Assembly: GCF_000021945.1 (NCBI RefSeq)
Contig: NC_011831.1
Span: forward strand, 2,307,353-2,371,352
Source of the DNA: Chloroflexus aggregans DSM 9485
GTDB taxonomy: Bacteria > Chloroflexota > Chloroflexia > Chloroflexales > Chloroflexaceae
Length of the DNA: 64,000 nucleotides
Direction of reading: 5' to 3'
Shown: piece by piece, positions 1 to 64,000 of the stretch
Layout: every line of letters begins with the position of its first letter
Numbering within the stretch: position 1 is the first letter of the stretch
Position numbers and translations under genes: made by a program
Notes under the pieces: model-generated
What the model saw: only the letters and a program-made list of their open reading frames with translations
The model's database searches: none
What the model was told of the DNA's origin: nothing

Positions 1-1305
1 TGCCCCAGAATTAACGTTTACCGTTACCGATACTGTACCACTGGCACCGGCGACAACCGGATTGGTCAAGGTGAAGGTGACGGTACCACTGCTTTCACTA
101 CAGCTACCGGCGAGTGTTCCCGTAGAGCAGGAAACAAAAGTTGTTCCTGTTGGCAACGTATCGGTAATCACCACATTGAACGCAGCACCGGGAGAAGATG
201 TGGTATTGCTTGTGTTGGTAAAGGTGAGGGTATAGGTCAGGGTCTGGCCGGGCGCGGTAACTGTCACGCCGTCGCTCTTGCTCAGGGTCATCTGAGGTGT
301 TGGGGGTTGGGTTAGAAACCCTATTACACCGGTCTGACCTTCTTGAATAAACTGATTGTTGCCGTTGACACAAGTGACAATTCGCCACCAACCCGTTTCT
401 GGATTCAGAATCGTATCGCCAACGCGAGTTGCAGTGGTACTACCATTCCACACCGCATTGCCGGATACGGTACCGGAGGTTCCACCACTCAGGCCATCAG
501 GATAGTAGGTTTCACTCGGTGCGTAGTAGCGAACGCGGACATTACCATCCAAGTCGAAGTTGTGAAACGTCACGCTGGTTTGGCCGGGTGCGATATATTC
601 ATATAAGGTTATGCAAGCCGGATTAGCATTATCATGCTGAAATGTGATTGCTGAAATGCCGATCAACAATTCATCGCCGGTACCCACGGTACCATCGGGG
701 TTATCGTAGTTTGGAGGGGGGGTGTTGTTTGGATCGCTATCATCGTCCGTTCCAAACCGTAACCGCCAGCTATTATCGGCAGTACCGCCAGTTTGGGTGC
801 GCAGAATGTAGGCACCACACGCCACCGGAGCCGAAATGGTATACAGGCGTGTCCATTGTGGTGGAACAATCGAGTTAGAATTATACGTCTGTGTCTGTAA
901 TGAACTACTGGCTCCCGGAGCCGGCTGGGTTGGCGGATTAAGTGATGTGCCCGGAGCATAGATTTCAAAGGTTGTAGTGCCAATTGTAGAAATTTCATCG
1001 CTCACCCCGCCCCCGCTAGTGCTGTTTAAGTCAGGATGGAACAGGTCAATATGCACGGGATTGCTGGGATTCCATCCACAGGGTACATGCAAGGTGATGT
1101 AGTGATAACCGTTACCGGCACCGGCACTGTTGTTGGTGTACCAATCGCCGATGTTCAAACCTCGAGTGGGGCTAGAGGTTTGCAAATACATCACTGAACC
1201 GCTTGGTGGGAGTTCAACGGCGTTAGCAACCTGGTTGGTAAGCAGAGGTAAAGCTAGGACAACTGCCCAGATGAGTAGTAGTGTGAAGGTGATACGTCGT
1301 CGCAT
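1..1305 (-). CDS. Secreted DUF11-repeat surface protein (3' end outside window)
   Basis: The minus strand is open for 435 codons from the ATG at 1305 to the window edge, so the C-terminus is missing. It starts MRRRIT, followed by a hydrophobic stretch and an ANA site near residue 29, which looks like a Sec signal peptide. The next ~300 residues are rich in Thr, Asn, Gly and Pro and I do not recognise a family there. From about residue 337 a DUF11/conserved-repeat (TIGR01451-type) domain is recognisable: a TLSKSD start, then LTYTLTFTNT, then VVITDTLPTGTTF. Such domains are usually tandem in large cell-surface proteins, so more copies probably follow outside the window. The gene diverges from the hydrolase gene. 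Its partner or ligand is unknown. Confidence 0.85.
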   Translation of the reverse strand, partial: MRRRITFTLLLIWAVVLALPLLTNQVANAVELPPSGSVMYLQTSSPTRGLNIGDWYTNNSAGAGNGYHYITLHVPCGWNPSNPVHIDLFHPDLNSTSGGGVSDEISTIGTTTFEIYAPGTSLNPPTQPAPGASSSLQTQTYNSNSIVPPQWTRLYTISAPVACGAYILRTQTGGTADNSWRLRFGTDDDSDPNNTPPPNYDNPDGTVGTGDELLIGISAITFQHDNANPACITLYEYIAPGQTSVTFHNFDLDGNVRVRYYAPSETYYPDGLSGGTSGTVSGNAVWNGSTTATRVGDTILNPETGWWRIVTCVNGNNQFIQEGQTGVIGFLTQPPTPQMTLSKSDGVTVTAPGQTLTYTLTFTNTSNTTSSPGAAFNVVITDTLPTGTTFVSCSTGTLAGSCSESSGTVTFTLTNPVVAGASGTVSVTVNVNSGA

Positions 1306-1452
1306 GATGAACTCTTACCTTTTCCCTCAAAAACGATTATTCACCGCCACATATATAGTTGAAGATCGCTAATTTGAAAAGACGTTTAGGATTACATTTG
1401 CATTAAATTGACTTTAGATATTTGTAATCACATCTATTACGGAGTAACTAGA

Positions 1453-2211
1453 GTGCCAACAATTGCCACTCGCCACGGAGCACTTCACTATCTCATTGCC
1501 GGTCAGGGCGCACCGTTTGTTTTAATCCACGGTAATACGTACACAGCAACAACCCAAGTCCGCTTAGCGCAGCGCTTTGCCGATCAATTTACCGTTTATT
1601 CATTCGACTTACTCGGCCATGGTGGTTCAGCGCGCCCACCCGATCTGTTTACAGCGCGCTACTTTCAAATGCAGGGTGAAGCCGTAGCAGATGCTCTCGC
1701 CGGTCTGTTTCATGAGCCAGTTCCCGTGTTTGGGATGAGCGCTGGGGGGATTAGCGCTCTGAATGCCATTTGTATCAGGCCGGATCGCATAGCGGCTTTG
1801 ATCCTCGATGGGGTATTTGCGCGTGTCACCGCTGTAACTTATCAGGCGCACCGGCAAGCAACCGCCAGTATGTCACCAAGTTGGCACCGTTATATGGCCG
1901 GTCAGCATGGCGCCGATTGGTGGCCGATTCTCAATGCGGGCGTCGAGGCTGTCATCGAGCAGCTCGCCGCGCAAGAAGCCCTCGTGACGCCTTGCCTCGA
2001 TCAAATCAAGGTACCGGTGATCATTTTTCACGGCGGGAAGGATCCGTTTGTACCCGATGAACAAGCCCGCGCGGTTGCCGCCGGGATCCGCGGTGCGCGG
2101 ATTGTGTATGAGCCAGAGGCTGGGCACTTGATCGCATGGCGTAACCCTGACGCCTTTCGAGCACGGGTGGTGCGGTTTTTGACGGAACACGGCCTTGTGC
2201 GGGTAGAGTGA
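1453..2211 (+). CDS. Alpha/beta-fold hydrolase
   Basis: This is a 252-residue alpha/beta hydrolase. Numbering from the GTG start, I see the oxyanion-type HGN at 26-28, GHGGS at 55-59, the nucleophile elbow GMSAGG with Ser96, an acid in HGGKDPF (Asp197) and His225 in EAGHLIAW. This is a complete Ser-Asp-His triad in the usual order. The GTG at 1453 is preferred because GGAG lies at 1441-1444, while the in-frame TTG at 1408 has no ribosome site and its TTGACT looks more like a -35 box. The substrate cannot be read from the sequence; esterase, lactonase or C-C hydrolase activity are all possible. The gene stands alone between a divergent surface-protein gene and the convergent transketolase gene. 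Confidence 0.85.
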   Translation: MPTIATRHGALHYLIAGQGAPFVLIHGNTYTATTQVRLAQRFADQFTVYSFDLLGHGGSARPPDLFTARYFQMQGEAVADALAGLFHEPVPVFGMSAGGISALNAICIRPDRIAALILDGVFARVTAVTYQAHRQATASMSPSWHRYMAGQHGADWWPILNAGVEAVIEQLAAQEALVTPCLDQIKVPVIIFHGGKDPFVPDEQARAVAAGIRGARIVYEPEAGHLIAWRNPDAFRARVVRFLTEHGLVRVE

Positions 2212-2286
2212 AGGTTGACACCCCATTTTATCAAAAGTGTGCTGGTAGTTCCCATCGCATAGATCACCAAATGGGAGCTAGATTTT

Positions 2287-2345
2287 GAGAATTGCGAACG
2301 CAAAGGCGCAAAGGCGCAGGGTGATGCGAACGCAAAGACGTGGGG
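2287..2345. repeat. Intergenic GCGAACGCAAAG-type short repeat
   Basis: Between the converging hydrolase and transketolase genes, GCGAACGCAAAG occurs twice, with GGCGCAAAGGCGC between the copies. The unit reads like 'fused' GCAAAGGCGC repeats and is non-coding. Short motifs of this look are found scattered in several bacterial genomes, but I cannot test copy number here. Confidence 0.45.
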
Positions 2346-2386
2346 TAGGTAGAGGTGGAGCGACAATGAGCGTTATAAACGGAAAC

Positions 2387-2408
2387 GGGCAGCCACGAAG
2401 GGCTGCCC
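2387..2408 (-). terminator. Hairpin terminator of transketolase gene
   Basis: GGGCAGCC (2387-2394) pairs perfectly with GGCTGCCC (2401-2408) around a 6-nt loop. In the minus direction it lies about 33 nt past the tkt stop and is followed by GTTTCCGTTT, a weak T-rich tail. Confidence 0.7.
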
Positions 2409-2440
2409 AAGCTCATCACATCACCGATCAAGTGGCAGTT

Positions 2441-4459
2441 TCAGGATTGGTGATGGCGTGATAGCTGTGACTTCACCGTTGCCACAATCTGCTCGACGGT
2501 AAAGCCAAACTCAGTGTAGATACGCTGGAATGGTGCAGAGGCGCCGAAGCGATCAACGCCGATAATCGCACCCTCACAACCAACGTAGCGCTCCCAACCT
2601 AGCGATCGTCCCGCTTCAACCGCAACACGGGCCTTGACGGAAGGTGGCAGTACGCGATCGCGATAGGTGTGGTCTTGCCGATCGAACAACTCACGGCATG
2701 GCATACTGACCACCTGTACAGCAATACCTTCGGTCGCCAATTGATCGGCCGCTGCCAACGCCAACGCCACTTCCGAACCGGTAGCAATGATGATCGCTTG
2801 CGCCGGATCGGCAGCGCGTAAGACATAGCCGCCACGCAACACACCATCGGCTGCGCCCAACCGGCTGCGGTCAAGCGTTGGTACATTTTGGCGCGACAGA
2901 ATAATTGCCGTTGGACCGTCAGTTCGGGTCAGCGCCAGGCGCCATGCCATCGCTACTTCGTTAGCATCACCCGGTCGCACCACGAGGAGGTTGGGAATAG
3001 CTCGCAACGCTACCAGATGTTCAACCGGTTGGTGGGTGGGACCATCTTCACCAACACCGATGCTATCGTGGGTGAGGACGTAGATGACGCGCAGCTTCAT
3101 CAGGGCTGCAAGCCGGATGGCGGGGCGCATATAGTCGCTGAAAACGAGGAAGGTACCACCGTAGGGAATAATGCCACCGTGCAACGCCATACCGTTGAGG
3201 ATCGCGCCCATTGCATGCTCACGCACACCGAAATGAAGGTTGCGCGCATTGAAATTATCACCGCTGATCGAGCCTAGCCCTTCCAGATAGGTAAAATCCG
3301 AGGTGTGTAGGTCGGCTGAGCCGCCGAGCAAACCGGGTATAATCGGGGCAAGAGCTTGCAGGACAGCACCCGATGCTACGCGCGTTCCCTTCGCCTTCGG
3401 GTCGGGTGGAAAGACCGGCAAAGCCGCTTCCCAACCGGTTGGCAACCCACCCGATTGCAACAAATCCCATTCGAGGGCCAGATCGGGATAGGCGGCTCGG
3501 TACCGTTTCAGCATCGCCTCCCATTCGCGTTGGCGCACCTCGCCAATCTCAACGGCCAATTGCATGTGGTCATAGACTTCATCAGGCACGTAGAACGGCG
3601 GTTCCGTCGGCCAGCCCAGCGCCTCTTTTGTCAGGCGTACCCCCTCCGCACCGAGTGGCTCACCGTGAGCCTTATGGCTACCGGCACGCGGACTACCGTA
3701 ACCGATCACGGTGCGGGTGATGATCAGCGATGGACGTTCGCTATCGGCAATGGCTTCGGCGAGTACCAGGGCAACAGCGGCCATATTGTGGCCATCGGCG
3801 TAGAGGACTTGCCAGCCATAAGCGGCAAAGCGCTCGGCCACATTCTCACTCCAGGCCAGTTTCGTCGGCCCTACCAGTGAAATATCGTTGCTATCGTAGA
3901 GCACGATTAACTTGCCCAAGCGGAGGTGACCGGCAAGGCTAGCCGCCTCGTGAGAAATTCCTTCCATCAAATCACCATCGCTGGCAATAACATACGTATA
4001 GTGATCGACGATTGGGAACCCAACGCGGTTAAATTTCGTTGCCAGCCAGCGCTCGGCAATCGCCATCCCAACGGCAGTGGCGATGCCTTGTCCCAATGGG
4101 CCGGTCGTCATCTCAACACCCGGTGTTTCGTGATATTCGGGATGACCGGGAGTGCGGCTGCCCCATTGCCGAAACCGCTTCAATTCATCAAGCGGCAGAT
4201 CGTAGCCGGTGAGGTGCAACAGGGCATAGAGCAGCATCGAGCCGTGACCGGCGGAGAGGACGAAGCGGTCACGGTTGGGCCAGTGAGGGTCGGAAGGGTT
4301 ATGCTTGAGAAAGCGCGTCCAGAGCACGTAAGCCGCATCGGCCATACCGAGCGGTAGACCGGGATGACCACTATTGGCTTGCTGAACGGCATCAATTGCC
4401 AAGGCGCGGATGGCGTTGGCACACAACTGGTCGATTGTAGAAGTTGCAGGTGCATCCAT
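2441..4459 (-). CDS. tkt: Transketolase
   Basis: This is a thiamine-diphosphate enzyme that moves two-carbon ketol units between sugar phosphates in the pentose phosphate and Calvin-type pathways; it is cytosolic. The protein has 672 residues, normal for the family. Visible hallmarks are the N-terminal [28 protein letters not shown], the ThDP/Mg motif GDGDLMEG followed ~25 residues later by YDSNDIS, and the Pyr-domain [13 protein letters not shown] start it at the ATG at 4459 (MDAPATS), which has AGAGGAG about 9 nt upstream; the longer frame to 4585 has no family-like sequence. It is transcribed alone, divergently from the next gene, and has its own hairpin terminator. Confidence 0.97.
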
Positions 4460-4709
4460 GGAGCGATGTCTCCTCTCTGAGTACCGGCGACAAGGACGGT
4501 ACACGCGGCAAAGTACTTTTTTCATCATACCACTCTCGTGCCGCGTGCCGGTTACGTCGCATTTGAAATCGAACGCGGCGACCAACGAGCATGCCGTGAG
4601 ATCAACCGACCGATGGGAACGGTATTACCGGTGCCCCACCTAAGCATATTACCAACAAACCAACCAGATTTGTTATGATGTGATCGGCACCGTTACGAAG
4701 AGAGGCGTT

Positions 4710-5207
4710 ATGTCTGACCTATTACAACTTGAGACCGATCCGGCGATCGAGGGCTTATGGATAGCGATTGAGACAGCGCGTGCCCAGAGTTACCCTCTCA
4801 CCGGCGCAGCTTTCCGTATACTCCGGCCACCGCGTGATGCGAACGAAGCGCTCGATGCTGCTGCGCGCGAGCTAGACTTTCAACCACTTGGGCCGCACTG
4901 GATCGAAGTGCCGCGTCGGATCGCGTCCAAGATTTTGACACACATCATTGCCCACGATCTTGCCTATCCTGATGAGATCGTTCCGGTTGCCCAAGCGAAG
5001 GAGTTGGCCGAACGGGTATTGGCGCTCGTTGGGCCGCAAGCGCGTTATTTTACCAACGGCGCAATCAGCGGTGATTTTGCCATTTACGATGTGCGAGGCC
5101 AAGAAGTTGTCGGTTGGCGTTCACTTAGCGACGCACCGTTCGATCACGGTCTGTTTGCGCTCGACGAGCGGCGGGTGGTCGTTTTGTGGGCTGAAGATGC
5201 ACCGTAA
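4710..5207 (+). CDS. Hypothetical protein, 165 aa
   Basis: I do not recognise a family. The protein begins MSDLLQLETDPAIEG, is acidic, has no signal peptide or membrane segment, and is probably cytosolic. The ATG at 4710 follows GAGAGG at a good distance; an in-frame upstream ATG at 4680 lacks a ribosome site. Codon use looks like the neighbours. It stands alone, divergent from tkt, with a TATGAT candidate -10 at 4674-4679. Confidence 0.7.
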   Translation: MSDLLQLETDPAIEGLWIAIETARAQSYPLTGAAFRILRPPRDANEALDAAARELDFQPLGPHWIEVPRRIASKILTHIIAHDLAYPDEIVPVAQAKELAERVLALVGPQARYFTNGAISGDFAIYDVRGQEVVGWRSLSDAPFDHGLFALDERRVVVLWAEDAP

Positions 5208-5538
5208 GAAGTGGTAACGTTCGCACGGACACCATACTTTTGGTCGGGGCAATGTGCTCGGCAATACGTGCAGCATTATTTGTGAAAACCGACGTTTGTA
5301 TTGATCTATCCCGATCATCGCGCATCGGTGTTTCGTGACTACGTTGATTCGGATGCGCATGTTTTTTCAGGAATAGACAGCTCGCCTTTTCCGCGAAATA
5401 GCAGTACAATACTTCATAATTACATCAGTCTCGCTTGCATGGCAGTAGATAGCTGAGAGGTTAGTTATAGCGACGTGGATCGACCATCTATCCGATGCGT
5501 ATCTGAGGGTAAGAGATTCCGTATTTTATTGAGTTACG
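5208..5538. other. Intergenic stretch, nothing recognised
   Basis: This stretch of about 330 bases between two same-strand genes has no convincing ORF, hairpin or repeat. A TACAAT at 5405-5410 could be a -10 box but has no clear -35. Confidence 0.4.
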
Positions 5539-6327
5539 ATGATGCAACGCGAATCGTTTTTGTCCTTGGCGAGTATTACCGCACCGTTTCGCGTATTCTG
5601 GACCGCGGTGCGCGATCTGTTTGATGAGTTTTTGTTGCTGACATTCGCCAATATCATTTGGGCTGCCCTGAGCATTCCCCTCTTCAGCATTGCTTACGTG
5701 GCTATGGTGAGCAATGCCGCCGTGCCGGCGGCAGCAGCGGCATTGGCCGGCGTGATCCCGGCGGCGCCGGCGTTTGCCGGCTTGTATGTGCTGAGCAAGC
5801 GAATTAGTGAAGGACGTGCCAGTAAACTGCGCGACTTTTTTGCCGGAATGTGGGCTTACGCCGGGATGGCATGGCGCTTGTACGGAATCTGGATGGCCGG
5901 TTTTGTGTTGATCCTCTGGAATCTCGGCTTCTACGCCGGGGTGCCCGGTCTCTTGGGTGGAGTGCTGATCGGCTTTTTTCTGTATCTTTTTATGCTCTGG
6001 TCGGCACTGATTATCTACGCTTTTCCGCTGATGGTGCTTCAAGAGCGGCCTTCCCTCCGTCAGATTGGGCGGAATGCGCTGATTCTCGTTATGAGTCGGC
6101 CTGTCTATACCCTCATCACAATGCTGCTGATGGGATTTGTTTTGGTGGTGAGCAGTGTGGTGCTGGTTGTGCCCTTCTTGTTGTTTGCCGTCGCTTTACT
6201 GGCATTGTGGGGTGTCCGTGCTACTCAATACTTGCTCGACGAAGCGCGAGAACAACAGGTCGCCGCATCTGAGTCGGCGCCACCCGTTGAAGAGCGGGGC
6301 CGACGTGGGCAGGTACGCCCAAAATAG
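5539..6327 (+). CDS. YesL-like (DUF624) integral membrane protein
   Basis: This is a 262-residue polytopic membrane protein with about five hydrophobic segments (near 27-50, 63-80, 105-127, 130-165 and 190-230) and a charged C-terminal tail. The pattern of an N-terminal RVFWTAVRDLFDEFLLLTFANIIW segment, an early GLYVLSKRISEG loop and a long second half resembles the YesL/DUF624 family. That family often accompanies sugar transporters, but no transporter gene is adjacent here. Function is unknown. hisF follows 63 nt downstream and may be co-transcribed. The first of two ATGs is used; ribosome-site strength does not decide between them. Confidence 0.7.
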   Translation: MMQRESFLSLASITAPFRVFWTAVRDLFDEFLLLTFANIIWAALSIPLFSIAYVAMVSNAAVPAAAAALAGVIPAAPAFAGLYVLSKRISEGRASKLRDFFAGMWAYAGMAWRLYGIWMAGFVLILWNLGFYAGVPGLLGGVLIGFFLYLFMLWSALIIYAFPLMVLQERPSLRQIGRNALILVMSRPVYTLITMLLMGFVLVVSSVVLVVPFLLFAVALLALWGVRATQYLLDEAREQQVAASESAPPVEERGRRGQVRPK

Positions 6328-6390
6328 GCGCGTCGGTGATGCAGCGTGGTGAAATTGCTGTTTGCGCATGTGAACTACGAAAGCTGAGCT

Positions 6391-7203
6391 ATGTTAACAC
6401 GACGAATAATTCCATGTCTTGATGTGAAGGCCGGACGGGTGGTGAAAGGGGTGAAATTCCTCAATCATCGTGACGCCGGCGACCCCGTTGCATTGGCTGC
6501 TGCATACAATGCCGCCGGTGCCGACGAATTAGTGTTTTATGACATTACGGCCTCTAGCGATGAGCGAGCAATCATGGTCGAGGTCGTAGAACGAACCGCC
6601 GCCGAGGTATTTATCCCTCTGACCGTAGGTGGTGGGTTGCGTAGTGTTGAGGATATGTACCGCATGCTTCGGGCCGGCGCCGATAAAGTCAGCCTCAATA
6701 CGGCGGCAGTCTACAACCCGCACCTGATTGCGGAAGGCGCCCGGCGGTTTGGTAGTCAGTGTATCGTACTATCGGTGGACGCCAAACGGGTTAATGCACC
6801 AGGTGAACCACCGCGCTGGGAGGTGTTTACCCATACCGGTGCAAACCCGCGACCGACGGGACTTGATGCGATTGAGTGGATCAAGCGTGGGATCGATCTA
6901 GGTGCGGGCGAAATCTGTATCAACAGCATGGATGCAGATGGGGCGCGGACCGGTTACGATCTTGAGCTACTGCAAGCGATTACGGCTATTTCGCCGGTGC
7001 CGGTGATCGCATCGGGTGGTGCGGGTTCGCCCGCCGATATGTACCGTGGCATCGTTGAAGGTGGCGCCGATGCGGTGCTGGCAGCCTCGATCTTTCACTT
7101 TGGTGACTATTCCATCGCCGATGTCAAGCGTTATCTGGCCGAACGCGGTGTACCGGTACGGCAGACGTTCGGATCTGAGGTGGGCACTTCGACCGGTGCA
7201 TAA
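6391..7203 (+). CDS. hisF: Imidazole glycerol phosphate synthase, cyclase subunit HisF
   Basis: This is the cyclase half of the HisFH complex. It uses ammonia from HisH to convert PRFAR to imidazole glycerol phosphate and AICAR in histidine biosynthesis. The 270-residue (beta/alpha)8 protein shows [17 protein letters not shown] with catalytic Asp11, VLSVDAKR with Asp130, the phosphate-binding VGGG loop near residue 71-75 and [15 protein letters not shown] near 205-220. No other his gene lies next to it. It converges on recJ with only 45 nt between stops. Confidence 0.97.
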
Positions 7204-7248
7204 GCCATCGGTAGGGGGACCTGGAGCCGTACCGGTGAGGGAAAACGC

Positions 7249-8961
7249 TTACCCTCCTTGCCCTGCCCGCCGAAAATCACGTACTAACAGACGCATCCGG
7301 CGCTGACCGTTCCATTCATCGACCGCGAGTTGGTAAGCAAGGTCGACGGTGGGATGACGCTGGAGGGCAGCAGCGAAGTGACCGAAGTTAAACCCAATCG
7401 CTTCATAGACGTTAGTACCGGCGCGTACTCGCATACGCAGATGATCGCCGGTAGTGGTTGTCTGCGGATCGATCACCGTCACGTTAGGAGCCATAAACAT
7501 CGGTGTTGGATTGCAATGCCCGAACGGTTCGAGTTGTTGGATAGCGTAGTAGACATCCCACGACAGTTCATCGAGGGGTAGTTTCGCGTCGATCAGTAAC
7601 CTTGGCGTTAGAAGTTCTTCTTTCAGATACTGTTTCCCTAGCGCCAACAGGCGTTGTTCGAGCACCGGAATGTTGGCGGTATGGATGGTAAAGCCGGCTG
7701 CGGCTGTATGTCCCCCGTAGCGAACGAAGAGATCGGCACACTGATCGAGCAGCTCGATGATATTGAAACCGGGGATCGACCGTGCCGAGCCGCGTGACGT
7801 TTCGCTACCTTGTTCGATGACGACCACCGGGCGATGATAACGTTCGACCAACCGCGCAGCGACCAAACCGAGGAGACCGGCGTTAAAGTTCGGGTTGGTT
7901 AGTACGATCAAGGGGTGCTCAGCCCGACCGCTCGCATTGATTAATTCTTCGGCAATCGTCTGTAACTGACGGGTCATGCTCTGTCGCTCACGGTTGGTAG
8001 CATGCAAGTCGGCGGCAATCGCATCGGCGGTGGCCTGATCGTCGGCGAGCAACAATTCGTAGGCGCGGCGCGCATCGTCGAGCCGACCGGCAGCATTGAG
8101 GCGAGGAGCCAGACTAAAGGTAACACCTCCGCTATCGACGGCACCCGGTGTCAGACCGGCTACCGTGATCAATGAGCGCACGCCGGGTCGGTTCGTCTCG
8201 TTCAGCGCAAGTAAGCCTGCCCGTACCAATACCCGATTCTCGTCAACGAGCGGACCCATGTCGGCTATTGTTCCCAATGCAACCAAATCGAGCAAATCAC
8301 GCCCACGCAAGTGAGCCGGACGTTTTCCGTAACGGGCCAGTGCCTGCACCAATTTGAACGCAATGCCGACGCCTACCAGCCCTTTGAAAGGATACGCGCA
8401 ATCGGGTTGTTTAGGATTGATGACGGCATCAGCCGATGGCAACTCGTCTGGGGGGTGGTGATGGTCGGTCACGATCACATCCATCCCCAGTCGTTTGGCC
8501 TCGACGACTTCAGCCACGTTCGAGATACCACAATCGACGGTAATGAGCAGTCGAACACCGTCGGCAGCCAACTGACCGATTGCCACATTGTTGAGACCAT
8601 AACCTTCGCGGGCCCGGTGAGGAATGTATGGTCGGATCTTCCCTCCCATCGCCCGGATAGCCTGGGTGAGCAGCGCAACCGCCGTGACCCCATCAACATC
8701 AAAGTCGCCATAGACGGCCATGCGTTCACCGCGATCGATGGCGGTGGCGATCCGAGCTGCTGCTTCTGCCATACCACGCATGCGCAGTGGATCGTGCAAG
8801 CCGGAGGTGTAATCGGCGGCCAGAAACGCATGCGCTGCTTCCGGTTCGTGAAGCCCGCGCTGGTACAGCAGGGTCGCGAGTACGGGATGGAGGTTTAGTT
8901 GGGCGATGAACGTGGCGGGAGCCGGTGGACGTACCTCCCAGCGCTGACGGCGAGCTGACAT
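7249..8961 (-). CDS. recJ: Single-stranded-DNA exonuclease RecJ
   Basis: RecJ degrades single-stranded DNA 5' to 3' in recombination and mismatch repair. About 570 residues, typical length. The DHH-family metal motifs are clear: YGDFDVDGVTAVALL, VDCGISN, VTDHHHPP and NPKQPDC, then the DHHA1 and OB-like C-terminal part ending near the stop. The ATG at 8961 is chosen because AGGAG lies 8 nt upstream; the upstream GTG/ATG codons at 8970 and 8967 are too close to it. A TATAAT box lies upstream on the minus strand (9007-9012). mutL in this window serves a related repair process but is not linked. Confidence 0.95.
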   Translation of the reverse strand: MSARRQRWEVRPPAPATFIAQLNLHPVLATLLYQRGLHEPEAAHAFLAADYTSGLHDPLRMRGMAEAAARIATAIDRGERMAVYGDFDVDGVTAVALLTQAIRAMGGKIRPYIPHRAREGYGLNNVAIGQLAADGVRLLITVDCGISNVAEVVEAKRLGMDVIVTDHHHPPDELPSADAVINPKQPDCAYPFKGLVGVGIAFKLVQALARYGKRPAHLRGRDLLDLVALGTIADMGPLVDENRVLVRAGLLALNETNRPGVRSLITVAGLTPGAVDSGGVTFSLAPRLNAAGRLDDARRAYELLLADDQATADAIAADLHATNRERQSMTRQLQTIAEELINASGRAEHPLIVLTNPNFNAGLLGLVAARLVERYHRPVVVIEQGSETSRGSARSIPGFNIIELLDQCADLFVRYGGHTAAAGFTIHTANIPVLEQRLLALGKQYLKEELLTPRLLIDAKLPLDELSWDVYYAIQQLEPFGHCNPTPMFMAPNVTVIDPQTTTTGDHLRMRVRAGTNVYEAIGFNFGHFAAALQRHPTVDLAYQLAVDEWNGQRRMRLLVRDFRRAGQGG

Positions 8962-9006
8962 ACACATCACTCCTGTGATAGGGGCAGGGTTGAGCAGGTG
9001 GCGTTT

Positions 9007-9012
9007 ATTATA
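9007..9012 (-). promoter_or_regulatory. Putative -10 box of recJ
   Basis: TATAAT on the minus strand, about 46 nt before the recJ ATG, with no strong -35 at the right distance. Confidence 0.4.
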
Positions 9013-9083
9013 CTCCGCTTTCCTCCTGCCACATATGGTAACGGCTATTGCTCGGCATACTTCCAGGGCCGGTAATAATGCCG

Positions 9084-9092
9084 TGCTATTAT
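9084..9092 (+). promoter_or_regulatory. Extended -10 promoter of the SBP/sensor operon
   Basis: TGC-TATTAT (TGn plus -10) predicts a start near 9099. This places the ATG at 9091 inside the promoter and supports translation from 9115. Confidence 0.5.
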
Positions 9093-9114
9093 GAAAACCG
9101 TGGAGAAGGCCAAA

Positions 9115-10188
9115 ATGTTACGCACAATATTTTCAATGCAGTTACTTCGTCGTACCGCCTGTTTGTTAATATGGCTGTTGGTCGGATGTACTGCCTCGCC
9201 ACTCCCACCGACACCAACCCCGCCATCGGTCAATTTACGGATCCTCAATCGGGCGACGTATATTGATCAACGATTGCTTGAACAGTTTACAGCCGAAACA
9301 AATATTACGATTGATTATCATACGTATAATAGTAGTGAAGAGGCGTACAGATTGCTCACAAACTCGTCCCAACCTTACGATCTGATCGTGGTCAGCGATG
9401 TCTTAGTCGAACAGTTGCGCCGTGAGGAGCTGTTGGCCGTTCTCGATCAACAACAACTCTCTTATCTCTCTCATCTTGATCCGGTGTATCGCCGAACCTA
9501 TATCGATCCGGCGTATCGCTTCTGTGTTCCCTACCTATGGCGGGTGGCCGGGTTCGGCTATAAGCTCACGAAAACCGGTCGCCCGATTACAAGTTGGGAT
9601 GATGTTTTTGACCTTCATTACAACGATAGATTGACTCTGCTCGATGATGCTCGCTCTACGCTTGGTATGGTCTTGATTAAGCTCGGCTACAGTCCTAATA
9701 CCAGCGATCCGGCGGCAATTGGGGCTGCCCGTGATTGGTTGCGTGAACGTGCTGAACAGATTACCGGTTTTGCGGCTGATAACGGTCAAGATTTACTCGC
9801 TCATGCGAGTACCGACATTGTCGTGGAATGGAGTGGTGATATCTTACAACGAGCCGCTACCGATCCGGATATTCAGTTTGAAATCCCTGCTGAAGGTTCA
9901 CTCCTCGCGACCGATAGTATGTGTATCCCGATCGATGCGCGTCACCGGTCGGCTGCCGAGCAGTTCATGAACTTTATCTTAAAGCCTGAAAACAGTGCAA
10001 TGTTGGCGAAAACTACCTACAGTAGCACACCTAATCGGACTGCGTGGTCATTGCTCGATCCTGAGCTGCGAACCCTCATGCAGGAGTATCAATCGCTCGA
10101 AAATGAGGGTCGCCTGTTTCGCCTGGTTGATGTGCCACCATCGGTATGTGAACTCTACCGAGGAGCTTGGCGTGAGGTGCAACAATGA
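9115..10188 (+). CDS. PotD-like extracellular solute-binding lipoprotein
   Basis: This is a periplasmic-type binding lipoprotein resembling the spermidine/putrescine (PotD/PotF) group of family 1 solute-binding proteins. From the ATG at 9115 a signal peptide ends in the lipobox LLVGC (Cys25), followed by a Pro/Thr linker. The body has NRATYIDQRLLEQFTAET, PYDLIVVSD, CVPYLWRVAGFGY and SWDDVFD, all PotD-style landmarks. The start has GGAGAAGG 5 nt upstream, while the ATG at 9091 lies in the probable promoter. No permease or ATPase gene is adjacent. Instead its stop overlaps the start of a membrane sensor gene by 4 nt (ATGA). This suggests it delivers ligand information to that sensor rather than feeding transport; that is inference. 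Confidence 0.85.
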   Translation: MLRTIFSMQLLRRTACLLIWLLVGCTASPLPPTPTPPSVNLRILNRATYIDQRLLEQFTAETNITIDYHTYNSSEEAYRLLTNSSQPYDLIVVSDVLVEQLRREELLAVLDQQQLSYLSHLDPVYRRTYIDPAYRFCVPYLWRVAGFGYKLTKTGRPITSWDDVFDLHYNDRLTLLDDARSTLGMVLIKLGYSPNTSDPAAIGAARDWLRERAEQITGFAADNGQDLLAHASTDIVVEWSGDILQRAATDPDIQFEIPAEGSLLATDSMCIPIDARHRSAAEQFMNFILKPENSAMLAKTTYSSTPNRTAWSLLDPELRTLMQEYQSLENEGRLFRLVDVPPSVCELYRGAWREVQQ

Positions 10189-13100
10189 CCGGATCGGTGC
10201 CAAGCTTACATCGCCGGTTGTTCGTCGGTGTTATAAGCGCAGTGGCAGGACTGTTGATCGTATCAGTAGTTGGGGTATGGTGGCAAGCCTTCTGCTACCA
10301 ACAAGCTAGCGAATATCGCCAACAGATTACTCAGGCGCGTGAGGCGGTGTTTCGATTGGAAACGACCTTCTTGAAAGCCCGTCAATTGGATCAGCAACTC
10401 ATTGATATTGCTGTTCATAACCGCAGCGTAGACCCAGCGCTCATTGTCGAGTACACCGAGGCAATGCAGGTGGTGCTTCAGGCACAGGCAACCTTGAAAT
10501 CGTTGCGAACGGCTATAGCCGAGGTTGAGCCATGGATCGGCCAGATTGAGCATCTGTTTGATCAATATCACACAACGGTCGGTCAGGTGATTGCACAAAT
10601 TGAGCAACGCCAGCGTGCTGACGGGATCGAGCCGGTCTTGTTACATAGTCGTCGTGCCCTTTGGGTAGCGCTCGCCCAGAATGGTGATGAACTGCGCGAG
10701 TTGAGTTTACGTCTTGCTCTGGATGAACAAGCGTACTTTGCGACATTACGACAAGAATATGTAGATAATGTCCGGTTACGGCTGAATCAACTGCGCATGC
10801 AATCCTCCCAATTGCCGGCTGACAATCGTGAGGTAGTGCAGCAAGGAATCGCGGCGTATGAGCAGAGTTTTTTACGTCTCGTCGATCTGAACCGTGAATT
10901 AGATCATAACGGCCTTGCGCTGCAACATTACACCAACGATATACGTGCGGCGATCCAGGGACTCATGCAAGCGATTACGGTTGCTCAACAGCGGGCCAAC
11001 GAACAGTTAAACTTTGCTTTTCAGATCGGCTACGGATTGAGTGCTTGGATGATTATCGGTAGCGTTACGATCTCTGTCGTTACGGGTTGGTTTATTAATC
11101 GCTATCTTACGCAACCGTTGGTGACATTAACGCAGGCGGCACAGCGCGTCGCAAGCGGTTGGCGTGAGACAACGATCCCTTTAGTGGGTACCGATGAGAT
11201 TGGTACACTGGCGCGAGCCGTGTATCAATTGACGGCAACCCTCAATCAGACGATTGCCGGTCTAGAGGAGCGAGTTGCACAGCGAACAGCTCAACTTCAG
11301 GCTACACTGGCCGAAAAAGAGGCGTTGCTTACCCGTGAACTTCAGCGTAATCGCCGTGACCAAACCTTAGTCGATCTTAGTCTGGCCCTGAATGGTCAGT
11401 CTACCGAAACAGCCATCTATCGCTGTTTAGTTGATACGCTGGCAACCGGCCAAGATATTGACGACCGGATCGGTATCTATACGCACGATCCAACTAGTGG
11501 TCTATGGATACCACAGGTGACGCACAACTACCAGCATTACCCGTGGTTACGACTAACTACAGCGCCAACGCTCTTTCAGGCACAGAGTAGTCCGCTCTAC
11601 ATTCCCGATCTGAGCCAGCACGTAATCGATACGCTGCCGGAAGCCCAAGGTTCGGCAGTCGTGGCGGTTATTCATGTTGACGACCAGCCCCATGCGCTCC
11701 TCGTGATCTACCGCTCAACCGCCAACGCCTTTCGTGATGATGAGATTACACGTACTGGGATTGCAGCCCGTCTTGTCGGTCAAGCAATCACACAGGTAAG
11801 ATTGGTTACCTCGTTGCGGCAGGCAAAAGAGGTAGCTGAAACCGTTAATCGTGACCGAACCACCTTTCTCGCTCGGTTTGATTACGATATCCGCAGCCCA
11901 CTCCATACGATTATTATCGTGAGCGAAACGCTGCGCGATGTGCTGCGCGATCAGCCGGCTGTCGCCGAAGATGTCGGGAAGATTACCCAAGTCGGTCGCC
12001 AATTATTAGCACGCCTAAATGTCTTACTCGACAGCGCCAAAATCGAAGCCGGTATGTTGACGTTACAGTCAGAACCGTTTGCGCTCGATACGTTGCTCGA
12101 TAATGTGGTTGATGAACTGATGCCTTTAGCGCAGCGCAATCAGAATCGCCTTGAACTGAAACGCCCTGATCATCTAGGTCTGATGGTTGCCGATCTGAAC
12201 CGTTTGCGGCAGGTCTTGTTCAACCCCTTCCGCTTTATTGTGACGATGACGCAGCGCAGTATGATCCACGTCCACGCTCGTAGGTATGTTTTCGATCAGC
12301 GTGAGTGGTTTGAAGTGACACTACGTAATAACTCATTAACGTTGTCTCCTGAGCAGGTACAGGCCCTCTTAACGCCATTTGTTATTCCACCGACCGACCT
12401 GTGTCATGGTGATGCGTGTCACGGACTAGCGTTAAGTCGTCAGTTGTGTGAATTAATGGGTGGAACGTTAGCGATCCAACCTTTGGCGCCGGGCGGTACA
12501 ATCATTACGATCCGTATTCCGATTGTCCGTTTGGATGTAGGCGAAGATGATGGTAACATCGTCTTGTCCCCTCACCGCACCCCCACCGATATTGTGGTAG
12601 TTACCGTTTATGAAGCAAGTCTGTTGCAGGCGACACTAGAAGGGGTCGGTTGGCAAGTGCAGCGTGCCACCTCGCTAGACGAGGCGATAAGTCAGTGTGC
12701 CGAACCACCAAAGGCTCTCCTTATCGATCTGCCGGTTGATCGGACTACGGTAGAAACGATGGTACGTGCTGCCGGTTGGGAAGAAACCCGTATTGTATGG
12801 CTGAGTGCTGTCGATCTCGGTGATATTGGCGTGTTACGCGCGATATGGCCGGGTGATCCAGATGAGGTGGTTCAGGTTTTGCAGACGATAATACCTCGTG
12901 TACAATCCACCAATATGACGATATTGGTGATCGAGGATGAAGCACCGACACGATTGATGATCCGGCGTTTGTTGGAAAGCGACGGTTGGTCTGTGCTAGA
13001 AGCGACTCATGGCGCCGAGGGTAGGCATCTTTGGTATACGGCACGACCGCGATTAGTGATATTAGATCTGATGTTACCCGATTGTGATGGTCTGACGATG

Positions 13101-13280
13101 TTACAGGAACTTCGTCAAGAGTTGAGCACGCCGGTGATCGTCGTGACGGCACGCCTCCTCAGCCGTGAAGAACTGGAGATTTTGGATAAGCTGCACGTTA
13201 TGGTGTTGCAAAAAGGTAGCTACCGACGGAGCGACCTTCTTACTCTCACGCGCAAGATGGCGAGTAGAACCGAGGATTGA
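10185..13280 (+). CDS. Hybrid sensor 'histidine kinase' with degenerate catalytic core and two receiver domains
   Basis: A 1031-residue membrane sensor. Order: TM1 (~12-36), a long helical extracellular domain, TM2 (~280-305), HAMP (~306-360), a coiled coil, a GAF-like domain (~395-545), HisKA-like plus ATPase-like regions (~560-785), a first receiver-like domain (~800-905) and a second receiver (~910-1020). The phosphoacceptor position reads FDYDIRSPL, so Tyr567 stands where family members have His (SHEIRTPL). The N box lacks its Asn (FNPFRFIVTM) and the DxGxG G1 box is absent (TLRNNSLTLSP), while GLALSRQLCELMGG survives. The first receiver lacks the acidic cluster. The second is intact, with EDE, the phosphorylatable Asp in LDLMLPD, VVTA and a Lys in LQKG. 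The start overlaps the upstream stop in ATGA. It is most likely a pseudokinase relay or a receiver-output protein. Confidence 0.85.
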   Translation: MTGSVPSLHRRLFVGVISAVAGLLIVSVVGVWWQAFCYQQASEYRQQITQAREAVFRLETTFLKARQLDQQLIDIAVHNRSVDPALIVEYTEAMQVVLQAQATLKSLRTAIAEVEPWIGQIEHLFDQYHTTVGQVIAQIEQRQRADGIEPVLLHSRRALWVALAQNGDELRELSLRLALDEQAYFATLRQEYVDNVRLRLNQLRMQSSQLPADNREVVQQGIAAYEQSFLRLVDLNRELDHNGLALQHYTNDIRAAIQGLMQAITVAQQRANEQLNFAFQIGYGLSAWMIIGSVTISVVTGWFINRYLTQPLVTLTQAAQRVASGWRETTIPLVGTDEIGTLARAVYQLTATLNQTIAGLEERVAQRTAQLQATLAEKEALLTRELQRNRRDQTLVDLSLALNGQSTETAIYRCLVDTLATGQDIDDRIGIYTHDPTSGLWIPQVTHNYQHYPWLRLTTAPTLFQAQSSPLYIPDLSQHVIDTLPEAQGSAVVAVIHVDDQPHALLVIYRSTANAFRDDEITRTGIAARLVGQAITQVRLVTSLRQAKEVAETVNRDRTTFLARFDYDIRSPLHTIIIVSETLRDVLRDQPAVAEDVGKITQVGRQLLARLNVLLDSAKIEAGMLTLQSEPFALDTLLDNVVDELMPLAQRNQNRLELKRPDHLGLMVADLNRLRQVLFNPFRFIVTMTQRSMIHVHARRYVFDQREWFEVTLRNNSLTLSPEQVQALLTPFVIPPTDLCHGDACHGLALSRQLCELMGGTLAIQPLAPGGTIITIRIPIVRLDVGEDDGNIVLSPHRTPTDIVVVTVYEASLLQATLEGVGWQVQRATSLDEAISQCAEPPKALLIDLPVDRTTVETMVRAAGWEETRIVWLSAVDLGDIGVLRAIWPGDPDEVVQVLQTIIPRVQSTNMTILVIEDEAPTRLMIRRLLESDGWSVLEATHGAEGRHLWYTARPRLVILDLMLPDCDGLTMLQELRQELSTPVIVVTARLLSREELEILDKLHVMVLQKGSYRRSDLLTLTRKMASRTED

Positions 13281-13335
13281 CGAGGGAGGTGTGCATGCGA
13301 AATGAACACCTTACGCCATCTTGTGCAGAACGATG

Positions 13336-13360
13336 GAGGGGCGGGAATAATCCGCCCCTC
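13336..13360. terminator. Bidirectional terminator between sensor gene and gpmI
   Basis: GAGGGGCGG (13336-13344) pairs perfectly with CCGCCCCTC (13352-13360) around a 7-nt loop, between converging genes. T-rich tails are weak on both sides. Confidence 0.75.
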
Positions 13361-13368
13361 GCCGTTTA

Positions 13369-14991
13369 CTACAGGTTGCGCACGATCAAGCTCTGTCCGG
13401 TCATATCAGCCGGCGGCGTCAATTCGAGCAACTCAAGCAACGTAGGGGCAACATCGGCCAAACGCCCACCGCTGCGCAGCCGTATGGTATCTTTGCCGTA
13501 ACCGGGACCACCGATCAGAAAGCACGGAGCCGGGTTGGTGGTATGAGCGGTATGTGGTCCACCCGTTTCCGGATCGATCATCTGCTCGGCATTACCGTGA
13601 TCGGCGATCACCAGCGCAACTCCACCGCGTTCGAGAATCGCCGGTACGACCCGCGCCAAGCCGGCGTCAACCGCCTCGCACGCCTTGATAACGGCCGGAA
13701 TGCTGCCGGTATGACCAACCATATCGGGGTTGGCATAGTTGACGACAATAAAGTCATATTGATCGCTCGTGATCGCTTGTAAGAGTGCTTCGGTCACTTC
13801 AGGAGCACTCATTTCAGGCTTGAGGTCGTAAGTAGCAACTTTCGGCGACGGAATGAGCCGGCGATCTTCGCCAGGAAATGGCTCTTCGCGCCCCCCGTTC
13901 AGAAAGAAGGTAACGTGCGGATACTTCTCGGTTTCGGCAATGTGGAATTGGCGCATCCCGGCCTGGCTGATGACGGCAGCCAGCGGAGTGGTCACATACC
14001 GTGGCGGAAACGCGACGAGGACCGGCAACCCCTCTTCATACTGGGTCATCGTGACGAAGCACAGATCGTGCAGTTGGCGGTCACGCTGCCAAATCTGCGG
14101 TGGTAACGGCTGTCCTTCGGCCTTTTGCCGTTCATAGTGTTGCCGAATCCGTTCGTTGAGGTCAGGGTCGACGAACGCACGGGTCAATTGGCGACCGCGG
14201 TCGGGGCGGAAGTTGGTAAAAATGACTGCGTCACCATCGCGTACCGTTGCTACCGGTGTACCATGAGCGTCGACGATAACCGTTGGTAAGACAAACTCAT
14301 CACTGATATCGTTCGCGTAAGCAGCTTCAATCGCAGCCCGCGCCGACGTTGCTCGCTCACCGATCCCGTCAACCAAGGCTGCGTAGGCGCGTCCGGTTCG
14401 TTCCCAACGCTTGTCACGATCCATCGCGTAGTAGCGACCAGATACGGTGGCGATTACACCGACGCCGAGACGGGCGATAACCCCTTCGAGCGTGTCGAGA
14501 AAGCCAAGCGCACTGCGTGGTAGCACATCACGTCCGTCGAGGAACAGGTGCAAATAGACGCGACGTACCTGCTGGCGATGGGCTAATTCGAGGAGGGCAT
14601 GCAGATGATCTTCGTGGGCATGCACCCCACCGGGACCAAACAAGCCCATCAAGTGGAGCGCCGAATTGTGCTGCTTGACGTGTTCGATAGCTTGTAAGAA
14701 AGCGGGATTAGTGAAGAAATCACCATCGGCAATCGCTTTACTAATCCGTGTCAATTCTTGGTAGACGATAAAGCCGGCTCCGATATTGAGATGACCAACT
14801 TCAGAATTGCCGATTTGTCCTTCAGGCAAGCCAACATCCAACCCTGACGCTCCCAGCGTAGTGAATGGACACGTCGCCATCCACTCGTCTACGTGTGGTG
14901 TATCGGCCAAATCGGCTGCGTTGCCGGGTCCGGGTGGGGCAACGCCCCAGCCGTCCATAATGATTAATACCACCGGGCGTGGTCGGGTCAT
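13369..14991 (-). CDS. gpmI: 2,3-bisphosphoglycerate-independent phosphoglycerate mutase
   Basis: This enzyme interconverts 3- and 2-phosphoglycerate in glycolysis and gluconeogenesis. It is a two-metal alkaline-phosphatase-superfamily enzyme of 540 residues, slightly longer than the usual ~510. It has the metal ligand Asp13 in IMDGWG, the phospho-Ser63 in GQIGNSEVGH, GGVHAHEDHLHALLELA, FLDGRD, TNFRPDRGRQL and the C-terminal ADHGNAEQMIDPETG with HTAHTTNP. It is the last gene of a minus-strand operon that starts at about 18.3 kb and includes glcD and glcE. A link between glycolate/glycerate carbon and phosphoglycerate would make sense, but this is inference from position. Confidence 0.97.
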   Translation of the reverse strand: MTRPRPVVLIIMDGWGVAPPGPGNAADLADTPHVDEWMATCPFTTLGASGLDVGLPEGQIGNSEVGHLNIGAGFIVYQELTRISKAIADGDFFTNPAFLQAIEHVKQHNSALHLMGLFGPGGVHAHEDHLHALLELAHRQQVRRVYLHLFLDGRDVLPRSALGFLDTLEGVIARLGVGVIATVSGRYYAMDRDKRWERTGRAYAALVDGIGERATSARAAIEAAYANDISDEFVLPTVIVDAHGTPVATVRDGDAVIFTNFRPDRGRQLTRAFVDPDLNERIRQHYERQKAEGQPLPPQIWQRDRQLHDLCFVTMTQYEEGLPVLVAFPPRYVTTPLAAVISQAGMRQFHIAETEKYPHVTFFLNGGREEPFPGEDRRLIPSPKVATYDLKPEMSAPEVTEALLQAITSDQYDFIVVNYANPDMVGHTGSIPAVIKACEAVDAGLARVVPAILERGGVALVIADHGNAEQMIDPETGGPHTAHTTNPAPCFLIGGPGYGKDTIRLRSGGRLADVAPTLLELLELTPPADMTGQSLIVRNL

Positions 14992-15003
14992 AGATATCTC
15001 TCC

Positions 15004-15252
15004 TTATCCCAGTCCAAATGCTACTTGGGCAATGCGCCATGCTGCCAGTAAGCCTAGCAGTGTGGCGCCAATGAGGGGTAGTACGGTGAGGAGGATGCTC
15101 CAAATACGTTCACCAATCGAGGGATTGGTACTGACGAATCCACGCAGCAACTCACGTTGTATCGCTTGCCAACCGCCCCACAAGGTAGCGATGGCTACTA
15201 CTGCAAAGACAATTGCTGCCCCTAATGCGATGAGTGAACCGATCAGTCCCAT
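15004..15252 (-). CDS. Small membrane protein, 82 aa
   Basis: I do not recognise a family. Two hydrophobic segments (about residues 3-27 and 48-76) flank a loop with several Arg residues, predicting a two-pass membrane protein. AAAAGGAG lies just upstream of the ATG at 15252. The stop is 12 nt from gpmI and the start 42 nt from the glcE stop, so it belongs to the same operon. SecE/YidD-type annotations do not fit. Confidence 0.65.
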   Translation of the reverse strand: MGLIGSLIALGAAIVFAVVAIATLWGGWQAIQRELLRGFVSTNPSIGERIWSILLTVLPLIGATLLGLLAAWRIAQVAFGLG

Positions 15253-15294
15253 ACGCTCTCCTTTTGCGATCCAACGTTCTGCGCGGTTGTTGTC

Positions 15295-16482
15295 CTATGG
15301 TATAAGCCAGCGGCCCGGATTAAGAATCCCTGCGGGGTCCCAGCGTTGTCGGAGCGTGTGCATAAGATCGATACTCGGCGGTGGAGGTCCCCAACGATCG
15401 ATCCCGTGGGGGCCATATTCGACGACGACATAGCCACCGATCCCACCTAGCGTTTGTCGTAATGCCGGGAGATGGGAAGCTGCTGCCGCCGGCCACCGTG
15501 CGTAGCATAAGCCAAGACCCGGAAAGATCGTGAGGTTGGGTTGAGCAATCTGGAGCGTTGTGTTTACGGCTGTCGTCAACCCATGATCAGGGACGCCGAT
15601 CCGCAGCCAGAGCGTTTGATCCGGTGGCGGCATAGCCGGTGTTGACCACCATACTCGATCATCGTGTTGCACGGTCACATCTCGATAACGCCCACACCGA
15701 TCCGCTGCCAGCGCAAGTTGGCGCGCAACTGCCGCAGCAACGCCGGCAAAGCGCACCGTTAGCGTTACCGTTTCGTTAACCGTTATAGTCAGAGCTACCG
15801 GTTGGAGCGGTGGTTGACGTAGCGCAGTTGCGGTGTGCAGAGCTTCGGTTACGGTTGGGAGGGTCACCCGCAGTGACGCCATCTGTTCTGGCAGGGGAGC
15901 GACTTTGAACGTAGCCGTCGCAATCACGCCGAGCGTGCCGAATGCACCAAGGTGCAGTTTGTGGGTGTCGTAACCGGCAACGTTTTTCACGACCCGTCCA
16001 CCACTCTGGACGAGGCGGCCATCACCGAGGACAACTTGCATCCCAAGCAACCATTCACGCGGTCCGCCGTAGCCTAAACGCAATGGTCCCCATGCCGCCG
16101 TCGCCAACAAACCGCCGATGGTGGCATCGAGTGGTGCGAAGGGGTCCCACGGCAACCACTGCCCCTGTGCAGCCAGGTGCGATTGAACTGTACCGAGCGT
16201 GACGCCGGCTTCGACCATCACCACCAAATCGGCAGGGTGGTACTCAATCAGCCGGTCAAGTCGACGGAGATCGAGGGCGACATCGTACCGTGTTGGTGGG
16301 TTGGTCAGCCACTGACGGCTTCCCGCACCCCATGGCACTATCGCTGTATGGGTACGAGCTGCTTCACCGACGACTGTTGCCAGTTCGGCAATGGTCGTCG
16401 GTTGGACTACTCGCTGTGGTTGCTGTCCGGCGAGCGTGTAGCTGGCCGGGAGCGCAATTGAAGGCGTATCAGAGATTTGCAT
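15295..16482 (-). CDS. glcE: FAD-binding glycolate oxidase subunit GlcE-like
   Basis: This is a 395-residue FAD_binding_4 protein, the size and arrangement of GlcE, the second FAD subunit of glycolate dehydrogenase. After the start (MQISDTPS) come TIAELATVVGEAAR, IVPWGAGSRQWL, the FAD contact region LDATIGGLLATAAWG, GRVVKNVAGYD and HLGAFGTLGVIATATFKV, then a degenerate C-terminal cap ending in WDPAGILNPGRW. The ATG at 16482 is 13 nt after the glcD stop; an extension to 16557 would overlap glcD and has no family sequence. GlcD and GlcE normally work with the iron-sulfur subunit GlcF, which is not in this operon. Confidence 0.88.
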   Translation of the reverse strand: MQISDTPSIALPASYTLAGQQPQRVVQPTTIAELATVVGEAARTHTAIVPWGAGSRQWLTNPPTRYDVALDLRRLDRLIEYHPADLVVMVEAGVTLGTVQSHLAAQGQWLPWDPFAPLDATIGGLLATAAWGPLRLGYGGPREWLLGMQVVLGDGRLVQSGGRVVKNVAGYDTHKLHLGAFGTLGVIATATFKVAPLPEQMASLRVTLPTVTEALHTATALRQPPLQPVALTITVNETVTLTVRFAGVAAAVARQLALAADRCGRYRDVTVQHDDRVWWSTPAMPPPDQTLWLRIGVPDHGLTTAVNTTLQIAQPNLTIFPGLGLCYARWPAAAASHLPALRQTLGGIGGYVVVEYGPHGIDRWGPPPPSIDLMHTLRQRWDPAGILNPGRWLIP

Positions 16483-16495
16483 TGGTGCGCCTGTA

Positions 16496-17941
16496 TCAAA
16501 TCCATGCTCCCCGATCGAGAGCGCGTAATGCACCGCGCGCGTAGCGAATATCAGCACAACTGCTACCGCTGGGTAACAGCTTGCAGGGATTCATGAACCC
16601 GTTCGGGTCAAAGACGGCGCGCACATCAGCAAAGGCGGAGAGATCGGCGGGGCCGAAGATCCACCCCAGATAATTGCGCTTTTCAATCCCGATTCCGTGT
16701 TCGCCGCTGATGGTACCGCCGGCAGCGACACAGGCCTGGAGTATTTCTTCACTCGCAGCAATCGCCCGTTCTAAGGCACCAGGATGGCGTACATCGAAGA
16801 GCAACAGCGGATGAAGATTGCCATCTCCAGCGTGAAAAATATTGACAATCGTGATCTGATGGCGTTGAGCAACCGCTTCGGTAAGACGGAGCAGTTCGGG
16901 TAAGCGTGAACGTGGCACTACACCGTCTTGGATGTGGTAATGCGGTGCAATTCGGGCACACGCTGCCAATGCGCCTTTGCGTCCGGCCCACAACTTAGCC
17001 CGTTGGGCTTCATCGCGAGCCGCCCGTAATTCGCGGACACCGTGTTGATGGCAGAGGACCTCGATCTGATGAGCTTGCGCCGCTATCTCCTCACTCAAAC
17101 CATCGATCTCGATTAACAAGACTGCCCGGGCATCAGCCGGATAGCCGGCCTGCACCGCTGCTTCAACCGCAGCAATACCTTGCCCGACTAACATCTCCAG
17201 CGCCGCAGGGATAATGCCGTGAGCAATAATGGCCGATACCGTTGTGCTGGCCGCATCGAGATCATCGTAAATAGCGAGGAAGGTTTGCACTGCTTCCGGG
17301 TTAGGAGTCAGTTTGACGAGCGCTTCGGTGACTATACCGAGTGTACCTTCGCTACCTACAATCACACCAAGCAAATCGTAGCCGGGCATATCGAGCGCAG
17401 CGCTACCAAACTCGACAATACGCCCATCGCCGAGCACGACCGTGGTTGCCAAGACGTGGTTGGTCGTCACACCATATTTCAAACAGTGCGGTCCGCCGGC
17501 ATTTGTCGCGATATTCCCACCAATCGTGCTCGCCCGTTGGCTACTCGGATCGGGAGCGAAATGGAGGCCATACGCATTGGCGGCAAGGCTCAGATCACTA
17601 TTCACCACACCGGACTGAACACGTGCGGTCCGGGATATTGGGTCGATGGTAAGAATGCGATTGAGACGGGCCAGTGAAATGACCAGACCACCCTGTTCGG
17701 GCACCGAACCACCGGCGAGACCGGTCCCGGCACCGCGGGCAACAATCGGTACACCGAACTGTGCCGCCACCCTGACGCAAGCTGCCACCTCAGCAGTTGT
17801 GCGAGGGACAACAACTACCTCCGGCATCCCCTGATCGAGTGCTGAGCCATCATATTCGTAGAGCAATAATTCTTCGGGACGACGCAGCACGATTGTCGGA
17901 TCAACAACAGCGAGCAGGGCGGCAATAAGTTCGTCACGCAT
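16496..17941 (-). CDS. glcD: FAD-linked glycolate oxidase subunit GlcD
   Basis: This is a 481-residue GlcD/D-lactate dehydrogenase-type flavoprotein that oxidises a 2-hydroxy acid, most likely glycolate, to the 2-oxo acid. Landmarks are RTTAEVAACVRVAAQ, the FAD PP loop PIVARGAGTGLAGGSVP, STIGGNIATNAGGPHCLKYG, GYDLLGVIVGSEGTLGIVTEA, the metal-site region NIFHAGDGNLHPLLLFD and the C-terminal SGEHGIGIEKRNYL with FDPNGFMNP. It is the second gene of the operon; its start is 2 nt after the stop of the small membrane protein gene and glcE follows 13 nt on. In a phototroph using the 3-hydroxypropionate bicycle, glyoxylate is a central intermediate, so this pair could feed it. Substrate choice is inferred from the family. 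Confidence 0.93.
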   Translation of the reverse strand: MRDELIAALLAVVDPTIVLRRPEELLLYEYDGSALDQGMPEVVVVPRTTAEVAACVRVAAQFGVPIVARGAGTGLAGGSVPEQGGLVISLARLNRILTIDPISRTARVQSGVVNSDLSLAANAYGLHFAPDPSSQRASTIGGNIATNAGGPHCLKYGVTTNHVLATTVVLGDGRIVEFGSAALDMPGYDLLGVIVGSEGTLGIVTEALVKLTPNPEAVQTFLAIYDDLDAASTTVSAIIAHGIIPAALEMLVGQGIAAVEAAVQAGYPADARAVLLIEIDGLSEEIAAQAHQIEVLCHQHGVRELRAARDEAQRAKLWAGRKGALAACARIAPHYHIQDGVVPRSRLPELLRLTEAVAQRHQITIVNIFHAGDGNLHPLLLFDVRHPGALERAIAASEEILQACVAAGGTISGEHGIGIEKRNYLGWIFGPADLSAFADVRAVFDPNGFMNPCKLLPSGSSCADIRYARGALRALDRGAWI

Positions 17942-17943
17942 AG

Positions 17944-18294
17944 CTACTTGGTACGCACACGGCGCTTCAAATCGGATACCGGTCGACGAAATGTCAGAAT
18001 ATCAAGCGTTCCTCGTGGGTACAAGCGGAGCACGAGCGCCAAGCCACGCGGGTGGCGCCGCCAGATACCGGCCAGGGCGAGGCCGATGAGCATAGGGGGC
18101 ATCACCCATACCAAGACCGGTGTTCCGTTGTTGAGAATGATCGAACCGAGACCGATTCCCACCAAAAGCCATTGTACGGCTGCAACCAGCAGCATTCGTT
18201 CACGAAGATGGTATAACGCGACCAGATACGCTACGACGTACCAGCCTGATAGCAGGATCATCGCGATTAGCAACCACCAAATCAGGGTTGTCAT
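17944..18294 (-). CDS. Small membrane protein heading the glcDE operon
   Basis: A 116-residue unrecognised membrane protein. It has three hydrophobic segments (about 2-28, 37-56 and 62-80) and a basic C-terminal tail (RRPVSDLKRRVRTK), so the C-terminus probably stays inside. The ATG at 18294 is preceded by GTGAGGAG, although close; a GTG at 18303 is a possible start three codons longer. Its stop is 2 nt from glcD, so the two are co-transcribed and probably translationally coupled. Confidence 0.65.
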   Translation of the reverse strand: MTTLIWWLLIAMILLSGWYVVAYLVALYHLRERMLLVAAVQWLLVGIGLGSIILNNGTPVLVWVMPPMLIGLALAGIWRRHPRGLALVLRLYPRGTLDILTFRRPVSDLKRRVRTK

Positions 18295-18326
18295 ACTCCT
18301 CACTCTTTCGCTTATCTACTGGTGGC

Positions 18327-18335
18327 ATGATAACA
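18327..18335 (-). promoter_or_regulatory. Extended -10 promoter of the glcDE-gpmI operon
   Basis: TGT-TATCAT on the minus strand predicts a start near 18320, about 25 nt before the first ATG. No good -35 is visible. Confidence 0.45.
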
Positions 18336-18383
18336 CACTGTATTGCCGACGATGACGGTTATATCGGTAGGGCTTGTACGCTA

Positions 18384-18392
18384 TGGTATAAT
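18384..18392 (+). promoter_or_regulatory. Extended -10 promoter of the glycosyltransferase gene
   Basis: TGG-TATAAT, a perfect extended -10, predicts a start near 18399, about 30 nt before the ATG at 18430. No -35 match. Confidence 0.65.
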
Positions 18393-18429
18393 CAGCCGGC
18401 ACGACATCCGCCGGCACAGGAGTTTTCGT

Positions 18430-19188
18430 ATGGACAAGCGTCCGAGTATTAGCGCCTTTTTCCCCGCCTGCAACGATGCCGGTACGATCGGCAGTATGGT
18501 TGTTGCGGTGATCGAGACGTTGGAAGAGATTACCGACGATTACGAAGTGATTGTGGTCGAAAATGGTAGCACCGATTACACAGTCGAGGTGTTGGAGTCG
18601 TTGGCGAAGCGGTACGATAAATTGCGGGTCTACACCCATCGGCAAGCACTCGGCTACGGGGGAGCATTGCGGGTTGGCTTCGCCAAGGCAACGAAAGACC
18701 TTATCTTTTACACCGATGGTGACGCCCAGTACGATCCACGCGAGTTGAAACTGCTGCTACCGGCTCTGCGTGATGACATTGATGTTGTTAACGGTTGGAA
18801 AATTGACCGTGGCGATCCACTGCATCGTATCATTATCGGGCGGATCTACCATCATACCGTCAAGTTTCTGTTTGGCTTTAAATTGCGTGATGTCGACTGC
18901 GATTTTCGCTTAATCCGCCGTCACGTCTTCGATGATATTGAATTAGAGTCAGACAGTGGTACGATCTGTCTGGAGCTTGTGAAGAAGTTGCAAGACGCCG
19001 GTTACCGCTTTGCCGAGGTACCGGTGCATCACTATCACCGCACCTACGGCAAGAGCCAGTTTTTTAACTTCCCTCGGCTATGGCGCACCTTCGTGCAACT
19101 GATCGGGTTGTGGTGGAAATTAGGGGTACGGCGCGAGCATATGCGTAAGCGCAAAAATCATGCACCAGCCAAACAGTCAACTCCCTAG
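18430..19188 (+). CDS. Family 2 glycosyltransferase (dolichyl/polyprenyl-phosphate sugar synthase-like)
   Basis: A 252-residue GT-A glycosyltransferase of family 2. It begins with the nucleotide-sugar binding PSISAFFPACNDAGTI and VENGSTDYT, has the metal-binding DGDAQYDP (a DxD variant), and then DCDFRLIRRHVFDD and FAEVPVHHYHRTYGKSQFF, like polyprenyl-phosphate mannose/glucose synthases. There is no C-terminal membrane domain, only a helical WRTFVQLIGLWWKLG segment near the membrane. The ATG at 18430 follows AGGAG 9 nt away. It probably loads a lipid carrier for cell-envelope glycosylation. Its stop overlaps the stop of the convergent Crp-like gene within a single CTAG. Confidence 0.9.
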   Translation: MDKRPSISAFFPACNDAGTIGSMVVAVIETLEEITDDYEVIVVENGSTDYTVEVLESLAKRYDKLRVYTHRQALGYGGALRVGFAKATKDLIFYTDGDAQYDPRELKLLLPALRDDIDVVNGWKIDRGDPLHRIIIGRIYHHTVKFLFGFKLRDVDCDFRLIRRHVFDDIELESDSGTICLELVKKLQDAGYRFAEVPVHHYHRTYGKSQFFNFPRLWRTFVQLIGLWWKLGVRREHMRKRKNHAPAKQSTP

Positions 19189-19841
19189 CTCTGGGCGAGT
19201 TCGCGCAGCCGCGACGGGTTGAGCAGCGTAATACCTGAGCTATCGATGTCGAGCAGACGTGCGTCGCGAAACTGGTTGATCACTTTAGTCACCGTCTCGC
19301 GGTACGCATTAATCATATCGGCAAGCTGTTGATGGGTACGTCGTGGTACACGTGTTGGTTGTGGTGCTGCCGCCGGCTGTGTTTCCGACATCTCAAGCAA
19401 AACCGAAGCCAACCGTGCCGGTACCGACTTGAAGGCAACCTCCTCAATCCGACGGCTTACAATGAGCCGTTGCTGACCGAGCAGTTCGAGCATGGCGGCT
19501 GCCAATTCACCATCAGCCGCAATCAGCCGCAACGCTTCTGGCCGCGGGACAACCAGTGTTCTCACCGGTGTCAATGCTTCGGCGAATGTGTCGTATCCCG
19601 TATCACGTTCAAGCGCACTCAAACCGAACACCTGCCCACTTTCGACGACGCGCACGGTTAGCAGACGGCCTTCATGCGAAGCAAGATGCAACCCTACCTG
19701 TCCCTGCTCGAGGAGGTAGAGTGCTTGTGCCGGCTGTGCCGGCGTGTATATCGTGCTGTGCCGGCGAAACATTTGCCCACGCCCGATAGGAGCTAACCGG
19801 CTCCAGACTATCGATTCCGCTTCATGCAGCCGTGAGGTCAT
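19185..19841 (-). CDS. Crp/Fnr-family transcriptional regulator
   Basis: A 218-residue regulator with an N-terminal cyclic-nucleotide-binding-like beta roll (about 15-125; ALYLLEQGQVGLHL, RVVESGQVFGLSAL), a dimerisation helix and a C-terminal winged helix (about 165-210; RRTHQQLADMINAYRETVTKVINQF). The Arg of the canonical cAMP pocket (RSA motif) is not evident and there are no N-terminal Cys residues for an Fe-S cluster, so the effector is unknown. It is divergent from an oligopeptide-binding lipoprotein gene across 122 nt and could control it; that is inference from position. The stop overlaps the convergent glycosyltransferase stop. Confidence 0.9.
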   Translation of the reverse strand: MTSRLHEAESIVWSRLAPIGRGQMFRRHSTIYTPAQPAQALYLLEQGQVGLHLASHEGRLLTVRVVESGQVFGLSALERDTGYDTFAEALTPVRTLVVPRPEALRLIAADGELAAAMLELLGQQRLIVSRRIEEVAFKSVPARLASVLLEMSETQPAAAPQPTRVPRRTHQQLADMINAYRETVTKVINQFRDARLLDIDSSGITLLNPSRLRELAQS

Positions 19842-19948
19842 GCCTTATCCCTTTCCGTGCCATCTCGACCGGACAGTGTGGTATCTGATCGCTATAGTAT
19901 TGTACCATAAGCTTGAGTCAATAACCGTTCCGGCAAGATGAGTGTTAG

Positions 19949-19954
19949 TATAAT
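19949..19954 (+). promoter_or_regulatory. TATAAT box immediately before a near-leaderless gene
   Basis: A perfect TATAAT ends 9 nt before the ATG at 19964, leaving room for a 5' leader of only 2-3 nt. No ribosome site precedes the ATG and no -35 fits. Confidence 0.6.
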
Positions 19955-19963
19955 ATGTAGCAT

Positions 19964-21670
19964 ATGAAATTATCTTGGTTCCCTCAGCGTGGTCGCCGAT
20001 GGTTGATGTTGATTGTGGTGAGTGTGTGGCTGGCAGCTTGTGGTTGGACGGTTCCTCCCACGCCGGTCGTACCGGAACCACCGACACCAACCCTACCGCC
20101 AACACCATCACCGTTACCGCGAGGTGGAGTACTCACCCTGCGCATTGGCGCTGATATTACCGATATACGACCGTGGCAGCCCCGTTCACGAGGTGAGGAA
20201 TATCTGATCGGTTTACTATACAGTGGGTTGATGCGGCTTGATGCCGATCTCTGGCCAACTCCCGATCTGGCCGAACGACTTGATATTGATGCAAGCGGTC
20301 GCGTCTTGACCTTCACCTTGCGCCCTAATTTACGCTGGCACGATGGTCAACCACTGACTGCCGCCGATGTGCTCTTTACCCTCGAAGCGTTGCGTAATCT
20401 ACCCGAAACCAGTACCGCATTGTTAGCCGATTTACGCTATATTGTCACCGCTTCGGCCATTGATGAGCGCACGGTCGTCATCGAACTACGGAGTCGTTAT
20501 GCGCCGATGCTTAGCTTATTGGCTGTGCCGATCTTGCCGCGCCACCTCTTCGCCGATCGTGATGTAAGCAAGATCAACTTTCTCGATCAGCCGATCGGGA
20601 GTGGTCCGTTTCGCTTGATCGAACGGCAAGCAGGTGTGAGTTTGACCCTCGAACGCTTTGAGCAGTATCACCACGGGGCACCGTTGTTAGATCGGGTGGT
20701 GTTGTCGGTGATCCCAGAAACGGTGCTGGCCCAACGTGCGTTGCGCGATGGTCAATTGCTTGTGGCCGAATTGCCGTGGGGCGCGCAAGAGGCGCTCGCC
20801 GATGTAGCTTCCTTGCGCAGCGGCAGTATTCCCGAAAACGGGGTCTATTTTCTGGCGTTTAATCTCCGTCCTGGTCGGCCATTTGCCGATGTGCGCTTGC
20901 GACAAGCTTTAGCTACGGCTATTGATTTGCCGCGTTTGGTAGAGACGGCGACCAAAGGCAGCGGAATACCGGTAGGGAATGGCGCGGTGCCGGGGAGTTG
21001 GGCGGATATGACACCACCGGTAACGTCGGGTGATTTGCCGGCGGCACGCGCATTACTCGATGCCGCCGGTTGGACGTTGCCGCCGGGAGCTACGATCCGT
21101 CAGCGCGAAGGCGTACCGCTGATTGCCCGCCTTTATGTGCGCAATGACGACGAACGGCGGGTCGTGGCAGCCCGGCGGATTGCCGAGATCGCTGCCAGTA
21201 TTGGGATACAGATTGAGGTCGAGCCGGTCGATTTCGCCACCGTCATACTCGCACGCTATGTTGCCCCCTACGACTTCGATCTCTTGTTAGGCAGTTGGCT
21301 CAACGGAGCCGGTGACCCGACGTTCGGCGATACGATGTTCTACGATCCCGACGATTTTGCCCTCTTTCATTCTAGCCAGCTCGAACAAGGGCCGGCTGAT
21401 ACACGGGTGACACGCAATTTCGTCGGATTTAACGATCCGATCTACGATGAACAAGCATTGATTGCACGCCAACTCTACGGCCGGGAAGAGCGGCGCAGCG
21501 CCATCGCTCAGGCGCAGAGCCGGATCGCCACCGCATTGCCCTATCTCTACCTGTGGGTCGACCGAACCGCCGTAGTGCTCGCTACGCGCCTGTACACACT
21601 CGATGGGCCAATCGATCTGAGTACGCCGCGCTTTTTGTGGAATATCGAGCGCTGGTATCTTCAGCCGTAA
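19964..21670 (+). CDS. Family 5 (oligopeptide/nickel-type) ABC solute-binding lipoprotein
   Basis: A 568-residue SBP_bac_5 protein that captures peptides or similar solutes at the membrane surface. The signal peptide ends in the lipobox LAAC (Cys26) and a Pro/Thr-rich linker follows. Family landmarks are LTFTLRPNLRWHDGQPLTAADVLFTLEAL, IGSGPFRLIE, LAFNLRPGRPFADVRLRQALATAID and the late YDFDLLLGSW. No permease or ATPase genes are adjacent, so it is an orphan that uses distant transport genes or acts as a sensor. The mRNA looks leaderless. A membrane-anchored P-loop ATPase gene follows 70 nt downstream. Confidence 0.93.
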   Translation: MKLSWFPQRGRRWLMLIVVSVWLAACGWTVPPTPVVPEPPTPTLPPTPSPLPRGGVLTLRIGADITDIRPWQPRSRGEEYLIGLLYSGLMRLDADLWPTPDLAERLDIDASGRVLTFTLRPNLRWHDGQPLTAADVLFTLEALRNLPETSTALLADLRYIVTASAIDERTVVIELRSRYAPMLSLLAVPILPRHLFADRDVSKINFLDQPIGSGPFRLIERQAGVSLTLERFEQYHHGAPLLDRVVLSVIPETVLAQRALRDGQLLVAELPWGAQEALADVASLRSGSIPENGVYFLAFNLRPGRPFADVRLRQALATAIDLPRLVETATKGSGIPVGNGAVPGSWADMTPPVTSGDLPAARALLDAAGWTLPPGATIRQREGVPLIARLYVRNDDERRVVAARRIAEIAASIGIQIEVEPVDFATVILARYVAPYDFDLLLGSWLNGAGDPTFGDTMFYDPDDFALFHSSQLEQGPADTRVTRNFVGFNDPIYDEQALIARQLYGREERRSAIAQAQSRIATALPYLYLWVDRTAVVLATRLYTLDGPIDLSTPRFLWNIERWYLQP

Positions 21671-21740
21671 GTGCGGTAATGGAGTGATGTTCGGCACGAC
21701 ATAGCATCGCTGAACGTCCGTATCACTGAGAGGTATGTCG

Positions 21741-22805
21741 ATGACCAATCCGTTCGGTGAACGTGGTCGCATTACCGATCCGGGGAAATTTGTTGGGCGT
21801 TGGCGTGAGTTGGGCGCGGCGTGCGAGCAGCTCGAACGCCGGCGACCACTCTTGCTTTATGGGCCGAGTGGTAGTGGCCGTTCGTCATTGTTAACCCATT
21901 TGGCCCAAGCAGCCGGCGCAGTGCTCGAAATACCCAATCTCAATGCCTTTTACCTCGATCTGGCGTTGCTGCCTGATGCCACAACCACTTACAGCCTCAT
22001 TGTGCGTGCGCTCGGTGGAAGTGAACCAACCATCACCGCGCTTGAGCGTCGGTTGGCTGCCAATGGTCGACCGGTACTCATCTGCCTCGATGGGGTCGAA
22101 ACGGCGATTGCTGCCGGCTGGGGCGAGGAGTTGCTCGAACACCTTGGGCGGCTAGCCCGACGCAGTGCGCCTGGCTACCACGGCGTCGCCGGCCCGAATG
22201 GTCAGCGGATGACCTACGACTTGATGGTCGTCGGGGCAATACGTGGTACGCCGCCATTGCTGAGCGAACCGTTTGCCACCGTCCGCCTGGGGCCGCTCAG
22301 CTTTGCCGAAGCGCGCATGCTGCTCGACAGCTACCTTGACGAGGGTGAAACTCGGTTTAGCGTCGATGAGGTGCGCGAACTGATGGCGCTCAGTGCCGGT
22401 CAACCGGCCTTCTTGCAGCGAGCAGCGTATCACCTCTACGAAACTCGCCGTCGCCCCTCATACCGCTGGCGGAAAGCCTACCGGGCCGAATTGCGCGCCG
22501 ATCCACCGGTTGATAATCCGCTCCCCCCGGCTATTTTCGAGGCCGAAGACGACGACGAAGCGAACGATGACCCTGAACCGTCCGAACTGCTACCAAACGA
22601 ACGTCAGCTTCGTGTCCGCCGTCGGCGCGTGCAGCTACCGCCCGGCGACGATCTCCGTCCCCTGATCGCTGCCGTCGGCCCATTGCTGGCCGGGCTGGTC
22701 GGGATGCAGGCCAGTAACTCGTGGTCGGTGGGGGCTGCGATTGGGGCAGCCGGCTATCTCTCGGTTATTCTCTGGAACTGGCGTCAGCAGGATGATCGGG
22801 AATGA
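21741..22805 (+). CDS. Membrane-anchored P-loop ATPase (AAA/STAND-like)
   Basis: A 354-residue protein of unknown function. Residues 1-230 form an ATPase domain of the type used by STAND and archaeal-type AAA proteins. It has FVGRWREL before the P-loop GPSGSGRSSLL (from about residue 41), a Walker B-like LICLDGVET, a sensor-like VVGAIRGTPP, LGPLSFAEARMLLD and ALSAGQPAFLQRAAYHLYE. This is followed by an acidic linker (EAEDDDEANDDPE), a basic patch and one or two C-terminal membrane helices (LIAAVGPLLAGLVGM, AAIGAAGYLSVILWNW). The second ATG (21741) is better spaced from GAGAGG than the first (21735). It probably shares a transcript with the upstream lipoprotein gene. Confidence 0.75.
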   Translation: MTNPFGERGRITDPGKFVGRWRELGAACEQLERRRPLLLYGPSGSGRSSLLTHLAQAAGAVLEIPNLNAFYLDLALLPDATTTYSLIVRALGGSEPTITALERRLAANGRPVLICLDGVETAIAAGWGEELLEHLGRLARRSAPGYHGVAGPNGQRMTYDLMVVGAIRGTPPLLSEPFATVRLGPLSFAEARMLLDSYLDEGETRFSVDEVRELMALSAGQPAFLQRAAYHLYETRRRPSYRWRKAYRAELRADPPVDNPLPPAIFEAEDDDEANDDPEPSELLPNERQLRVRRRRVQLPPGDDLRPLIAAVGPLLAGLVGMQASNSWSVGAAIGAAGYLSVILWNWRQQDDRE

Positions 22806-23136
22806 GTAGGTTTTTCTAGGGAAGCAACCTGACACAACAGCGAAAGAACGCATAGGTCAAGCGGGTAGGATGTGATGGTGATCAAGCCTGTTCGGTCACT
22901 CTTGGCGCAGGGTTAGCTGCTGAGATGGTAAGGCATATCAGCACATCGGACGGATAGGAACCACCGGCAGCGCCCCCGCCCGGCACACCGGCGCGAGAGG
23001 ATACATCTGTATAGCGGCTGAGATTGAGACACCCGCAATACGCTCGATAACATCAACCGGTTAGTCAAGATTGTTGGGTAGATAGGCCACCGGATACATC
23101 GCGGGGTCGTCGTGCCGCGCCACATCATCACGCGGT
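22806..23136. other. Intergenic stretch, nothing recognised
   Basis: About 330 bases between converging genes. Short ORFs exist on both strands (for example minus 22913-23131) but they show no family, no ribosome site and an unlikely composition. I see no hairpin, repeat or RNA gene here. Confidence 0.4.
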
Positions 23137-23334
23137 TTAACCTACCGCCAAAACCACCATCAGCGCCAAGATCGCAAAAATAATGATGGCAAATCCGAGA
23201 TCACCACTCCCGGCATCGACCGGCGCTTCGGCGCGCAAATAGATGACGGACGGCAGGATCGGACGAGCGGCAGTTGCGCCAAGTTTTGCCACCCCTAGTA
23301 CGATGGTTAGGCCAAGCAGAGCGATGGTCAGCAT
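23137..23334 (-). CDS. Small two-segment membrane protein, 65 aa
   Basis: An unrecognised 65-residue protein starting MLTIALLGLTIVLGVAKLG, with an N-terminal hydrophobic segment, a short polar loop (RAEAPVDAGSGDLG) and a C-terminal hydrophobic segment ending AVG. GGAGG stands 8 nt before the ATG at 23334, which decides the start. It is monocistronic, just downstream of the asnS terminator region on the same strand. Confidence 0.6.
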   Translation of the reverse strand: MLTIALLGLTIVLGVAKLGATAARPILPSVIYLRAEAPVDAGSGDLGFAIIIFAILALMVVLAVG

Positions 23335-23452
23335 GGCGCACCTCCCGATATAAGTGTTATTATGACACCAACTCTTGTTGATTGAAAAACGGGCTACACC
23401 CAATTAGTGTTGATTGTACACTATTTAGGTAGCGTTGTCAAGACGGTGAGAC

Positions 23453-23487
23453 GAGGAAAGGGTACGCCAAACCGCGCACCCTTCCTC
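23453..23487 (-). terminator. Putative asnS terminator hairpin
   Basis: GAGGAAAGGGT (23453-23463) faces ACCCTTCCTC (23478-23487), a 10-bp stem with one bulged base, 7 nt past the asnS stop. It lacks a T tract, so it may also be a 3' stabilising hairpin. Confidence 0.45.
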
Positions 23488-23493
23488 TCGTTG

Positions 23494-24816
23494 TTATGGA
23501 TAGATCCGGTACAACTGGCGCGGGAACGGGATCGTTTCGCGAATGTGACGAGTACCGGTGATCCACGCAACGACGCGTTCAATACCCATCCCAAACCCGC
23601 TGTGCGGAACGGTCCCGTAGCGACGCAGGTCAAGGTACCATTGGTAATCTTCGAGGCGCAAGCCATGCGCGCGAATACGTTGTTCGAGCAGGTCTGGGTC
23701 GTGGATGCGCTGCGAGCCACCGATAATCTCGCCATACCCTTCTGGTGCCAGCAGATCGGCACAGAGGGCTACTTCCGGTCGATTCGGATCGGGCTGCATG
23801 TAAAATGCTTTGACTGCCGATGGGAATCGTTCGACGAAGACCGGTCGGTCAAACTTCGACGCGATCAACGTCTCGTGAGGTGCGCCAAAATCTTCTCCCC
23901 ATGGTAACGGATAGGCGCCTTCGACTTCTCCCTGATGTGCAGCGATCAGCTCGATGGCCTGATCGTAGGTAATACGCGGAAACGGTGGAACAACCTGTTC
24001 GAGCAAGCTGATGTCGCGTTCGAGGACCTTGAGGTCTTCACGACGCCGGTCGAGCACACGGGCAACAATGGCGCTAACGAACTGCTCTTGCAGCCGCATG
24101 TTATCTTCGTGATCGGCGAACGCCACTTCTGGCTCGATCATCCAGAACTCGGTGAGGTGACGGCGTGTTTTGCTCTTCTCGGCGCGGAAGGTAGGACCGA
24201 AACAGTAGACTTTCCCGAACGACATCATCCCGGCTTCAACGTAGAGCTGGCCGGTTTGGGCAAGATAGGCTTTGCCGAGATCGAAGTAATCGGTTGCGAA
24301 CAAGTTGGTTGTACCTTCGGCAGCCGTTGCCGTCAAGATCGGAGTGTCAAAGCGAACGAATCCCTGCTCGTTCAGCCACTCCTGAGCGGCAGCGATCACT
24401 TCGGCCCGAATCCGTAAGATGGCGTGTTGTTTGGCCGAGCGTACCCACAGGTGGCGGTGCTCCATTAAAAACTCAACCCCATGCTCCTTGGGGGTAATCG
24501 GGTATTCGTGGCTCGGTCCGACCAGCTCGATCTCTTCAACGTCAAGCTCGTATCCGCCCGGGGCACGTTCATCGGCGCGTACACTACCGGTGATGCGACA
24601 CGAACTCTCTTGGGTTAAGGCTTGAGCTGTGGCAAAGGTCGCTTCACTGACATTCTTTTTGAACGTTACACACTGGATCGTGCCACTGCCATCACGCAAG
24701 AGAATAAAGATGAGTTTGCCTTTTTCCGTCTTGTGGTAGACCCATCCGGCGAGTGTTACTCGCTGCCCAACGTGGCGGGCAATGGTCGCAACAGTTGCAG
24801 TTGGCAACAGCGACAT
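23494..24816 (-). CDS. asnS: Asparaginyl-tRNA synthetase
   Basis: A class II synthetase that charges tRNA-Asn with asparagine; 440 residues. The N-terminal OB anticodon-binding domain (~1-105, [24 protein letters not shown]) precedes the catalytic core with motif 2 ([21 protein letters not shown]) and motif 3 ([15 protein letters not shown]). The EFWMIEPE stretch and the overall length favour AsnRS over archaeal-type AspRS. It stands alone, divergent from the M20 peptidase gene, with a good GTAAGGAGT ribosome site. Confidence 0.94.
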
Positions 24817-25011
24817 ACGTACTCCTTACCGTTTGTGTTGTAGTCTGCTCAGACCAATCCTTGTGTCTTTCTGAGGCTTCAGTATGCCACGATTCGATAC
24901 TACTGGCAAATTGACAGTAGACGCTCGTTCACTGATAATGCTTGCGAGGGCGACGACAGGATGTGGGCAATGTTGTTGATGCCGCATAGCGAGGGACGGA
25001 AAGGAGCGATG

Positions 25012-26181
25012 ATGAAAGCGGTCGTTCAGCATTGGTATAATCATCCGGTAGTGCGGGATGCGCTGGCCGATTTGGCCGATTATCGGCCGACACTGGCGAT
25101 GGCGATTGAGATTCAACAGGTACCGGCACCCACGTTTGCTGAACGACCGCGATCATTGCTCGTTGCCCAGCGGATGCAGGCACTCGGTTTGCACGATGTG
25201 ACGATTGATGAGTTGGGGAATGTGTACGCTCGTCGGCCCGGTCACGCCGATCGCCCCGCTTTGTTGGTATCGGCACACCTCGATACGGTCTTTCCTGCTG
25301 ATACCGACCTTTCCATCCGCTACGAAGGTGAGCGCGTCTATGGCCCCGGTATTGGCGACAATAGCGCCGGGGTAGCCGGCTTGCTGCGGGTGGCCGAGGT
25401 GTACCAGCGCTTTAATCTCCCAACTGCCGGTGATATTTGGTTTGTGGCAAATGTTGGTGAAGAAGGGTTGGGTGATCTGCGCGGGATGCGCGCCGTGGTC
25501 GAACGGCTGCGCTCGCAGCTCGGTGCAGTCGTCGTGATCGAGGGCTGTGACTTCGGCTCACTCCACCATCAAGCGATTGGAGTGCGTCGCTTTCGGATCG
25601 ACGTTACCGGTCCCGGTGGCCATTCATGGGGTAATTTCGGCACCCCAAGTGCGATCCACGTGTTAGTCCGGTTGGCGGCACGTTTGACGGAATTGCATGT
25701 ACCGTTGTCACCGCGCACAACGTTTAATATCGGCACCATCAGCGGCGGTACGTCGGTTAATACGATTGCCCAACATGCCAGTATGTTGCTCGATCTGCGT
25801 TCGGTATCGTCGGCGACGCTGACCGAGCTGGTGAACGAGGTCTATCGGTTGGTCGAGGAGGCTGCGCTCGAATACCCCGACATCCACGTGCAATTAGTGA
25901 AAGTCGGTGACCGACCTTCCGGTGCTATTCCGCGTGAACATCCACTGGTACAAGCTGCCGTTGCGGCCTACCAGATGGTTGGTGCGCAGGTTTCGTTCCA
26001 GCAGAGTAGTACTGATGCGAATATTCCACTCAGCATGGGTATTCCGGCGGTGTGTGTTGGCCTAACCGATGGTGGTAATGCGCATCGCACCGATGAATAT
26101 ATCATACCGGTGAATCTGAGTCGCGGGTTACAGGCATTGTTGTTGTTGCTGCTGGCGGCTGAAGCCATTGAAGATAGGTGA
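25012..26181 (+). CDS. M20-family metallopeptidase (peptidase T/ArgE-like)
   Basis: A 389-residue di-zinc aminopeptidase or amidohydrolase. Visible metal and catalytic positions are His and Asp in VSAHLDTVFP, Asp in GPGIGDNSAGVAGLL, the Glu pair in VGEEGLGDLRG, a later VIEGCDFGS and a C-terminal His near GGNAHRTDEY. A dimerisation domain lies between (RFRIDVTGPGGHSWGNFGTPSAIH). It probably trims peptides or N-acyl amino acids in the cytosol. AAGGAG precedes two adjacent ATGs (25009 and 25012); the second is better spaced. The upstream in-frame ATG at 24961 lacks a ribosome site. Confidence 0.92.
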   Translation: MKAVVQHWYNHPVVRDALADLADYRPTLAMAIEIQQVPAPTFAERPRSLLVAQRMQALGLHDVTIDELGNVYARRPGHADRPALLVSAHLDTVFPADTDLSIRYEGERVYGPGIGDNSAGVAGLLRVAEVYQRFNLPTAGDIWFVANVGEEGLGDLRGMRAVVERLRSQLGAVVVIEGCDFGSLHHQAIGVRRFRIDVTGPGGHSWGNFGTPSAIHVLVRLAARLTELHVPLSPRTTFNIGTISGGTSVNTIAQHASMLLDLRSVSSATLTELVNEVYRLVEEAALEYPDIHVQLVKVGDRPSGAIPREHPLVQAAVAAYQMVGAQVSFQQSSTDANIPLSMGIPAVCVGLTDGGNAHRTDEYIIPVNLSRGLQALLLLLLAAEAIEDR

Positions 26182-26251
26182 TTGCTTTCGTACACTGCCA
26201 GGGTTCCGTCTATTCCGTGACACGTGGTCGTTCCGATCAAGGTAAATACGC

Positions 26252-26257
26252 TACAAT
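26252..26257 (+). promoter_or_regulatory. -10 box abutting a leaderless start
   Basis: TACAAT followed by exactly 6 nt and then the ATG at 26264. With normal spacing the first transcribed base is the A of the start codon or next to it. Confidence 0.55.
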
Positions 26258-26263
26258 ACACGT

Positions 26264-27316
26264 ATGCGGCGATTACTTATCCTTTGTCTGATAGTATTGC
26301 TTCTTAGCCCGTTACCGGTCGCTGCCAATACGGCTGCCGGTCAACCGACCGTCTTCCGTGAGACCGGTCATACGTTGGCATATGCCTTTCGTGAATTCTA
26401 CGACCGGCAAGGTGGTCTACCGATTTTTGGCTATCCACTCACCGAGGTGTTTATTGAAGATGGCCGTCCGGTGCAGTATTTCGAGCGTGCCCGCTTCGAG
26501 TGGCACGCCGATTTGGCGTTGGTGCAGGTCGGGCATCTTGGGCGATGGGCGGCAACGGCGTATGTCGATCATCCGGCGTTTGTACCATTACCGACAGCTC
26601 CGGCAAATGCCGATTTCTTTCCCGAAACCGGTCATAGTCTGAGTGGGGCTTTTCGTACTTTCTGGTGGCAAAACGGTGGGTTGCCGACGTTCGGTTTCCC
26701 GCTATCAGAACCGTTTGAGACCGTCGATGAGAATGGTCAGCCGCGTGTGGTCCAGTTCTTTGAGCGGGCACGCTTTGAGTGGCATCCGCAGAACCCACCC
26801 CGCTACCAGGTGCTGCTCGGACATTTGGGACGGGCATGGTTGGCCGCACATCCGGTGCCGGAATGGTCACTACAACCGGTGACAAGCGGTGATGCTGCGT
26901 GGGCTGCGGTTCGTCCGACGCGCGTGCGGGTACCCCGCATCGGTGTCGATACCGAGGTTGTCAGTGCGGGATTTTCGTTTGGGGTGTGGGACGTTCCACG
27001 CTATACGGCCGTCCACTACTGGCCGATCAGTGGCTATCCCGGCACAACCGGCAATATCGTGATTGCCGGCCATGTTGGGTATCGTGGAATTATTTTCAAT
27101 CAGCTACCGGCAATTACGGTCGGCGATGAAGTATTGGTCACGGTGAACGGTAACGACCGTCGCTATGTGGTGCGTGAGGTTTTGACGGTGCTTCCCGATG
27201 CGACGTGGGTGCTCGCACCGACAAGCAGCGAAACGCTCACGCTGATTACCTGTGTACCGATTGGAGTCTATTCCCATCGGCTCATTGTGCGTGCCACACC
27301 GGTGACCGATTCGTAA
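26264..27316 (+). CDS. Secreted sortase with two LGFP-like repeats
   Basis: A 350-residue exported protein. A signal peptide (MRRLLILCLIVLLLSPLPVAA) is followed by two similar ~75-residue repeats, each with FxETGH(T/S)L, an aromatic stretch, GGLP(I/T)FG(Y/F)PL and QYFERARFEWH / QFFERARFEWH. These resemble the LGFP cell-wall repeat. The C-terminal ~140 residues are a sortase: His270 in IAGHVGY, Cys330 in LITCVP and Arg339 (or Arg343) in HRLIVR. Sortases cleave and transpeptidate surface proteins. Joined to wall-binding-like repeats, this one may act on a surface target; no LPxTG substrate is visible in the window. It probably heads a transcript with the next three genes. Confidence 0.88.
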   Translation: MRRLLILCLIVLLLSPLPVAANTAAGQPTVFRETGHTLAYAFREFYDRQGGLPIFGYPLTEVFIEDGRPVQYFERARFEWHADLALVQVGHLGRWAATAYVDHPAFVPLPTAPANADFFPETGHSLSGAFRTFWWQNGGLPTFGFPLSEPFETVDENGQPRVVQFFERARFEWHPQNPPRYQVLLGHLGRAWLAAHPVPEWSLQPVTSGDAAWAAVRPTRVRVPRIGVDTEVVSAGFSFGVWDVPRYTAVHYWPISGYPGTTGNIVIAGHVGYRGIIFNQLPAITVGDEVLVTVNGNDRRYVVREVLTVLPDATWVLAPTSSETLTLITCVPIGVYSHRLIVRATPVTDS

Positions 27317-27329
27317 GAGAGGGAATGCA

Positions 27330-27821
27330 ATGGAAGGACGCCGTAGCAGATCGGGCTGGATCGGCTGGCTGGTCTTTTTGCTCTTCATTCTAGGGCCGTC
27401 AATCTTGCCACCACTGGCCCGCTGGCTGAGCCAACAGACGGGTTTGGTGATCGGGACGACTGACCTGTTTATTGCGTTGATTGTCCTGATGGTGGTCATT
27501 TCGATTGGGAGTAGTATTTTTGGCGCGTTGCGTCGTTCGAGTGAAGACACCAACACCACGCGCTTGCCGGAGAATCAACCATTCGATATGCCGTCAGCGC
27601 AGGGTGAAGTCGTCCGTCAACCAACGACAAAGCCCGAAGACGTGTTTCGTACCCCACCACCACCGCCGGAACCACCCCGAATACCGGCTTCATCGGCGAA
27701 TCTGCCCGGTGCGCCGCGTTTTGAGCCGATTATCGATCCGCGTATTTTGACTATCGGGATGATCGGGATTATTGTGATTTTGTTTATCTTTGGAGTGTTA
27801 TTTTTATTTTTAAATCCATGA
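27330..27821 (+). CDS. Three-segment membrane protein with Pro-rich loop
   Basis: An unrecognised 163-residue protein. Two N-terminal hydrophobic segments (about 6-28 and 37-60) are followed by a ~75-residue polar, Pro-rich loop (PPPPPEPPRIPASS) and a C-terminal segment (GMIGIIVILFIFGVLFLFL). The ATG has GAGAGGGA upstream. It begins 13 nt after the sortase stop, and its last codons overlap the methyltransferase start (ATGA), so it is part of a coupled operon. Confidence 0.7.
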   Translation: MEGRRSRSGWIGWLVFLLFILGPSILPPLARWLSQQTGLVIGTTDLFIALIVLMVVISIGSSIFGALRRSSEDTNTTRLPENQPFDMPSAQGEVVRQPTTKPEDVFRTPPPPPEPPRIPASSANLPGAPRFEPIIDPRILTIGMIGIIVILFIFGVLFLFLNP

Positions 27822-28579
27822 ATTTATACGACCCATTTGCCCGTTATTACGATGCTGACTTTCGTCATTTTCACGACGACATCCCCTTTTATCGTGAGTG
27901 GGCGCGTCGTACCGGTGATCCGATTCTCGAGCTGATGTGTGGCACCGGGCGGGTGTTACTGCCGTTGGCCGCAGCCGGTTATCGTCTCACCGGTGTTGAT
28001 CTTTCGCCGGCGATGTTGGCGATTGCACGCGAACGGCTGGCTGCCGAGGGCTTGACCGATCAGGTGACACTCATCGAAGCTGATGTGCGCCAGATGGTGT
28101 TACCTGAAAACCATTTTACGCTCGCTTTTGTAGCAGTCAATTCATTTATGCATTTAACAACAATTGAAGATCAACTTGCCACCTTGGCAGCGGTACGTCG
28201 AACACTGACCCGTAAAGGGATACTGATTATCGACCTCTTCAATCCCGATCCGTTAACGATAACTCGTGAAGATGGTCGCCTGCAACTGGAACGGAGCTAT
28301 GAACTCGATGGTTGCCGTGTCCAGAAGTTTGTCGTGATCGAGAGTGATCCCGCCGAACAGATTAGCCACGTGACCTTTATCTACGACGAGACTGCCGGCG
28401 ATGGGGTGGTCACCCGACGCACAATGCAATTTACGATGCGTTGGCTGTACCGCTTCGAGCTAGAGCATTTACTAGCGCGAGCGGGGTTTACGCTACGTGC
28501 AGTCTACGGTAGTTACGATTTAGAGCCGTATACGACGGCAAGCCCGCGCTTGATCGCGGTCGCTGCACCGCGTCGCTGA
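27818..28579 (+). CDS. SAM-dependent class I methyltransferase
   Basis: A 253-residue Rossmann-fold methyltransferase. Motif I is [16 protein letters not shown] with the SAM-binding acidic residue in [11 protein letters not shown]. It continues with [11 protein letters not shown], then [16 protein letters not shown] and a C-terminal substrate domain with [20 protein letters not shown]. This is typical of the YcgJ/type 11-25 methyltransferases, with no predictable substrate. The start codon overlaps the preceding stop by 4 nt, and fabZ follows 29 nt on. Confidence 0.88.
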
Positions 28580-28608
28580 GTGCCATTGTTGTGATAGGAG
28601 CAATATCC

Positions 28609-29043
28609 ATGCTGTCGATCCAAGAGATTATGGCGCTGATCCCACATCGCTATCCGTTCTTGCTAGTGGATCGGATTGTCGAACTCGAACCGGGGGTGCG
28701 CGCAGTCGGCGAGAAGTTGGTATCGGCCAACGAACCCTATTTTCAAGGCCATTTTCCCGGCAACCCGATTATGCCCGGCGTGTTGATACTCGAAGCACTT
28801 GCGCAGACCGGTGCAGTTGCAGCGCTCAGTCTCCCCGAACATGCCGGCAAGCTGGTGCTCTTCGCCGGAATTGACGGCGCACGGTTCAAGCGGGTGGTGC
28901 GTCCCGGTGATACCTTACGGCTTGAAGTACAACTCGAGCGTATGCGACGTGGGATTGGGAAGGGTCAGGCACGGGCGACGGTTGCCGATCAATTGGCGTG
29001 TGAGGCGGAATTGCTCTTTGCCGTGACCGATCCGACCAAGTAG
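28609..29043 (+). CDS. fabZ: 3-hydroxyacyl-[acyl-carrier-protein] dehydratase FabZ
   Basis: This enzyme dehydrates 3-hydroxyacyl-ACP in type II fatty acid synthesis. It is a 144-residue hot-dog fold with [13 protein letters not shown] at the N-terminus, the catalytic His48 in [12 protein letters not shown] and Glu62 in LILEALAQ, then [19 protein letters not shown]. The ATG at 28609 follows GATAGGAG; the GTG at 28591 is just before that site and is unlikely. It is the last gene of the sortase operon, although other fatty acid genes are absent here. Confidence 0.96.
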
Positions 29044-29050
29044 GTGTTGG

Positions 29051-29077
29051 GCCGAGCCGCATCATCGACGGCTCGGC
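29051..29077. terminator. Bidirectional hairpin between fabZ and rnhA
   Basis: GCCGAGCCG (29051-29059) pairs with CGGCTCGGC (29069-29077), a perfect 9-bp stem between converging stops. T tails are weak. Confidence 0.6.
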
Positions 29078-29082
29078 ACCGG

Positions 29083-29808
29083 TTATGGTTTCTGCTCGTC
29101 GGCTTGCTCAAAGCCGATGTCGGGTGGCAGATTGGGCTGTTGGGCTGCTGCAGTAGCTAACTGATGACACCGCTCGTTATCGGGCACCCCGCTGTGGCCC
29201 GGTACCCACACGAATTGTACCTGATGGATCGTACATAGCTGTACCAGTTCGGCCCACAGATCGGCATTCTGCGCCGGTTCGGTGGAGGTACGCATCCAAT
29301 TCTTGGCTTGCCAACGCTGCACCCACCCTTCTTGTACTGCGTCCACCACATACTTCGAGTCACTGTAGATGACAACCCGCATCGGTCGTTTGAGTGCGCG
29401 TAGCCCGGCAATACACGCCATCAGTTCCATCCGATTGTTGGTGGTACGCCGAAATCCGCCGGACAGCTCTTTGTAATGCTGATTGTAGCGTAATACCACC
29501 CCGTATCCACCCGGACCCGGATTGCCGAGCGCACTTCCGTCAGTATACATGACCACAGTATCAGGCGATACCGCCGCTTCCGGTTCATGATCGAGCTGTT
29601 CGGCTAACCACGCCTCCGCCGACAATCGCTCTGATTCCGGCAACGTAGCAACCCATGCTTTCGCGTCAGCAAGGGTAGCAAACCCTTTATAGAGCGCGTT
29701 GGAAAAACCTTGTACTTGTTTCGCCGCACCTTCCTCCCCATGCCATTGGCGATATACGCCTGGTCGGTGTCCGCGTATCACGAGATAGTATTGTTTGTTG
29801 TTACTCAT
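29083..29808 (-). CDS. rnhA: Ribonuclease HI with N-terminal hybrid-binding (viroplasmin-like) domain
   Basis: A 241-residue enzyme that cuts RNA in RNA-DNA hybrids. Residues 1-50 (YYLVIRGHRPGVYRQW, then QGFSNALYKGFATLADAKAWV) match the caulimovirus viroplasmin/eukaryotic RNase H1 hybrid-binding domain. The catalytic domain has the four acidic ligands: Asp in YTDGSALGNPGPGGYG, Glu in NNRMELMA, Asp in IYSDSKYV and Asp in GVPDNERCH. The ATG at 29808 fits the domain start, and a TGG-TATAGT promoter lies 37 nt upstream. Bacterial RNase HI often lacks this extra domain. Confidence 0.95.
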   Translation of the reverse strand: MSNNKQYYLVIRGHRPGVYRQWHGEEGAAKQVQGFSNALYKGFATLADAKAWVATLPESERLSAEAWLAEQLDHEPEAAVSPDTVVMYTDGSALGNPGPGGYGVVLRYNQHYKELSGGFRRTTNNRMELMACIAGLRALKRPMRVVIYSDSKYVVDAVQEGWVQRWQAKNWMRTSTEPAQNADLWAELVQLCTIHQVQFVWVPGHSGVPDNERCHQLATAAAQQPNLPPDIGFEQADEQKP

Positions 29809-29844
29809 GCCGTTGTACTCACCAATACGATCACAGTGGAGAGT

Positions 29845-29853
29845 ACTATACCA
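29845..29853 (-). promoter_or_regulatory. Extended -10 promoter of rnhA
   Basis: TGG-TATAGT on the minus strand, start near 29838, about 30 nt of leader. Confidence 0.55.
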
Positions 29854-29905
29854 CTTCTGGATCGCGTTAGCATTAAACGACATCTAAAGATCTTGCCAAC
29901 GACCC

Positions 29906-29934
29906 TTGACTTTGCTATCAAACTTCGGTATAGT
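29906..29934 (+). promoter_or_regulatory. Strong sigma-70 promoter of a mini-transcript
   Basis: TTGACT, exactly 17 nt, then TATAGT. This is one of the best two-box promoters in the window; predicted start near 29941. Confidence 0.75.
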
Positions 29935-29992
29935 ACCAATGTCGGCACACAAACAGCATAATTGCCGGTCAGGCACGAAGGAGGTGATGCCC

Positions 29993-30037
29993 ATGAGTAG
30001 TAAGCGTATGGGTGTCACCGCCGGTGAGGCCCGCTAG
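29993..30037 (+). CDS. 14-residue mini-ORF with near-perfect ribosome site
   Basis: ATG to TAG encodes MSSKRMGVTAGEAR. AAGGAGGTGAT (29978-29988) is complementary over 11 nt to the usual 16S rRNA 3' end and is well spaced from the ATG. The ORF sits between a strong promoter (29906-29934) and a strong terminator (30073-30104), giving a transcript of about 160 nt. I recognise no family. It may be a translated micropeptide, a leader peptide, or an RNA whose function needs ribosome loading. Confidence 0.5.
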   Translation: MSSKRMGVTAGEAR

Positions 30038-30072
30038 GTCTTACCGAACCGGTGACCCCTTCTCCAAACCAG

Positions 30073-30104
30073 AATCCCCGCCGTTACGGCGGGGATTTTG
30101 CTTT
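30073..30104 (+). terminator. Strong intrinsic terminator of the mini-transcript
   Basis: An 11-bp perfect stem, 30073-30083 with 30087-30097 (CCCCGCCG core), and a 3-nt loop. A T-rich tail (ATTTTGCTTT) overlaps and follows the end of the stem. Confidence 0.85.
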
Positions 30105-30162
30105 ATCCTACGTGGTATTGTGGTCTAGCCGAAACAACCGGTAGTCTTATCGCAAGCCCGTC

Positions 30163-30171
30163 TGCTATAAT
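30163..30171 (+). promoter_or_regulatory. Extended -10 promoter of the DtxR-like gene
   Basis: TGC-TATAAT with no good -35; the predicted start is near 30178, giving a ~90-nt leader before the ATG at 30268. Confidence 0.6.
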
Positions 30172-30267
30172 GTAAAGATGATATGTCTGTGATTGCCGGT
30201 CATACGAAGCAATGCCCGCGCGTCCATGCTATCGGTCAGTCTGCCTGCGGGCGCAAAGGGAGCTGCT

Positions 30268-30981
30268 ATGAATAATTCCCACTCTGTTGCACCATTACGT
30301 CGTCGGCAGACGAGCACTGCCGGCGAACCAACCGCGAAAGAACGCGAATACCTTGAGGTCATTTACTATCTCGCTGCGCGTAACGAACCGGTCATTGCGG
30401 CTCGTTTGGCGCGCTGGATGAAGGTGCAGCCGCCAACGGTTACCCATATTGTTGCCCGCCTGCTTGAAAAAGGATTCATTGAACGCAATGCCCATGGCGA
30501 GATTACCCTGACCCCTACCGGTCTCAAACTAGCCGAAGAGATGGTACGTCGGCATCGAATCCTCGAACGATTCCTCGTTGATGTTATGGGATTACCGTGG
30601 CACCTGATTCACGAGGAAGCAGTGCGACTCGAGCACGCTCTTTCGCCGGTGATGGAAGAACGCATTATGGCACTGGTTGGGCATGCCACGACGTGTCCGC
30701 ACGGTAATCCGATTCCCGGCCAGTGTGATGTCTACGCCGGCGCGGCCCGGCTCGACACGACCCAAGCCGGGCAGTCATTTATGATTCGGCGCATTGCCGA
30801 AGAGGCTGAGGAAGAGACACCGATTGTCGCCTTTCTCGAAGCGAATGGGTTGGTACCGGGGGCCGAATTCGTCATTGCCGATAATATCCCCTCTATCGGT
30901 GTGACGTTGCAACGACCGGGTTTGTCGATTACCGTACCGGCTCATATCGCCGAACTGATTTGGGGAGACATCGCCGGTTAG
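30268..30981 (+). CDS. DtxR/MntR-family metal-dependent transcriptional regulator
   Basis: A 237-residue iron- or manganese-responsive repressor. The N-terminal winged helix (~20-85) reads EREYLEVIYYLAARNEPVIAARLA, then QPPTVTHIVARLLEKGFIER and LTPTGLKLAEEMVRRHRILERFL. The metal-binding/dimerisation part includes HLIHEEAVRLEHALSP and CPHGNPIPG. The C-terminal ~75 residues form an SH3/FeoA-like domain (QSFMIRRIAEEAEEETP). The ATG at 30268 has GGGAG upstream, and the in-frame ATG at 30193 lies in the leader. The cyclase gene follows 22 nt downstream, so both are probably on one transcript. Which metal it senses cannot be read. Confidence 0.92.
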   Translation: MNNSHSVAPLRRRQTSTAGEPTAKEREYLEVIYYLAARNEPVIAARLARWMKVQPPTVTHIVARLLEKGFIERNAHGEITLTPTGLKLAEEMVRRHRILERFLVDVMGLPWHLIHEEAVRLEHALSPVMEERIMALVGHATTCPHGNPIPGQCDVYAGAARLDTTQAGQSFMIRRIAEEAEEETPIVAFLEANGLVPGAEFVIADNIPSIGVTLQRPGLSITVPAHIAELIWGDIAG

Positions 30982-31003
30982 CCGGTAGGTCGGGAGAACA
31001 TGT

Positions 31004-32560
31004 ATGGCACGGATTACGGTCACCATCCACGGCGAGCAACGCTCGTTCCCAGTTACCGAGCAGGGTATCACCATTGGCCGTCAACTCGATAATGAAATTG
31101 TGCTGAACCATGCGATTGTTTCGCGGAAGCATGCCCGTATCGAGCTGCGTGGTCGGCGGGCTTGGGTCATCGACTTGAACAGTCGCAATGGCGTGACGGT
31201 CAACCGCTTGCGGGTGAAAGAAGAGCTGCTCAACGATGGTGATGTTATCGGGATCGGCCCTTTTGAGCTGATCTTTGAAGACCGTGCCGCCCAGAGTATC
31301 GTACTCGACGATAATCGCTACTTCCCTGTTACCTCGGAGTCGCAATCGGTTGCGGCCCACGCCCTCCAATTACAGCCATCTGATCTGCAAGCGTTTTATC
31401 AGATCAGTATGCGGATCAATCAAGCCCTCGATTACCGCGAGCTGCTCGATTTGGTGATGGAGGAGATTATCCGGTTGGTACCGGCACAACGTGGGTTTTT
31501 GCTGCTGCGTAAAGGCGATGAGTTAGTACCGCGCGTGATTTTGCCGCCCAGTACCGGTGATGTGGTGATTGCCGGCAGTATTGTGCGCAAAGCCATCGAG
31601 CGTGGTGAAGCCGTGCTGACCCACGATGCGCGCCTCGAATTTGCCGGTTCCAAGAGTATTATCGCCGCTAACATCCGCTCGGCACTCTGTGCGCCCTTAT
31701 TGACCCAAGTCGGTGCGATTGGGGTGATCTTGCTCGATTCACCCGGTCGTGAGCAGTTTACGGCGCGCGACCGCGATCTCGTGGTGGCAATCGCCAATCT
31801 CGCAGCAGTCGCAATCGAGCGGGCACGCCTTACCGAGGAGCTGCGCGTGCAGGGCCAGGTACGACAAAACCTCGAACGCTTCCTTTCGCCAAACGTAGCC
31901 CACGCTCTGGCACGCTACGTTGCCCAACACGGAAAGCTATGGGAAGCACAAGAGCAGATCGTTACCGTTCTTTTTGCCGATGTGAAAGGCTTTACCTCCC
32001 TCTCCGAACGGTTGTCGCCGCGCGAGGTGCAAGATTTGCTCAATGAGTATTTGCACGAAATGACCGAGGTGATTTTCCGTTACAATGGCACCGTCGATAA
32101 GTATATCGGCGATGGGATTATGGCTATCTTTGGTGCGCCGCGCTTGCCCGATGACTCGCCCGATGAGCAGCACGCCTTGCGCGCTGTGGCTGCGGCTGTG
32201 GAGATGTTGCAAGCCCAACAACGATTGGTCAGTCGCCTCGAACCTGATAAGGCGTTCACCATTCGGATAGGCGTCAATACCGGACCGGCGTATACCGGCT
32301 TTTTCGGCACACGTCACCGGTTGGAATACACGGCCATCGGCGATACCGTCAATACTGCGTCACGGCTGGAGACGGCTGCCGAACCGGGGACGGTGTTTAT
32401 CGGTGAAGATACGGCCCGCCTGGTCCGCGATCAGTTTGACTTGCAAGAGATGGGGGAGCTACAGTTGAAGGGTAAGCAACAGCGAGTGCGAGCGTATAAA
32501 GTGCTTGGCCCACGTGCTAAACCCGATGGGGCGGCAACGATCGTGTACACCGGCCCCTGA
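31004..32560 (+). CDS. FHA-GAF class III adenylate/guanylate cyclase
   Basis: A 518-residue soluble signalling enzyme in three parts. An N-terminal FHA phosphothreonine-binding domain (~1-95; ITIGRQLDNEIVLNHAIVSRKHARIE) is followed by a GAF domain (~140-290) and a class III nucleotide cyclase domain (~318-500). The cyclase keeps both metal-binding Asp residues (Asp326 in LFADVKGFT, Asp370 in YIGDGIMAIFG) and the transition-state region GVNTGPAYTGFFGTRHRLEYTAIGDTVNTASRLE, so it should be active. It would make cAMP (or cGMP) in response to a ligand and to a phosphorylated partner bound by FHA. A PP2C phosphatase, a Crp-like protein and another FHA protein occur elsewhere in the window. Confidence 0.93.
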   Translation: MARITVTIHGEQRSFPVTEQGITIGRQLDNEIVLNHAIVSRKHARIELRGRRAWVIDLNSRNGVTVNRLRVKEELLNDGDVIGIGPFELIFEDRAAQSIVLDDNRYFPVTSESQSVAAHALQLQPSDLQAFYQISMRINQALDYRELLDLVMEEIIRLVPAQRGFLLLRKGDELVPRVILPPSTGDVVIAGSIVRKAIERGEAVLTHDARLEFAGSKSIIAANIRSALCAPLLTQVGAIGVILLDSPGREQFTARDRDLVVAIANLAAVAIERARLTEELRVQGQVRQNLERFLSPNVAHALARYVAQHGKLWEAQEQIVTVLFADVKGFTSLSERLSPREVQDLLNEYLHEMTEVIFRYNGTVDKYIGDGIMAIFGAPRLPDDSPDEQHALRAVAAAVEMLQAQQRLVSRLEPDKAFTIRIGVNTGPAYTGFFGTRHRLEYTAIGDTVNTASRLETAAEPGTVFIGEDTARLVRDQFDLQEMGELQLKGKQQRVRAYKVLGPRAKPDGAATIVYTGP

Positions 32561-32603
32561 TCATCTGCTTCTTCCTACGCCCTGTATTCCAGAAAGAGAC
32601 GTT

Positions 32604-33836
32604 ATGCCTACGGTCGTTGGCATTCGCTTTAAAGATAGTGGTAAGATCTACTACTTTGATCCTGGTGATCTTGACCTGAAGATAGGCGAGCCGGTTATTG
32701 TCGAGACAGTTCGCGGCCTAGAACTGGCGAAAGTAGCCCTCGAACGACGTGACGTGAGTGAAGATGCGATCGTCGGTGAGCTGAAACCGGTGGTACGACG
32801 TGCTGAAGCTGACGATTTGGCGCGGATGGCTGAGTTGCAGCAGTACCACGATGAGGCGCTAGCCCGTTGCGCTGAGAAGGTGAAAGAGCACGGTCTGCCG
32901 ATGAAGTTGGTCAAGGCCGAATATTCATTCGATGGCTCGCGGCTAACGTTTTACTTTACCGCCGATCAGCGAGTCGATTTTCGCCAATTAGTGCGCGACT
33001 TAGCCCGCACGTTTAAAACGCGGATCGAACTGCGCCAGATCGGGCCGCGCGATGAGGCAAAGATGCTCGGCGGCATCGGTCCCTGTGGTCGGATTCTCTG
33101 TTGTACCTCATTCTTGCCCGATTATGCGCGGGTCTCGATCAAGATGGCAAAAGACCAAGACCTGCCTCTCAATCCGAGCAAAATTAGTGGTGTCTGCGGT
33201 CGCTTGCTCTGCTGTCTTGCGTATGAACACGAACAGTACCTTGAGATGCGCAGCCAGTTGCCCAAACGTGGGACGTGGGTAGTCACGCCAGACGGGCCGG
33301 GCGAAGTCGTTGGGCAGAACGTGCTGAAACAGCAAATACTGGTGCAGTTGGCCAGTAGCGGGATGATCGAAACCTACGATCTACCGCAGATCACCCTTGC
33401 GACCGAACAGGTGATTGCGTTGGCCAGAGAACGGGCGGCAGAAGGTATTACCCCGGCGCGTCCGACGAAAACTGAACGTGGCGAACGCCGTATGCTGCGC
33501 GATGAGATCGATGCTTTCGCATGGAATGATGATCTCAGTCTGCTAGAAGATGAAGAACCTTCGGTAGGGTTGACGATACCGGTGTTACCGCCACCGCTAG
33601 AATCAAACCGTGACCCAGAGCAGAAACCGGCAGCGCAGCCACGTGTGCGTCAACGGAATAGGAACGACGGAAAAGAGGCACCGGCCAAGCAGGCGCCGGC
33701 GAAGCAGAAGCAGCCACCTGCAGCGAAGGCGAAGTCACCAACTGCACCATCGCCGGCCAAACAACCGACCTCAGAATCGCCTTCAGCTTCCACTGATGCC
33801 AAACGCCGCCGCCGTCGTCGTAATACGGGTAAATAG
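32604..33836 (+). CDS. PSP1-domain protein (RicT/YaaT-like)
   Basis: A 410-residue protein whose first ~270 residues form the PSP1 C-terminal domain: VGIRFKDSGKIYYFDPGD, YHDEALARCAEKVKEHGLPMKLVKAEYSFD, VDFRQLVRDLARTFKTRIELRQIGPRDEAK, and paired Cys motifs CGRILCCTSF and CGRLLCCLAYEHEQY. The Bacillus homologue RicT acts with RicA and RicF, binds Fe-S clusters and affects RNA maturation through RNase Y. The ~150-residue tail is low-complexity and rich in Ala, Pro, Lys and Gln, ending in a basic KRRRRRRN cluster likely to touch nucleic acid. The ATG at 32604 is preceded by AAAGAGA. Confidence 0.9.
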   Translation: MPTVVGIRFKDSGKIYYFDPGDLDLKIGEPVIVETVRGLELAKVALERRDVSEDAIVGELKPVVRRAEADDLARMAELQQYHDEALARCAEKVKEHGLPMKLVKAEYSFDGSRLTFYFTADQRVDFRQLVRDLARTFKTRIELRQIGPRDEAKMLGGIGPCGRILCCTSFLPDYARVSIKMAKDQDLPLNPSKISGVCGRLLCCLAYEHEQYLEMRSQLPKRGTWVVTPDGPGEVVGQNVLKQQILVQLASSGMIETYDLPQITLATEQVIALARERAAEGITPARPTKTERGERRMLRDEIDAFAWNDDLSLLEDEEPSVGLTIPVLPPPLESNRDPEQKPAAQPRVRQRNRNDGKEAPAKQAPAKQKQPPAAKAKSPTAPSPAKQPTSESPSASTDAKRRRRRRNTGK

Positions 33837-33936
33837 GACTGCTACCGGCTGTACGCCTAGGGTCATACGTGTGCGATAACTATCGCTCGCTGAGCTGATG
33901 GTCAATGGTTGATGCGGTTTAAACAACGGGGGCAGA

Positions 33937-34842
33937 ATGGAAGTCTTCACAGTTGACAATCACATCTGGGCAATTGATCACGAGTTGTTGGGCATTCCCG
34001 GTGTCGGCGTGACATATGTTGTGCGCGGTGAAGAAATTGCGCTGGTCGAAACGGGCACGGCATTAACCGTACCCCAGACGCTGGCCGGACTTGACGCCTT
34101 GGACATTCCCCGCGAAGCGGTGCGCCATATTCTCTGCACCCACATCCACATGGATCACTGTGGTGGTTCTGGGCATCTCGCTGCAGCACTACCGAACGCT
34201 ACTGTGTACATTCACAGCAGCGTAGCCGAGCATTTGGTCAACCCAACCAAACTGATGGCCAGTGTACGCCGGGCCGTAGGTGAAGAGGCATGGCCATTAC
34301 ACGGTGAATTGCTCCCCATTCCCGCCGAGCGGATCCGTCCGGCTGAGCACCTCCATCTCGATCTCGGTCGGGATGTCGTGTTGGAAGCTATTGCTACACC
34401 GGGCCATTCACCCGATCACCTCTCATATCGCGATCTCAAAAGCGGAGGCCTCTTCATCGGCGACGCAGCAGGTTTGATCATGGAACGATGGGGGCTTGTC
34501 TTTCCGGTCACGCCGGTACCGACCTACAACCTCGAAGCACACCTGCAGACCATCACGATGTTGCGGACCCTCAACCTGCCGCGCATTTATGTCACCCATT
34601 ACGGTCCCCATGATGATGTTGATCGTCAATTAAGCTATGCGGCGGAACGAATAGCGGAATTGGCCGACCTCGTCCGGCGCGCCCTCACCGACGGCGATCC
34701 TGATGTCGAGGTATTAGCAGCACGCTGGTTACCCTACCCCGATAACGGCCCCGCCGGCGTCGTCGCCCGGAGCTGGTCACGAATGAGCGTAGCCGGCATG
34801 ATCCGTTACGAATTGAAACGCCGCCAATCCTCCCCGTCATAA
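33937..34842 (+). CDS. Metallo-beta-lactamase-fold hydrolase
   Basis: A 301-residue MBL-superfamily protein. The metal motif HIHMDH spans residues 69-74, followed by a His in ATPGHSPDHLSY, an Asp in GLFIGDAAG and a His in YVTHYGPHDD. This glyoxalase-II-like arrangement is complete for two metals. Function could be a thioesterase or general hydrolase. The gene is about 100 nt from the PSP1 gene and has a GGGGG-type ribosome site. The region after its stop carries repeats described separately. Confidence 0.9.
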   Translation: MEVFTVDNHIWAIDHELLGIPGVGVTYVVRGEEIALVETGTALTVPQTLAGLDALDIPREAVRHILCTHIHMDHCGGSGHLAAALPNATVYIHSSVAEHLVNPTKLMASVRRAVGEEAWPLHGELLPIPAERIRPAEHLHLDLGRDVVLEAIATPGHSPDHLSYRDLKSGGLFIGDAAGLIMERWGLVFPVTPVPTYNLEAHLQTITMLRTLNLPRIYVTHYGPHDDVDRQLSYAAERIAELADLVRRALTDGDPDVEVLAARWLPYPDNGPAGVVARSWSRMSVAGMIRYELKRRQSSPS

Positions 34843-34858
34843 CGGTAACGCCTCACTA

Positions 34859-34919
34859 CCGTGCGGCGCGCCATTACTCGCACAGCCACCGCTGCGTTGC
34901 CGCACGGCGGCGCGCCATT
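34859..34919. repeat. Inverted 9-bp plus direct 12-bp repeats before pcrA
   Basis: CCGTGCGGC (34859-34867) is the inverse of GCCGCACGG (34899-34907). CGGCGCGCCATT occurs directly at 34864-34875 and 34908-34919. The structure may terminate or stabilise the MBL-gene transcript. Confidence 0.5.
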
Positions 34920-34932
34920 CCAATCCCCGGTA

Positions 34933-34941
34933 TGGTATACT
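34933..34941 (+). promoter_or_regulatory. Extended -10 promoter of pcrA
   Basis: TGG-TATACT, 10 nt before the ATG at 34952. The predicted leader is only about 4 nt and there is no ribosome site, so the mRNA is probably leaderless. Confidence 0.6.
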
Positions 34942-34951
34942 GTACCGACGT

Positions 34952-37180
34952 ATGACGACCACCGACCTGCTGGCCAACCTGAACCCACAACAACAACGCG
35001 CCGTAACCACTGTTACGGGGCCGGTATTGGTGTTGGCCGGGCCGGGTAGTGGCAAAACGCGCGTTCTCACCCACCGCATCGCCTACCTGATTGACGAAGT
35101 TGGCGTTGATCCGCTTCAGATTTTGGCCGTCACCTTCACCAACAAAGCGGCCCGCGAAATGCGCGAGCGCCTGATGGCACTGCTCGGCGAAGCCATCGCC
35201 CACGACCTGACCGTCGGGACCTTCCATTCCATCTGCGCTCGCTGGCTACGCCGTGATATTGTTCATCTGGGTCGTGAACGCGATTTTGTCATCTATGACA
35301 CCGATGATCAAGAACGCCTGCTCAAACGGGTATTGCGAGAGCTAAACCTCAACGAGAAACAACATCTACCCCGTGCCATTCTCAGTGCTATTTCGCATGC
35401 CAAGAACGAGCTTGTTGATCCAGAGGAGTTTGCCCGCCACGCACGCACCTATTTCGACGAGATAGTAGCACGCTGCTACGCCCGTTATCAAGCTCTCCTC
35501 TACGAAAGTAACGCACTCGACTTTGACGATCTCCTTGGCGAGACGGTGCGTTTGTTTAGCAACTATCCGGCGGTATTGGCCGAATATCACCAACGCTACC
35601 GCTTTTTGCTGGTTGATGAATATCAAGATACCAACCGTGCGCAGTATTTGCTGGTACGCGCGTTGGCCGAACGCGACCGTAATCTGTTCGTGGTTGGTGA
35701 TGAGGCGCAGAGCATCTATGCGTGGCGCGGGGCCGATATTCGCAACATTTTGCAATTCGAGCACGATTATCCCGATGCGACGGTGATCATGCTCGAACAA
35801 AATTATCGTAGTACGCAGGCAATCCTCGACGCTGCCCAAGCGCTGATCAACGCTAGTCCACAACGTAAGTATGCAAAACGGCTCTGGACGACAAACGGAA
35901 CGGGTGATCAGGTCGTGCTGTATGAAGCAGCGAATGATGAAGACGAAGCCGCGTTCGCCGTTAGTGAAATAATGCGCCTCATTGCCGAAGGCACAGCGCG
36001 GCCCGGTGATTGTGCAATTATGTACCGAATGAACGCACAATCGCGTCTGGTAGAAGAGGCGTTAATCCAGTCACACCTCCCCTATCAAGTAATCGGTGGG
36101 GTGCGCTTCTACGAGCGTAAAGAGGTGAAAGATGTGCTTGCCTACTTACGCCTGGTCGCGAATCCCTACGACAGTGTGAGTCTGCAACGAGTGATCAATT
36201 GGCCGGGACGCGGGATTGGCGAACGCACGGTCAACGAATTACTTGTGTGGGCAACTCGGCTTGGTGTCCCACTGTATCAGGCGCTCAGTGAACTGGCCGA
36301 TGAGACGACCGAATACCCTTTTGCTGCACGCGCACGAAACGCACTGCTCGATTTTTACCGGCTCATCGGCGAATTTCACAGCCTTCGCCAACGCATGCCG
36401 CTTGGTGAACTGATCGATTACCTGTTGATGCGCATCGAAGCTCAAGCGACATTGTATCAAGAGTACGAAGCGGAGGAAGCCGAAGATCGCTGGCGCAACG
36501 TGCAAGAGTTGCGCAACGCAGCGATCAATTACGCTAATCTACCGATTGAACATCAATTAGCAGCATTTCTCGAAGATATTGCGTTGGTCGCCGATACCGA
36601 CACGCTCGACCGCAACAATGATGTGGTGACGTGCATCACCCTCCATCAGGCCAAAGGTCTTGAGTTTCCGTATGTCTTTGTGCTTGGGGTAGAAGAGGGC
36701 TTACTTCCGCACAGTCGGTCTACCAATGATCGCAACCAACTGGAAGAAGAACGACGCTTGCTCTACGTGGGAATGACGCGGGCGCAACGCCGGTTGTATC
36801 TCAGCTATGCGGCCCAACGTGCGATGTTTGGCCGTGTAACGGTTTGTTCCCGTTCTCGCTTTTTGGCCGATATTCCCCCAACGTCACTCAAACTCTTGCG
36901 CCGCCGTGGCTATCGTGCTGTGACCGTCTCCCAGACCACGATGTTCAACCAACGCATGTTGACCCCTGATCATCACGATAAGCGCACGACACCACTGCCC
37001 CTACCGCGTCAAGCTGCCTTCGTCCCCGGTCAGCGCGTCTATCACGCAACCTTTGGTGAAGGTATTGTCGTCAGTAGTCGCCTGATCGAAGGCGACGAAG
37101 AGGTAACCGTTCGCTTTGCCGACCGTGAGCGGCGGTTGCTGGCCAGCTTTGCCCGTCTCCAACCACTCACGGACGGATAA
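34952..37180 (+). CDS. pcrA: ATP-dependent DNA helicase PcrA/UvrD
   Basis: A 742-residue superfamily 1A helicase that unwinds DNA 3' to 5' in excision and mismatch repair and clears RecA. Motifs in order: Q-motif LNPQQQRAV, motif I LAGPGSGKTRVL, Ia AVTFTNKAAREMRERL, II LLVDEYQDTN (about residue 219), III VVGDEAQSIYAWRGAD, IV LEQNYRS, V ITLHQAKGLEFPYVFV and VI RLLYVGMTRAQ. The C-terminal PcrA/UvrD Tudor-like tail, VYHATFGEGIVVSS, binds RNA polymerase in homologues. It overlaps the convergent LysR gene by 14 bp at the 3' ends. Confidence 0.97.
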   Translation: MTTTDLLANLNPQQQRAVTTVTGPVLVLAGPGSGKTRVLTHRIAYLIDEVGVDPLQILAVTFTNKAAREMRERLMALLGEAIAHDLTVGTFHSICARWLRRDIVHLGRERDFVIYDTDDQERLLKRVLRELNLNEKQHLPRAILSAISHAKNELVDPEEFARHARTYFDEIVARCYARYQALLYESNALDFDDLLGETVRLFSNYPAVLAEYHQRYRFLLVDEYQDTNRAQYLLVRALAERDRNLFVVGDEAQSIYAWRGADIRNILQFEHDYPDATVIMLEQNYRSTQAILDAAQALINASPQRKYAKRLWTTNGTGDQVVLYEAANDEDEAAFAVSEIMRLIAEGTARPGDCAIMYRMNAQSRLVEEALIQSHLPYQVIGGVRFYERKEVKDVLAYLRLVANPYDSVSLQRVINWPGRGIGERTVNELLVWATRLGVPLYQALSELADETTEYPFAARARNALLDFYRLIGEFHSLRQRMPLGELIDYLLMRIEAQATLYQEYEAEEAEDRWRNVQELRNAAINYANLPIEHQLAAFLEDIALVADTDTLDRNNDVVTCITLHQAKGLEFPYVFVLGVEEGLLPHSRSTNDRNQLEEERRLLYVGMTRAQRRLYLSYAAQRAMFGRVTVCSRSRFLADIPPTSLKLLRRRGYRAVTVSQTTMFNQRMLTPDHHDKRTTPLPLPRQAAFVPGQRVYHATFGEGIVVSSRLIEGDEEVTVRFADRERRLLASFARLQPLTDG

Positions 37181-38072
37181 GCGTTCCTAGCGGACGTTGT
37201 TGCAGTTCGCTCACCAAAAACTCACGGAGCGCGCGTGCAGCAGGTGAAGCGGTGCGATCGCTCCGCCAGACCAGACCCAACGAGCGAGTCAGGGTCTGAT
37301 CGCAGATGGTCAAACTGACCACGCCATGAAAACCGGCCACTGCCAGCGCCGGCACTAGAGCAATTCCCAACCCGGCGGCGACAAATCGTACAAGTGTTTC
37401 GGTCTCGCCACCCTCCATCACTGTCTGCGGGGTAAAACCGGCATCACGGCACGCCTTCAGCGTTGCTTCGCGCAACTCATAGCTTGCCGGTGAGAGAATC
37501 CAACGTTCGTTACGCAACTCGGCCATCGCCACCTCGTTGCGCCCGGCCAGCGGGTGATGCGGGCTAACAATCAACACCAGCGGTTCATTGAGCAACGGTG
37601 TCACCGTCAACGCTTCATCGCTCACCGGCAACGCCACGACCGCCAGATCGGTCAAACCCGACTCAAGCAGATCGAGCAACGACTGAATCCCAGCCTCGTG
37701 CAAGCGCAAGGTAATCCCCGGATACCGCTGATGAAACGCCGTCAGCAGCGGCGGCAGTAAATGCGCACCGACGGTAGGTGGTGCGCCAATTGCCACTCGT
37801 CCGGCCTTCAAGCCAACTCGTTCGGCCATTGCAGCGCGTGCCTCTTCGACCTGAGCCAATACCGCTCGTGCATACGGCAACAATGCCTCACCGGCTTCGG
37901 TCAGGCGAAGGCTACGCCCCACCCGGTCGAACAGTGTAATACCCAACTCCCGTTCAAGTTGGCTAATCTGCTTGCTCAGCGCCGGCTGCGCGATGTGTAA
38001 TTCGGCCGCTGCGCGCGTCACATGTGAATGGCGGGCCACAGCCTCAAAATAACGTAAATGACGAAGTTCCAT
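37167..38072 (-). CDS. LysR-family transcriptional regulator
   Basis: A 301-residue LysR-type regulator. The N-terminal winged helix-turn-helix reads MELRHLRYFEAVARHSHVT, then RAAAELHIAQPALSKQISQLE and LFDRVGRSLRLTEAGEALL. A linker helix and a two-lobe effector-binding domain (VAIGAPPTVGAHLLPPLL, VRFVAAGLGIALVPALA) follow, CynR/CbbR-like in general pattern. It is divergent from the sensor-kinase gene. The intervening DNA carries two adjacent dyads, one with the classic T-N11-A form, so it probably regulates itself and possibly the kinase. The co-inducer is unknown. Confidence 0.95.
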   Translation of the reverse strand: MELRHLRYFEAVARHSHVTRAAAELHIAQPALSKQISQLERELGITLFDRVGRSLRLTEAGEALLPYARAVLAQVEEARAAMAERVGLKAGRVAIGAPPTVGAHLLPPLLTAFHQRYPGITLRLHEAGIQSLLDLLESGLTDLAVVALPVSDEALTVTPLLNEPLVLIVSPHHPLAGRNEVAMAELRNERWILSPASYELREATLKACRDAGFTPQTVMEGGETETLVRFVAAGLGIALVPALAVAGFHGVVSLTICDQTLTRSLGLVWRSDRTASPAARALREFLVSELQQRPLGTLIRP

Positions 38073-38106
38073 CGCAAAACCCTTTTGTTTGGAGCATCAT
38101 CCTGTA

Positions 38107-38131
38107 TGGTATCATACCAGATACGAGTATC
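38107..38131. promoter_or_regulatory. Tandem dyads, probable LysR operator
   Basis: TGGTAT-C-ATACCA (38107-38119) is a perfect dyad of the T-N11-A type. GATAC-GA-GTATC (38120-38131) follows immediately. Both lie 35-60 bp upstream of the LysR ATG. Confidence 0.6.
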
Positions 38132-38222
38132 AACGATATGCGTTGCAGCATTATCCACGAACGACTATAATCGGAACAGCAGATTCGCAGCGGAAGCGTC
38201 AGCAGCGCAGGAGAGTTCAGTC

Positions 38223-39284
38223 GTGGCAGGCGAAGAAGTTCAACAGCAGATCACTACAGCAATCCAAACGTACCGCGAAGAGATCGACCGCATTCGCCGT
38301 GAGCTTAACGAGGTTGAATCGTTGCTGCGACAAGGCATGGCTGAAGTCGACAAACTCTCGATGCGCGAAACTTCGATTGCCAATCGCGTGCGCGATCTCG
38401 ATGTCAATCTCGAACGGTACGAGAAGACCGATATCAAGACGTTTTATACCACATTGATCGAAGTGCAAATGCGCTTACAAACCATGCGGGCCCAGGTCGA
38501 GCAACTCCAAACGCGCCGCGAGACGTTACGGGACCGCCAGAGTTTAATCGGTGAGTTCGTTGAATTGCTCGAAGCAGCGGCGGCGCAATTGGAGCGCAGT
38601 GCCAAGATCGTCGATCTGCCGTTCGATCCACAGACCATGATCGCCAACATCATCCAATCGCAAGAGAGCGAACGGTTACGCATTTCCCTGCAAATGCACG
38701 ACGGCCCGGCGCAGGCAATGAGTAACCTCGTGTTGCGGGCCGAAATTTGCCAACGTCTCCTCGATCGCGATCTCGATCAAGCTCGCGCCGAATTAGTAGC
38801 GCTGAAGAATGCCGTCAATAACACGTTACAAGAGACGCGCAAATTCATCTTCGATCTGCGGCCAATGACCCTCGACGACCTTGGGCTAGTTCCAACCCTA
38901 CGTCGCTACGTTGCGCAAATCTCCGAGAAACACAAGATCGATCTAAACTTGATGATACAAAATCTTGATCAACGCCTGCCCGGTCACTACGAAGTGACGA
39001 TCTTCCGCTTCATTCAAGAAGCGATTAATAACGTAGTGCGCCATTCCGGGGCGACCCAAGCCCGGATCATGCTCGATAACAGCGATAATACCTTGCACAT
39101 CCTGATTGAGGATAACGGCAGTGGCTTTGCCGTGCAAGACGCGATTGCCAGCGCTGGCACGCGCAAGAATATGGGTTTGGCCAACATGCGCCAGCAGATC
39201 GAGGTCTTGCTCCAAGGCGAGTTCGGCATCGAGAGCACGATCGGGCGGGGAACGCGGGTCGCAGCGACGATTCCGTTGCCGTAA
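38223..39284 (+). CDS. DegS/NarL-partner type cytosolic sensor histidine kinase
   Basis: A 353-residue kinase without membrane segments. A long N-terminal coiled coil (about 1-135) is followed by HisKA_3 with the phosphoacceptor His159 in LQMHDGPAQAMSNL and by a HATPase domain (FRFIQEAINNVVRHSGATQ, LIEDNGSGF, GLANMRQQIEVLLQGEFGIES). All catalytic boxes look intact, in contrast to the degenerate sensor at 10.2 kb. The GTG at 38223 is chosen because AGGAGAG lies 7 nt upstream; the frame extends to 38058 but that part crosses the LysR operator region. No response regulator gene is adjacent, so it is an orphan in this window. Confidence 0.9.
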   Translation: MAGEEVQQQITTAIQTYREEIDRIRRELNEVESLLRQGMAEVDKLSMRETSIANRVRDLDVNLERYEKTDIKTFYTTLIEVQMRLQTMRAQVEQLQTRRETLRDRQSLIGEFVELLEAAAAQLERSAKIVDLPFDPQTMIANIIQSQESERLRISLQMHDGPAQAMSNLVLRAEICQRLLDRDLDQARAELVALKNAVNNTLQETRKFIFDLRPMTLDDLGLVPTLRRYVAQISEKHKIDLNLMIQNLDQRLPGHYEVTIFRFIQEAINNVVRHSGATQARIMLDNSDNTLHILIEDNGSGFAVQDAIASAGTRKNMGLANMRQQIEVLLQGEFGIESTIGRGTRVAATIPLP

Positions 39285-39294
39285 GGGGTGTGAA

Positions 39295-40809
39295 GTGAAA
39301 ATAAAAACTATCTTTGAAGAACGATTAAAGGTAGTAAATATATATTTCCTATTACCGATTTTTTTGGTGCTATGGAATACACTGCTGGATCCATTACGCC
39401 GACTTGATCTTTGGTGGCATATAAAAGTTGGTGAGATTATTCTTGCCAGTAGTCGAATACCAAAAACTGATATATTTTCGTTTACTGAATATGGTAAAGA
39501 ATTTGCCTATCCTAATTGGTTAGCTGAAATTATCTTCTTTATTGTTTTAAGCATTGGCGGTATAGAATGGTTAGTTGCACTTAACGCGCTTATTGTTGTC
39601 TTGACATTTCTCGTAGTTCTGAAAACCGCTTTTGTTACTAAGGTAAATCCTCGATTGTTTGCTGTATTTATGTTAGTTCCTGCAATATCCTTTACAATGT
39701 ATAGTAATCTCCGAACTCAAACATTTGCTTTTTTATTTTTGGCTCTGTTTATATTTGTTTTGTTGAGTTATCGATTGAAAAGTAAAAAATATATTTGGTT
39801 TTTACCAATACTTATGATTGTGTGGGTGAATATTCATGGATCGTATATTATTGGCCTTAGCGTTGTTGCTGTCTTCCTGGGTGGGGAGAGTTTTCGTTAT
39901 ATTATGCGCAAATGGACGAACGATCACGATACGCTTGATCAATCAGCAATAGTTCGTTTAGGTGCAGTTTTATTTCTAGTTATTGTTGCTACACTTATCA
40001 ATCCGTATGGTGGTGACATATACCGATATGTACAGCAAGTAGGCTCTGATCCATCATCACAGATGTTTGTTACCGAATGGCAGCCGCCAAAAATTACTAA
40101 CATTCAACACGTTGTGGCTTTTTATCTTCCTGTCTTGATGACAACTCTGATTTTTATCTACAGTCGCTCCAAGCCGGATTTGACCGAGATCATTCTCTTT
40201 GGAGGATTCACGCTTTTTGGCTTCACTGCAGTGCGTAATGGGATCTGGTTCACCATCGCTATGACGCCGATAGCCGCACGACATCTTGTCCATATCCCTG
40301 TACCACTGATAGCTTATCGACGCAATGCGACCGATTCCCTACGACCTTTCGAGGCGCCTGTTACTGCTAGTGTGCTCTTCATCCTTGTTGTAATAACTGT
40401 GCTGTTCAGCCCTTGGGTACGTCCTCATCTCGGCGTCGCAGTCCTGCGTCCATCGCTTGTCGATGAGCAGATTCCACTTGAAGCATTTGCCTATATTGAA
40501 CAGCACGGGATTAGTGGACGTATGTTTCATCATCAAGATTTTGGTGACTATATTATTTGGCGGTTGTGGCCACAACTGTATACATTTATCGATGGTAGAG
40601 TTCATCTTTTCTCACTCGATGTCGTGCATGACTATTTGAATGCGATTGCGGGCAGGGAGTGGGAAAGAATAATGGATAAGTATCAAATATCTTATATCTT
40701 TTTACCAAAATCCGATCAAATCCCGCTGTTAGCCATTGTTCAGCAATCTTCTAATTGGCGGATAATTTTTGAAGACCGAAAAAGTATTATTTTCCAAAAA
40801 TTAAACTAG
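39295..40809 (+). CDS. AT-rich polytopic membrane protein (GT-C/PMT-like architecture)
   Basis: A 504-residue protein with about eleven hydrophobic segments and a C-terminal soluble part (~390-504). Near the N-terminus is DLWWHIKVGEIILASSRIPK, then DIFSFTEYG and NWLAEIIFFI. This layout, with an early Asp/His loop after TM1, recalls the first external loop of GT-C glycosyltransferases, but I cannot assign a family firmly. The GTG at 39295 has AAGGGGTG upstream; the frame to 39106 lies within the kinase gene. The first ~700 bp are strikingly AT-rich (one 60-base line at 39301 has 14 G/C, against 37 at 38701), while the 3' third returns towards normal. This suggests transfer or mosaic origin. 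It probably sits in the kinase transcript. Confidence 0.75.
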   Translation: MKIKTIFEERLKVVNIYFLLPIFLVLWNTLLDPLRRLDLWWHIKVGEIILASSRIPKTDIFSFTEYGKEFAYPNWLAEIIFFIVLSIGGIEWLVALNALIVVLTFLVVLKTAFVTKVNPRLFAVFMLVPAISFTMYSNLRTQTFAFLFLALFIFVLLSYRLKSKKYIWFLPILMIVWVNIHGSYIIGLSVVAVFLGGESFRYIMRKWTNDHDTLDQSAIVRLGAVLFLVIVATLINPYGGDIYRYVQQVGSDPSSQMFVTEWQPPKITNIQHVVAFYLPVLMTTLIFIYSRSKPDLTEIILFGGFTLFGFTAVRNGIWFTIAMTPIAARHLVHIPVPLIAYRRNATDSLRPFEAPVTASVLFILVVITVLFSPWVRPHLGVAVLRPSLVDEQIPLEAFAYIEQHGISGRMFHHQDFGDYIIWRLWPQLYTFIDGRVHLFSLDVVHDYLNAIAGREWERIMDKYQISYIFLPKSDQIPLLAIVQQSSNWRIIFEDRKSIIFQKLN

Positions 40810-41075
40810 ATGTCTTTGTTTATTAATTGGTAAAAGCTCTACGATCTCGAAATAATCATAATGTGCAAGGATATGGAGACATAAACAATAATCTGTAGTA
40901 GAAAATGCTATCCTTGGTCATGGATTATCGTTGTCAATCAGTTAGATTTCTGAATAATAAAACCTTTTGTAAGTTGCAATTTTACAAAATTGTCATCTCT
41001 CCATAGGATGAAAGTCACGCTAAGAAGCATTATTTGACGAAAGAGGTACCGGTCGAAAATAGTACTCTCTGGCTA
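40810..41075. other. AT-rich intergenic stretch with nested palindromes
   Basis: No ORF of note. TTTTGTAA (40965-40972) is inverted at 40982-40989. Overlapping it, CAATTTT and AAAATTG (40977-40983 and 40986-40992) form a second dyad with a 2-nt centre. These could be a weak terminator or a binding site. Confidence 0.5.
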
Positions 41076-41104
41076 TTGGTTTTTCATCCCCTAACGATTA
41101 TACT
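41076..41104 (+). promoter_or_regulatory. Promoter of the Flp pilin gene
   Basis: TTGGTT, 17 nt, TATACT. The predicted start is near 41110-41112, right at the base of the following hairpin. Confidence 0.7.
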
Positions 41105-41109
41105 AAGAA

Positions 41110-41130
41110 CCGTGGAGAGTTACTCCACGG
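41110..41130 (+). promoter_or_regulatory. 5'-terminal mRNA hairpin of the pilin transcript
   Basis: CCGTGGAG (41110-41117) pairs perfectly with CTCCACGG (41123-41130) around a 5-nt loop, at the predicted 5' end and 36 nt before the start codon. Such terminal stems protect mRNAs from 5'-end-dependent decay. Confidence 0.65.
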
Positions 41131-41166
41131 TATAGTTCAACCGCACTAGTCTTCAGGAGGAACACA

Positions 41167-41325
41167 ATGCTTCGCAGCTTCTTCGCCAAGGAAGAGGGCC
41201 AGGGTCTGGTGGAGTACGCACTCATCCTCGTTCTGATCGCCGTCGTCGTGATCGGCGCTCTGACCGCCCTGGGCACCAACATCAGTGGCCTGTTCTCCCA
41301 GCTCGCTGACACCATCCAGCCGTAA
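41167..41325 (+). CDS. flp: Flp/Fap-type pilin
   Basis: A 52-residue type IVb pilin precursor, too short for most ORF calls. MLRSFFAKEEGQGLVEYALILVL is a class-typical leader: cleavage after Gly11 would leave Glu16 as the +5 residue, followed by Tyr (the GxGLVEYAL signature) and a hydrophobic helix (LILVLIAVVVIGALTALG). AGGAGG lies 6 nt before the ATG. It has its own promoter, a 5' hairpin and a 13-bp terminator, and its codons are strongly GC-biased, all signs of high expression. Assembly genes (tad/cpa) and a prepilin peptidase are not nearby. It contrasts sharply with the AT-rich DNA just upstream. Confidence 0.93.
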   Translation: MLRSFFAKEEGQGLVEYALILVLIAVVVIGALTALGTNISGLFSQLADTIQP

Positions 41326-41347
41326 TCCTCGTACAAGAACTTTCGCT

Positions 41348-41384
41348 CCTGCACCCGACCTCTTCGGTCGGGTGCAGGTTTTTT
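41348..41384 (+). terminator. Strong intrinsic terminator of the pilin gene
   Basis: A perfect 13-bp stem (41348-41360 with 41366-41378), a TCTTC loop and six Ts (41379-41384). Confidence 0.95.
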
Positions 41385-41464
41385 GTGCCGACCACCGTCG
41401 TTTCCACCTATCCCAGAGTGCGGTAGAATGCTAGCGGTGACGATACAGTGACGCGAGGTGGGCA

Positions 41465-42901
41465 GTGGCAGAACAACGGAAATGGTGGGCGCTGGCAGCG
41501 GTTGGAAGTGGTGTGTTGGTTTCGACCATTGATGGCTCGATTGTCAATATTGCTCTCAACACGCTGGTGCAAGCGTTTCAAAGTAACTTGAATGTGGTCG
41601 AGTGGGTGGTGCTCGGTTACCTGCTAACACTCGCTTGCACCCTCTTGATTATGGGGCGCTTGGGCGATATGTACGGTAAGCGCCGGATCTACCTGATCGG
41701 GTTTACTCTCTTTACCGTCGCCTCGTTGCTCTGTGCGACGGCACCGTCGATTTGGGCGCTGATCGGGTTCCGGGTGTTGCAAGGTATTGGCGCGGCGATG
41801 GTGCAAGCGGTGGGGCCGGCGCTACTGGTGACGGCCTTTCCACCATCGCAACGCGGGATGGCGCTTGGTGCAATTGGTTCGTTTGTGGCTGCCGGCATCC
41901 TGATCGGCCCCGCTTTGGGTGGTATTCTCTTGCGCTACGTTGGCTGGGAGGCGATCTTTTTTGTCAATCTACCGATTGGTGTGCTTGGTTGGTGGCTTGT
42001 CCTGCGCTCGATACCCCCCGATCGACCGGCGCGTCCCGGTCAACGCTTCGATCTAGTTGGGGCCGGATTGATGGCGTTTGCGCTGTTTTGCTTGCTGCTC
42101 GGTCTGACGGAGGGGCCGTTGTGGGGTTGGGATGACGTGCGAGTAATCGGGTTGTTCGGGACGGCATTCGTGGGCGGTGTGGTGTTTGTGGTGTGGGAAT
42201 GGTTTACCCCACAGCCTATGCTCAATCTGCGCATCTTCCGGCGGTTGGCCTTTTCGCTGAATCTGCTCGCGTCATTCGTGCTCTTTCTCGGCATCTCCTT
42301 TAATCTGTTGCTGACTCCGCTCTTCTTTCAGTTGGTCTACCAATTCGATCTGCAACGCACCGGCTTTATGCTGATGGCCCTGCCGATAGCGCTTTCGTTA
42401 ACGTCGCCACTCAGTGGTCGGTTGTCGGATCGGTTTGGTCCACGTGGATTGACAATCACCGGTTTGGTAACTGCGGCAATAGCTCTGATGGGCTTGAGTA
42501 TGAGTACCATCACGACACCGTCGGCTCAAACGTTGGCGTTTCTGGTTCTGTTAGGTGTTGGGGTAGGCCTCTTTCAAAGCCCAAACAATAGCACGATTCT
42601 GGGCAATGCTCCGCCTGAAGCGCTGGGTGTGGCGAGCGGGTTGTTGGCGGTGGTGCGGACAGTAGGGCAGACCGGTGGGATCGCGCTGGCCGGCGCGATC
42701 TGGGCGTCGCAGATTTTTGCCTTGAACGGCGGCCCGATTACGCCGATTACCGCAGCGCCGCCGCTGATCTTGGCCGGCGGCTATGATGTAGCGATGCGCG
42801 TGGCAGCGCTGTTGGCGCTGATTGCGATCGTGCCTTCGTTGGCCGGCGGGCGGGCGTTGCAACGCCAGCTTGCTGCCGCCGGGAGACCGGTGGCTGATTG
42901 A
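41465..42901 (+). CDS. MFS drug exporter, DHA2 (14-TM) family
   Basis: A 478-residue proton-coupled exporter of the EmrB/QacA type. Landmarks are STIDGSIVNIALNTLVQAF in TM1 (motif D1), MGRLGDMYGKRRIYLIGF (motif A), VLQGIGAAMVQAVGPALL (motif C region) and a second motif-A-like SGRLSDRFGPRGL. The GTG at 41465 is preceded by GAGGTG; no ATG fits. It is located after the pilin terminator and forms a transcript with the lipoprotein gene 37 nt downstream. The substrate is unknown; no regulator gene is adjacent. Confidence 0.92.
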   Translation: MAEQRKWWALAAVGSGVLVSTIDGSIVNIALNTLVQAFQSNLNVVEWVVLGYLLTLACTLLIMGRLGDMYGKRRIYLIGFTLFTVASLLCATAPSIWALIGFRVLQGIGAAMVQAVGPALLVTAFPPSQRGMALGAIGSFVAAGILIGPALGGILLRYVGWEAIFFVNLPIGVLGWWLVLRSIPPDRPARPGQRFDLVGAGLMAFALFCLLLGLTEGPLWGWDDVRVIGLFGTAFVGGVVFVVWEWFTPQPMLNLRIFRRLAFSLNLLASFVLFLGISFNLLLTPLFFQLVYQFDLQRTGFMLMALPIALSLTSPLSGRLSDRFGPRGLTITGLVTAAIALMGLSMSTITTPSAQTLAFLVLLGVGVGLFQSPNNSTILGNAPPEALGVASGLLAVVRTVGQTGGIALAGAIWASQIFALNGGPITPITAAPPLILAGGYDVAMRVAALLALIAIVPSLAGGRALQRQLAAAGRPVAD

Positions 42902-42938
42902 ACGTGCGCTGATGTTTGATAGATGTGGAGGGTTGTCC

Positions 42939-44177
42939 ATGAAGGTTCTTGCGTGGCGATTCGCGCGCCCGCTGATGCTATTCGTGGGTATGGGGTTGTT
43001 TTGGCTGGGGTTGATCGGTCTGAGTGGATGCGCCGCCGCACCATTACTGGGCGAAGTGACGGCGAGCGCCGAGCGGTATGAGCCGGGGGCGGGGGCACCA
43101 CTAGCCATCAGTTATGAGATTGGCCGGGCGGCGCTGGTTGATATCTATGTGCTTGATGCTGCCGGCCAGCGCTACGATCTGCGCCGGGCACAGCCGCGGG
43201 CTGCGGCCAGTGATCCGTATGTGTTGCGGTTTGATGGCAGTGTACCGACCAATGATCCGCACGTCTTGCGGCGTCTGCTCCCACCCGGCCAGTATACACT
43301 TGTTGTCGCAGCGCAGGCTATCGATGGTAATGCGAGTGCTGAACGCCGCTTACCGTTGAAAATTGAGGGGGCCGCCATCGAACCGCCGGTGATCGAGAAT
43401 CTGATGGTCTGGCCGCCGGTCATTTCACCGAATGCCGATGCTATTGATGATGTAGCTGAATTTACTTATCGCTTGCCGGTCAGCGCTACAGTGAATATCG
43501 AGGTCACTGCACCGAACGGCGAGGTGATCCCGGTGGTTACCCGCGAGGAAGAAGGGCCTTACGAGCAGCGTCATGTGTGGAATGGTAAACGACCAAACGG
43601 TTCGCTCCTCGAGGCCGGTGTTTATACGTATACCGTGCGAGCTGAAGATGCGTTTGGGAATGTGGTGCAGCGGCAAGGTCAAATCACCCTCGCCGATGTT
43701 GGCCAACCCGAAGCACGGATTGTCTATTCAATGATTGCCCCGCAGCGGGTGATGTTGGGCGAGGTGATTACGGTTACGATCTGGGTACGTAACACCGGCA
43801 CCGTGCCGATTCGCACCTATGGCCCACCGAGCGGGTATGAATACACAACCGATGAAGTCTTTTCTTCGGTGGAAAATGGCGCTTACGCGGCGCAAGCCGG
43901 TGGGTTCTGGCGCGTTGGCATGGATTGGGATGCCAACAGTGGTGGCGGGCCAAAGCGCTACCCGTACCGCTGGTCAATTTCGCCGCGCCCGCCCGAAGAG
44001 TGGGCACAACCGTTCGTTGAAGATTTTCTCTACCCCGGTGAAGAGGCGGAAATTATCGGGCGCGTGCGGATTTTGCAGCGTGAAACACGGATGGGTTTCT
44101 ATGTTGGTCTTATCCAAGATGGGGTAGGCTTCTTTCAAGATCGCACCGGTCGCACAATTATCGATGTCGGATTTTAG
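42939..44177 (+). CDS. Lipoprotein with FlgD-type Ig-like domains
   Basis: A 412-residue surface lipoprotein. The signal peptide ends GLSGC (Cys31), after which come beta-rich modules. The stretch FTYRLPVSATVNIEVTAPNG, then HVWNGKRPNGSLLEAGVYTYTVRAEDAFGN, is typical of the FlgD Ig-like fold. A further beta domain follows (MLGEVITVTIWVRNTGTVPI). The first module also has an SYEIGRAALVDIYVLD pattern, so two Ig-like copies are likely. GGAGGG precedes the ATG at 42939. It probably acts outside the membrane; its partner is unknown. Confidence 0.8.
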   Translation: MKVLAWRFARPLMLFVGMGLFWLGLIGLSGCAAAPLLGEVTASAERYEPGAGAPLAISYEIGRAALVDIYVLDAAGQRYDLRRAQPRAAASDPYVLRFDGSVPTNDPHVLRRLLPPGQYTLVVAAQAIDGNASAERRLPLKIEGAAIEPPVIENLMVWPPVISPNADAIDDVAEFTYRLPVSATVNIEVTAPNGEVIPVVTREEEGPYEQRHVWNGKRPNGSLLEAGVYTYTVRAEDAFGNVVQRQGQITLADVGQPEARIVYSMIAPQRVMLGEVITVTIWVRNTGTVPIRTYGPPSGYEYTTDEVFSSVENGAYAAQAGGFWRVGMDWDANSGGGPKRYPYRWSISPRPPEEWAQPFVEDFLYPGEEAEIIGRVRILQRETRMGFYVGLIQDGVGFFQDRTGRTIIDVGF

Positions 44178-44187
44178 GCAATAAAAT

Positions 44188-44218
44188 GTCGTCGCCACCG
44201 CTAGTTGGTGGCGACGAC
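44188..44218. terminator. Bidirectional terminator hairpin
   Basis: A perfect 12-bp stem, 44188-44199 with 44207-44218, loop of 7 nt, between converging genes. Confidence 0.8.
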
Positions 44219-44245
44219 AGCAGGCAATGCAACGGTGGAGATCGA

Positions 44246-44545
44246 TTAATAATCGGCTACCTTAAAGGCAACACTACCGATTGAGAGCAGATCCCCGTGC
44301 TGTAAGCGTTGCCGACCGTTAATCCGCCGGCCGTTGAGGGCAACCAGCGCGTTCGTGTCGAGCGGAGTGATGAACCAGCGGTCAAGAGTTTGGGCAATCT
44401 CGGCATGACGATCAAGTATCTGCCGGTCATAGATCACAATATCACACTGACGAGTACTTCCGATCACCATACTACGCCGATTGACGACGATCTGTTGTCC
44501 GGTACATGAACCGGATACGCCAATGAGGGTCAATGCGCGTCCCAT
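44246..44545 (-). CDS. Stand-alone FHA-domain protein
   Basis: A 99-residue protein that is essentially one FHA domain. It has GQQIVVNRRSMVIGSTRQCDIVIYD, the binding-loop region ILDRHAEI (the usual SRRH Ser replaced) and NALVALNGRRINGRQRLQHGDLLSIGSVAFKV. It would bind phosphothreonine peptides and act as an adaptor. GGAGG stands 4 nt before the ATG at 44545. It is divergent from the CBS gene. The Ser/Thr kinase partner is not in the window. Confidence 0.88.
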   Translation of the reverse strand: MGRALTLIGVSGSCTGQQIVVNRRSMVIGSTRQCDIVIYDRQILDRHAEIAQTLDRWFITPLDTNALVALNGRRINGRQRLQHGDLLSIGSVAFKVADY

Positions 44546-44737
44546 ACAACCTCCGGGAAAACAACTATTGCGATACAACTATATAGACGTATGATTCTCA
44601 TCACCATCTCATTTTGTCAAGTCTTACCTTAGGACTATCTAGCAATAACCATACGATAGCGCAGTACGCCGGGGGCGCTTTCCACGGTGATCTATCTCGT
44701 GCTTGTGTTATCGTCGGAAATGGCGGGGAGTGATGGT

Positions 44738-45967
44738 ATGGCCGAACCAACGGTGCAACGGGTACGCATCTATTTAAATGGTGAAGATAGCGCAGACGGT
44801 CAACCGCTCTATAAAGTGGTAGTAGACGAATTGCGTCAGAGTGGTGCGACCGGTGTGACGGTTCTGCAGGCTTTGACCGGCTTCGGACCACGTCGGCAGA
44901 TGTTACCCAACGCGATGCGGCAGCCGGTCGTAATCGAGTGGGTTGACAATGCCGTTCGTATCCAACGATTACTGCCGTTGCTGAACCGCTTGATCGGTGA
45001 TGCGCTGGTAACGATCGAGCCGGTAGCCATTGTGCAGGGTGTACTGCGTCCGGCCGGTCCGTTCAGTGCCGCCCAATTAGTCTCCGATCTGATGCAAGCA
45101 GACGCACCGGTGATTGACGCCACTGCACCACTCCTCGATGTCCTCGAACCGTTTATCACCGGTCGGGTGGAAGTATTGGCAGTAGTTGAGAATGATACCG
45201 TCATCGGCACTATCTCGCTGCGTGAATTAGTGTGGCGTGCCGGTTTACGGGTACCACCTTACCTGCTGAGTATGCTTGAGCCGGCCGAACGAGCGGCAGT
45301 GCTGGCACCGCTACAGGCATTAACTGCCGGTGCGATTACTAATCGTGAGATACGTGGTGTGCATACAACGATGCCGATTACGCAAGCCCTGACCCGTATG
45401 ATCGAGTGGGGCTACAACCAAATACCGGTGCTCGATCCGCTCGGGCGGTTGGCCGGGGTGTTCGGGCAACACGAGGTGTTGCAGGCAGTAGCGCACCGGT
45501 CTGAATCGGAGGAAGCTACCGGTTTGGAACTCCAGGTGGGAATGGTGATGCAAGCGGCAACAGCACGGGCTACGCTTGGTCAATCATTGGCGACAGCACT
45601 TGCCTTGCTGATCACAACTCCGGGTCAAAGTTTGTTTGTCGTTGATGGCGATAGGCGTGTTGTGGGTGTCTTGCGGTTAAGTAAGGTACTATCCAATTTG
45701 CAAGACGACGAGCGAACGAGCTTACTGACTGCATTGCAAAGCACTCAACGAGTCCAGCCGACAGCGTTGCCTGGGGCACGTCGCACGATCGACGCCTTTC
45801 TCGAACCACCACCACCGGTATTGGCGATCAATACCTCGCTCGGAGTTGCCGCTCGTCAGTTACTCACAATGAACACGGAGCGGTTGCCGGTGGTAGACTC
45901 AGAAGGGCGACTGTCGGGTATAATCGCACGTGGTGCCCTCGTGCGGGCATTACTACAACACGAATAG
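44738..45967 (+). CDS. DUF190-CBS domain fusion protein
   Basis: A 409-residue cytosolic protein. Residues ~1-105 match DUF190/UPF0166 (VRIYLNGEDSADGQPLYKVVV, TGVTVLQALTGFGP, QPVVIEWVD), a small ferredoxin-like fold. The rest holds about four CBS repeats, which usually bind adenine nucleotides; the last ends NTERLPVVDSEGRLSGIIARG. In other bacteria DUF190 genes often neighbour the fluoride exporter CrcB, but none is here. GGGGAG lies 7 nt before the ATG at 44738, which decides against the upstream ATG at 44720. It is followed by the epimerase gene after 11 nt. Confidence 0.85.
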   Translation: MAEPTVQRVRIYLNGEDSADGQPLYKVVVDELRQSGATGVTVLQALTGFGPRRQMLPNAMRQPVVIEWVDNAVRIQRLLPLLNRLIGDALVTIEPVAIVQGVLRPAGPFSAAQLVSDLMQADAPVIDATAPLLDVLEPFITGRVEVLAVVENDTVIGTISLRELVWRAGLRVPPYLLSMLEPAERAAVLAPLQALTAGAITNREIRGVHTTMPITQALTRMIEWGYNQIPVLDPLGRLAGVFGQHEVLQAVAHRSESEEATGLELQVGMVMQAATARATLGQSLATALALLITTPGQSLFVVDGDRRVVGVLRLSKVLSNLQDDERTSLLTALQSTQRVQPTALPGARRTIDAFLEPPPPVLAINTSLGVAARQLLTMNTERLPVVDSEGRLSGIIARGALVRALLQHE

Positions 45968-45978
45968 AGGAAAAGACT

Positions 45979-47019
45979 ATGGCTGACCGTGTGTTAATTA
46001 CCGGTGGTGCCGGATTTCTCGGCATTAATTTAGCGCGTTATTTGTTGGCGCGCGGCTATATCGTGCGTTCACTCGATATTGCGCCTTTCGACTACCCTGA
46101 GCGGAATCAAATTGAAGAGCATACCGGCGATATTCGTGATCGGGCTGCCGTTGATCGGGCAATGCAAGGGGTGAGGTTTGTTGTCCATACAGCGGCTGCA
46201 CTTCCGCTCTATTCACCGGCCGACATCTTCTCGACCGATATTGATGGGACACGCAACGTCCTCGAATCGGCCCGTGATCACGGCGTCGAGCGGGTAGTCC
46301 ATATTTCGTCAACGGCAGTGTACGGTATTCCCGACCATCACCCGCTGGTAGAAACCGACCCGCTCAGTGGCGTGGGTCCGTATGGTGAGGCTAAAGTCAA
46401 AGCTGAGGAGCTATGTCTCGAATTCCGCAAGGCCGGGATGTGTGTACCGATCTTGCGACCCAAGTCGTTTGTCGGCCCTGAGCGACTCGGTATTTTTGCG
46501 ATGCTGTACGATTGGGCAATGGAAGGACACAACTTCCCGTTGCCCGGAAACGGCAAGAATCGCTACCAGTTGCTCGATGTCGAAGACCTCTGTGAAGCAA
46601 TCGTGCTCTGTCTGACGCTCGATCGCGATCGGGTCAATGACACCTTCAACATCGGCGCGAAAGAGTTTACCACGATCAAAGAGGATTTTCAGGCGGTACT
46701 CGATGCAGCCGGCTATGGCAAGCGCATTATCACCTTCCCGGCCAAGCCGATGGTGTGGGCACTGGCGATCCTCGAAAAACTGAAGCTGTCGCCGGTCTAC
46801 AAGTGGGCGTATGGTACCGTCACCGAAGATTCGTTTGTGTCGGTCGAAAAGGCCGAGCGAGTGTTAGGCTTTACGCCCAAGTATTCCAACAAACAGGCAC
46901 TGGTCCGCAACTATCAGTGGTATGTTGCAAACGCCAAGAAATTCGGTCAGCAGACCGGTGTCTCGCACCGAGTGCCGTGGAGTCAAGGGATTTTGCGGCT
47001 GGCGAAGCTATTCTTCTAA
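45979..47019 (+). CDS. NAD-dependent epimerase/dehydratase (extended SDR)
   Basis: A 346-residue extended short-chain dehydrogenase/reductase. The N-terminal Rossmann fingerprint is GGAGFLGINLARYL, followed by VVHTAAALP, HISSTAVYG and the catalytic Tyr-Lys in GPYGEAKVKAEEL, then LRPKSFVGPERLG. Sequence style resembles sugar-nucleotide epimerases and 3-beta-HSD-like enzymes; the substrate is not predictable. It forms a two-gene transcript with the CBS gene and converges on the PAS-STAS gene. Confidence 0.9.
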   Translation: MADRVLITGGAGFLGINLARYLLARGYIVRSLDIAPFDYPERNQIEEHTGDIRDRAAVDRAMQGVRFVVHTAAALPLYSPADIFSTDIDGTRNVLESARDHGVERVVHISSTAVYGIPDHHPLVETDPLSGVGPYGEAKVKAEELCLEFRKAGMCVPILRPKSFVGPERLGIFAMLYDWAMEGHNFPLPGNGKNRYQLLDVEDLCEAIVLCLTLDRDRVNDTFNIGAKEFTTIKEDFQAVLDAAGYGKRIITFPAKPMVWALAILEKLKLSPVYKWAYGTVTEDSFVSVEKAERVLGFTPKYSNKQALVRNYQWYVANAKKFGQQTGVSHRVPWSQGILRLAKLFF

Positions 47020-47045
47020 TCGCAGGTTGCCGGGCGAAAGGCAGA

Positions 47046-47075
47046 GAGTGATAGGTACAACGACACCTATCACTC
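47046..47075. terminator. Bidirectional hairpin overlapping a stop codon
   Basis: GAGTGATAGGT (47046-47056) pairs perfectly with ACCTATCACTC (47065-47075). The last bases overlap the stop of the PAS-STAS gene. Confidence 0.7.
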
Positions 47076-47961
47076 ACTCTTTGCGTCTGCGCATCGGCGG
47101 GTTGATCGGATTATCGTTGCGTCGAGGAGCAGGAGCGATCTGATTGTTCATCACCAGTGCGATCCCATCTTGCAGCGTTGCTCTCGTCTCAAATACGCTC
47201 AGATCGGCGCCGAGACTCACCACCGTCTGCGCGACTTCAGGGCTAATCCCGGTCAAGATCACATGCGCCCCGAGCAGCCGTACTGCCCGCGCTGCTCGGA
47301 TCAGAGCATCGGCGATAAACGTATCAACCGTATTCACACCGGTAATATCGATAATCACCACCTCGGTGCCGCGATTCGACACTCCTTCCAACAACGTCTC
47401 GATGATCAAGTTGGCCCGCCGCTGATCGATAGACCCGACGAGTGGTAGCGCAACCGCTCGCTCACTGATCGGTACTAAAGGTGTGCTCAGTTCGCGTAAA
47501 GCGCGTTCTTGAGCAGCAATAACCTCTTCCTGCATTTGCAGGCGTTCAAATTCAATTGCCTTAATCTTGCTAATATTTTGCATCATCCCGACCATCCGTA
47601 CCGCTTTGCCGTCAGGACCGGCGAGGAAATAGCCACGGTCGAGGATCCAGACATACGAGCCGTTTTTATGTTGGAAGCGATACTCGATGTCATACTCGCG
47701 CAGGTTGGCCTCTGCCTCGCTGAGTAGCGTTAAGGCCCGTTCGCGGTCATCGGGATGGATCAGCTCTTCCCATTGAGCCAGCCCGCCGTCGAGTTCTTGG
47801 ATTGCGCGCCCACAGACTTGTTCAGTCTCGCCGCTCCACATGATCGCGCCGGTCGCGACATCGTAGTCGTAAATCATAAGCCGCAACGCGCGCACAAGCA
47901 TAGCGTAACGATGGCGCAGATCGTTGAGTTCACGGAGGATCTGCTGGTTGTCTGCTGTCAT
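47074..47961 (-). CDS. PAS-STAS regulator (RsbR-like)
   Basis: A 295-residue protein with a PAS_3 sensor domain (~20-140; YDYDVATGAIMWSGE, RFQHKNGSYVWILDRG), a short coiled coil and a STAS domain (~165-280). The STAS part, ELSTPLVPISERAVALPLVGSI followed by IDITGVNTVDTFIADALIRAAR, matches RsbR/RsbS stressosome proteins, with Thr residues near the usual phosphorylation positions. It would sense a ligand and feed a partner-switching cascade. RsbS, RsbT and RsbU-like genes are absent from the window; the PP2C protein at 61.7 kb is not an RsbU. Confidence 0.92.
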   Translation of the reverse strand: MTADNQQILRELNDLRHRYAMLVRALRLMIYDYDVATGAIMWSGETEQVCGRAIQELDGGLAQWEELIHPDDRERALTLLSEAEANLREYDIEYRFQHKNGSYVWILDRGYFLAGPDGKAVRMVGMMQNISKIKAIEFERLQMQEEVIAAQERALRELSTPLVPISERAVALPLVGSIDQRRANLIIETLLEGVSNRGTEVVIIDITGVNTVDTFIADALIRAARAVRLLGAHVILTGISPEVAQTVVSLGADLSVFETRATLQDGIALVMNNQIAPAPRRNDNPINPPMRRRKE

Positions 47962-48108
47962 ACCACATTTCTCTAGGAAAGCACCTTAGGCAGCTCATCC
48001 GATTGTACGTAGGAAGGGGTGGGGAGTCAAGGTGAAGGAACGCTACCCGTGGATTGTAGGCATCATCGGGATCAGGGTTTGAGGTGGGGAGAAGCCGATC
48101 GCTTCCCC

Positions 48109-48810
48109 CTATGCCTTCCCATACACCGGAATTGCGGCACCACTAATGATACGAGCAGTAGGGCCGACCAGAAAATGTATCACAGCCGCGATCTCTTCCG
48201 GTTTGACCCAGCGCGCACGGTCGGCGTTAGGCATAGCAGCGCGATTGGCCGGAGTATCGATGACGCTGGGGAGCACGGCGTTTACCGTGATGTTGTGCGG
48301 GAGTAGCTCGGCGGCAAGTGCTTCGGTGAGTTGTAAAACGGCCCGTTTGGCAGCGGCGTAAGCAGCGAGATTGGCGCCGGGTTGGGTAGCGGTACGGCTA
48401 CTGACGTTGACAATCGCGCCCCCACCGCGGTTGATCAGATGGGGAATGGCCGCTGCACATGAGATGACCGCCGTCTTGAGGTTAATATCGAGTTGAGCTT
48501 GCCAGAGAGACCACGATGTTTGATGAACCGGTTGCCCCCCGGCAAAGCCGCCGGCAGCGTTGATCAAGATGTCAATCCCGCCATGCGTCGTAGCAACGGT
48601 ATCGTAGGCTGCTTTCGTTGCCGCTTCATCGGTTAGATCGACACGCAAGCCGATGGCGGTGGGGCAACACTCATGCAGCCGCGCGAAGGCCATCTCATCA
48701 ACATACGGCGTGATTACGGTTGCGCCGGCGCCAAGCAGCCGTTCCACCACTGCAACTCCCAACCCGCCAGTGCCACCGGTGACAATCGCCACTTTTCCTG
48801 CCAGATCCAT
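48109..48810 (-). CDS. SDR-family oxidoreductase
   Basis: A 233-residue classical short-chain dehydrogenase. The cofactor loop is VTGGTGGLGVAV, the Asp in LRVDLTDEA follows, then LINAAGGFAGG, the catalytic Ser in IVNVSSRTATQ and Tyr/Lys in YAAAKRAVLQL. The motif order and length fit FabG-like NAD(P)-dependent enzymes; the substrate is unknown. GAGAGGAG precedes the ATG. It lies directly after the rsfS-operon terminator. Confidence 0.92.
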   Translation of the reverse strand: MDLAGKVAIVTGGTGGLGVAVVERLLGAGATVITPYVDEMAFARLHECCPTAIGLRVDLTDEAATKAAYDTVATTHGGIDILINAAGGFAGGQPVHQTSWSLWQAQLDINLKTAVISCAAAIPHLINRGGGAIVNVSSRTATQPGANLAAYAAAKRAVLQLTEALAAELLPHNITVNAVLPSVIDTPANRAAMPNADRARWVKPEEIAAVIHFLVGPTARIISGAAIPVYGKA

Positions 48811-48834
48811 GCACGCTCCTCTCGCTGATACAAA

Positions 48835-48864
48835 CGACTCTGGCGCAGGCTAACGCCAGAGTCG
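48835..48864 (-). terminator. Terminator of the rsfS operon
   Basis: An 11-bp perfect stem, 48835-48845 with 48854-48864, with TTTGT following on the minus strand. Confidence 0.75.
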
Positions 48865-48931
48865 CCTTATCTTCAGACAACCGGAGAACATCCGTCGCAG
48901 GCAACTCCCTCGTCACCCGATTCGGTATAGC

Positions 48932-49148
48932 CTACTGCATCAGCAGGTCAAAATGCGGTCGCCCATCGTCGCCACCGAGTCGGCGAAGGCCACGCTGAAT
49001 GGCGCGCACTGCGCCTTCGCCGAGCCAGAACATCAGTACCGAACCAACGATGAGGCCAAGCGCGCTACCCAAAAGCCGCTCCACTGGCGAACAATACAAA
49101 CCGCTTGCGTCGCGACGCCGCTTTGCGCCGCGTAGTCTCCTTGCCCAT
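48932..49148 (-). pseudogene. Frameshifted small YtxH-like membrane protein downstream of rsfS
   Basis: From the ATG at 49148 (GAGGAG 5 nt upstream) the frame reads MGKETTRRKAASRRKRFVLF and FASGAAFG, then hits TAG at 49065-49067. One base later, the next frame continues without a break as SALGLIVGSVLMFWLGEG and ends at 48932 (FDLLMQ). Removing one G of the GGG before the stop would give a seamless ~71-residue protein with a basic N-terminus and one Gly-rich membrane helix, as in YtxH-like proteins. It starts 8 nt after the rsfS stop. It is either a real frameshift mutation, a sequencing error, or programmed +1 frameshifting at TTT-GGG-TAG. Confidence 0.7.
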
Positions 49149-49156
49149 AATACTCC

Positions 49157-49507
49157 TCACTGGACGACAACTACCGGCATTGCCTTACTCCAAAGACGTT
49201 CGAGCCGGTAGTACTCACGCTGGCTCTGACTGAAGATGTGTACCACGATGTCGCGATAGTCGAGTACAATCCAGCCGGTGTCGGCGCTGCCTTCGATGCG
49301 TGGGTTTAACCCATGCTCGGTTGAAATCTTCTCGTCGATGTGGTCGATAATCGCACGCATTTGCCGATCATTGTCGGCAGTACAAATAATAAAATAGTCG
49401 GCAATGGTCGTCTGCGGACGAATGTCGAGCAGGACAATGTCATGAGCCTGCTTGTCTTCGACCAACTCGACGATACGGCGGGCAATCATTGCGATCTCGA
49501 TAGTCAT
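49157..49507 (-). CDS. rsfS: Ribosomal silencing factor RsfS (Iojap)
   Basis: A 116-residue protein that binds ribosomal protein uL14 and blocks 30S-50S joining when nutrients are short. The family core is clear: ARRIVELVEDKQAHDIVLLDI, TIADYFIICTADNDRQMRAI, then GWIVLDYRDIVVHIFSQSQREYYRLERLW. The ATG at 49507 follows AAAGGAGG closely; the GTG at 49522 would put the ribosome site inside the gene. A TTTACA-17-TACGAT promoter lies upstream. The next gene in the operon is the frameshifted small membrane protein. Confidence 0.96.
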   Translation of the reverse strand: MTIEIAMIARRIVELVEDKQAHDIVLLDIRPQTTIADYFIICTADNDRQMRAIIDHIDEKISTEHGLNPRIEGSADTGWIVLDYRDIVVHIFSQSQREYYRLERLWSKAMPVVVVQ

Positions 49508-49543
49508 ATCCTCCTTTGTCACTGTGCGTTATCTGTTAATCTG

Positions 49544-49572
49544 ATCGTATCATATTTGACGCACGTTGTAAA
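49544..49572 (-). promoter_or_regulatory. Promoter of the rsfS operon
   Basis: On the minus strand TTTACA (49567-49572), 17 nt, then TACGAT (49544-49549). Confidence 0.5.
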
Positions 49573-49605
49573 ACGGTTCATGGCCCAAAACTGGTGCGAA
49601 CCACG

Positions 49606-50673
49606 TCATCCGGCTGCTTGTCCTGTCTCGTTAGCCGACTTAGAATTGCTCGGTTTGAGGCGGATGTCAATATTTCCATTGTCGCGCCTGCGTATCTCAA
49701 ACATCTCTTTTGCTTCTACAACACAAGCGTCCAATAATTTCGATAGGTTCTGATAACCGTAGAATCGGTGGTCAAAACTGGGATCGATAGCACGGAGGCG
49801 TGAACCGATGGCGCTCCCACTAACCCATTCACCGGGAGCAGTTTGCGCCGATTCGGTCAGTATGCGTTGGAGGAGTTTCACGGCATCGCGTAGCGGTCTC
49901 GTTATCACCACCTGGCTATTGAGTTGAGGTTGGTTGGTGGACTGGGCCGTTGGTTGGGGAATGGGTGAATCGCCGTTGGTAACTGCTGAGGTTGTTGGTG
50001 AACTGCTCCTCACTGTAGTTGTCGATTCGATTGCGCTGATGGGGGTCGGTGCAGGCGTGTTAGAACTTTGGGTGGTTTGCTCTCTTTCCGTGACAACGGA
50101 CGGAGGAACAGATGATGTGCCGGTGTTGGGTTTCGCCAAGGGGATGAACGTACTGCATACCTCTTTCAAGACGGTTGCCGTCTGTTCCGTCCCTATCACA
50201 ATCACGTTAGCGCCGCCGGCTCGGAGTCGTTTGACCAGCGGCGCATAGTCGCCGTCACCGGTTACTAAACAGAAATCATCGCACACTTGCCGGTAATGCA
50301 GATCCATTGCATCAATAGTCAGTACCATGTCGATGGTACTTTTACCCGGAGCTATCCCTGCATAGTAAATCGGACGCAAATCGTAGCGTGCGACTGCTTC
50401 AATCCATTTTTGGTGGGCAGAGACTGACCAGTTGGCGTAGACACGGCGTGTGACCAATATGCCTTGCTTGTCAGCCATTTCCATCACTTGGTCGGCGTAA
50501 GTGGCAGCACAGTTTTCACCATCGATCAAGAGGGCAATGCGGCGAGGTGCGGTAGTTGATCGGGGTGCGGTGGCTCCGGTAGTAGCAAGGCGACGTGCGT
50601 AGATTGCCATCAGCAGGTTTCTGACCGGTGGAATGCATCGTTGGATTAAGAATGATGATAGCAGTGACGGCAT
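49606..50673 (-). CDS. NYN-domain nuclease with C-terminal OST-HTH/LOTUS domain
   Basis: A 355-residue protein. The N-terminal NYN/LabA-type PIN-like nuclease domain (~45-180) has the expected acidic residues: Asp in ALLIDGENC, Asp in TIDMVLTIDAMD and Asp in LVTGDGDYAPLVKRLR. A ~85-residue Ser/Thr/Pro-rich linker follows. The C-terminal region (~265-345; DAVKLLQRILTE, FDHRFYGYQNLSKLLDAC, MFEIRRRDNGNIDIRL) matches the LOTUS/OST-HTH domain, which binds RNA. The same pairing occurs in eukaryotic MARF1. It is probably an RNase or RNA-directed regulator; the substrate is unknown. The M at 50613 (MAIYARR) is an alternative start. Confidence 0.9.
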   Translation of the reverse strand: MPSLLSSFLIQRCIPPVRNLLMAIYARRLATTGATAPRSTTAPRRIALLIDGENCAATYADQVMEMADKQGILVTRRVYANWSVSAHQKWIEAVARYDLRPIYYAGIAPGKSTIDMVLTIDAMDLHYRQVCDDFCLVTGDGDYAPLVKRLRAGGANVIVIGTEQTATVLKEVCSTFIPLAKPNTGTSSVPPSVVTEREQTTQSSNTPAPTPISAIESTTTVRSSSPTTSAVTNGDSPIPQPTAQSTNQPQLNSQVVITRPLRDAVKLLQRILTESAQTAPGEWVSGSAIGSRLRAIDPSFDHRFYGYQNLSKLLDACVVEAKEMFEIRRRDNGNIDIRLKPSNSKSANETGQAAG

Positions 50674-50899
50674 AGCATGCTCCAGGCGTGCAAGATCGGC
50701 TGCCTCGCTGAATCTACGTAATCAACCGGTAAAGGTTGCAAAATGGGAAGAGTGCTTGTTAATAAGACGAGTATTATATTCACTATACTACACTACCTTT
50801 GTACCGGTTGTTCTGGGGGTTTCGTAAGAATCCGTACCGGATGATACACATTATGGCGAATCTGCAAGGTCTAGGTATTTCAACCTGAGGAGGTAGTGT

Positions 50900-51454
50900 A
50901 TGACCGATCTTCCGGCACTTCAGATTGGTCAGGCCCGGATCGAGCTTTGCGAGGGTGATATTGTGACCCAATCAGTGGATGCGATTGTCAATGCAGCGAA
51001 CGAGCAGTTGCGCCAGGGTGGTGGTGTATGCGGTGCGATCTTCCGCGCCGCCGGTGCAGCAGATCTGCAACGGGCGTGCGACGCTGTGGCTCCTTGTCCA
51101 ACCGGCGAAGCGCGGATTACGCCCGGTTTTGCCTTACCGGCTCGGTACGTCATCCACGCTGTAGGTCCGATCTTTGATAGCTACTCGCCGACTGAAGCCG
51201 ACCGGTTGTTGGTCAGCGCTTATCGAGCGAGTCTGGCGCTAGCCCGTCAGTATGGAGTACGTAGCATTGCTTTTCCGAGCATCGCCACCGGTATTTATGG
51301 CTTTCCGGTCGAGCGAGCGGCTCCACTAGTGATACGTACATTGGTCGATGAACTTCGTGTGCATCAGTCACCGGCATTGGTGCGGATGGTGTTGTGGCGA
51401 GATACGTTTCCGGTGTATCGCGCAGCATTGGCACAGATTGCGGCGACAAGCTAG
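50900..51454 (+). CDS. Macro-domain protein (ADP-ribose hydrolase family)
   Basis: A 184-residue stand-alone macro domain. Hallmarks are GDIVTQSVDAIVNAANEQLRQ, the GGGVCGAIFRAAG loop, GEARITPGFALPARYVIHAVGP and the phosphate loop PSIATGIYGFP. It should bind ADP-ribose and may remove ADP-ribose or deacetylate O-acetyl-ADP-ribose, as the MacroD-type YmdB does. AGGAGG precedes the ATG. It is divergent from the NYN-LOTUS gene, both nucleic-acid or nucleotide related. Confidence 0.94.
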   Translation: MTDLPALQIGQARIELCEGDIVTQSVDAIVNAANEQLRQGGGVCGAIFRAAGAADLQRACDAVAPCPTGEARITPGFALPARYVIHAVGPIFDSYSPTEADRLLVSAYRASLALARQYGVRSIAFPSIATGIYGFPVERAAPLVIRTLVDELRVHQSPALVRMVLWRDTFPVYRAALAQIAATS

Positions 51455-51662
51455 CGAGGACCTAGGCGGTGTCGGCGCAAGCTTTAAGCTGTTATTCGTC
51501 AGCATAGTGCATCACCGGGATGTGACGTTCGCCGATCGGTGGCAGTCTGCTGCAAACCCGTTTAGGCGCTGGAGTCAATTGCAACAATTTGGTAAAACCT
51601 TCGTCAAAACACCAGAGCAAGCGTAGGTGGATCGGCCACACCTCAGCCGGAAGGAGCTTTCT

Positions 51663-52187
51663 ATGCAGACTCGACTAACGCGCAGCAGCACCGATAAAAT
51701 GATCGGCGGCATTTGTGGTGGATTAGCCCGCTACTTTAGCGTCGATCCGGTTATCGTCCGCCTCATCTTTGTATTGGTCTTTTTCATCAACGGCATTAGT
51801 TTGCCGATCTATCTGGTGTTATGGATCATTATGCCGAAGGATACCCCGCCGCAACATCCATCCTTCACGTCAGGGGTAACGCCGCAGCCGCAAGAGATGT
51901 TTGTCGGTCAGGGCCAGGTGAGTGGGCAAGCACGAGTAGGCTATGCCCCTAATCCCGGCTATCGGTTTGATCCGCTCACCGGTCAACCGATCGAAGGACC
52001 GGCCACCGGCGAGACGGTGCAATTAGGACCGGCGACACCGCGCCGACGCAATTGGAGCTTATTGGGAATGATTCTGATCGGAGTGGGCGGGATCATTATC
52101 CTCGAGCAAATGGGGGTTAATCTCTCGTTACTCTTCCCGGTGTTGATGATTATTGCGGGTTTCGTACTCTTGCGACGGGCACGGTAG
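51663..52187 (+). CDS. PspC-domain membrane protein
   Basis: A 174-residue membrane protein with an N-terminal PspC domain: RLTRSSTDKMIGGICGGLARYF, then PVIVRLIFVLVFFINGI and YLVLWIIMP. A Gly/Pro/Gln-rich linker leads to two C-terminal hydrophobic segments (LLGMILIGVGGIIILEQMG, LLFPVLMIIAGFVLL). PspC proteins sense or buffer membrane stress. GGAAGGAG lies before the ATG at 51663, favouring it over the frame start at 51627. No PspA gene is adjacent. A hairpin overlaps the stop codon. Confidence 0.92.
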   Translation: MQTRLTRSSTDKMIGGICGGLARYFSVDPVIVRLIFVLVFFINGISLPIYLVLWIIMPKDTPPQHPSFTSGVTPQPQEMFVGQGQVSGQARVGYAPNPGYRFDPLTGQPIEGPATGETVQLGPATPRRRNWSLLGMILIGVGGIIILEQMGVNLSLLFPVLMIIAGFVLLRRAR

Positions 52188-52211
52188 GGGCTTTGCGATA
52201 ACGAAGCCCCT
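52186..52211. terminator. Hairpin at the end of the PspC gene
   Basis: AGGGGCTT (52186-52193) pairs with AAGCCCCT (52204-52211), between converging genes; no T tract. Confidence 0.5.
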
Positions 52212-52220
52212 CCCCAATTC

Positions 52221-53054
52221 CTACCGCGCTCCCCCAGCAATCAGTGCAATCACAACGGCGATAAGCGCCCCCCCCAATGAGCTGATCAAGTTCACCAGAT
52301 CGTTATCCATCCAGCGCCAGCCGCGCAAAAAGCGATTGGGTGTGCCATCACGGGCAATGCGGCGCTCGGTTTCCCGTCCGTCAGGATAGACGTAAATCGC
52401 CTGTACCGTTGCGCCGAGCAGACTATCGAACAAGGCACCGCCCAAACCACCGATGACGCCGGCGATGATCATCCACCATGGCGGAGAGCTATCCTGCGCG
52501 ACCAGAAGATTGAGCAGAAACATCGTCATCCCGATCAACAACCCGCCGGCTGCTGCGGCTGAGGTACCCATGAGCGTCACGCCACCCGATGTGCCCGGTG
52601 GCACCGGTTGGCCGGTGGTAATCAAACGTGGCTGATGAGGACTCAGCACACCTAACTCGGTAGCCCATGTATCGGCGGTAACGGTAGCCATCAGCCCAAC
52701 AAAGGCGGCCAATAACCACCACGGCTGACCGCTCAGTGCATATGCCACAGCACAGAGTGCGCCGAGTCCGCCGTTGGCGATGGTCTGGAAGAAATCACGT
52801 CGGCCACCTTTGGAAAACTTCTCAGCAGCCCGCCGCTCTTTAATCGATTCTTTGTAGTGCGATAGGACACTACTCGTCACAAAAAACACGATTAGGGTCA
52901 ATCCCCACGGCCAGCCCCCAAAACCAAATGTTAGCGTACCCACTAACACAGCCCCTACCCAACCACTTTCGCTCAGGGAACGACGGGCAAATGCCACACC
53001 ACCGATAGCGATACTGAGCACAAACCCGAGGCCGATCTGTACAAGGTCGATCAT
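52221..53054 (-). CDS. DUF92 family membrane protein (TMEM19-like)
   Basis: A 277-residue polytopic membrane protein of the DUF92 family. It has GGVAFARRSLSESGWVGAVLVG, GWPWGLTLIVFFVTSSVLSHYK, TIANGGLGALCAVAY, ATVTADTWATELG and GGALFDSLLGATVQAIYV. Some plant and cyanobacterial homologues are annotated as phytol or farnesol kinases (VTE6), so a prenol kinase role is possible in a phototroph but not shown. The ATG at 53054 has GGAAGAG upstream; the frame to 53105 lies in the terminator region. Its promoter overlaps the previous gene's terminator. Confidence 0.9.
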   Translation of the reverse strand: MIDLVQIGLGFVLSIAIGGVAFARRSLSESGWVGAVLVGTLTFGFGGWPWGLTLIVFFVTSSVLSHYKESIKERRAAEKFSKGGRRDFFQTIANGGLGALCAVAYALSGQPWWLLAAFVGLMATVTADTWATELGVLSPHQPRLITTGQPVPPGTSGGVTLMGTSAAAAGGLLIGMTMFLLNLLVAQDSSPPWWMIIAGVIGGLGGALFDSLLGATVQAIYVYPDGRETERRIARDGTPNRFLRGWRWMDNDLVNLISSLGGALIAVVIALIAGGAR

Positions 53055-53083
53055 ACTCTTCCCCGCCTCAGCGCCTAAACGGC

Positions 53084-53121
53084 AAAAAGATCGCAGAGCA
53101 CCCACTGGGATGCTCTGCGAT
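53084..53121 (-). terminator. Terminator of the SRPBCC gene, overlapping the DUF92 promoter
   Basis: A perfect 11-bp stem (53090-53100 with 53111-53121), then C and five Ts on the minus strand (53088-53084). Confidence 0.85.
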
Positions 53122-53128
53122 TATACCA
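53120..53128 (-). promoter_or_regulatory. Extended -10 promoter of DUF92 gene inside the terminator
   Basis: TGG-TATAAT on the minus strand, predicted start near 53113. Two of its bases belong to the terminator stem. Confidence 0.6.
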
Positions 53129-53148
53129 GAGACAGGAGAGGTGATGAG

Positions 53149-53622
53149 TTAGGCAGCGGCTCGGACTGACAGGGATTGCCGAGTATGACGAGCCACACCG
53201 CGGAGGGCAGTCTCGAGATCGGCACCCAGCATGTCGGCAACCGTCTTCTCGGGCACAAACGATGCCATCATGCCGAGCATCGGCGCAAGGTCAATGCCCA
53301 TAACCACTTGTAAGTCGGTGCCGTTGACCGCCTGGCTGAGCACCCAGCGCGTTTCAACCGGCAACGGAGTGCGCACGATAAAGACAATCTCTCGGTTGTC
53401 TTGCCACGTCAGATCACCTTCGCAGCGAATGGTACCGAACAGACTACCCATCGACATGTACGTAATGAGACGAGCATGACGAGCGACATCATCTCGATCA
53501 AGCAGCTCAGTCTTCTGCACGCGCGGCAAAATCTTGCTGATGAGTTCGGGGTTGGCCAGCGTGGTAAATACTTGCTCTGGGGTGACACCCTCTATATGGC
53601 AGCGGCGGCCTACTTTAATCAT
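53149..53622 (-). CDS. SRPBCC-fold (START-like) protein
   Basis: A 157-residue protein of the polyketide cyclase/CoxG-like SRPBCC group. It has VGRRCHIEGVTPEQVFTTLANPEL at the N-terminus, a central beta sheet (EIVFIVRTPLPVETRWVL) and a C-terminal helix (DMLGADLETALRGVARHTRQ). Such proteins bind a hydrophobic ligand; no catalytic residue is identifiable. AGGAG lies before the ATG at 53622, and the strong promoter at 53665-53693 excludes the longer frame to 53682. A perfect 10-bp dyad sits just upstream of the promoter, suggesting repression or activation. Confidence 0.85.
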   Translation of the reverse strand: MIKVGRRCHIEGVTPEQVFTTLANPELISKILPRVQKTELLDRDDVARHARLITYMSMGSLFGTIRCEGDLTWQDNREIVFIVRTPLPVETRWVLSQAVNGTDLQVVMGIDLAPMLGMMASFVPEKTVADMLGADLETALRGVARHTRQSLSVRAAA

Positions 53623-53664
53623 GGGAAACTCCTGTCTCTGTTTTGTCAATACTTTGCACAAATC

Positions 53665-53693
53665 ATCATAGCATCTATGCACAGGAATGTCAA
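53665..53693 (-). promoter_or_regulatory. Consensus sigma-70 promoter of the SRPBCC gene
   Basis: On the minus strand TTGACA (53688-53693), 17 nt, TATGAT (53665-53670) with TGC just before it. Confidence 0.8.
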
Positions 53694-53707
53694 TAGTTGC
53701 AGAGAGA

Positions 53708-53731
53708 AATTGGTCGAGAAATCGACCAATT
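53708..53731. promoter_or_regulatory. Perfect 10-bp dyad upstream of the SRPBCC promoter
   Basis: AATTGGTCGA (53708-53717), GAAA, TCGACCAATT (53722-53731). It ends 15 bp from the -35 box. It could be an operator, or, if transcribed from the upstream MFS gene, a stable GAAA-capped RNA hairpin. Confidence 0.65.
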
Positions 53732-53900
53732 GCAGCAAATGGTCAATGTAGATACGTGGGGGGATGTTATTGGATCGTTGGGAATACCGGAGGAATGTGG
53801 TAAGCAATGGCGAATAGGGTAGGAACGTCAGGTGTCACACAGAAATGATGGGCTACCATTGCCGACAATCACGCTCATGTCGAGATCGGTTGGCTTCCGA

Positions 53901-55169
53901 TCACGCCACCGATTCGGGATCGACCACCCGATGTTGCCGACCATCAGCCCACCGCATCAGGCCAAATGCACTCAACGCCAGGACCGCAAAACCCAATGCC
54001 AGCGGGGTAATCGTACCGTTATAGGCCTGTCCGATGATGGTGGCAATCGGAATGGCCACAAACGTCGAGAGTGAGCCGACCACCGCAGCGCCGGTACCGG
54101 CAACATGACCGAGTGGTTCCATCGCCATCGCATTCATATTGCCAAACAAAATACCAAGGCAAAAGAAACTCGGCATCAGTGCTGCCATCAATACCCAGAG
54201 CGAGGGTTGACCATGCGTCACCACGGCAATGCCTGCCAGCGTGATCGTCAGCCCGATCAGGACGAGCAAGGCATTGCCGATGAGCGAGCGCATCCCGTAA
54301 CGCATCACTAACCGTCCGTTGACGAATGATGCTAAGCCGATGGCCAGCGCGTTCCCGGCAAAAAACAACGGGAAGAGGGTCCCTAAAGCGTACTGTTCTT
54401 GGAAAATCTGCTGGGCAGAGCTTAGATAACTTTGGAGAATCGCCGAAATCACGCCGGCCATTAACGTATACCCAAGCGCTATCGGGTGACTCACCACTTC
54501 GCGAAATGCTCGGCCAATTCGCTGCGGCGATAGCGGTGTCCGTTGGGCTGCCGGTAGTGTTTCCGGTTGGCGCAGACCAAACCAGAGCAACGAAACAATA
54601 CCTAACACGAGGAGCGTGACGAAGAGCATCCGCCAAGCCGCTACAAGCAGGATAGCCTGACCTACTGCCGGCGCGATGATCGGTACAATGATGAACACGA
54701 CCATAATGAACGACATCACCCGCGCCATTGCTCGCCCGCTGAAACGGTCCCGAATCAGGGCCATCGAGACGCCTCGTGGCCCGGCCACGCCTAGACCTTG
54801 TAACAGGCGACCGGCCAGCATCATCGGAAAGTTGATAGCGATTATGGTGAGCACAGAGCCGATAATGAAGACGGTAAAGCCGAGATAGATGGCGGCTTTG
54901 CGGCCAATGCTGTCAGAGAGCGGACCGTAGAGCAGTTGGCCGATCGCTAAGCCGACAAACACCATCGTTACCACCAACTGATTGGCATTGGCGTGAGGTG
55001 CGCCGAGTTCGTGCCCGATACTACTCAGTGCCGGTAACATCAGATCAATCGACATCGCCACCAGCGAAGTCATCAGTGCCATCATCGCGATAAATTCACC
55101 CATCCGTGGGCTAGATTGAGATGGTAACGTTGACATATTCGGCATGACCTGATCGATGAGATATTGCAT
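53901..55169 (-). CDS. MFS exporter, Bcr/CflA (DHA1) family
   Basis: A 422-residue 12-TM drug or metabolite exporter. It has MMALMTSLVAMSIDLMLPALSSIG in TM1, LLYGPLSDSIGRKAAIYLGF (motif A), LQGLGVAGPRGVSMALIRDRFSGRAMARVMSF (the Bcr/CflA signature) and a 12-helix pattern. It would export a small molecule by proton antiport; the natural substrate is not predictable. GGAGCGTA precedes the ATG at 55169. Monocistronic, divergent from the GNAT gene. Confidence 0.93.
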   Translation of the reverse strand: MQYLIDQVMPNMSTLPSQSSPRMGEFIAMMALMTSLVAMSIDLMLPALSSIGHELGAPHANANQLVVTMVFVGLAIGQLLYGPLSDSIGRKAAIYLGFTVFIIGSVLTIIAINFPMMLAGRLLQGLGVAGPRGVSMALIRDRFSGRAMARVMSFIMVVFIIVPIIAPAVGQAILLVAAWRMLFVTLLVLGIVSLLWFGLRQPETLPAAQRTPLSPQRIGRAFREVVSHPIALGYTLMAGVISAILQSYLSSAQQIFQEQYALGTLFPLFFAGNALAIGLASFVNGRLVMRYGMRSLIGNALLVLIGLTITLAGIAVVTHGQPSLWVLMAALMPSFFCLGILFGNMNAMAMEPLGHVAGTGAAVVGSLSTFVAIPIATIIGQAYNGTITPLALGFAVLALSAFGLMRWADGRQHRVVDPESVA

Positions 55170-55383
55170 TACGCTCCATTATCTCGGTTTTCGTGGTTTT
55201 TGACAAGTCAATCATCGTTTACGCAATGGTTTGGTGAAGACACCGGCGCAATCGCACTGACCAATCGTCGGCACCACCGACGGTCTGTATCCAACAGCGG
55301 TTGCTATTGTGCAGATGGTCGAACGCCGCTATCATGCATCAAGTCAGCTAAACATCGTGTACGCTACGAGTTGAGAACATCCG

Positions 55384-55854
55384 ATGCAACCTATTGAACT
55401 CCGCCCGGCACAACCCGGTGATACACCACTATTACGACAGATTGCAGTCGCGGCGAAAAGCTATTGGGGGTACCCTGCTTCGCTCATTGCCCAATGGGCG
55501 GCGACGCCTATCATCACCCCGGCAGCGATGGCACGTGATCGAGTATGCCTTGCTGCGTGTGCGGGAACTCCGATCGGCTGGTACCGGTTAGCCCTTGATC
55601 GGTCACCGGCGTGGCTCGACGATCTGTGGGTCATACCGGCGTGGATCGGTCGCGGCGTGGGTCGGTTGCTGTTATCTGATGCGATTGCGGCTTGTCGCGC
55701 TCGTGGTATCGCCCAGATGGAACTCGAGGCCGATCCGAATGCACTCGGTTTTTACCTTCGTATGGGTGGCGTGGTGATTGGTGAGCGGATCTCAGAATGG
55801 AATCGACCGGTGCCGTTGGTACGGTTGGATCTACCATCGGATACGTTGAGCTAA
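55384..55854 (+). CDS. GNAT-family N-acetyltransferase
   Basis: A 156-residue acetyl-CoA-dependent acyltransferase. It begins IELRPAQPGDTPLLRQIA and has the CoA-binding region LDDLWVIPAWIGRGVGRLLL (the R/Q-x-x-G-x-G/A signature as GRGVGR) and MELEADPNALGFYLRMGG. The acceptor is unknown. It converges on the glycosyltransferase gene with 7 nt between stops. Confidence 0.9.
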   Translation: MQPIELRPAQPGDTPLLRQIAVAAKSYWGYPASLIAQWAATPIITPAAMARDRVCLAACAGTPIGWYRLALDRSPAWLDDLWVIPAWIGRGVGRLLLSDAIAACRARGIAQMELEADPNALGFYLRMGGVVIGERISEWNRPVPLVRLDLPSDTLS

Positions 55855-55861
55855 ACCCTGG

Positions 55862-56530
55862 TTATGGGTGTTTTGGGTACAGATTACGCAACAACGTCTC
55901 AAGCAGCGGTCGGCTGTACGGCAGCGGAGCTGGATCGGCGCGCAACCGATGGAGATCGGCGATAGTATCGATGTCGTACCACGGTTCGATCAGGGCTGCG
56001 CCTAAACCCAGCCGTTCGGCGACAGCAAGGGTATCGCGCAGGACGGTGGGCGTGCTCATGATCACCTCGGTGAAAAGAGATGGAGCAATCCGGCGCAAGC
56101 CGACCAGATAGTAGCCACCATCGTCTGCCGGCCCCAAGACCAGATCGGCGCCGCGTTCAAGCTCGGCCAAGGCTTGCCCGATCAAGGTTGGTGGTAGGCT
56201 GGGGCTATCGCTGCCGATGACCACGACTGCCGATGTACCTTCTGCTAACAGCTCAGTGGTGATTGCTGCCAGGCGCTCACCTAGATCACGACCAATCTGA
56301 GGGCGACGGGCGATGTCGGGCGCAAGAGCTGCAAAGTACTCGGCGGCATCGGTGGGGGCGTAGGCAATCAGCGATCGTGTGTTTGGTACAGTGCGCATCA
56401 TCGCCACCAAATCGCGCAAAAACAGTTCATACAGCGATGCAGCCTGTGTTGCCGTCAACGGTGGACACAGGCGTGTATTGACGCGACCTGGTTCAGGGCG
56501 CCGGGCCATCATCACGAGGGTTGGTAACAT
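55862..56530 (-). CDS. TIGR04282-type glycosyltransferase (arsenosugar-associated)
   Basis: A 222-residue DUF2064/TIGR04282 nucleotidyl- or glycosyltransferase-like protein. It has LVMMARRPEPGRVNTRLCPPLT at the start, then VVVIGSDSPSLPPTLIGQAL, GADLVLGPADDGGYYLVGL and WYDIDTIADLHRLRA near the end. In many bacteria this family is encoded next to the radical-SAM enzyme ArsS and is named for arsenosugar biosynthesis. Here the adjacent upstream DNA holds a decayed ArsS gene, so this intact gene may be a leftover or serve another acceptor. The ATG at 56530 is 3 nt past the end of the decayed frame. Confidence 0.88.
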   Translation of the reverse strand: MLPTLVMMARRPEPGRVNTRLCPPLTATQAASLYELFLRDLVAMMRTVPNTRSLIAYAPTDAAEYFAALAPDIARRPQIGRDLGERLAAITTELLAEGTSAVVVIGSDSPSLPPTLIGQALAELERGADLVLGPADDGGYYLVGLRRIAPSLFTEVIMSTPTVLRDTLAVAERLGLGAALIEPWYDIDTIADLHRLRADPAPLPYSRPLLETLLRNLYPKHP

Positions 56531-56532
56531 GC

Positions 56533-57434
56533 TCACGGCGCGTTGATCGCTGTTCGGGTTGGACCGATTGCGTTGGTGCATACGTAACCGTGCTCAGGAG
56601 TACGAATATTTGGATTGCGGTCGATCAGATCGGTGAGCGAGATATTACCGATTGTTTGTGACAGCACCAGAGAGTGTGCATCTTCGTACAGCCGACATCC
56701 TACCATGCCAAGCGGGTTGTTCGGTATAGTCAACCCGTAACCGTTGCCGGCTTAAACGACTGCACCGGTCATTCCAGATAGTCGTTGAGTTGTCCACACT
56801 TGTGCAAAAGCCAGATAAGGACCGATCGGCATATTCATCAGCGTACAAAGCCGGTTGAAGACAATACCGTAGTGTCGGCTCGTTCGTGGCGCCGGTGCGT
56901 TTCGAGAACGACGTGAAGTTCGGCCAGGCGTGAACCGGTCGCGTCGGTGATCACGTGAGTTGCAGTCCGCTGTCGAGTTGACCATCATCCAACGTATGCA
57001 CCTCCCTGGCAGAGACACCTTCGCTGCGTTGACCATCGGTGTTGGCGGGAGCGGGGACGAGTCAACAGGTGACGATCTCGACATGCGGTTCGGCAAAGAA
57101 GCGCGGTGCGCATTGCCAGGTTGCAGTGGTCGATCACGTGACGACTTAACTCACCTGCCTGCTACACCATCTCGGTCGAAGCGCGCGTCATCTTTGGCGT
57201 CATCATCGCTCTGCGGTTGGGGTCGTCGGCGACATTGCAGTGGTGGCAGGGTTGGTTGCCGCGTCGTCCGACATTGATCTGCAACACCTCCATCCGATCC
57301 CCGACACGCCGCAGCGCCACCCCATTGGCTGCTTGGGTGGCGATCCATAGTGGTACCGGAATGTTGGCAAAGAGACGCAATTGCGCGCGGGGGTGGGCGA
57401 GCGGATCATTTGGCGTCGGACGAATTGCTGCCAT
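56533..57434 (-). pseudogene. arsS: Decayed ArsS-type radical SAM gene
   Basis: Pieces of one protein lie in order but in different frames on the minus strand. First (57434-57162) comes MEVLQINVGRRGNQPCHHCN, matching the ArsS radical-SAM site, but the first Cys of CX3CX2C is Gly. After a stop and an apparent deletion of the DITGGAPE region comes HVIDHCNLAMRT (near 57140-57105), then shifted FFAEPHVEIVTC and a stop (near 57103-57066). Next is IVFNRLCTLMNMPIGPYL (near 56868-56815) and finally GCRLYEDAHSLV, NISLTDLID and EHGYVCT (56704-56560). Intact ArsS has ~330 residues. The multiple frameshifts, stops and the lost Cys make it non-functional. Confidence 0.8.
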
Positions 57435-57579
57435 CGGTGTTGAACCTCGCTATGGCACGTATAGCATTTGCAGAGGGAACGACGAGATATGATGTCAGGG
57501 AAACGGTCTTTTTTAGACTATTTTGAATGACATTTGTGTCGTTGTTCAACTACGCACGCAACAGTTCAGCAGAAATCCA

Positions 57580-59481
57580 TCACCCGGTGCCCCGTACAAA
57601 GATGTTTGGCCATGGTCGGAAGCGGGTAAAAAAGAGTTCCCGTTGCTCTTGGCCGTTGGCGTCGGTGATAATACGGTAAATCGAGATGTCGCGTCCGTTG
57701 CGTGCGACATCGGTTTGCCGGATGGTACCGCGTGGCAACGAGGGATCATCGACATAGACCGGCTCGCTCGGAGCACGTACTTCGTTACTGATGATCGGCC
57801 CCTCGATCCGTACCTCGCGTTTGGGTCGGGTACCGTAGAGTTGTACCACCAATACCTGCGCTTGCTCATCAATACTGGTCTGCATCAACAGCCAATACCC
57901 TGTGTCGTTGACGAATTTCAGGTCTTGGACACCGGTAAAAATAGCAGCATCCAAGCCTTGCCCGTCGCCATTGGGGCCAAGCCCAAACCGGTCATACCAA
58001 CTGATATAGAACGAGTGCGCGTGGCGTTCGGTGATCGGCAGGCCGGCCCAGAATGCGGCCCGGAAGACAGTGGTGCTAACCTGACAGACACCGCCGCCCC
58101 ATTCGAGTTGGGTACGGTTGCCGATAATGGCATAACCCTCGACAAAGCCATTTTCGGCATTGACCTCACCAAGCTGACGGTTAAACGAAAACTCTTCGCC
58201 GGGCGCGATCAGGACACCGTTCATACGGGCAGCGCCGGCCCGAATGTTAGTAATGCGGTATGGTGCGGAGCCGGCGAAACTACTGCGCCCTTCGGCAACC
58301 AATTCGGCAATGCCGAGGCTATCGAGTGTGGCAGCCGTAATCCGTGGTTCGATACGGTCTATCGGCAACACGAGGGTCCGAGTGATCGGTGAGGGTTGCA
58401 TCAGCAGATCGGCAATTGCAGTGGCGGCATCGGCCTGCCGTAAGCGCCGGCCCGGCTGACCCTCGGCTACGATCCGTACTCGGCCATCACTGAAGCGGAG
58501 ACGTGGTTCGGCAGTACCGGTATCGATACTCTGGGCTAAGCCTTCGACTGCGCGGTTGAGCCGGTCTTGATTGACTTGTACCGTCAATTGACCGTCAACC
58601 GGCGTCACCTGCAACAACTCGGCAATTCGTTCAGGAGACCAGACGATGGTCTGATCTTCGACCACCAATTCCAACGGGCTACGCAGCAAGTTGACGGCGA
58701 TCTGTTGAGCGATCACCAGATCGGTATCATCGATCTGGGGTGCGAGCTGACGGGTTCGCACCGCCACCGTCTGTGGGCGGAGCTGCTGAATGGCAAGCAG
58801 TACATCGTTAGCCGTTGCATCGATCAGCAGTTGCGTTCCGGGTTGACTCGGTTGACCGATAACACGGGCATCGGCCAGACTGAGGACGGCATTGGCGGGC
58901 AACTGTTCAATCTGCGGTGCTATCCCCAGTAAGTAACGCTGAGTTTGGCTAAGATCAACCGACATGCGCAGTGGGAGGTCAATTCCTTTTTGCCACAGCA
59001 TCCACAGATCACCGATGCGGGTGAAGAGATCGCCACTGCGACCAAGCGCAAATGCACTGTTGACTACCCGTTCCAGGTCAAATGTTACCCCCAATTCGGT
59101 CAATGAGGGCTGCCAGGCGTAATCACGGAAAGTGAGTGTTACCGGCTGCTGTTCAAATGCACGATACCGCTGACGCAACGCAATGATGACCTCGGTGCGA
59201 TTACGTCCGCCGATTGGTTCGCCGTTGAGTGAGATACCGGGCAAAATGGTATTGGGGTAGATAAGGTCAACGGCATAGATCGCACCAACCGGCCCGATGA
59301 TCAGGACGAATAGCGCGAGTGCCAGCCACATCCAGCCGCGAGACCGGCGACGCAATGGACGGCGCGGACGTGGTCGGCGCGTCTCGGTAGCGGGTGAGTC
59401 CTCATGAGGGGTGAACCCACCCTTTGCCGCGCGACGGCGATAAATCGGCCCATATTCTGGATAGTAGCGATGATCAGGCAT
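57580..59481 (-). CDS. VanW-family membrane-anchored protein with peptidoglycan-binding-like domains
   Basis: A 633-residue protein. It has a basic cytosolic N-terminus (~1-50), one membrane helix (WMWLALALFVLIIGPVGAIYAV), two repeated PG_binding_4-like domains (GISLNGEPIGGRNRTEVIIAL, later PELVV-type strands and VEGQPGRRL) and a VanW domain (~430-560). The VanW signature is APGEEFSFNRQLGE, GGGVCQVSTTVFRAAFWAGLPITERHAHS and GLDAAIF. The C-terminal ~60 residues are beta-rich (REVRIEGPIISNEV). VanW proteins act at the cell wall, but their reaction is unknown. Its promoter (59517-59545) lies back to back with that of tRNA-Lys. Confidence 0.93.
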   Translation of the reverse strand: MPDHRYYPEYGPIYRRRAAKGGFTPHEDSPATETRRPRPRRPLRRRSRGWMWLALALFVLIIGPVGAIYAVDLIYPNTILPGISLNGEPIGGRNRTEVIIALRQRYRAFEQQPVTLTFRDYAWQPSLTELGVTFDLERVVNSAFALGRSGDLFTRIGDLWMLWQKGIDLPLRMSVDLSQTQRYLLGIAPQIEQLPANAVLSLADARVIGQPSQPGTQLLIDATANDVLLAIQQLRPQTVAVRTRQLAPQIDDTDLVIAQQIAVNLLRSPLELVVEDQTIVWSPERIAELLQVTPVDGQLTVQVNQDRLNRAVEGLAQSIDTGTAEPRLRFSDGRVRIVAEGQPGRRLRQADAATAIADLLMQPSPITRTLVLPIDRIEPRITAATLDSLGIAELVAEGRSSFAGSAPYRITNIRAGAARMNGVLIAPGEEFSFNRQLGEVNAENGFVEGYAIIGNRTQLEWGGGVCQVSTTVFRAAFWAGLPITERHAHSFYISWYDRFGLGPNGDGQGLDAAIFTGVQDLKFVNDTGYWLLMQTSIDEQAQVLVVQLYGTRPKREVRIEGPIISNEVRAPSEPVYVDDPSLPRGTIRQTDVARNGRDISIYRIITDANGQEQRELFFTRFRPWPNIFVRGTG

Positions 59482-59516
59482 AGTGAAGCGACGTTCCCCG
59501 ATGAATCACTATGCGC

Positions 59517-59545
59517 ATTGTACAAAACCTCGCCGTTGACGACAA
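59517..59545 (-). promoter_or_regulatory. Promoter of the VanW gene
   Basis: On the minus strand TTGTCG (59540-59545), 17 nt, TACAAT (59517-59522). Confidence 0.55.
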
Positions 59546-59546
59546 G

Positions 59547-59575
59547 TTGACAATTTGGGGCGGTTGTTGTATATT
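59547..59575 (+). promoter_or_regulatory. Consensus promoter of tRNA-Lys
   Basis: TTGACA (59547-59552), 17 nt, TATATT (59570-59575). Normal spacing puts the start at 59581-59583, on the first base of the mature tRNA. Confidence 0.85.
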
Positions 59576-59581
59576 TTCAGC

Positions 59582-59657
59582 GGGCCTCTAGCTCAATTGG
59601 CAGAGCAGTTGACTCTTAATCAATCGGTTGTGGGTTCGAGTCCCACGGGGCCCACCA
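59582..59657 (+). tRNA. tRNA-Lys (anticodon CTT)
   Basis: A full cloverleaf of 76 nt with encoded CCA. The acceptor GGGCCTC pairs with GGGGCCC. The D arm is GCTC...GAGC, the anticodon stem GTTGA/TCAAT encloses loop CTCTTAA (anticodon CTT), and the T arm is GTGGG-TTCGAGT-CCCAC. Confidence 0.98.
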
Positions 59658-59663
59658 CTGAAG

Positions 59664-59686
59664 CACCGGTACAAACCGGTGTTTTT
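59664..59686 (+). terminator. Terminator of tRNA-Lys
   Basis: CACCGGT (59664-59670), ACAA, ACCGGTG (59675-59681), then TTTTT. Confidence 0.9.
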
Positions 59687-59753
59687 CGTTTATCATCATC
59701 AGCGTCATATCGCTTGCCGGTAGATACCCGACTATACCGTCGGCAAACCGAAC

Positions 59754-59785
59754 AAAAAGAGCGACGTTGCGTTACAACGTCGCTC
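59754..59785 (-). terminator. Terminator of the M14 carboxypeptidase gene
   Basis: A perfect 11-bp stem, 59759-59769 with 59775-59785, 8 nt after the stop, followed by five Ts on the minus strand (59758-59754). Confidence 0.9.
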
Positions 59786-59793
59786 GGCCTGTC

Positions 59794-61485
59794 TTACGAT
59801 TGATGAATGCTTTCGCCCAACGACACAGTTGCACGGGCTACACCGGCGCGTTGTGAGCGAGCCGTAATGGTAACACTACTTCCCGCCGGGGCCCGGATTG
59901 TCCATGTCAGACGGCGCAGGTGGTCGGTGGGAAAACTACCACCCCACAATGCCCGTTTGTTTGCCCGCCCCTCCAGTTGACCGATCTCTGTCCGCTGTTC
60001 ACCACTCACCAGCGCACCGTCCGTCGGCAGGGTTACCTCGACGGCAATCGGTTGTACTGCTTTTACCTCTTGTGCCTTGCTGCTACCGTAGGTTGGCAAG
60101 TAGCCGCTATTAACCACCACCGCTTGCAGTCGGTAGAGTTCGTTACCAAGCGGTTCGGCCTGCACATGCCGCAGCTCAAGTCGTGGCCCCGTTTGGGCAA
60201 GGGCCAGTACGAAACGGGTGTTCGGTTCAAGGGTACGCAGTAAGAATTTCTCCGGTGGGTTCCCGAACGTGCGTCGTTCAATCCAGCCACCAATCTCAAC
60301 CCGGCCGAGTTGCGGATGATCAAAGGGGCGCCAATTGACGAATCCTGCGCCGTCGAGTTGTTCGTCGTTCCAACGCAGCAGCTTTAGATCGTCTTCTTCG
60401 GGATGATCGCGGAACCACTCGATAAAATCGCGTTCTTTGATACCGGCTTCGCCGATCATATCCCACAGCTCAACGGTAAAAGCGTAGATGCCGAGTTGCT
60501 CGTAAGCCCAGTCGTCGAACGCACCCCGCATCACGTCGCGTGGGTGATACCGAAAGCCATGATAGACCGAGACATGCTTGTAGCCGGTGATCTCCTCGCC
60601 GCGCCGGCCCAGCTCTTTGTACGTCCACAGATCGTTGATCGGCATCTGATCGTCAGGTTTATCGGAATACGGGCGCAAGATCGCACCCGAATACGTGTGG
60701 TACGAGATGGCACTGCTCACATTAAGGTGAGATGTGAGGAACTCCACAATCGCGCGAATCTCCGGTTCAGATGTCGGATATGGCCCGGCGCCGCGCTGGA
60801 CACCCTCAGGGGCCCAAATGTAGGGAAAGTTGCGATTGAAATCTAGTCCTTGAGTGGGTGGGGCAATCTTGACCTCGTAGCCGTCGAAGTTGCGGATGTA
60901 GCCCTCGGTATACACTCGATAGTAGGTGCCGCCGCGCTCATCGGGTAATCGCGGACGCATCAAGCGCGGATCACGTTCGCTCACCTTCCAGCCACCATCG
61001 GGATCAACCACCCGCATTTGCAGTATGAGACCATCGCCATCGACATCGGCGGGGTAGAGTCCATCGCGATCATCGGTGAAGGGGTAGCGACGTGTACCCG
61101 AACGCACGTAGACCGGTGAAGTGAGCGCTTGCTCCATCCCGTCAGGGTTGACACATGGAACGATGTAAAGCGCCCGCTCGTCGAGTAAAGCGGTAATGTT
61201 GGGATCACGCCCATACTGCTCTAGCACGGTCTGGATCACGTGGAGTGCGCCCATACAACCGGTGACTTCGGTGGCGTGAATGTTGGCATCGAGCCAAAAT
61301 GCCGGTTTCTCGTCGTCAGGACCGGTTGCCTGATTGGTGAGGGTCATGAGCCAGATCGGACGCCCTTCGTAACTCGTGCCGATGCTACGCAAAGCACAGA
61401 GGTTGGGGTACTCGGTAGCCCACGCTTGGAGTGCAGCTTCGACTTCGTGTGGACGATAATAGCGGGTAAAGTCGATGGTCGGCAT
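59794..61485 (-). CDS. M14-family zinc carboxypeptidase
   Basis: A 563-residue metallocarboxypeptidase-like protein. The zinc ligands are His70 and Glu73 in NIHATEVTG and a His in ISYHTYSG (~262). The substrate-binding LDFNRNFPYIW and the catalytic Glu in AFTVELWD (~340) are in place. The last ~200 residues form a beta-rich accessory domain (RLELRHVQAEPLGNELYRLQAVVVNSG). There is no signal peptide, so a cytosolic peptidase or amidase is likely, unless export is by another route. The promoter is an extended -10 at 61524-61532. Confidence 0.93.
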   Translation of the reverse strand: MPTIDFTRYYRPHEVEAALQAWATEYPNLCALRSIGTSYEGRPIWLMTLTNQATGPDDEKPAFWLDANIHATEVTGCMGALHVIQTVLEQYGRDPNITALLDERALYIVPCVNPDGMEQALTSPVYVRSGTRRYPFTDDRDGLYPADVDGDGLILQMRVVDPDGGWKVSERDPRLMRPRLPDERGGTYYRVYTEGYIRNFDGYEVKIAPPTQGLDFNRNFPYIWAPEGVQRGAGPYPTSEPEIRAIVEFLTSHLNVSSAISYHTYSGAILRPYSDKPDDQMPINDLWTYKELGRRGEEITGYKHVSVYHGFRYHPRDVMRGAFDDWAYEQLGIYAFTVELWDMIGEAGIKERDFIEWFRDHPEEDDLKLLRWNDEQLDGAGFVNWRPFDHPQLGRVEIGGWIERRTFGNPPEKFLLRTLEPNTRFVLALAQTGPRLELRHVQAEPLGNELYRLQAVVVNSGYLPTYGSSKAQEVKAVQPIAVEVTLPTDGALVSGEQRTEIGQLEGRANKRALWGGSFPTDHLRRLTWTIRAPAGSSVTITARSQRAGVARATVSLGESIHQS

Positions 61486-61523
61486 TGTTCAATTCCTTGC
61501 TTTATCAACCATTCTTTATCGTA

Positions 61524-61532
61524 ATAGTACCA
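61524..61532 (-). promoter_or_regulatory. Extended -10 promoter of the M14 gene
   Basis: TGG-TACTAT on the minus strand, start near 61517, about 30 nt of leader. Confidence 0.5.
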
Positions 61533-61643
61533 CGAAATCAAAGGGTGTGTGGCAGGCTTAGGTAACGAGCAGCGGTCAAGGGGAAGCACGATCATCGCGC
61601 TTGTTCCCATAAGTTCAGATCGGGTGTCTTGTCGGTGGCTGTG

Positions 61644-61652
61644 TGGTATACT
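61644..61652 (+). promoter_or_regulatory. Extended -10 promoter of the PP2C gene
   Basis: TGG-TATACT, start near 61659, 27 nt before the ATG at 61686 with GAGGCGAGAGG in the leader. Confidence 0.55.
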
Positions 61653-61685
61653 GCGGTCAACGAGTGAGGAGGCGAGAGGTCGGCC

Positions 61686-62651
61686 ATGCGTGTAAGGTAC
61701 AGTGCCCGGACGGATACCGGTAAGCGGCGCACAATCAATCAAGATGCCTACGGTAGTGCTGAGGTCGGGCAAGGAACCCTGCTCGTCGTGTGTGATGGTA
61801 TGGGCGGACACTTGTCAGGTGAGGTTGCCAGTACATTGGCAGCCGAGACCATTCTGACCACGTTCCAGCCGAATGATGATCCGGCTGAAGGCCTCCGTCA
61901 AGCCTTCGTAATGGCCAACCGTCGCGTCTATGAAGAGGGCCGCGGCACAATGGGGACAACCGCCGTCGCTGCATTTTTCTGCCGCAATATGCTGTACGTT
62001 GCGAATGTCGGCGATAGTCGGGCCTATCTCGTGCGCGAAGGTCAGATCAGGCAATTGACTCTCGATCATTCCCTGATCGGCGATCAGGTGGCTGCCGGTT
62101 TACTTACCGCCGAACAGGCTCGTCAATCAACGATCCGGAACATCATCACCCGCGCTATCGGTCATCTTGCCCACGTTGAGGTTGATCTGTTCCGCGAGCC
62201 GCTCTTGCCCGGCGATACGATAGTGCTTTCAACCGATGGCATGCACGGGTTACTTTCCGACGATGAGATTGCAGCGATCGCCAGCATGCATCCGATAGAG
62301 GTAGCGGCACAGCGGTTGGTCGATGAGGCGAATGCGCGCGGTGGCCCCGATAACATTACCGTGGTAGTCGCCCACGTTGATGGTCTCGACCCGACGATAA
62401 GTAGTCAGACCACGACCGGTGAACCGGTGGTGAAACCGGCGACGAATACCCCGCCGTCTGTTAAACCGCTCTCGTGGGTTGGCATAACCATCGCGATCAT
62501 CATGCTGATCGGTCTCGTTGGGTTGGGGATCACCGTTATTGTTACCGACCAACGTAACCCACCACCATTGCTCAGTTCACCGACCGCCGTGATCTCGCCC
62601 ACGCCGCCTGTGACAATGACGGTGACGCCATCACCGGTGGTAACACCGTGA
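61686..62651 (+). CDS. PP2C-type Ser/Thr protein phosphatase, membrane-anchored
   Basis: A 321-residue phosphatase of the PrpC/Stp type. Metal-binding and signature residues are NQDAYG (Asp20), VVCDGMGGHLSGEVAS (Asp37), MGTTAVAA, VGDSRAYLV, LSTDGMHGLLSD and GGPDNITVVV, all intact. A Pro/Thr linker leads to one membrane helix (~262-286) and a Ser/Thr/Pro-rich outside tail. It would reverse phosphorylation by PknB-type kinases, fitting the FHA proteins in the window; no such kinase gene is present here. mutL follows and its promoter overlaps this gene's stop. Confidence 0.95.
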   Translation: MRVRYSARTDTGKRRTINQDAYGSAEVGQGTLLVVCDGMGGHLSGEVASTLAAETILTTFQPNDDPAEGLRQAFVMANRRVYEEGRGTMGTTAVAAFFCRNMLYVANVGDSRAYLVREGQIRQLTLDHSLIGDQVAAGLLTAEQARQSTIRNIITRAIGHLAHVEVDLFREPLLPGDTIVLSTDGMHGLLSDDEIAAIASMHPIEVAAQRLVDEANARGGPDNITVVVAHVDGLDPTISSQTTTGEPVVKPATNTPPSVKPLSWVGITIAIIMLIGLVGLGITVIVTDQRNPPPLLSSPTAVISPTPPVTMTVTPSPVVTP

Positions 62652-62657
62652 TATACT
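62649..62657 (+). promoter_or_regulatory. Extended -10 promoter of mutL overlapping the PP2C stop
   Basis: TGA-TATACT; the TGA is also the PP2C stop codon. Predicted start near 62664, about 40 nt before the mutL ATG. Confidence 0.5.
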
Positions 62658-62704
62658 GTTGTTGAACATTTGTTTGACAAACGTGGCCGATTGGGTGGAA
62701 GGCT

Positions 62705-64000
62705 ATGCCGATCCGTCTGCTCGATGAAACGATTGCTGCCCAGATTGCTGCCGGCGAAGTGGTCGAACGTCCGGCTTCCGTTGCCAAGGAGCTGGTCGAG
62801 AATGCACTCGATGCCGGTGCGCGCCGGATTGTGGTCGAGGTGCGGGGTGGTGGGCTGCGTGAAATTCGTGTGCAAGATGATGGCTGTGGTATTTCTGCCG
62901 AGGAGGTTGAGTTGGCATTTGCTCGTCATGCGACGAGTAAGTTGCACTCTGCCGACGATTTGTGGGCCATTCGCACGCTTGGTTTTCGTGGTGAGGCGTT
63001 GCCGAGCATTGCGAGCGTTGCCCAGGTGATCTGTGTGACCCGCGTCGCCGATGCCGAGTTGGGGGTTGAACTGCGGATCGCCGGTGGTGAGGTGCAGTCA
63101 CGTTTGCCGTGTGGTTGCCCTGCCGGCACGACGATTACGGTGCGCAATCTGTTCTACAATACGCCGGTGCGGCGCGAGTATCTCCGTTCGGAAGCTACCG
63201 AAACCGGTGCCATCAGTGCAATCGTTCAGCAGTACGCTCTTGCCTACCCAGAAGTGAGTTTTAGCCTCGTGATCGATGGGCGGTTGGCATTTCAAACGAC
63301 CGGTGATGGCGATTTGCGCGCGGTGGTAGTTGAGCTGTACGGTCTTGCGGTCGGGCGAGCCTTGTTGCCGGTGCAGGCCGAAGTCGGTGATGGTGAATTG
63401 TGGGTGGCAGTGAACGGTCTGATCTCGCCGCCCGACCTGACCCGTAGTTCGCGAAGTTATCTCTCGTTCTTTGCTAATCGGCGCGCATTGCAACCGCGCG
63501 GGGCCTTGGCGGCTGTGGTAGAGAATGCGTACCATACGATGCTGATGAAGGGTCGTTTCCCCATCGCGATTATCGATCTGCGCGTGCATCCTGCTGCCAT
63601 CGATGTGAATGTTCATCCAACCAAGAGCGAAGTCAAGTTTCGCTATCCGGCCCATGTCCATAGTGTGTTGGGGCAGGCAATTCGCGATGCGCTGATCAAG
63701 GGGAGCGATATTCCGGTGTGGGAAGCTCCCGATCCGGCGACAGCTCAGCGTCGATTTGAGCTGCGTCGTCTTGGTCAGGAACAGGCAAGCTCACCGGCAA
63801 CCTGGGGAGTAGGTGCTCAAGCATGGGATCGGGAACGCGCGCACTGGGATGTCGGTACACCGGTTTCGCGATCTGAGCCGTCGTTGCTGGTGTCACCGGT
63901 TGCAGTACCCACGTCGAATACTGCTGTACCTACACCAGATGCTTCATTTGCAACCTCATCATCGGCCTTACCACCGTTGCGCGTGGTGGGGCAAGTTGGG
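62705..64000 (+). CDS. mutL: DNA mismatch repair protein MutL (3' end outside window)
   Basis: The open frame runs 432 codons from the ATG at 62705 to the window edge. The GHKL ATPase motifs are clear: IAAQIAAGEVVERPASVAKELVENALDAG (motif I with the catalytic Glu and Asn), VQDDGCGI (II), ATSKL and TLGFRGEALPSIASV (III). These are followed by the transducer domain with LFYNTPVRREYL and IDVNVHPTKSEVKFRYP. The residues after ~350 are the start of the variable linker. MutL couples MutS recognition to strand cutting; the endonuclease domain, if any, lies outside. MutL usually pairs with mutS, which is not visible. Confidence 0.97.
   Translation, partial: MPIRLLDETIAAQIAAGEVVERPASVAKELVENALDAGARRIVVEVRGGGLREIRVQDDGCGISAEEVELAFARHATSKLHSADDLWAIRTLGFRGEALPSIASVAQVICVTRVADAELGVELRIAGGEVQSRLPCGCPAGTTITVRNLFYNTPVRREYLRSEATETGAISAIVQQYALAYPEVSFSLVIDGRLAFQTTGDGDLRAVVVELYGLAVGRALLPVQAEVGDGELWVAVNGLISPPDLTRSSRSYLSFFANRRALQPRGALAAVVENAYHTMLMKGRFPIAIIDLRVHPAAIDVNVHPTKSEVKFRYPAHVHSVLGQAIRDALIKGSDIPVWEAPDPATAQRRFELRRLGQEQASSPATWGVGAQAWDRERAHWDVGTPVSRSEPSLLVSPVAVPTSNTAVPTPDASFATSSSALPPLRVVGQVG

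Follow-up and report, generated by a model that had tools for sequence, protein, structure and literature searches.

Can a hybrid histidine kinase still serve the cell after its phosphoacceptor histidine and its ATP site have been lost, and in what capacity? Pseudo-histidine kinases are known, but few of them are understood. According to a published survey, 0.9% of HisKA domains (722 of 76,471) lack the histidine (PMC12632262). The question is raised by a plus-strand gene of Chloroflexus aggregans DSM 9485, which lies at positions 10185..13280 of the stretch of 64,000 nucleotides analyzed here (the window). Its open reading frame, Pfam matches and alignment with canonical orthologues identify the product as a degenerate hybrid sensor histidine kinase of 1031 residues. 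Titles and the first parts of abstracts on C. aggregans histidine kinases and on Chloroflexus two-component or polyamine topics yielded no paper about this gene, which is no proof of absence.

Organization of the locus

The kinase gene is preceded on the same strand by the gene of a PotD-like solute-binding lipoprotein (SBP; 365 residues, 9091..10188), and its ATG start overlaps the SBP stop as ATGA. As read from the DNA, the two genes are translationally coupled through this ATGA; ATGA or GTGA coupling was found in the window and in the related genomes G006, G007, G008, G010 and G012. The SBP matched SBP_bac_8 (82.5 bits) and the PotD chains of the PDB (E 2.6e-48), and scored 173.8 bits against the PotD equivalog model, below its cut-off of 582. 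It contains LLVGC, which resembles a lipobox by eye. We name no ligand, because the positions that we take to be polyamine contacts partly differ, with Arg replacing Trp at the first. Moreover, P. aeruginosa SBP_bac_8 proteins predicted to bind spermidine or putrescine were reported to bind GABA or 5-aminovalerate instead (PMC11113362). Adjacency is what suggests a link between the SBP and the sensor. The same study describes two adjacent SBP–sensor pairs of P. aeruginosa that showed no interaction when tested (PMC11113362), which counts against the reading that we prefer below.

The periplasmic sensor domain (residues about 33–285, 10281..11039) was predicted to be all-helical and similar to McpS and TorS. 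The AlphaFold2 model, built from two sequences, had a pLDDT of 87.8. Structure comparison gave Z scores of 15.8 for McpS, 14.6 for TorS with 209 residues aligned, and 15.9 for a designed bundle over fewer residues; the best Foldseek hit had an E value of 1.2e-3, with no match under 1e-3. The predicted sensor fold, the hybrid kinase and the adjoining binding-protein gene recall the TorS/TorT system. However, the binding protein here is PotD-like (SBP_bac_8) and not of the TorT type, the kinase appears to be dead, and the TorS equivalog model scored 143.9 bits on it, below the cut-off of 676.5.

Downstream of the sensor lie a HAMP domain (303–348, 11091..11228; Pfam, 41.0 bits) and a GAF-like domain (about 396–535, 11370..11789). 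The latter was delineated by alignment: Pfam found no match there in the window protein, and GAF_2 was weak in the orthologues of G010, G012 and G011 and clear in that of G040. The HisKA-like dimerisation helices (545–625, 11817..12059) matched HisKA at 558–623 with 23.1 bits, below the cut-off of 26.9, and the HATPase_c-like domain (630–782, 12072..12530) matched HATPase_c at 670–780 with 33.0 bits, above the cut-off of 26.4.

Two receivers complete the protein. Pseudo-receiver 1 (796–905, 12570..12899) matched the VpsR-type model at 798–877 (30.8 bits) and retains one of the five active-site residues, the phospho-Asp D848. The acid pair is absent from its aligned place, as the preliminary description had noted, with Ser in the Thr position and Trp in the Lys position. 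Receiver 2 (911–1025, 12915..13259) matched Response_reg at 913–1010 (63.6 bits) and was rightly described as complete, since E917, D918, D961 (13065-13067), T988 and K1010 are all present. This active site is intact in all seven readable orthologues of the genus.

Loss of the catalytic residues

Homology to a HisKA/HATPase_c core is present: HATPase_c exceeds its cut-off, HisKA is detectable, and RetS is the closest solved kinase fold to the model (Z 22.7 over 217 residues). RetS sequences were also among the best PDB sequence matches, and DivL also ranked as structurally close (Z 20.6, 223 residues aligned). The fold of the core is predicted to be retained, although the model cannot show whether the ATP pocket is open or closed, as the alignment behind it (30 distant relatives and C. 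islandicus) consisted mostly of canonical kinases. The search for related loci had found C. islandicus as the one close relative, besides 79 distant ones, and the aligned distant sequences were about 22–37% identical to the window protein.

Alignment with canonical orthologues confirmed the H box FDYDIRSPL, with Tyr567 (11883-11885) in the His column. The N-box Asn had been described as missing. This is true for the Mg-binding Asn, replaced by F684 (12234-12236), but the first Asn of the box is retained as N680. The G1 motif DxGxG is absent as claimed; the region reads NNSLT (715–719), with N715 (12327-12329), S717 and T719 in place of the motif residues. In G2, GDACHG (742–747, 12408-12425) keeps the first and last Gly, with D743 and C745 in between, and the ATP lid is two residues short. 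The full set of His, N, G1 and G2 boxes of a canonical hybrid histidine kinase is therefore incomplete. With residues for ATP binding and His phosphorylation missing at 567, 684, 715/717/719 and 743/745, every ATP-site box damaged and the His absent, the sequence supports the earlier view of a pseudokinase.

As a control, we inspected the other kinases of the same genome. Of 80 HATPase_c places, 54 besides that of the window gave a row with a local HisKA-type model; the remaining 25 gave none at E 1e-3 and lie outside the counts. The H column (unfilled in 7 rows) was His in 46 of 47, and the N and G1 columns (each unfilled in 2) were Asn and Asp, respectively, in 52 of 52. Among the readable kinases of this genome, the window protein is alone in having lost the His, the Mg-binding Asn, G1 and G2 all at once. 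Of the 54 rows, 41 scored below the window protein against the local model, and these lower-scoring rows retain the N-box Asn and G1 Asp where filled. We therefore rejected chance, alignment artefact and mere general divergence as causes of the loss. Targeted loss of catalytic residues was likewise unsupported: 6 of 16 catalytic and 42 of 89 other invariant positions were kept (p 0.59).

Order of the losses in the orthologues

Two orthologues from a different genus within the family (G033 and G036) are canonical and lie downstream of a gene for the same binding protein. By sequence and position, the window kinase and a canonical, SBP-coupled hybrid kinase are syntenic orthologues, and the canonical forms at the same locus set the direction of change from canonical to degenerate. 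Within the window's own genus, none of the seven readable orthologues has the Mg-binding Asn or the second Gly of G1; in all of them, part of G2 and the acid pair of receiver 1 are also gone. Tyr567, which the preliminary description had proposed to look up in orthologues, proved private to this species. Five of the seven keep His in that column (HDVRN, HDIRN or HDIRQ, as compared with YDIRS in the window), and G011 has Gln (QVVRH). As the His persists in five orthologues while the ATP site is damaged in all, the sequences indicate that the ATP-site loss is older than the loss of His. A conserved replacement was rejected, since His574 (11904-11906, at +7) is private to the window protein and a His at +4 is private to G011.

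The His was probably lost twice, in the window species and in G011. The trees make this favored rather than proven: single-gene trees left both unplaced, the kinase tree left the placement of the window open, and the recJ+gpmI tree grouped the window with G007, G010 and G012 at 82/93, below the star threshold of the tool.

Function of the degenerate kinase

The ATP site and the His were lost while the dimerisation helices, which had the lowest omega values (0.02–0.10 in three close relatives), and receiver 2 stayed constrained. This argues for a protein without kinase activity of its own that works within a network of several kinases. The explanation we prefer, which we put slightly short of an even chance, is a kinase-dead, RetS-like partner of another kinase, gated by the PotD-like lipoprotein and acting as a phosphate sink, an inhibitory heteromer or both. 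The lipoprotein would bind a small ligand and dock on the TorS-like sensor, and the signal would reach the dimerisation helices by way of HAMP and then GAF. The protein, presumably incapable of autophosphorylation, would take the phosphoryl group of another, active kinase onto D961 and/or form an inhibitory heteromer with that kinase. Where relatives still bear the His, their helix might additionally serve as a phosphatase or a phosphotransferase, a role that may be gone or weakened in the window species, which has YDxxS for HDxxN. Hpt domains occur at four places in the genome, none tied to the kinase locus.

RetS has the domain order HisKA, degenerate HATPase_c, receiver 1 and receiver 2, which matches that of the window protein. 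Its sensor is a 7TMR-DISM, for which Pfam gave no match in the window protein, whose sensor is predicted as one all-helical domain and whose gene, in a further difference, has an adjacent SBP. RetS is reported to have a degenerate HATPase without G boxes, to lack autophosphorylation, to receive phosphate from GacS on its second receiver and to inhibit GacS (PMC5992135). The window protein shares the degenerate HATPase_c, and its last receiver is apparently live by its residues; no autokinase activity would be expected. In contrast, RetS retains an H box with HExxT (PMC5992135), where the window has YDIRS. The use or sequestration of phosphate on the last receiver, proposed in the preliminary description, fits the five residues and the RetS precedent. 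Subfamily II of the plant ethylene receptors also combines a sensor, GAF and a degenerate kinase domain, with a receiver in some isoforms, but these are eukaryotic, have an unrelated sensor and reportedly show ser/thr kinase activity in vitro (PMC4730734).

An alternative that we regard as rather unlikely is that the system is decaying. On this view, the genus has ceased to need the signal and is shedding the SBP/kinase pair step by step, and the gene in the window represents an advanced stage that retains hardly any function, if any at all. The G006 kinase is interrupted by a stop codon, the G007 SBP leader is broken by a stop and a frame change, and the SBP of G011 is gone; these defects fit decay and count against the RetS-like partner. 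So does the equal loss of catalytic and other invariant positions. Identity to G010 is 62% in the dimerisation helices and 52% in the ATPase-like domain, as compared with 93% and 86% between a canonical paralogue and G007. The omega of the kinase was 0.16–0.25 in three close members of the genus, two to six times that of flanking genes (0.03–0.11). On the other hand, omega was below 0.4 for all domains in the close relatives, to which these values refer, as dS is saturated on the window's own branch. Despite saturated dS, the frame is open in six of seven orthologues, including all 1031 codons of the window gene as first described; neutral drift simulated at 0.2 per site introduced about 15 stops, and none of 200 runs was stop-free. 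The complete receiver-2 site in all seven also speaks against decay. Codon use, described as normal, is nearly so: the RSCU correlation (0.76) lies within the range of the neighbors (0.62–0.89), but GC3 (0.52) is below that of five neighbors (0.545–0.60). The claim that selection still maintains the gene holds insofar as omega is well below 1 in close relatives; the constraint read from these sequences is real but weak, given the flanking genes and the orthologue with a stop.

It is improbable that the dead core acts as in DivL, sensing the phosphorylated receiver of another protein and relaying its state to a partner kinase, with receiver 2 secondary. Caulobacter DivL is described as having an HK-like core with Tyr instead of His; it shows neither kinase nor phosphatase activity, and it binds DivK~P (PMC4211667). 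The structural match noted above agrees with this. However, Tyr occurs in only one of the seven genus orthologues, the window protein has receivers and another sensor, and a complete receiver 2 would not be needed. Still less probable is a phosphotransferase of the PhyT/Spo0B/ChpT type that relays phosphate through His574 or another residue. The degenerate ATPase-like domain resembles that of PhyT (PhyP), ChpT and Spo0B, and the five relatives with His but without the ATP site fit the pattern described for such proteins (PMC5898713, PMC3433190). The window protein has receivers and lacks the required His in the helical hairpin, and neither of the extra His residues is conserved; a stray His nearby could easily arise by chance. 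An active kinase with unusual motifs is very improbable, since His, Mg-binding Asn, G1 and half of G2 are gone together and the lid is short, even though HATPase_c exceeds its cut-off and the predicted fold is retained.

Implications

The kind of protein is already known, and the main interest lies in the decay series. We suggest tentatively, with well under even confidence, that extant species preserve, at a single syntenic locus, the passage from a ligand-gated hybrid kinase to a kinase-free regulator. The canonical form would have been followed by one that lost the ATP site and receiver 1 with the His kept (RetS/PhyT-like), then by two losses of His. What remained would be a receiver that is gated by a binding protein and that drains or blocks another kinase. 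If so, Chloroflexota evolved RetS-like control of one kinase by another independently, and the form seen in the window regulates without any catalytic residue except those of its receiver. As canonical, half-dead and fully dead orthologues occupy one gene position in related bacteria, closely matched proteins are available for comparing what each loss does. Such a comparison could reveal whether the attached receiver alone suffices to keep a dead kinase useful.

Results

Catalytic residues and genomic setting

The window corresponds to positions 2307353–2371352 of a genome assembled as one contig (4,684,931 bases). The kinase ORF (10185–13280, plus strand) runs through 1031 codons without interruption, as the preliminary description had claimed, and shares four bases (ATGA) with the upstream gene for a PotD-like solute-binding lipoprotein (SBP, 9091–10188). 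The pair is flanked by two minus-strand genes, at 7249–8970 and 13369–14991, which we take to be recJ and gpmI, respectively, by recognition. Elsewhere in the window (37167–39284), a HisKA_3/DegS-like kinase gene is divergent from a LysR-type regulator gene, which is ordinary.

In the protein, Pfam detected HAMP, a HisKA match below threshold, a weak HATPase_c match, a pseudo-receiver of the VpsR type (receiver 1) and a good receiver (receiver 2). Residues were assigned by alignment with orthologues. In the H box, Tyr567 replaces the His and D568 the Glu; S571 stands at the position where a Thr or Asn serves phosphatase activity. N680 of the N box is retained, and the Mg-binding Asn is replaced by F684. 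The G1 residues D, G and G became N715, S717 and T719; G2 keeps G742 and G747, with its other two glycines replaced by D743 and C745, and the ATP lid is two residues short. Receiver 1 retains its Asp and carries Trp for Lys, with no acid pair where the alignment would place one; in receiver 2 the five active-site residues are all present. Tyr567, the missing N-box Asn, the lost G1 and the state of both receivers are as first described. His574 (window 11904–11906), seven residues past Tyr567, occurs in no other genus orthologue and is probably a chance residue; a His at +4 is likewise confined to the G011 orthologue.

Among 54 other kinases of the genome readable with a local HisKA/HATPase model (80 HATPase_c places in total), His was present in 46 of 47 filled H columns, and the Mg-binding Asn and the G1 Asp in 52/52 filled columns each; the middle G2 Gly was kept by 51/54. 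The window protein lacks all four, and 41 of the 54 rows score below it. HisKA domains without His make up 0.9% across bacteria, as stated in PMC12632262; therefore, the loss is rare but known. The one exception in the H column, L131 (G000:C1:596700-599300, minus strand), is a second HAMP-PAS-HisKA-HATPase_c kinase with Gln for His (TVAQELRFLL), a retained N box and G1 Asp, and a changed G2.

Graded loss in the genus

The genus sample contained eight genomes including that of the window, seven with a readable kinase orthologue; in the eighth, G009, the contig stops at the SBP. recJ adjoins the pair at all seven loci and also in G009, and gpmI at six, with none found on the downstream side of the G006 stretch (L038). 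All seven copies have Phe for the Mg-binding Asn, miss the second G1 Gly, have partly lost G2, and lack the acid pair of receiver 1, where Lys became Trp. The G1 Asp is retained in six and lost only in the window protein. The preliminary description proposed checking Tyr567 in orthologues: Tyr holds for the window species (TAC), but five copies retain His at that column (G006, G007, G008, G010, G012) and G011 has Gln (CAG), both codons being one base off a His codon. Because a recJ+gpmI tree placed the window with G007/G010/G012 (82/93) and not with G011, two separate losses of His are favoured on these sequences; the kinase tree gave no resolution.

In g16, another genus of the family, G033 and G036 carry an SBP and a kinase in which every box and both receivers are present. 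Further canonical orthologues were found in G034, where at most about 150 bases separate recJ from the kinase, too few to hold an SBP, and in G032, where the contig ends. The kinases of G003, G039 and G040 have canonical cores, a shorter sensor, one receiver or none, and recJ and/or gpmI adjoining; no SBP was found beside them. The sole receiver of the canonical-core G039 kinase (L043 1086–3734) has Gly in the phospho-Asp column.

Selection and decay

NG86 omega values were calculated for pairs among the close members G007, G010 and G012, which retain His, so that these values do not measure the window protein's own state. Omega was 0.16–0.25 for the whole kinase and, by domain, 0.13–0.23 (sensor), 0.30–0.33 (GAF-like), 0.02–0.10 (dimerisation helices), 0.15–0.24 (ATPase-like), 0.14–0.36 (pseudo-receiver 1) and 0.17–0.22 (receiver 2). 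The flanking genes gave 0.03–0.06 (gpmI) and 0.06–0.11 (recJ), and a canonical paralogue (pair G007 and G012) 0.07 for the helices and 0.09 for the ATPase domain. dS to the window copy was saturated.

Neutral drift at 0.2 substitutions per site yielded about 15 stops, and none of 200 simulations was stop-free, whereas the window frame is open. The claim that selection maintains the gene stands to this extent, but the constraint is weak and decay is visible elsewhere. The G006 kinase (L038 4383–7499) has a single TAA stop at codon 247 of the ORF, both halves being otherwise open. The G007 SBP leader (L035 7567–8671) contains a stop and a frame change. G011 has no SBP, its 596 bases from recJ to the kinase (L037 7388–7983) giving one doubtful 24-residue match. 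Catalytic residues were lost no more than other invariant positions. We read the gene as serving something that does not need ATP, weakly constrained and being lost in some lineages.

Structural models

The sensor model, built from two sequences only, was confident (pLDDT 87.8) and all-helical. The structure aligner placed McpS (Z 15.8, 2.6 Å) and TorS (Z 14.6, 3.1 Å) among the leading matches, over 209 aligned residues; a designed bundle reached Z 15.9 over 136 residues. Foldseek returned nothing below E 1e-3, McpS being best at 1.2e-3. An McpS/TorS-like fold is a good but not certain prediction. TorS acts with a binding protein, TorT, whereas the gene adjoining the window kinase is PotD-like. 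This adjacency only hints at a link between SBP and sensor, since no interaction was seen for two pairs of this kind tested in P. aeruginosa, as described in PMC11113362.

The full-length model was good for most of the ATPase-like domain and receivers (blocks 79–96) and weak in the lid (66–76), linkers and HAMP (pTM 0.39). Close solved kinases were RetS (Z 22.7), ZraS (21.0), DivL (20.6) and ETR1 (19.9). Since 30 of the 32 alignment rows were distant kinases, mostly canonical by consensus, closure of the ATP pocket is not readable from this model.

Discussion

In RetS, as described in PMC5992135, the HATPase is degenerate, its G boxes are missing and the protein does not autophosphorylate. The second receiver of RetS accepts phosphate from GacS; RetS also removes phosphate from the receiver of GacS and inhibits the autophosphorylation of that kinase. 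The H box of RetS contains HExxT (PMC5992135), whereas the window protein reads YDxxS there, lacking both the His and the residue that normally serves phosphatase activity. Genus copies with HDxRN have the parts for all three actions. In the window form, the remaining helices and receiver 2 would suffice for a phosphate sink and an inhibitory heteromer. Other precedents are DivL (PMC4211667), an evolved ChrS pseudokinase relying on phosphotransfer from HrrS (PMC9491836), PhyT (PMC5898713), ChpT (PMC3433190) and the ethylene receptors (PMC4730734); which of these precedents the window protein may follow is a matter of inference.

The first observation as a whole is confirmed. Its interpretation, a ligand-sensing pseudokinase that uses or sequesters on its last receiver phosphate from another kinase, is partly supported. 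This type of protein is already known; the main interest of the locus lies in the ordered decay series.
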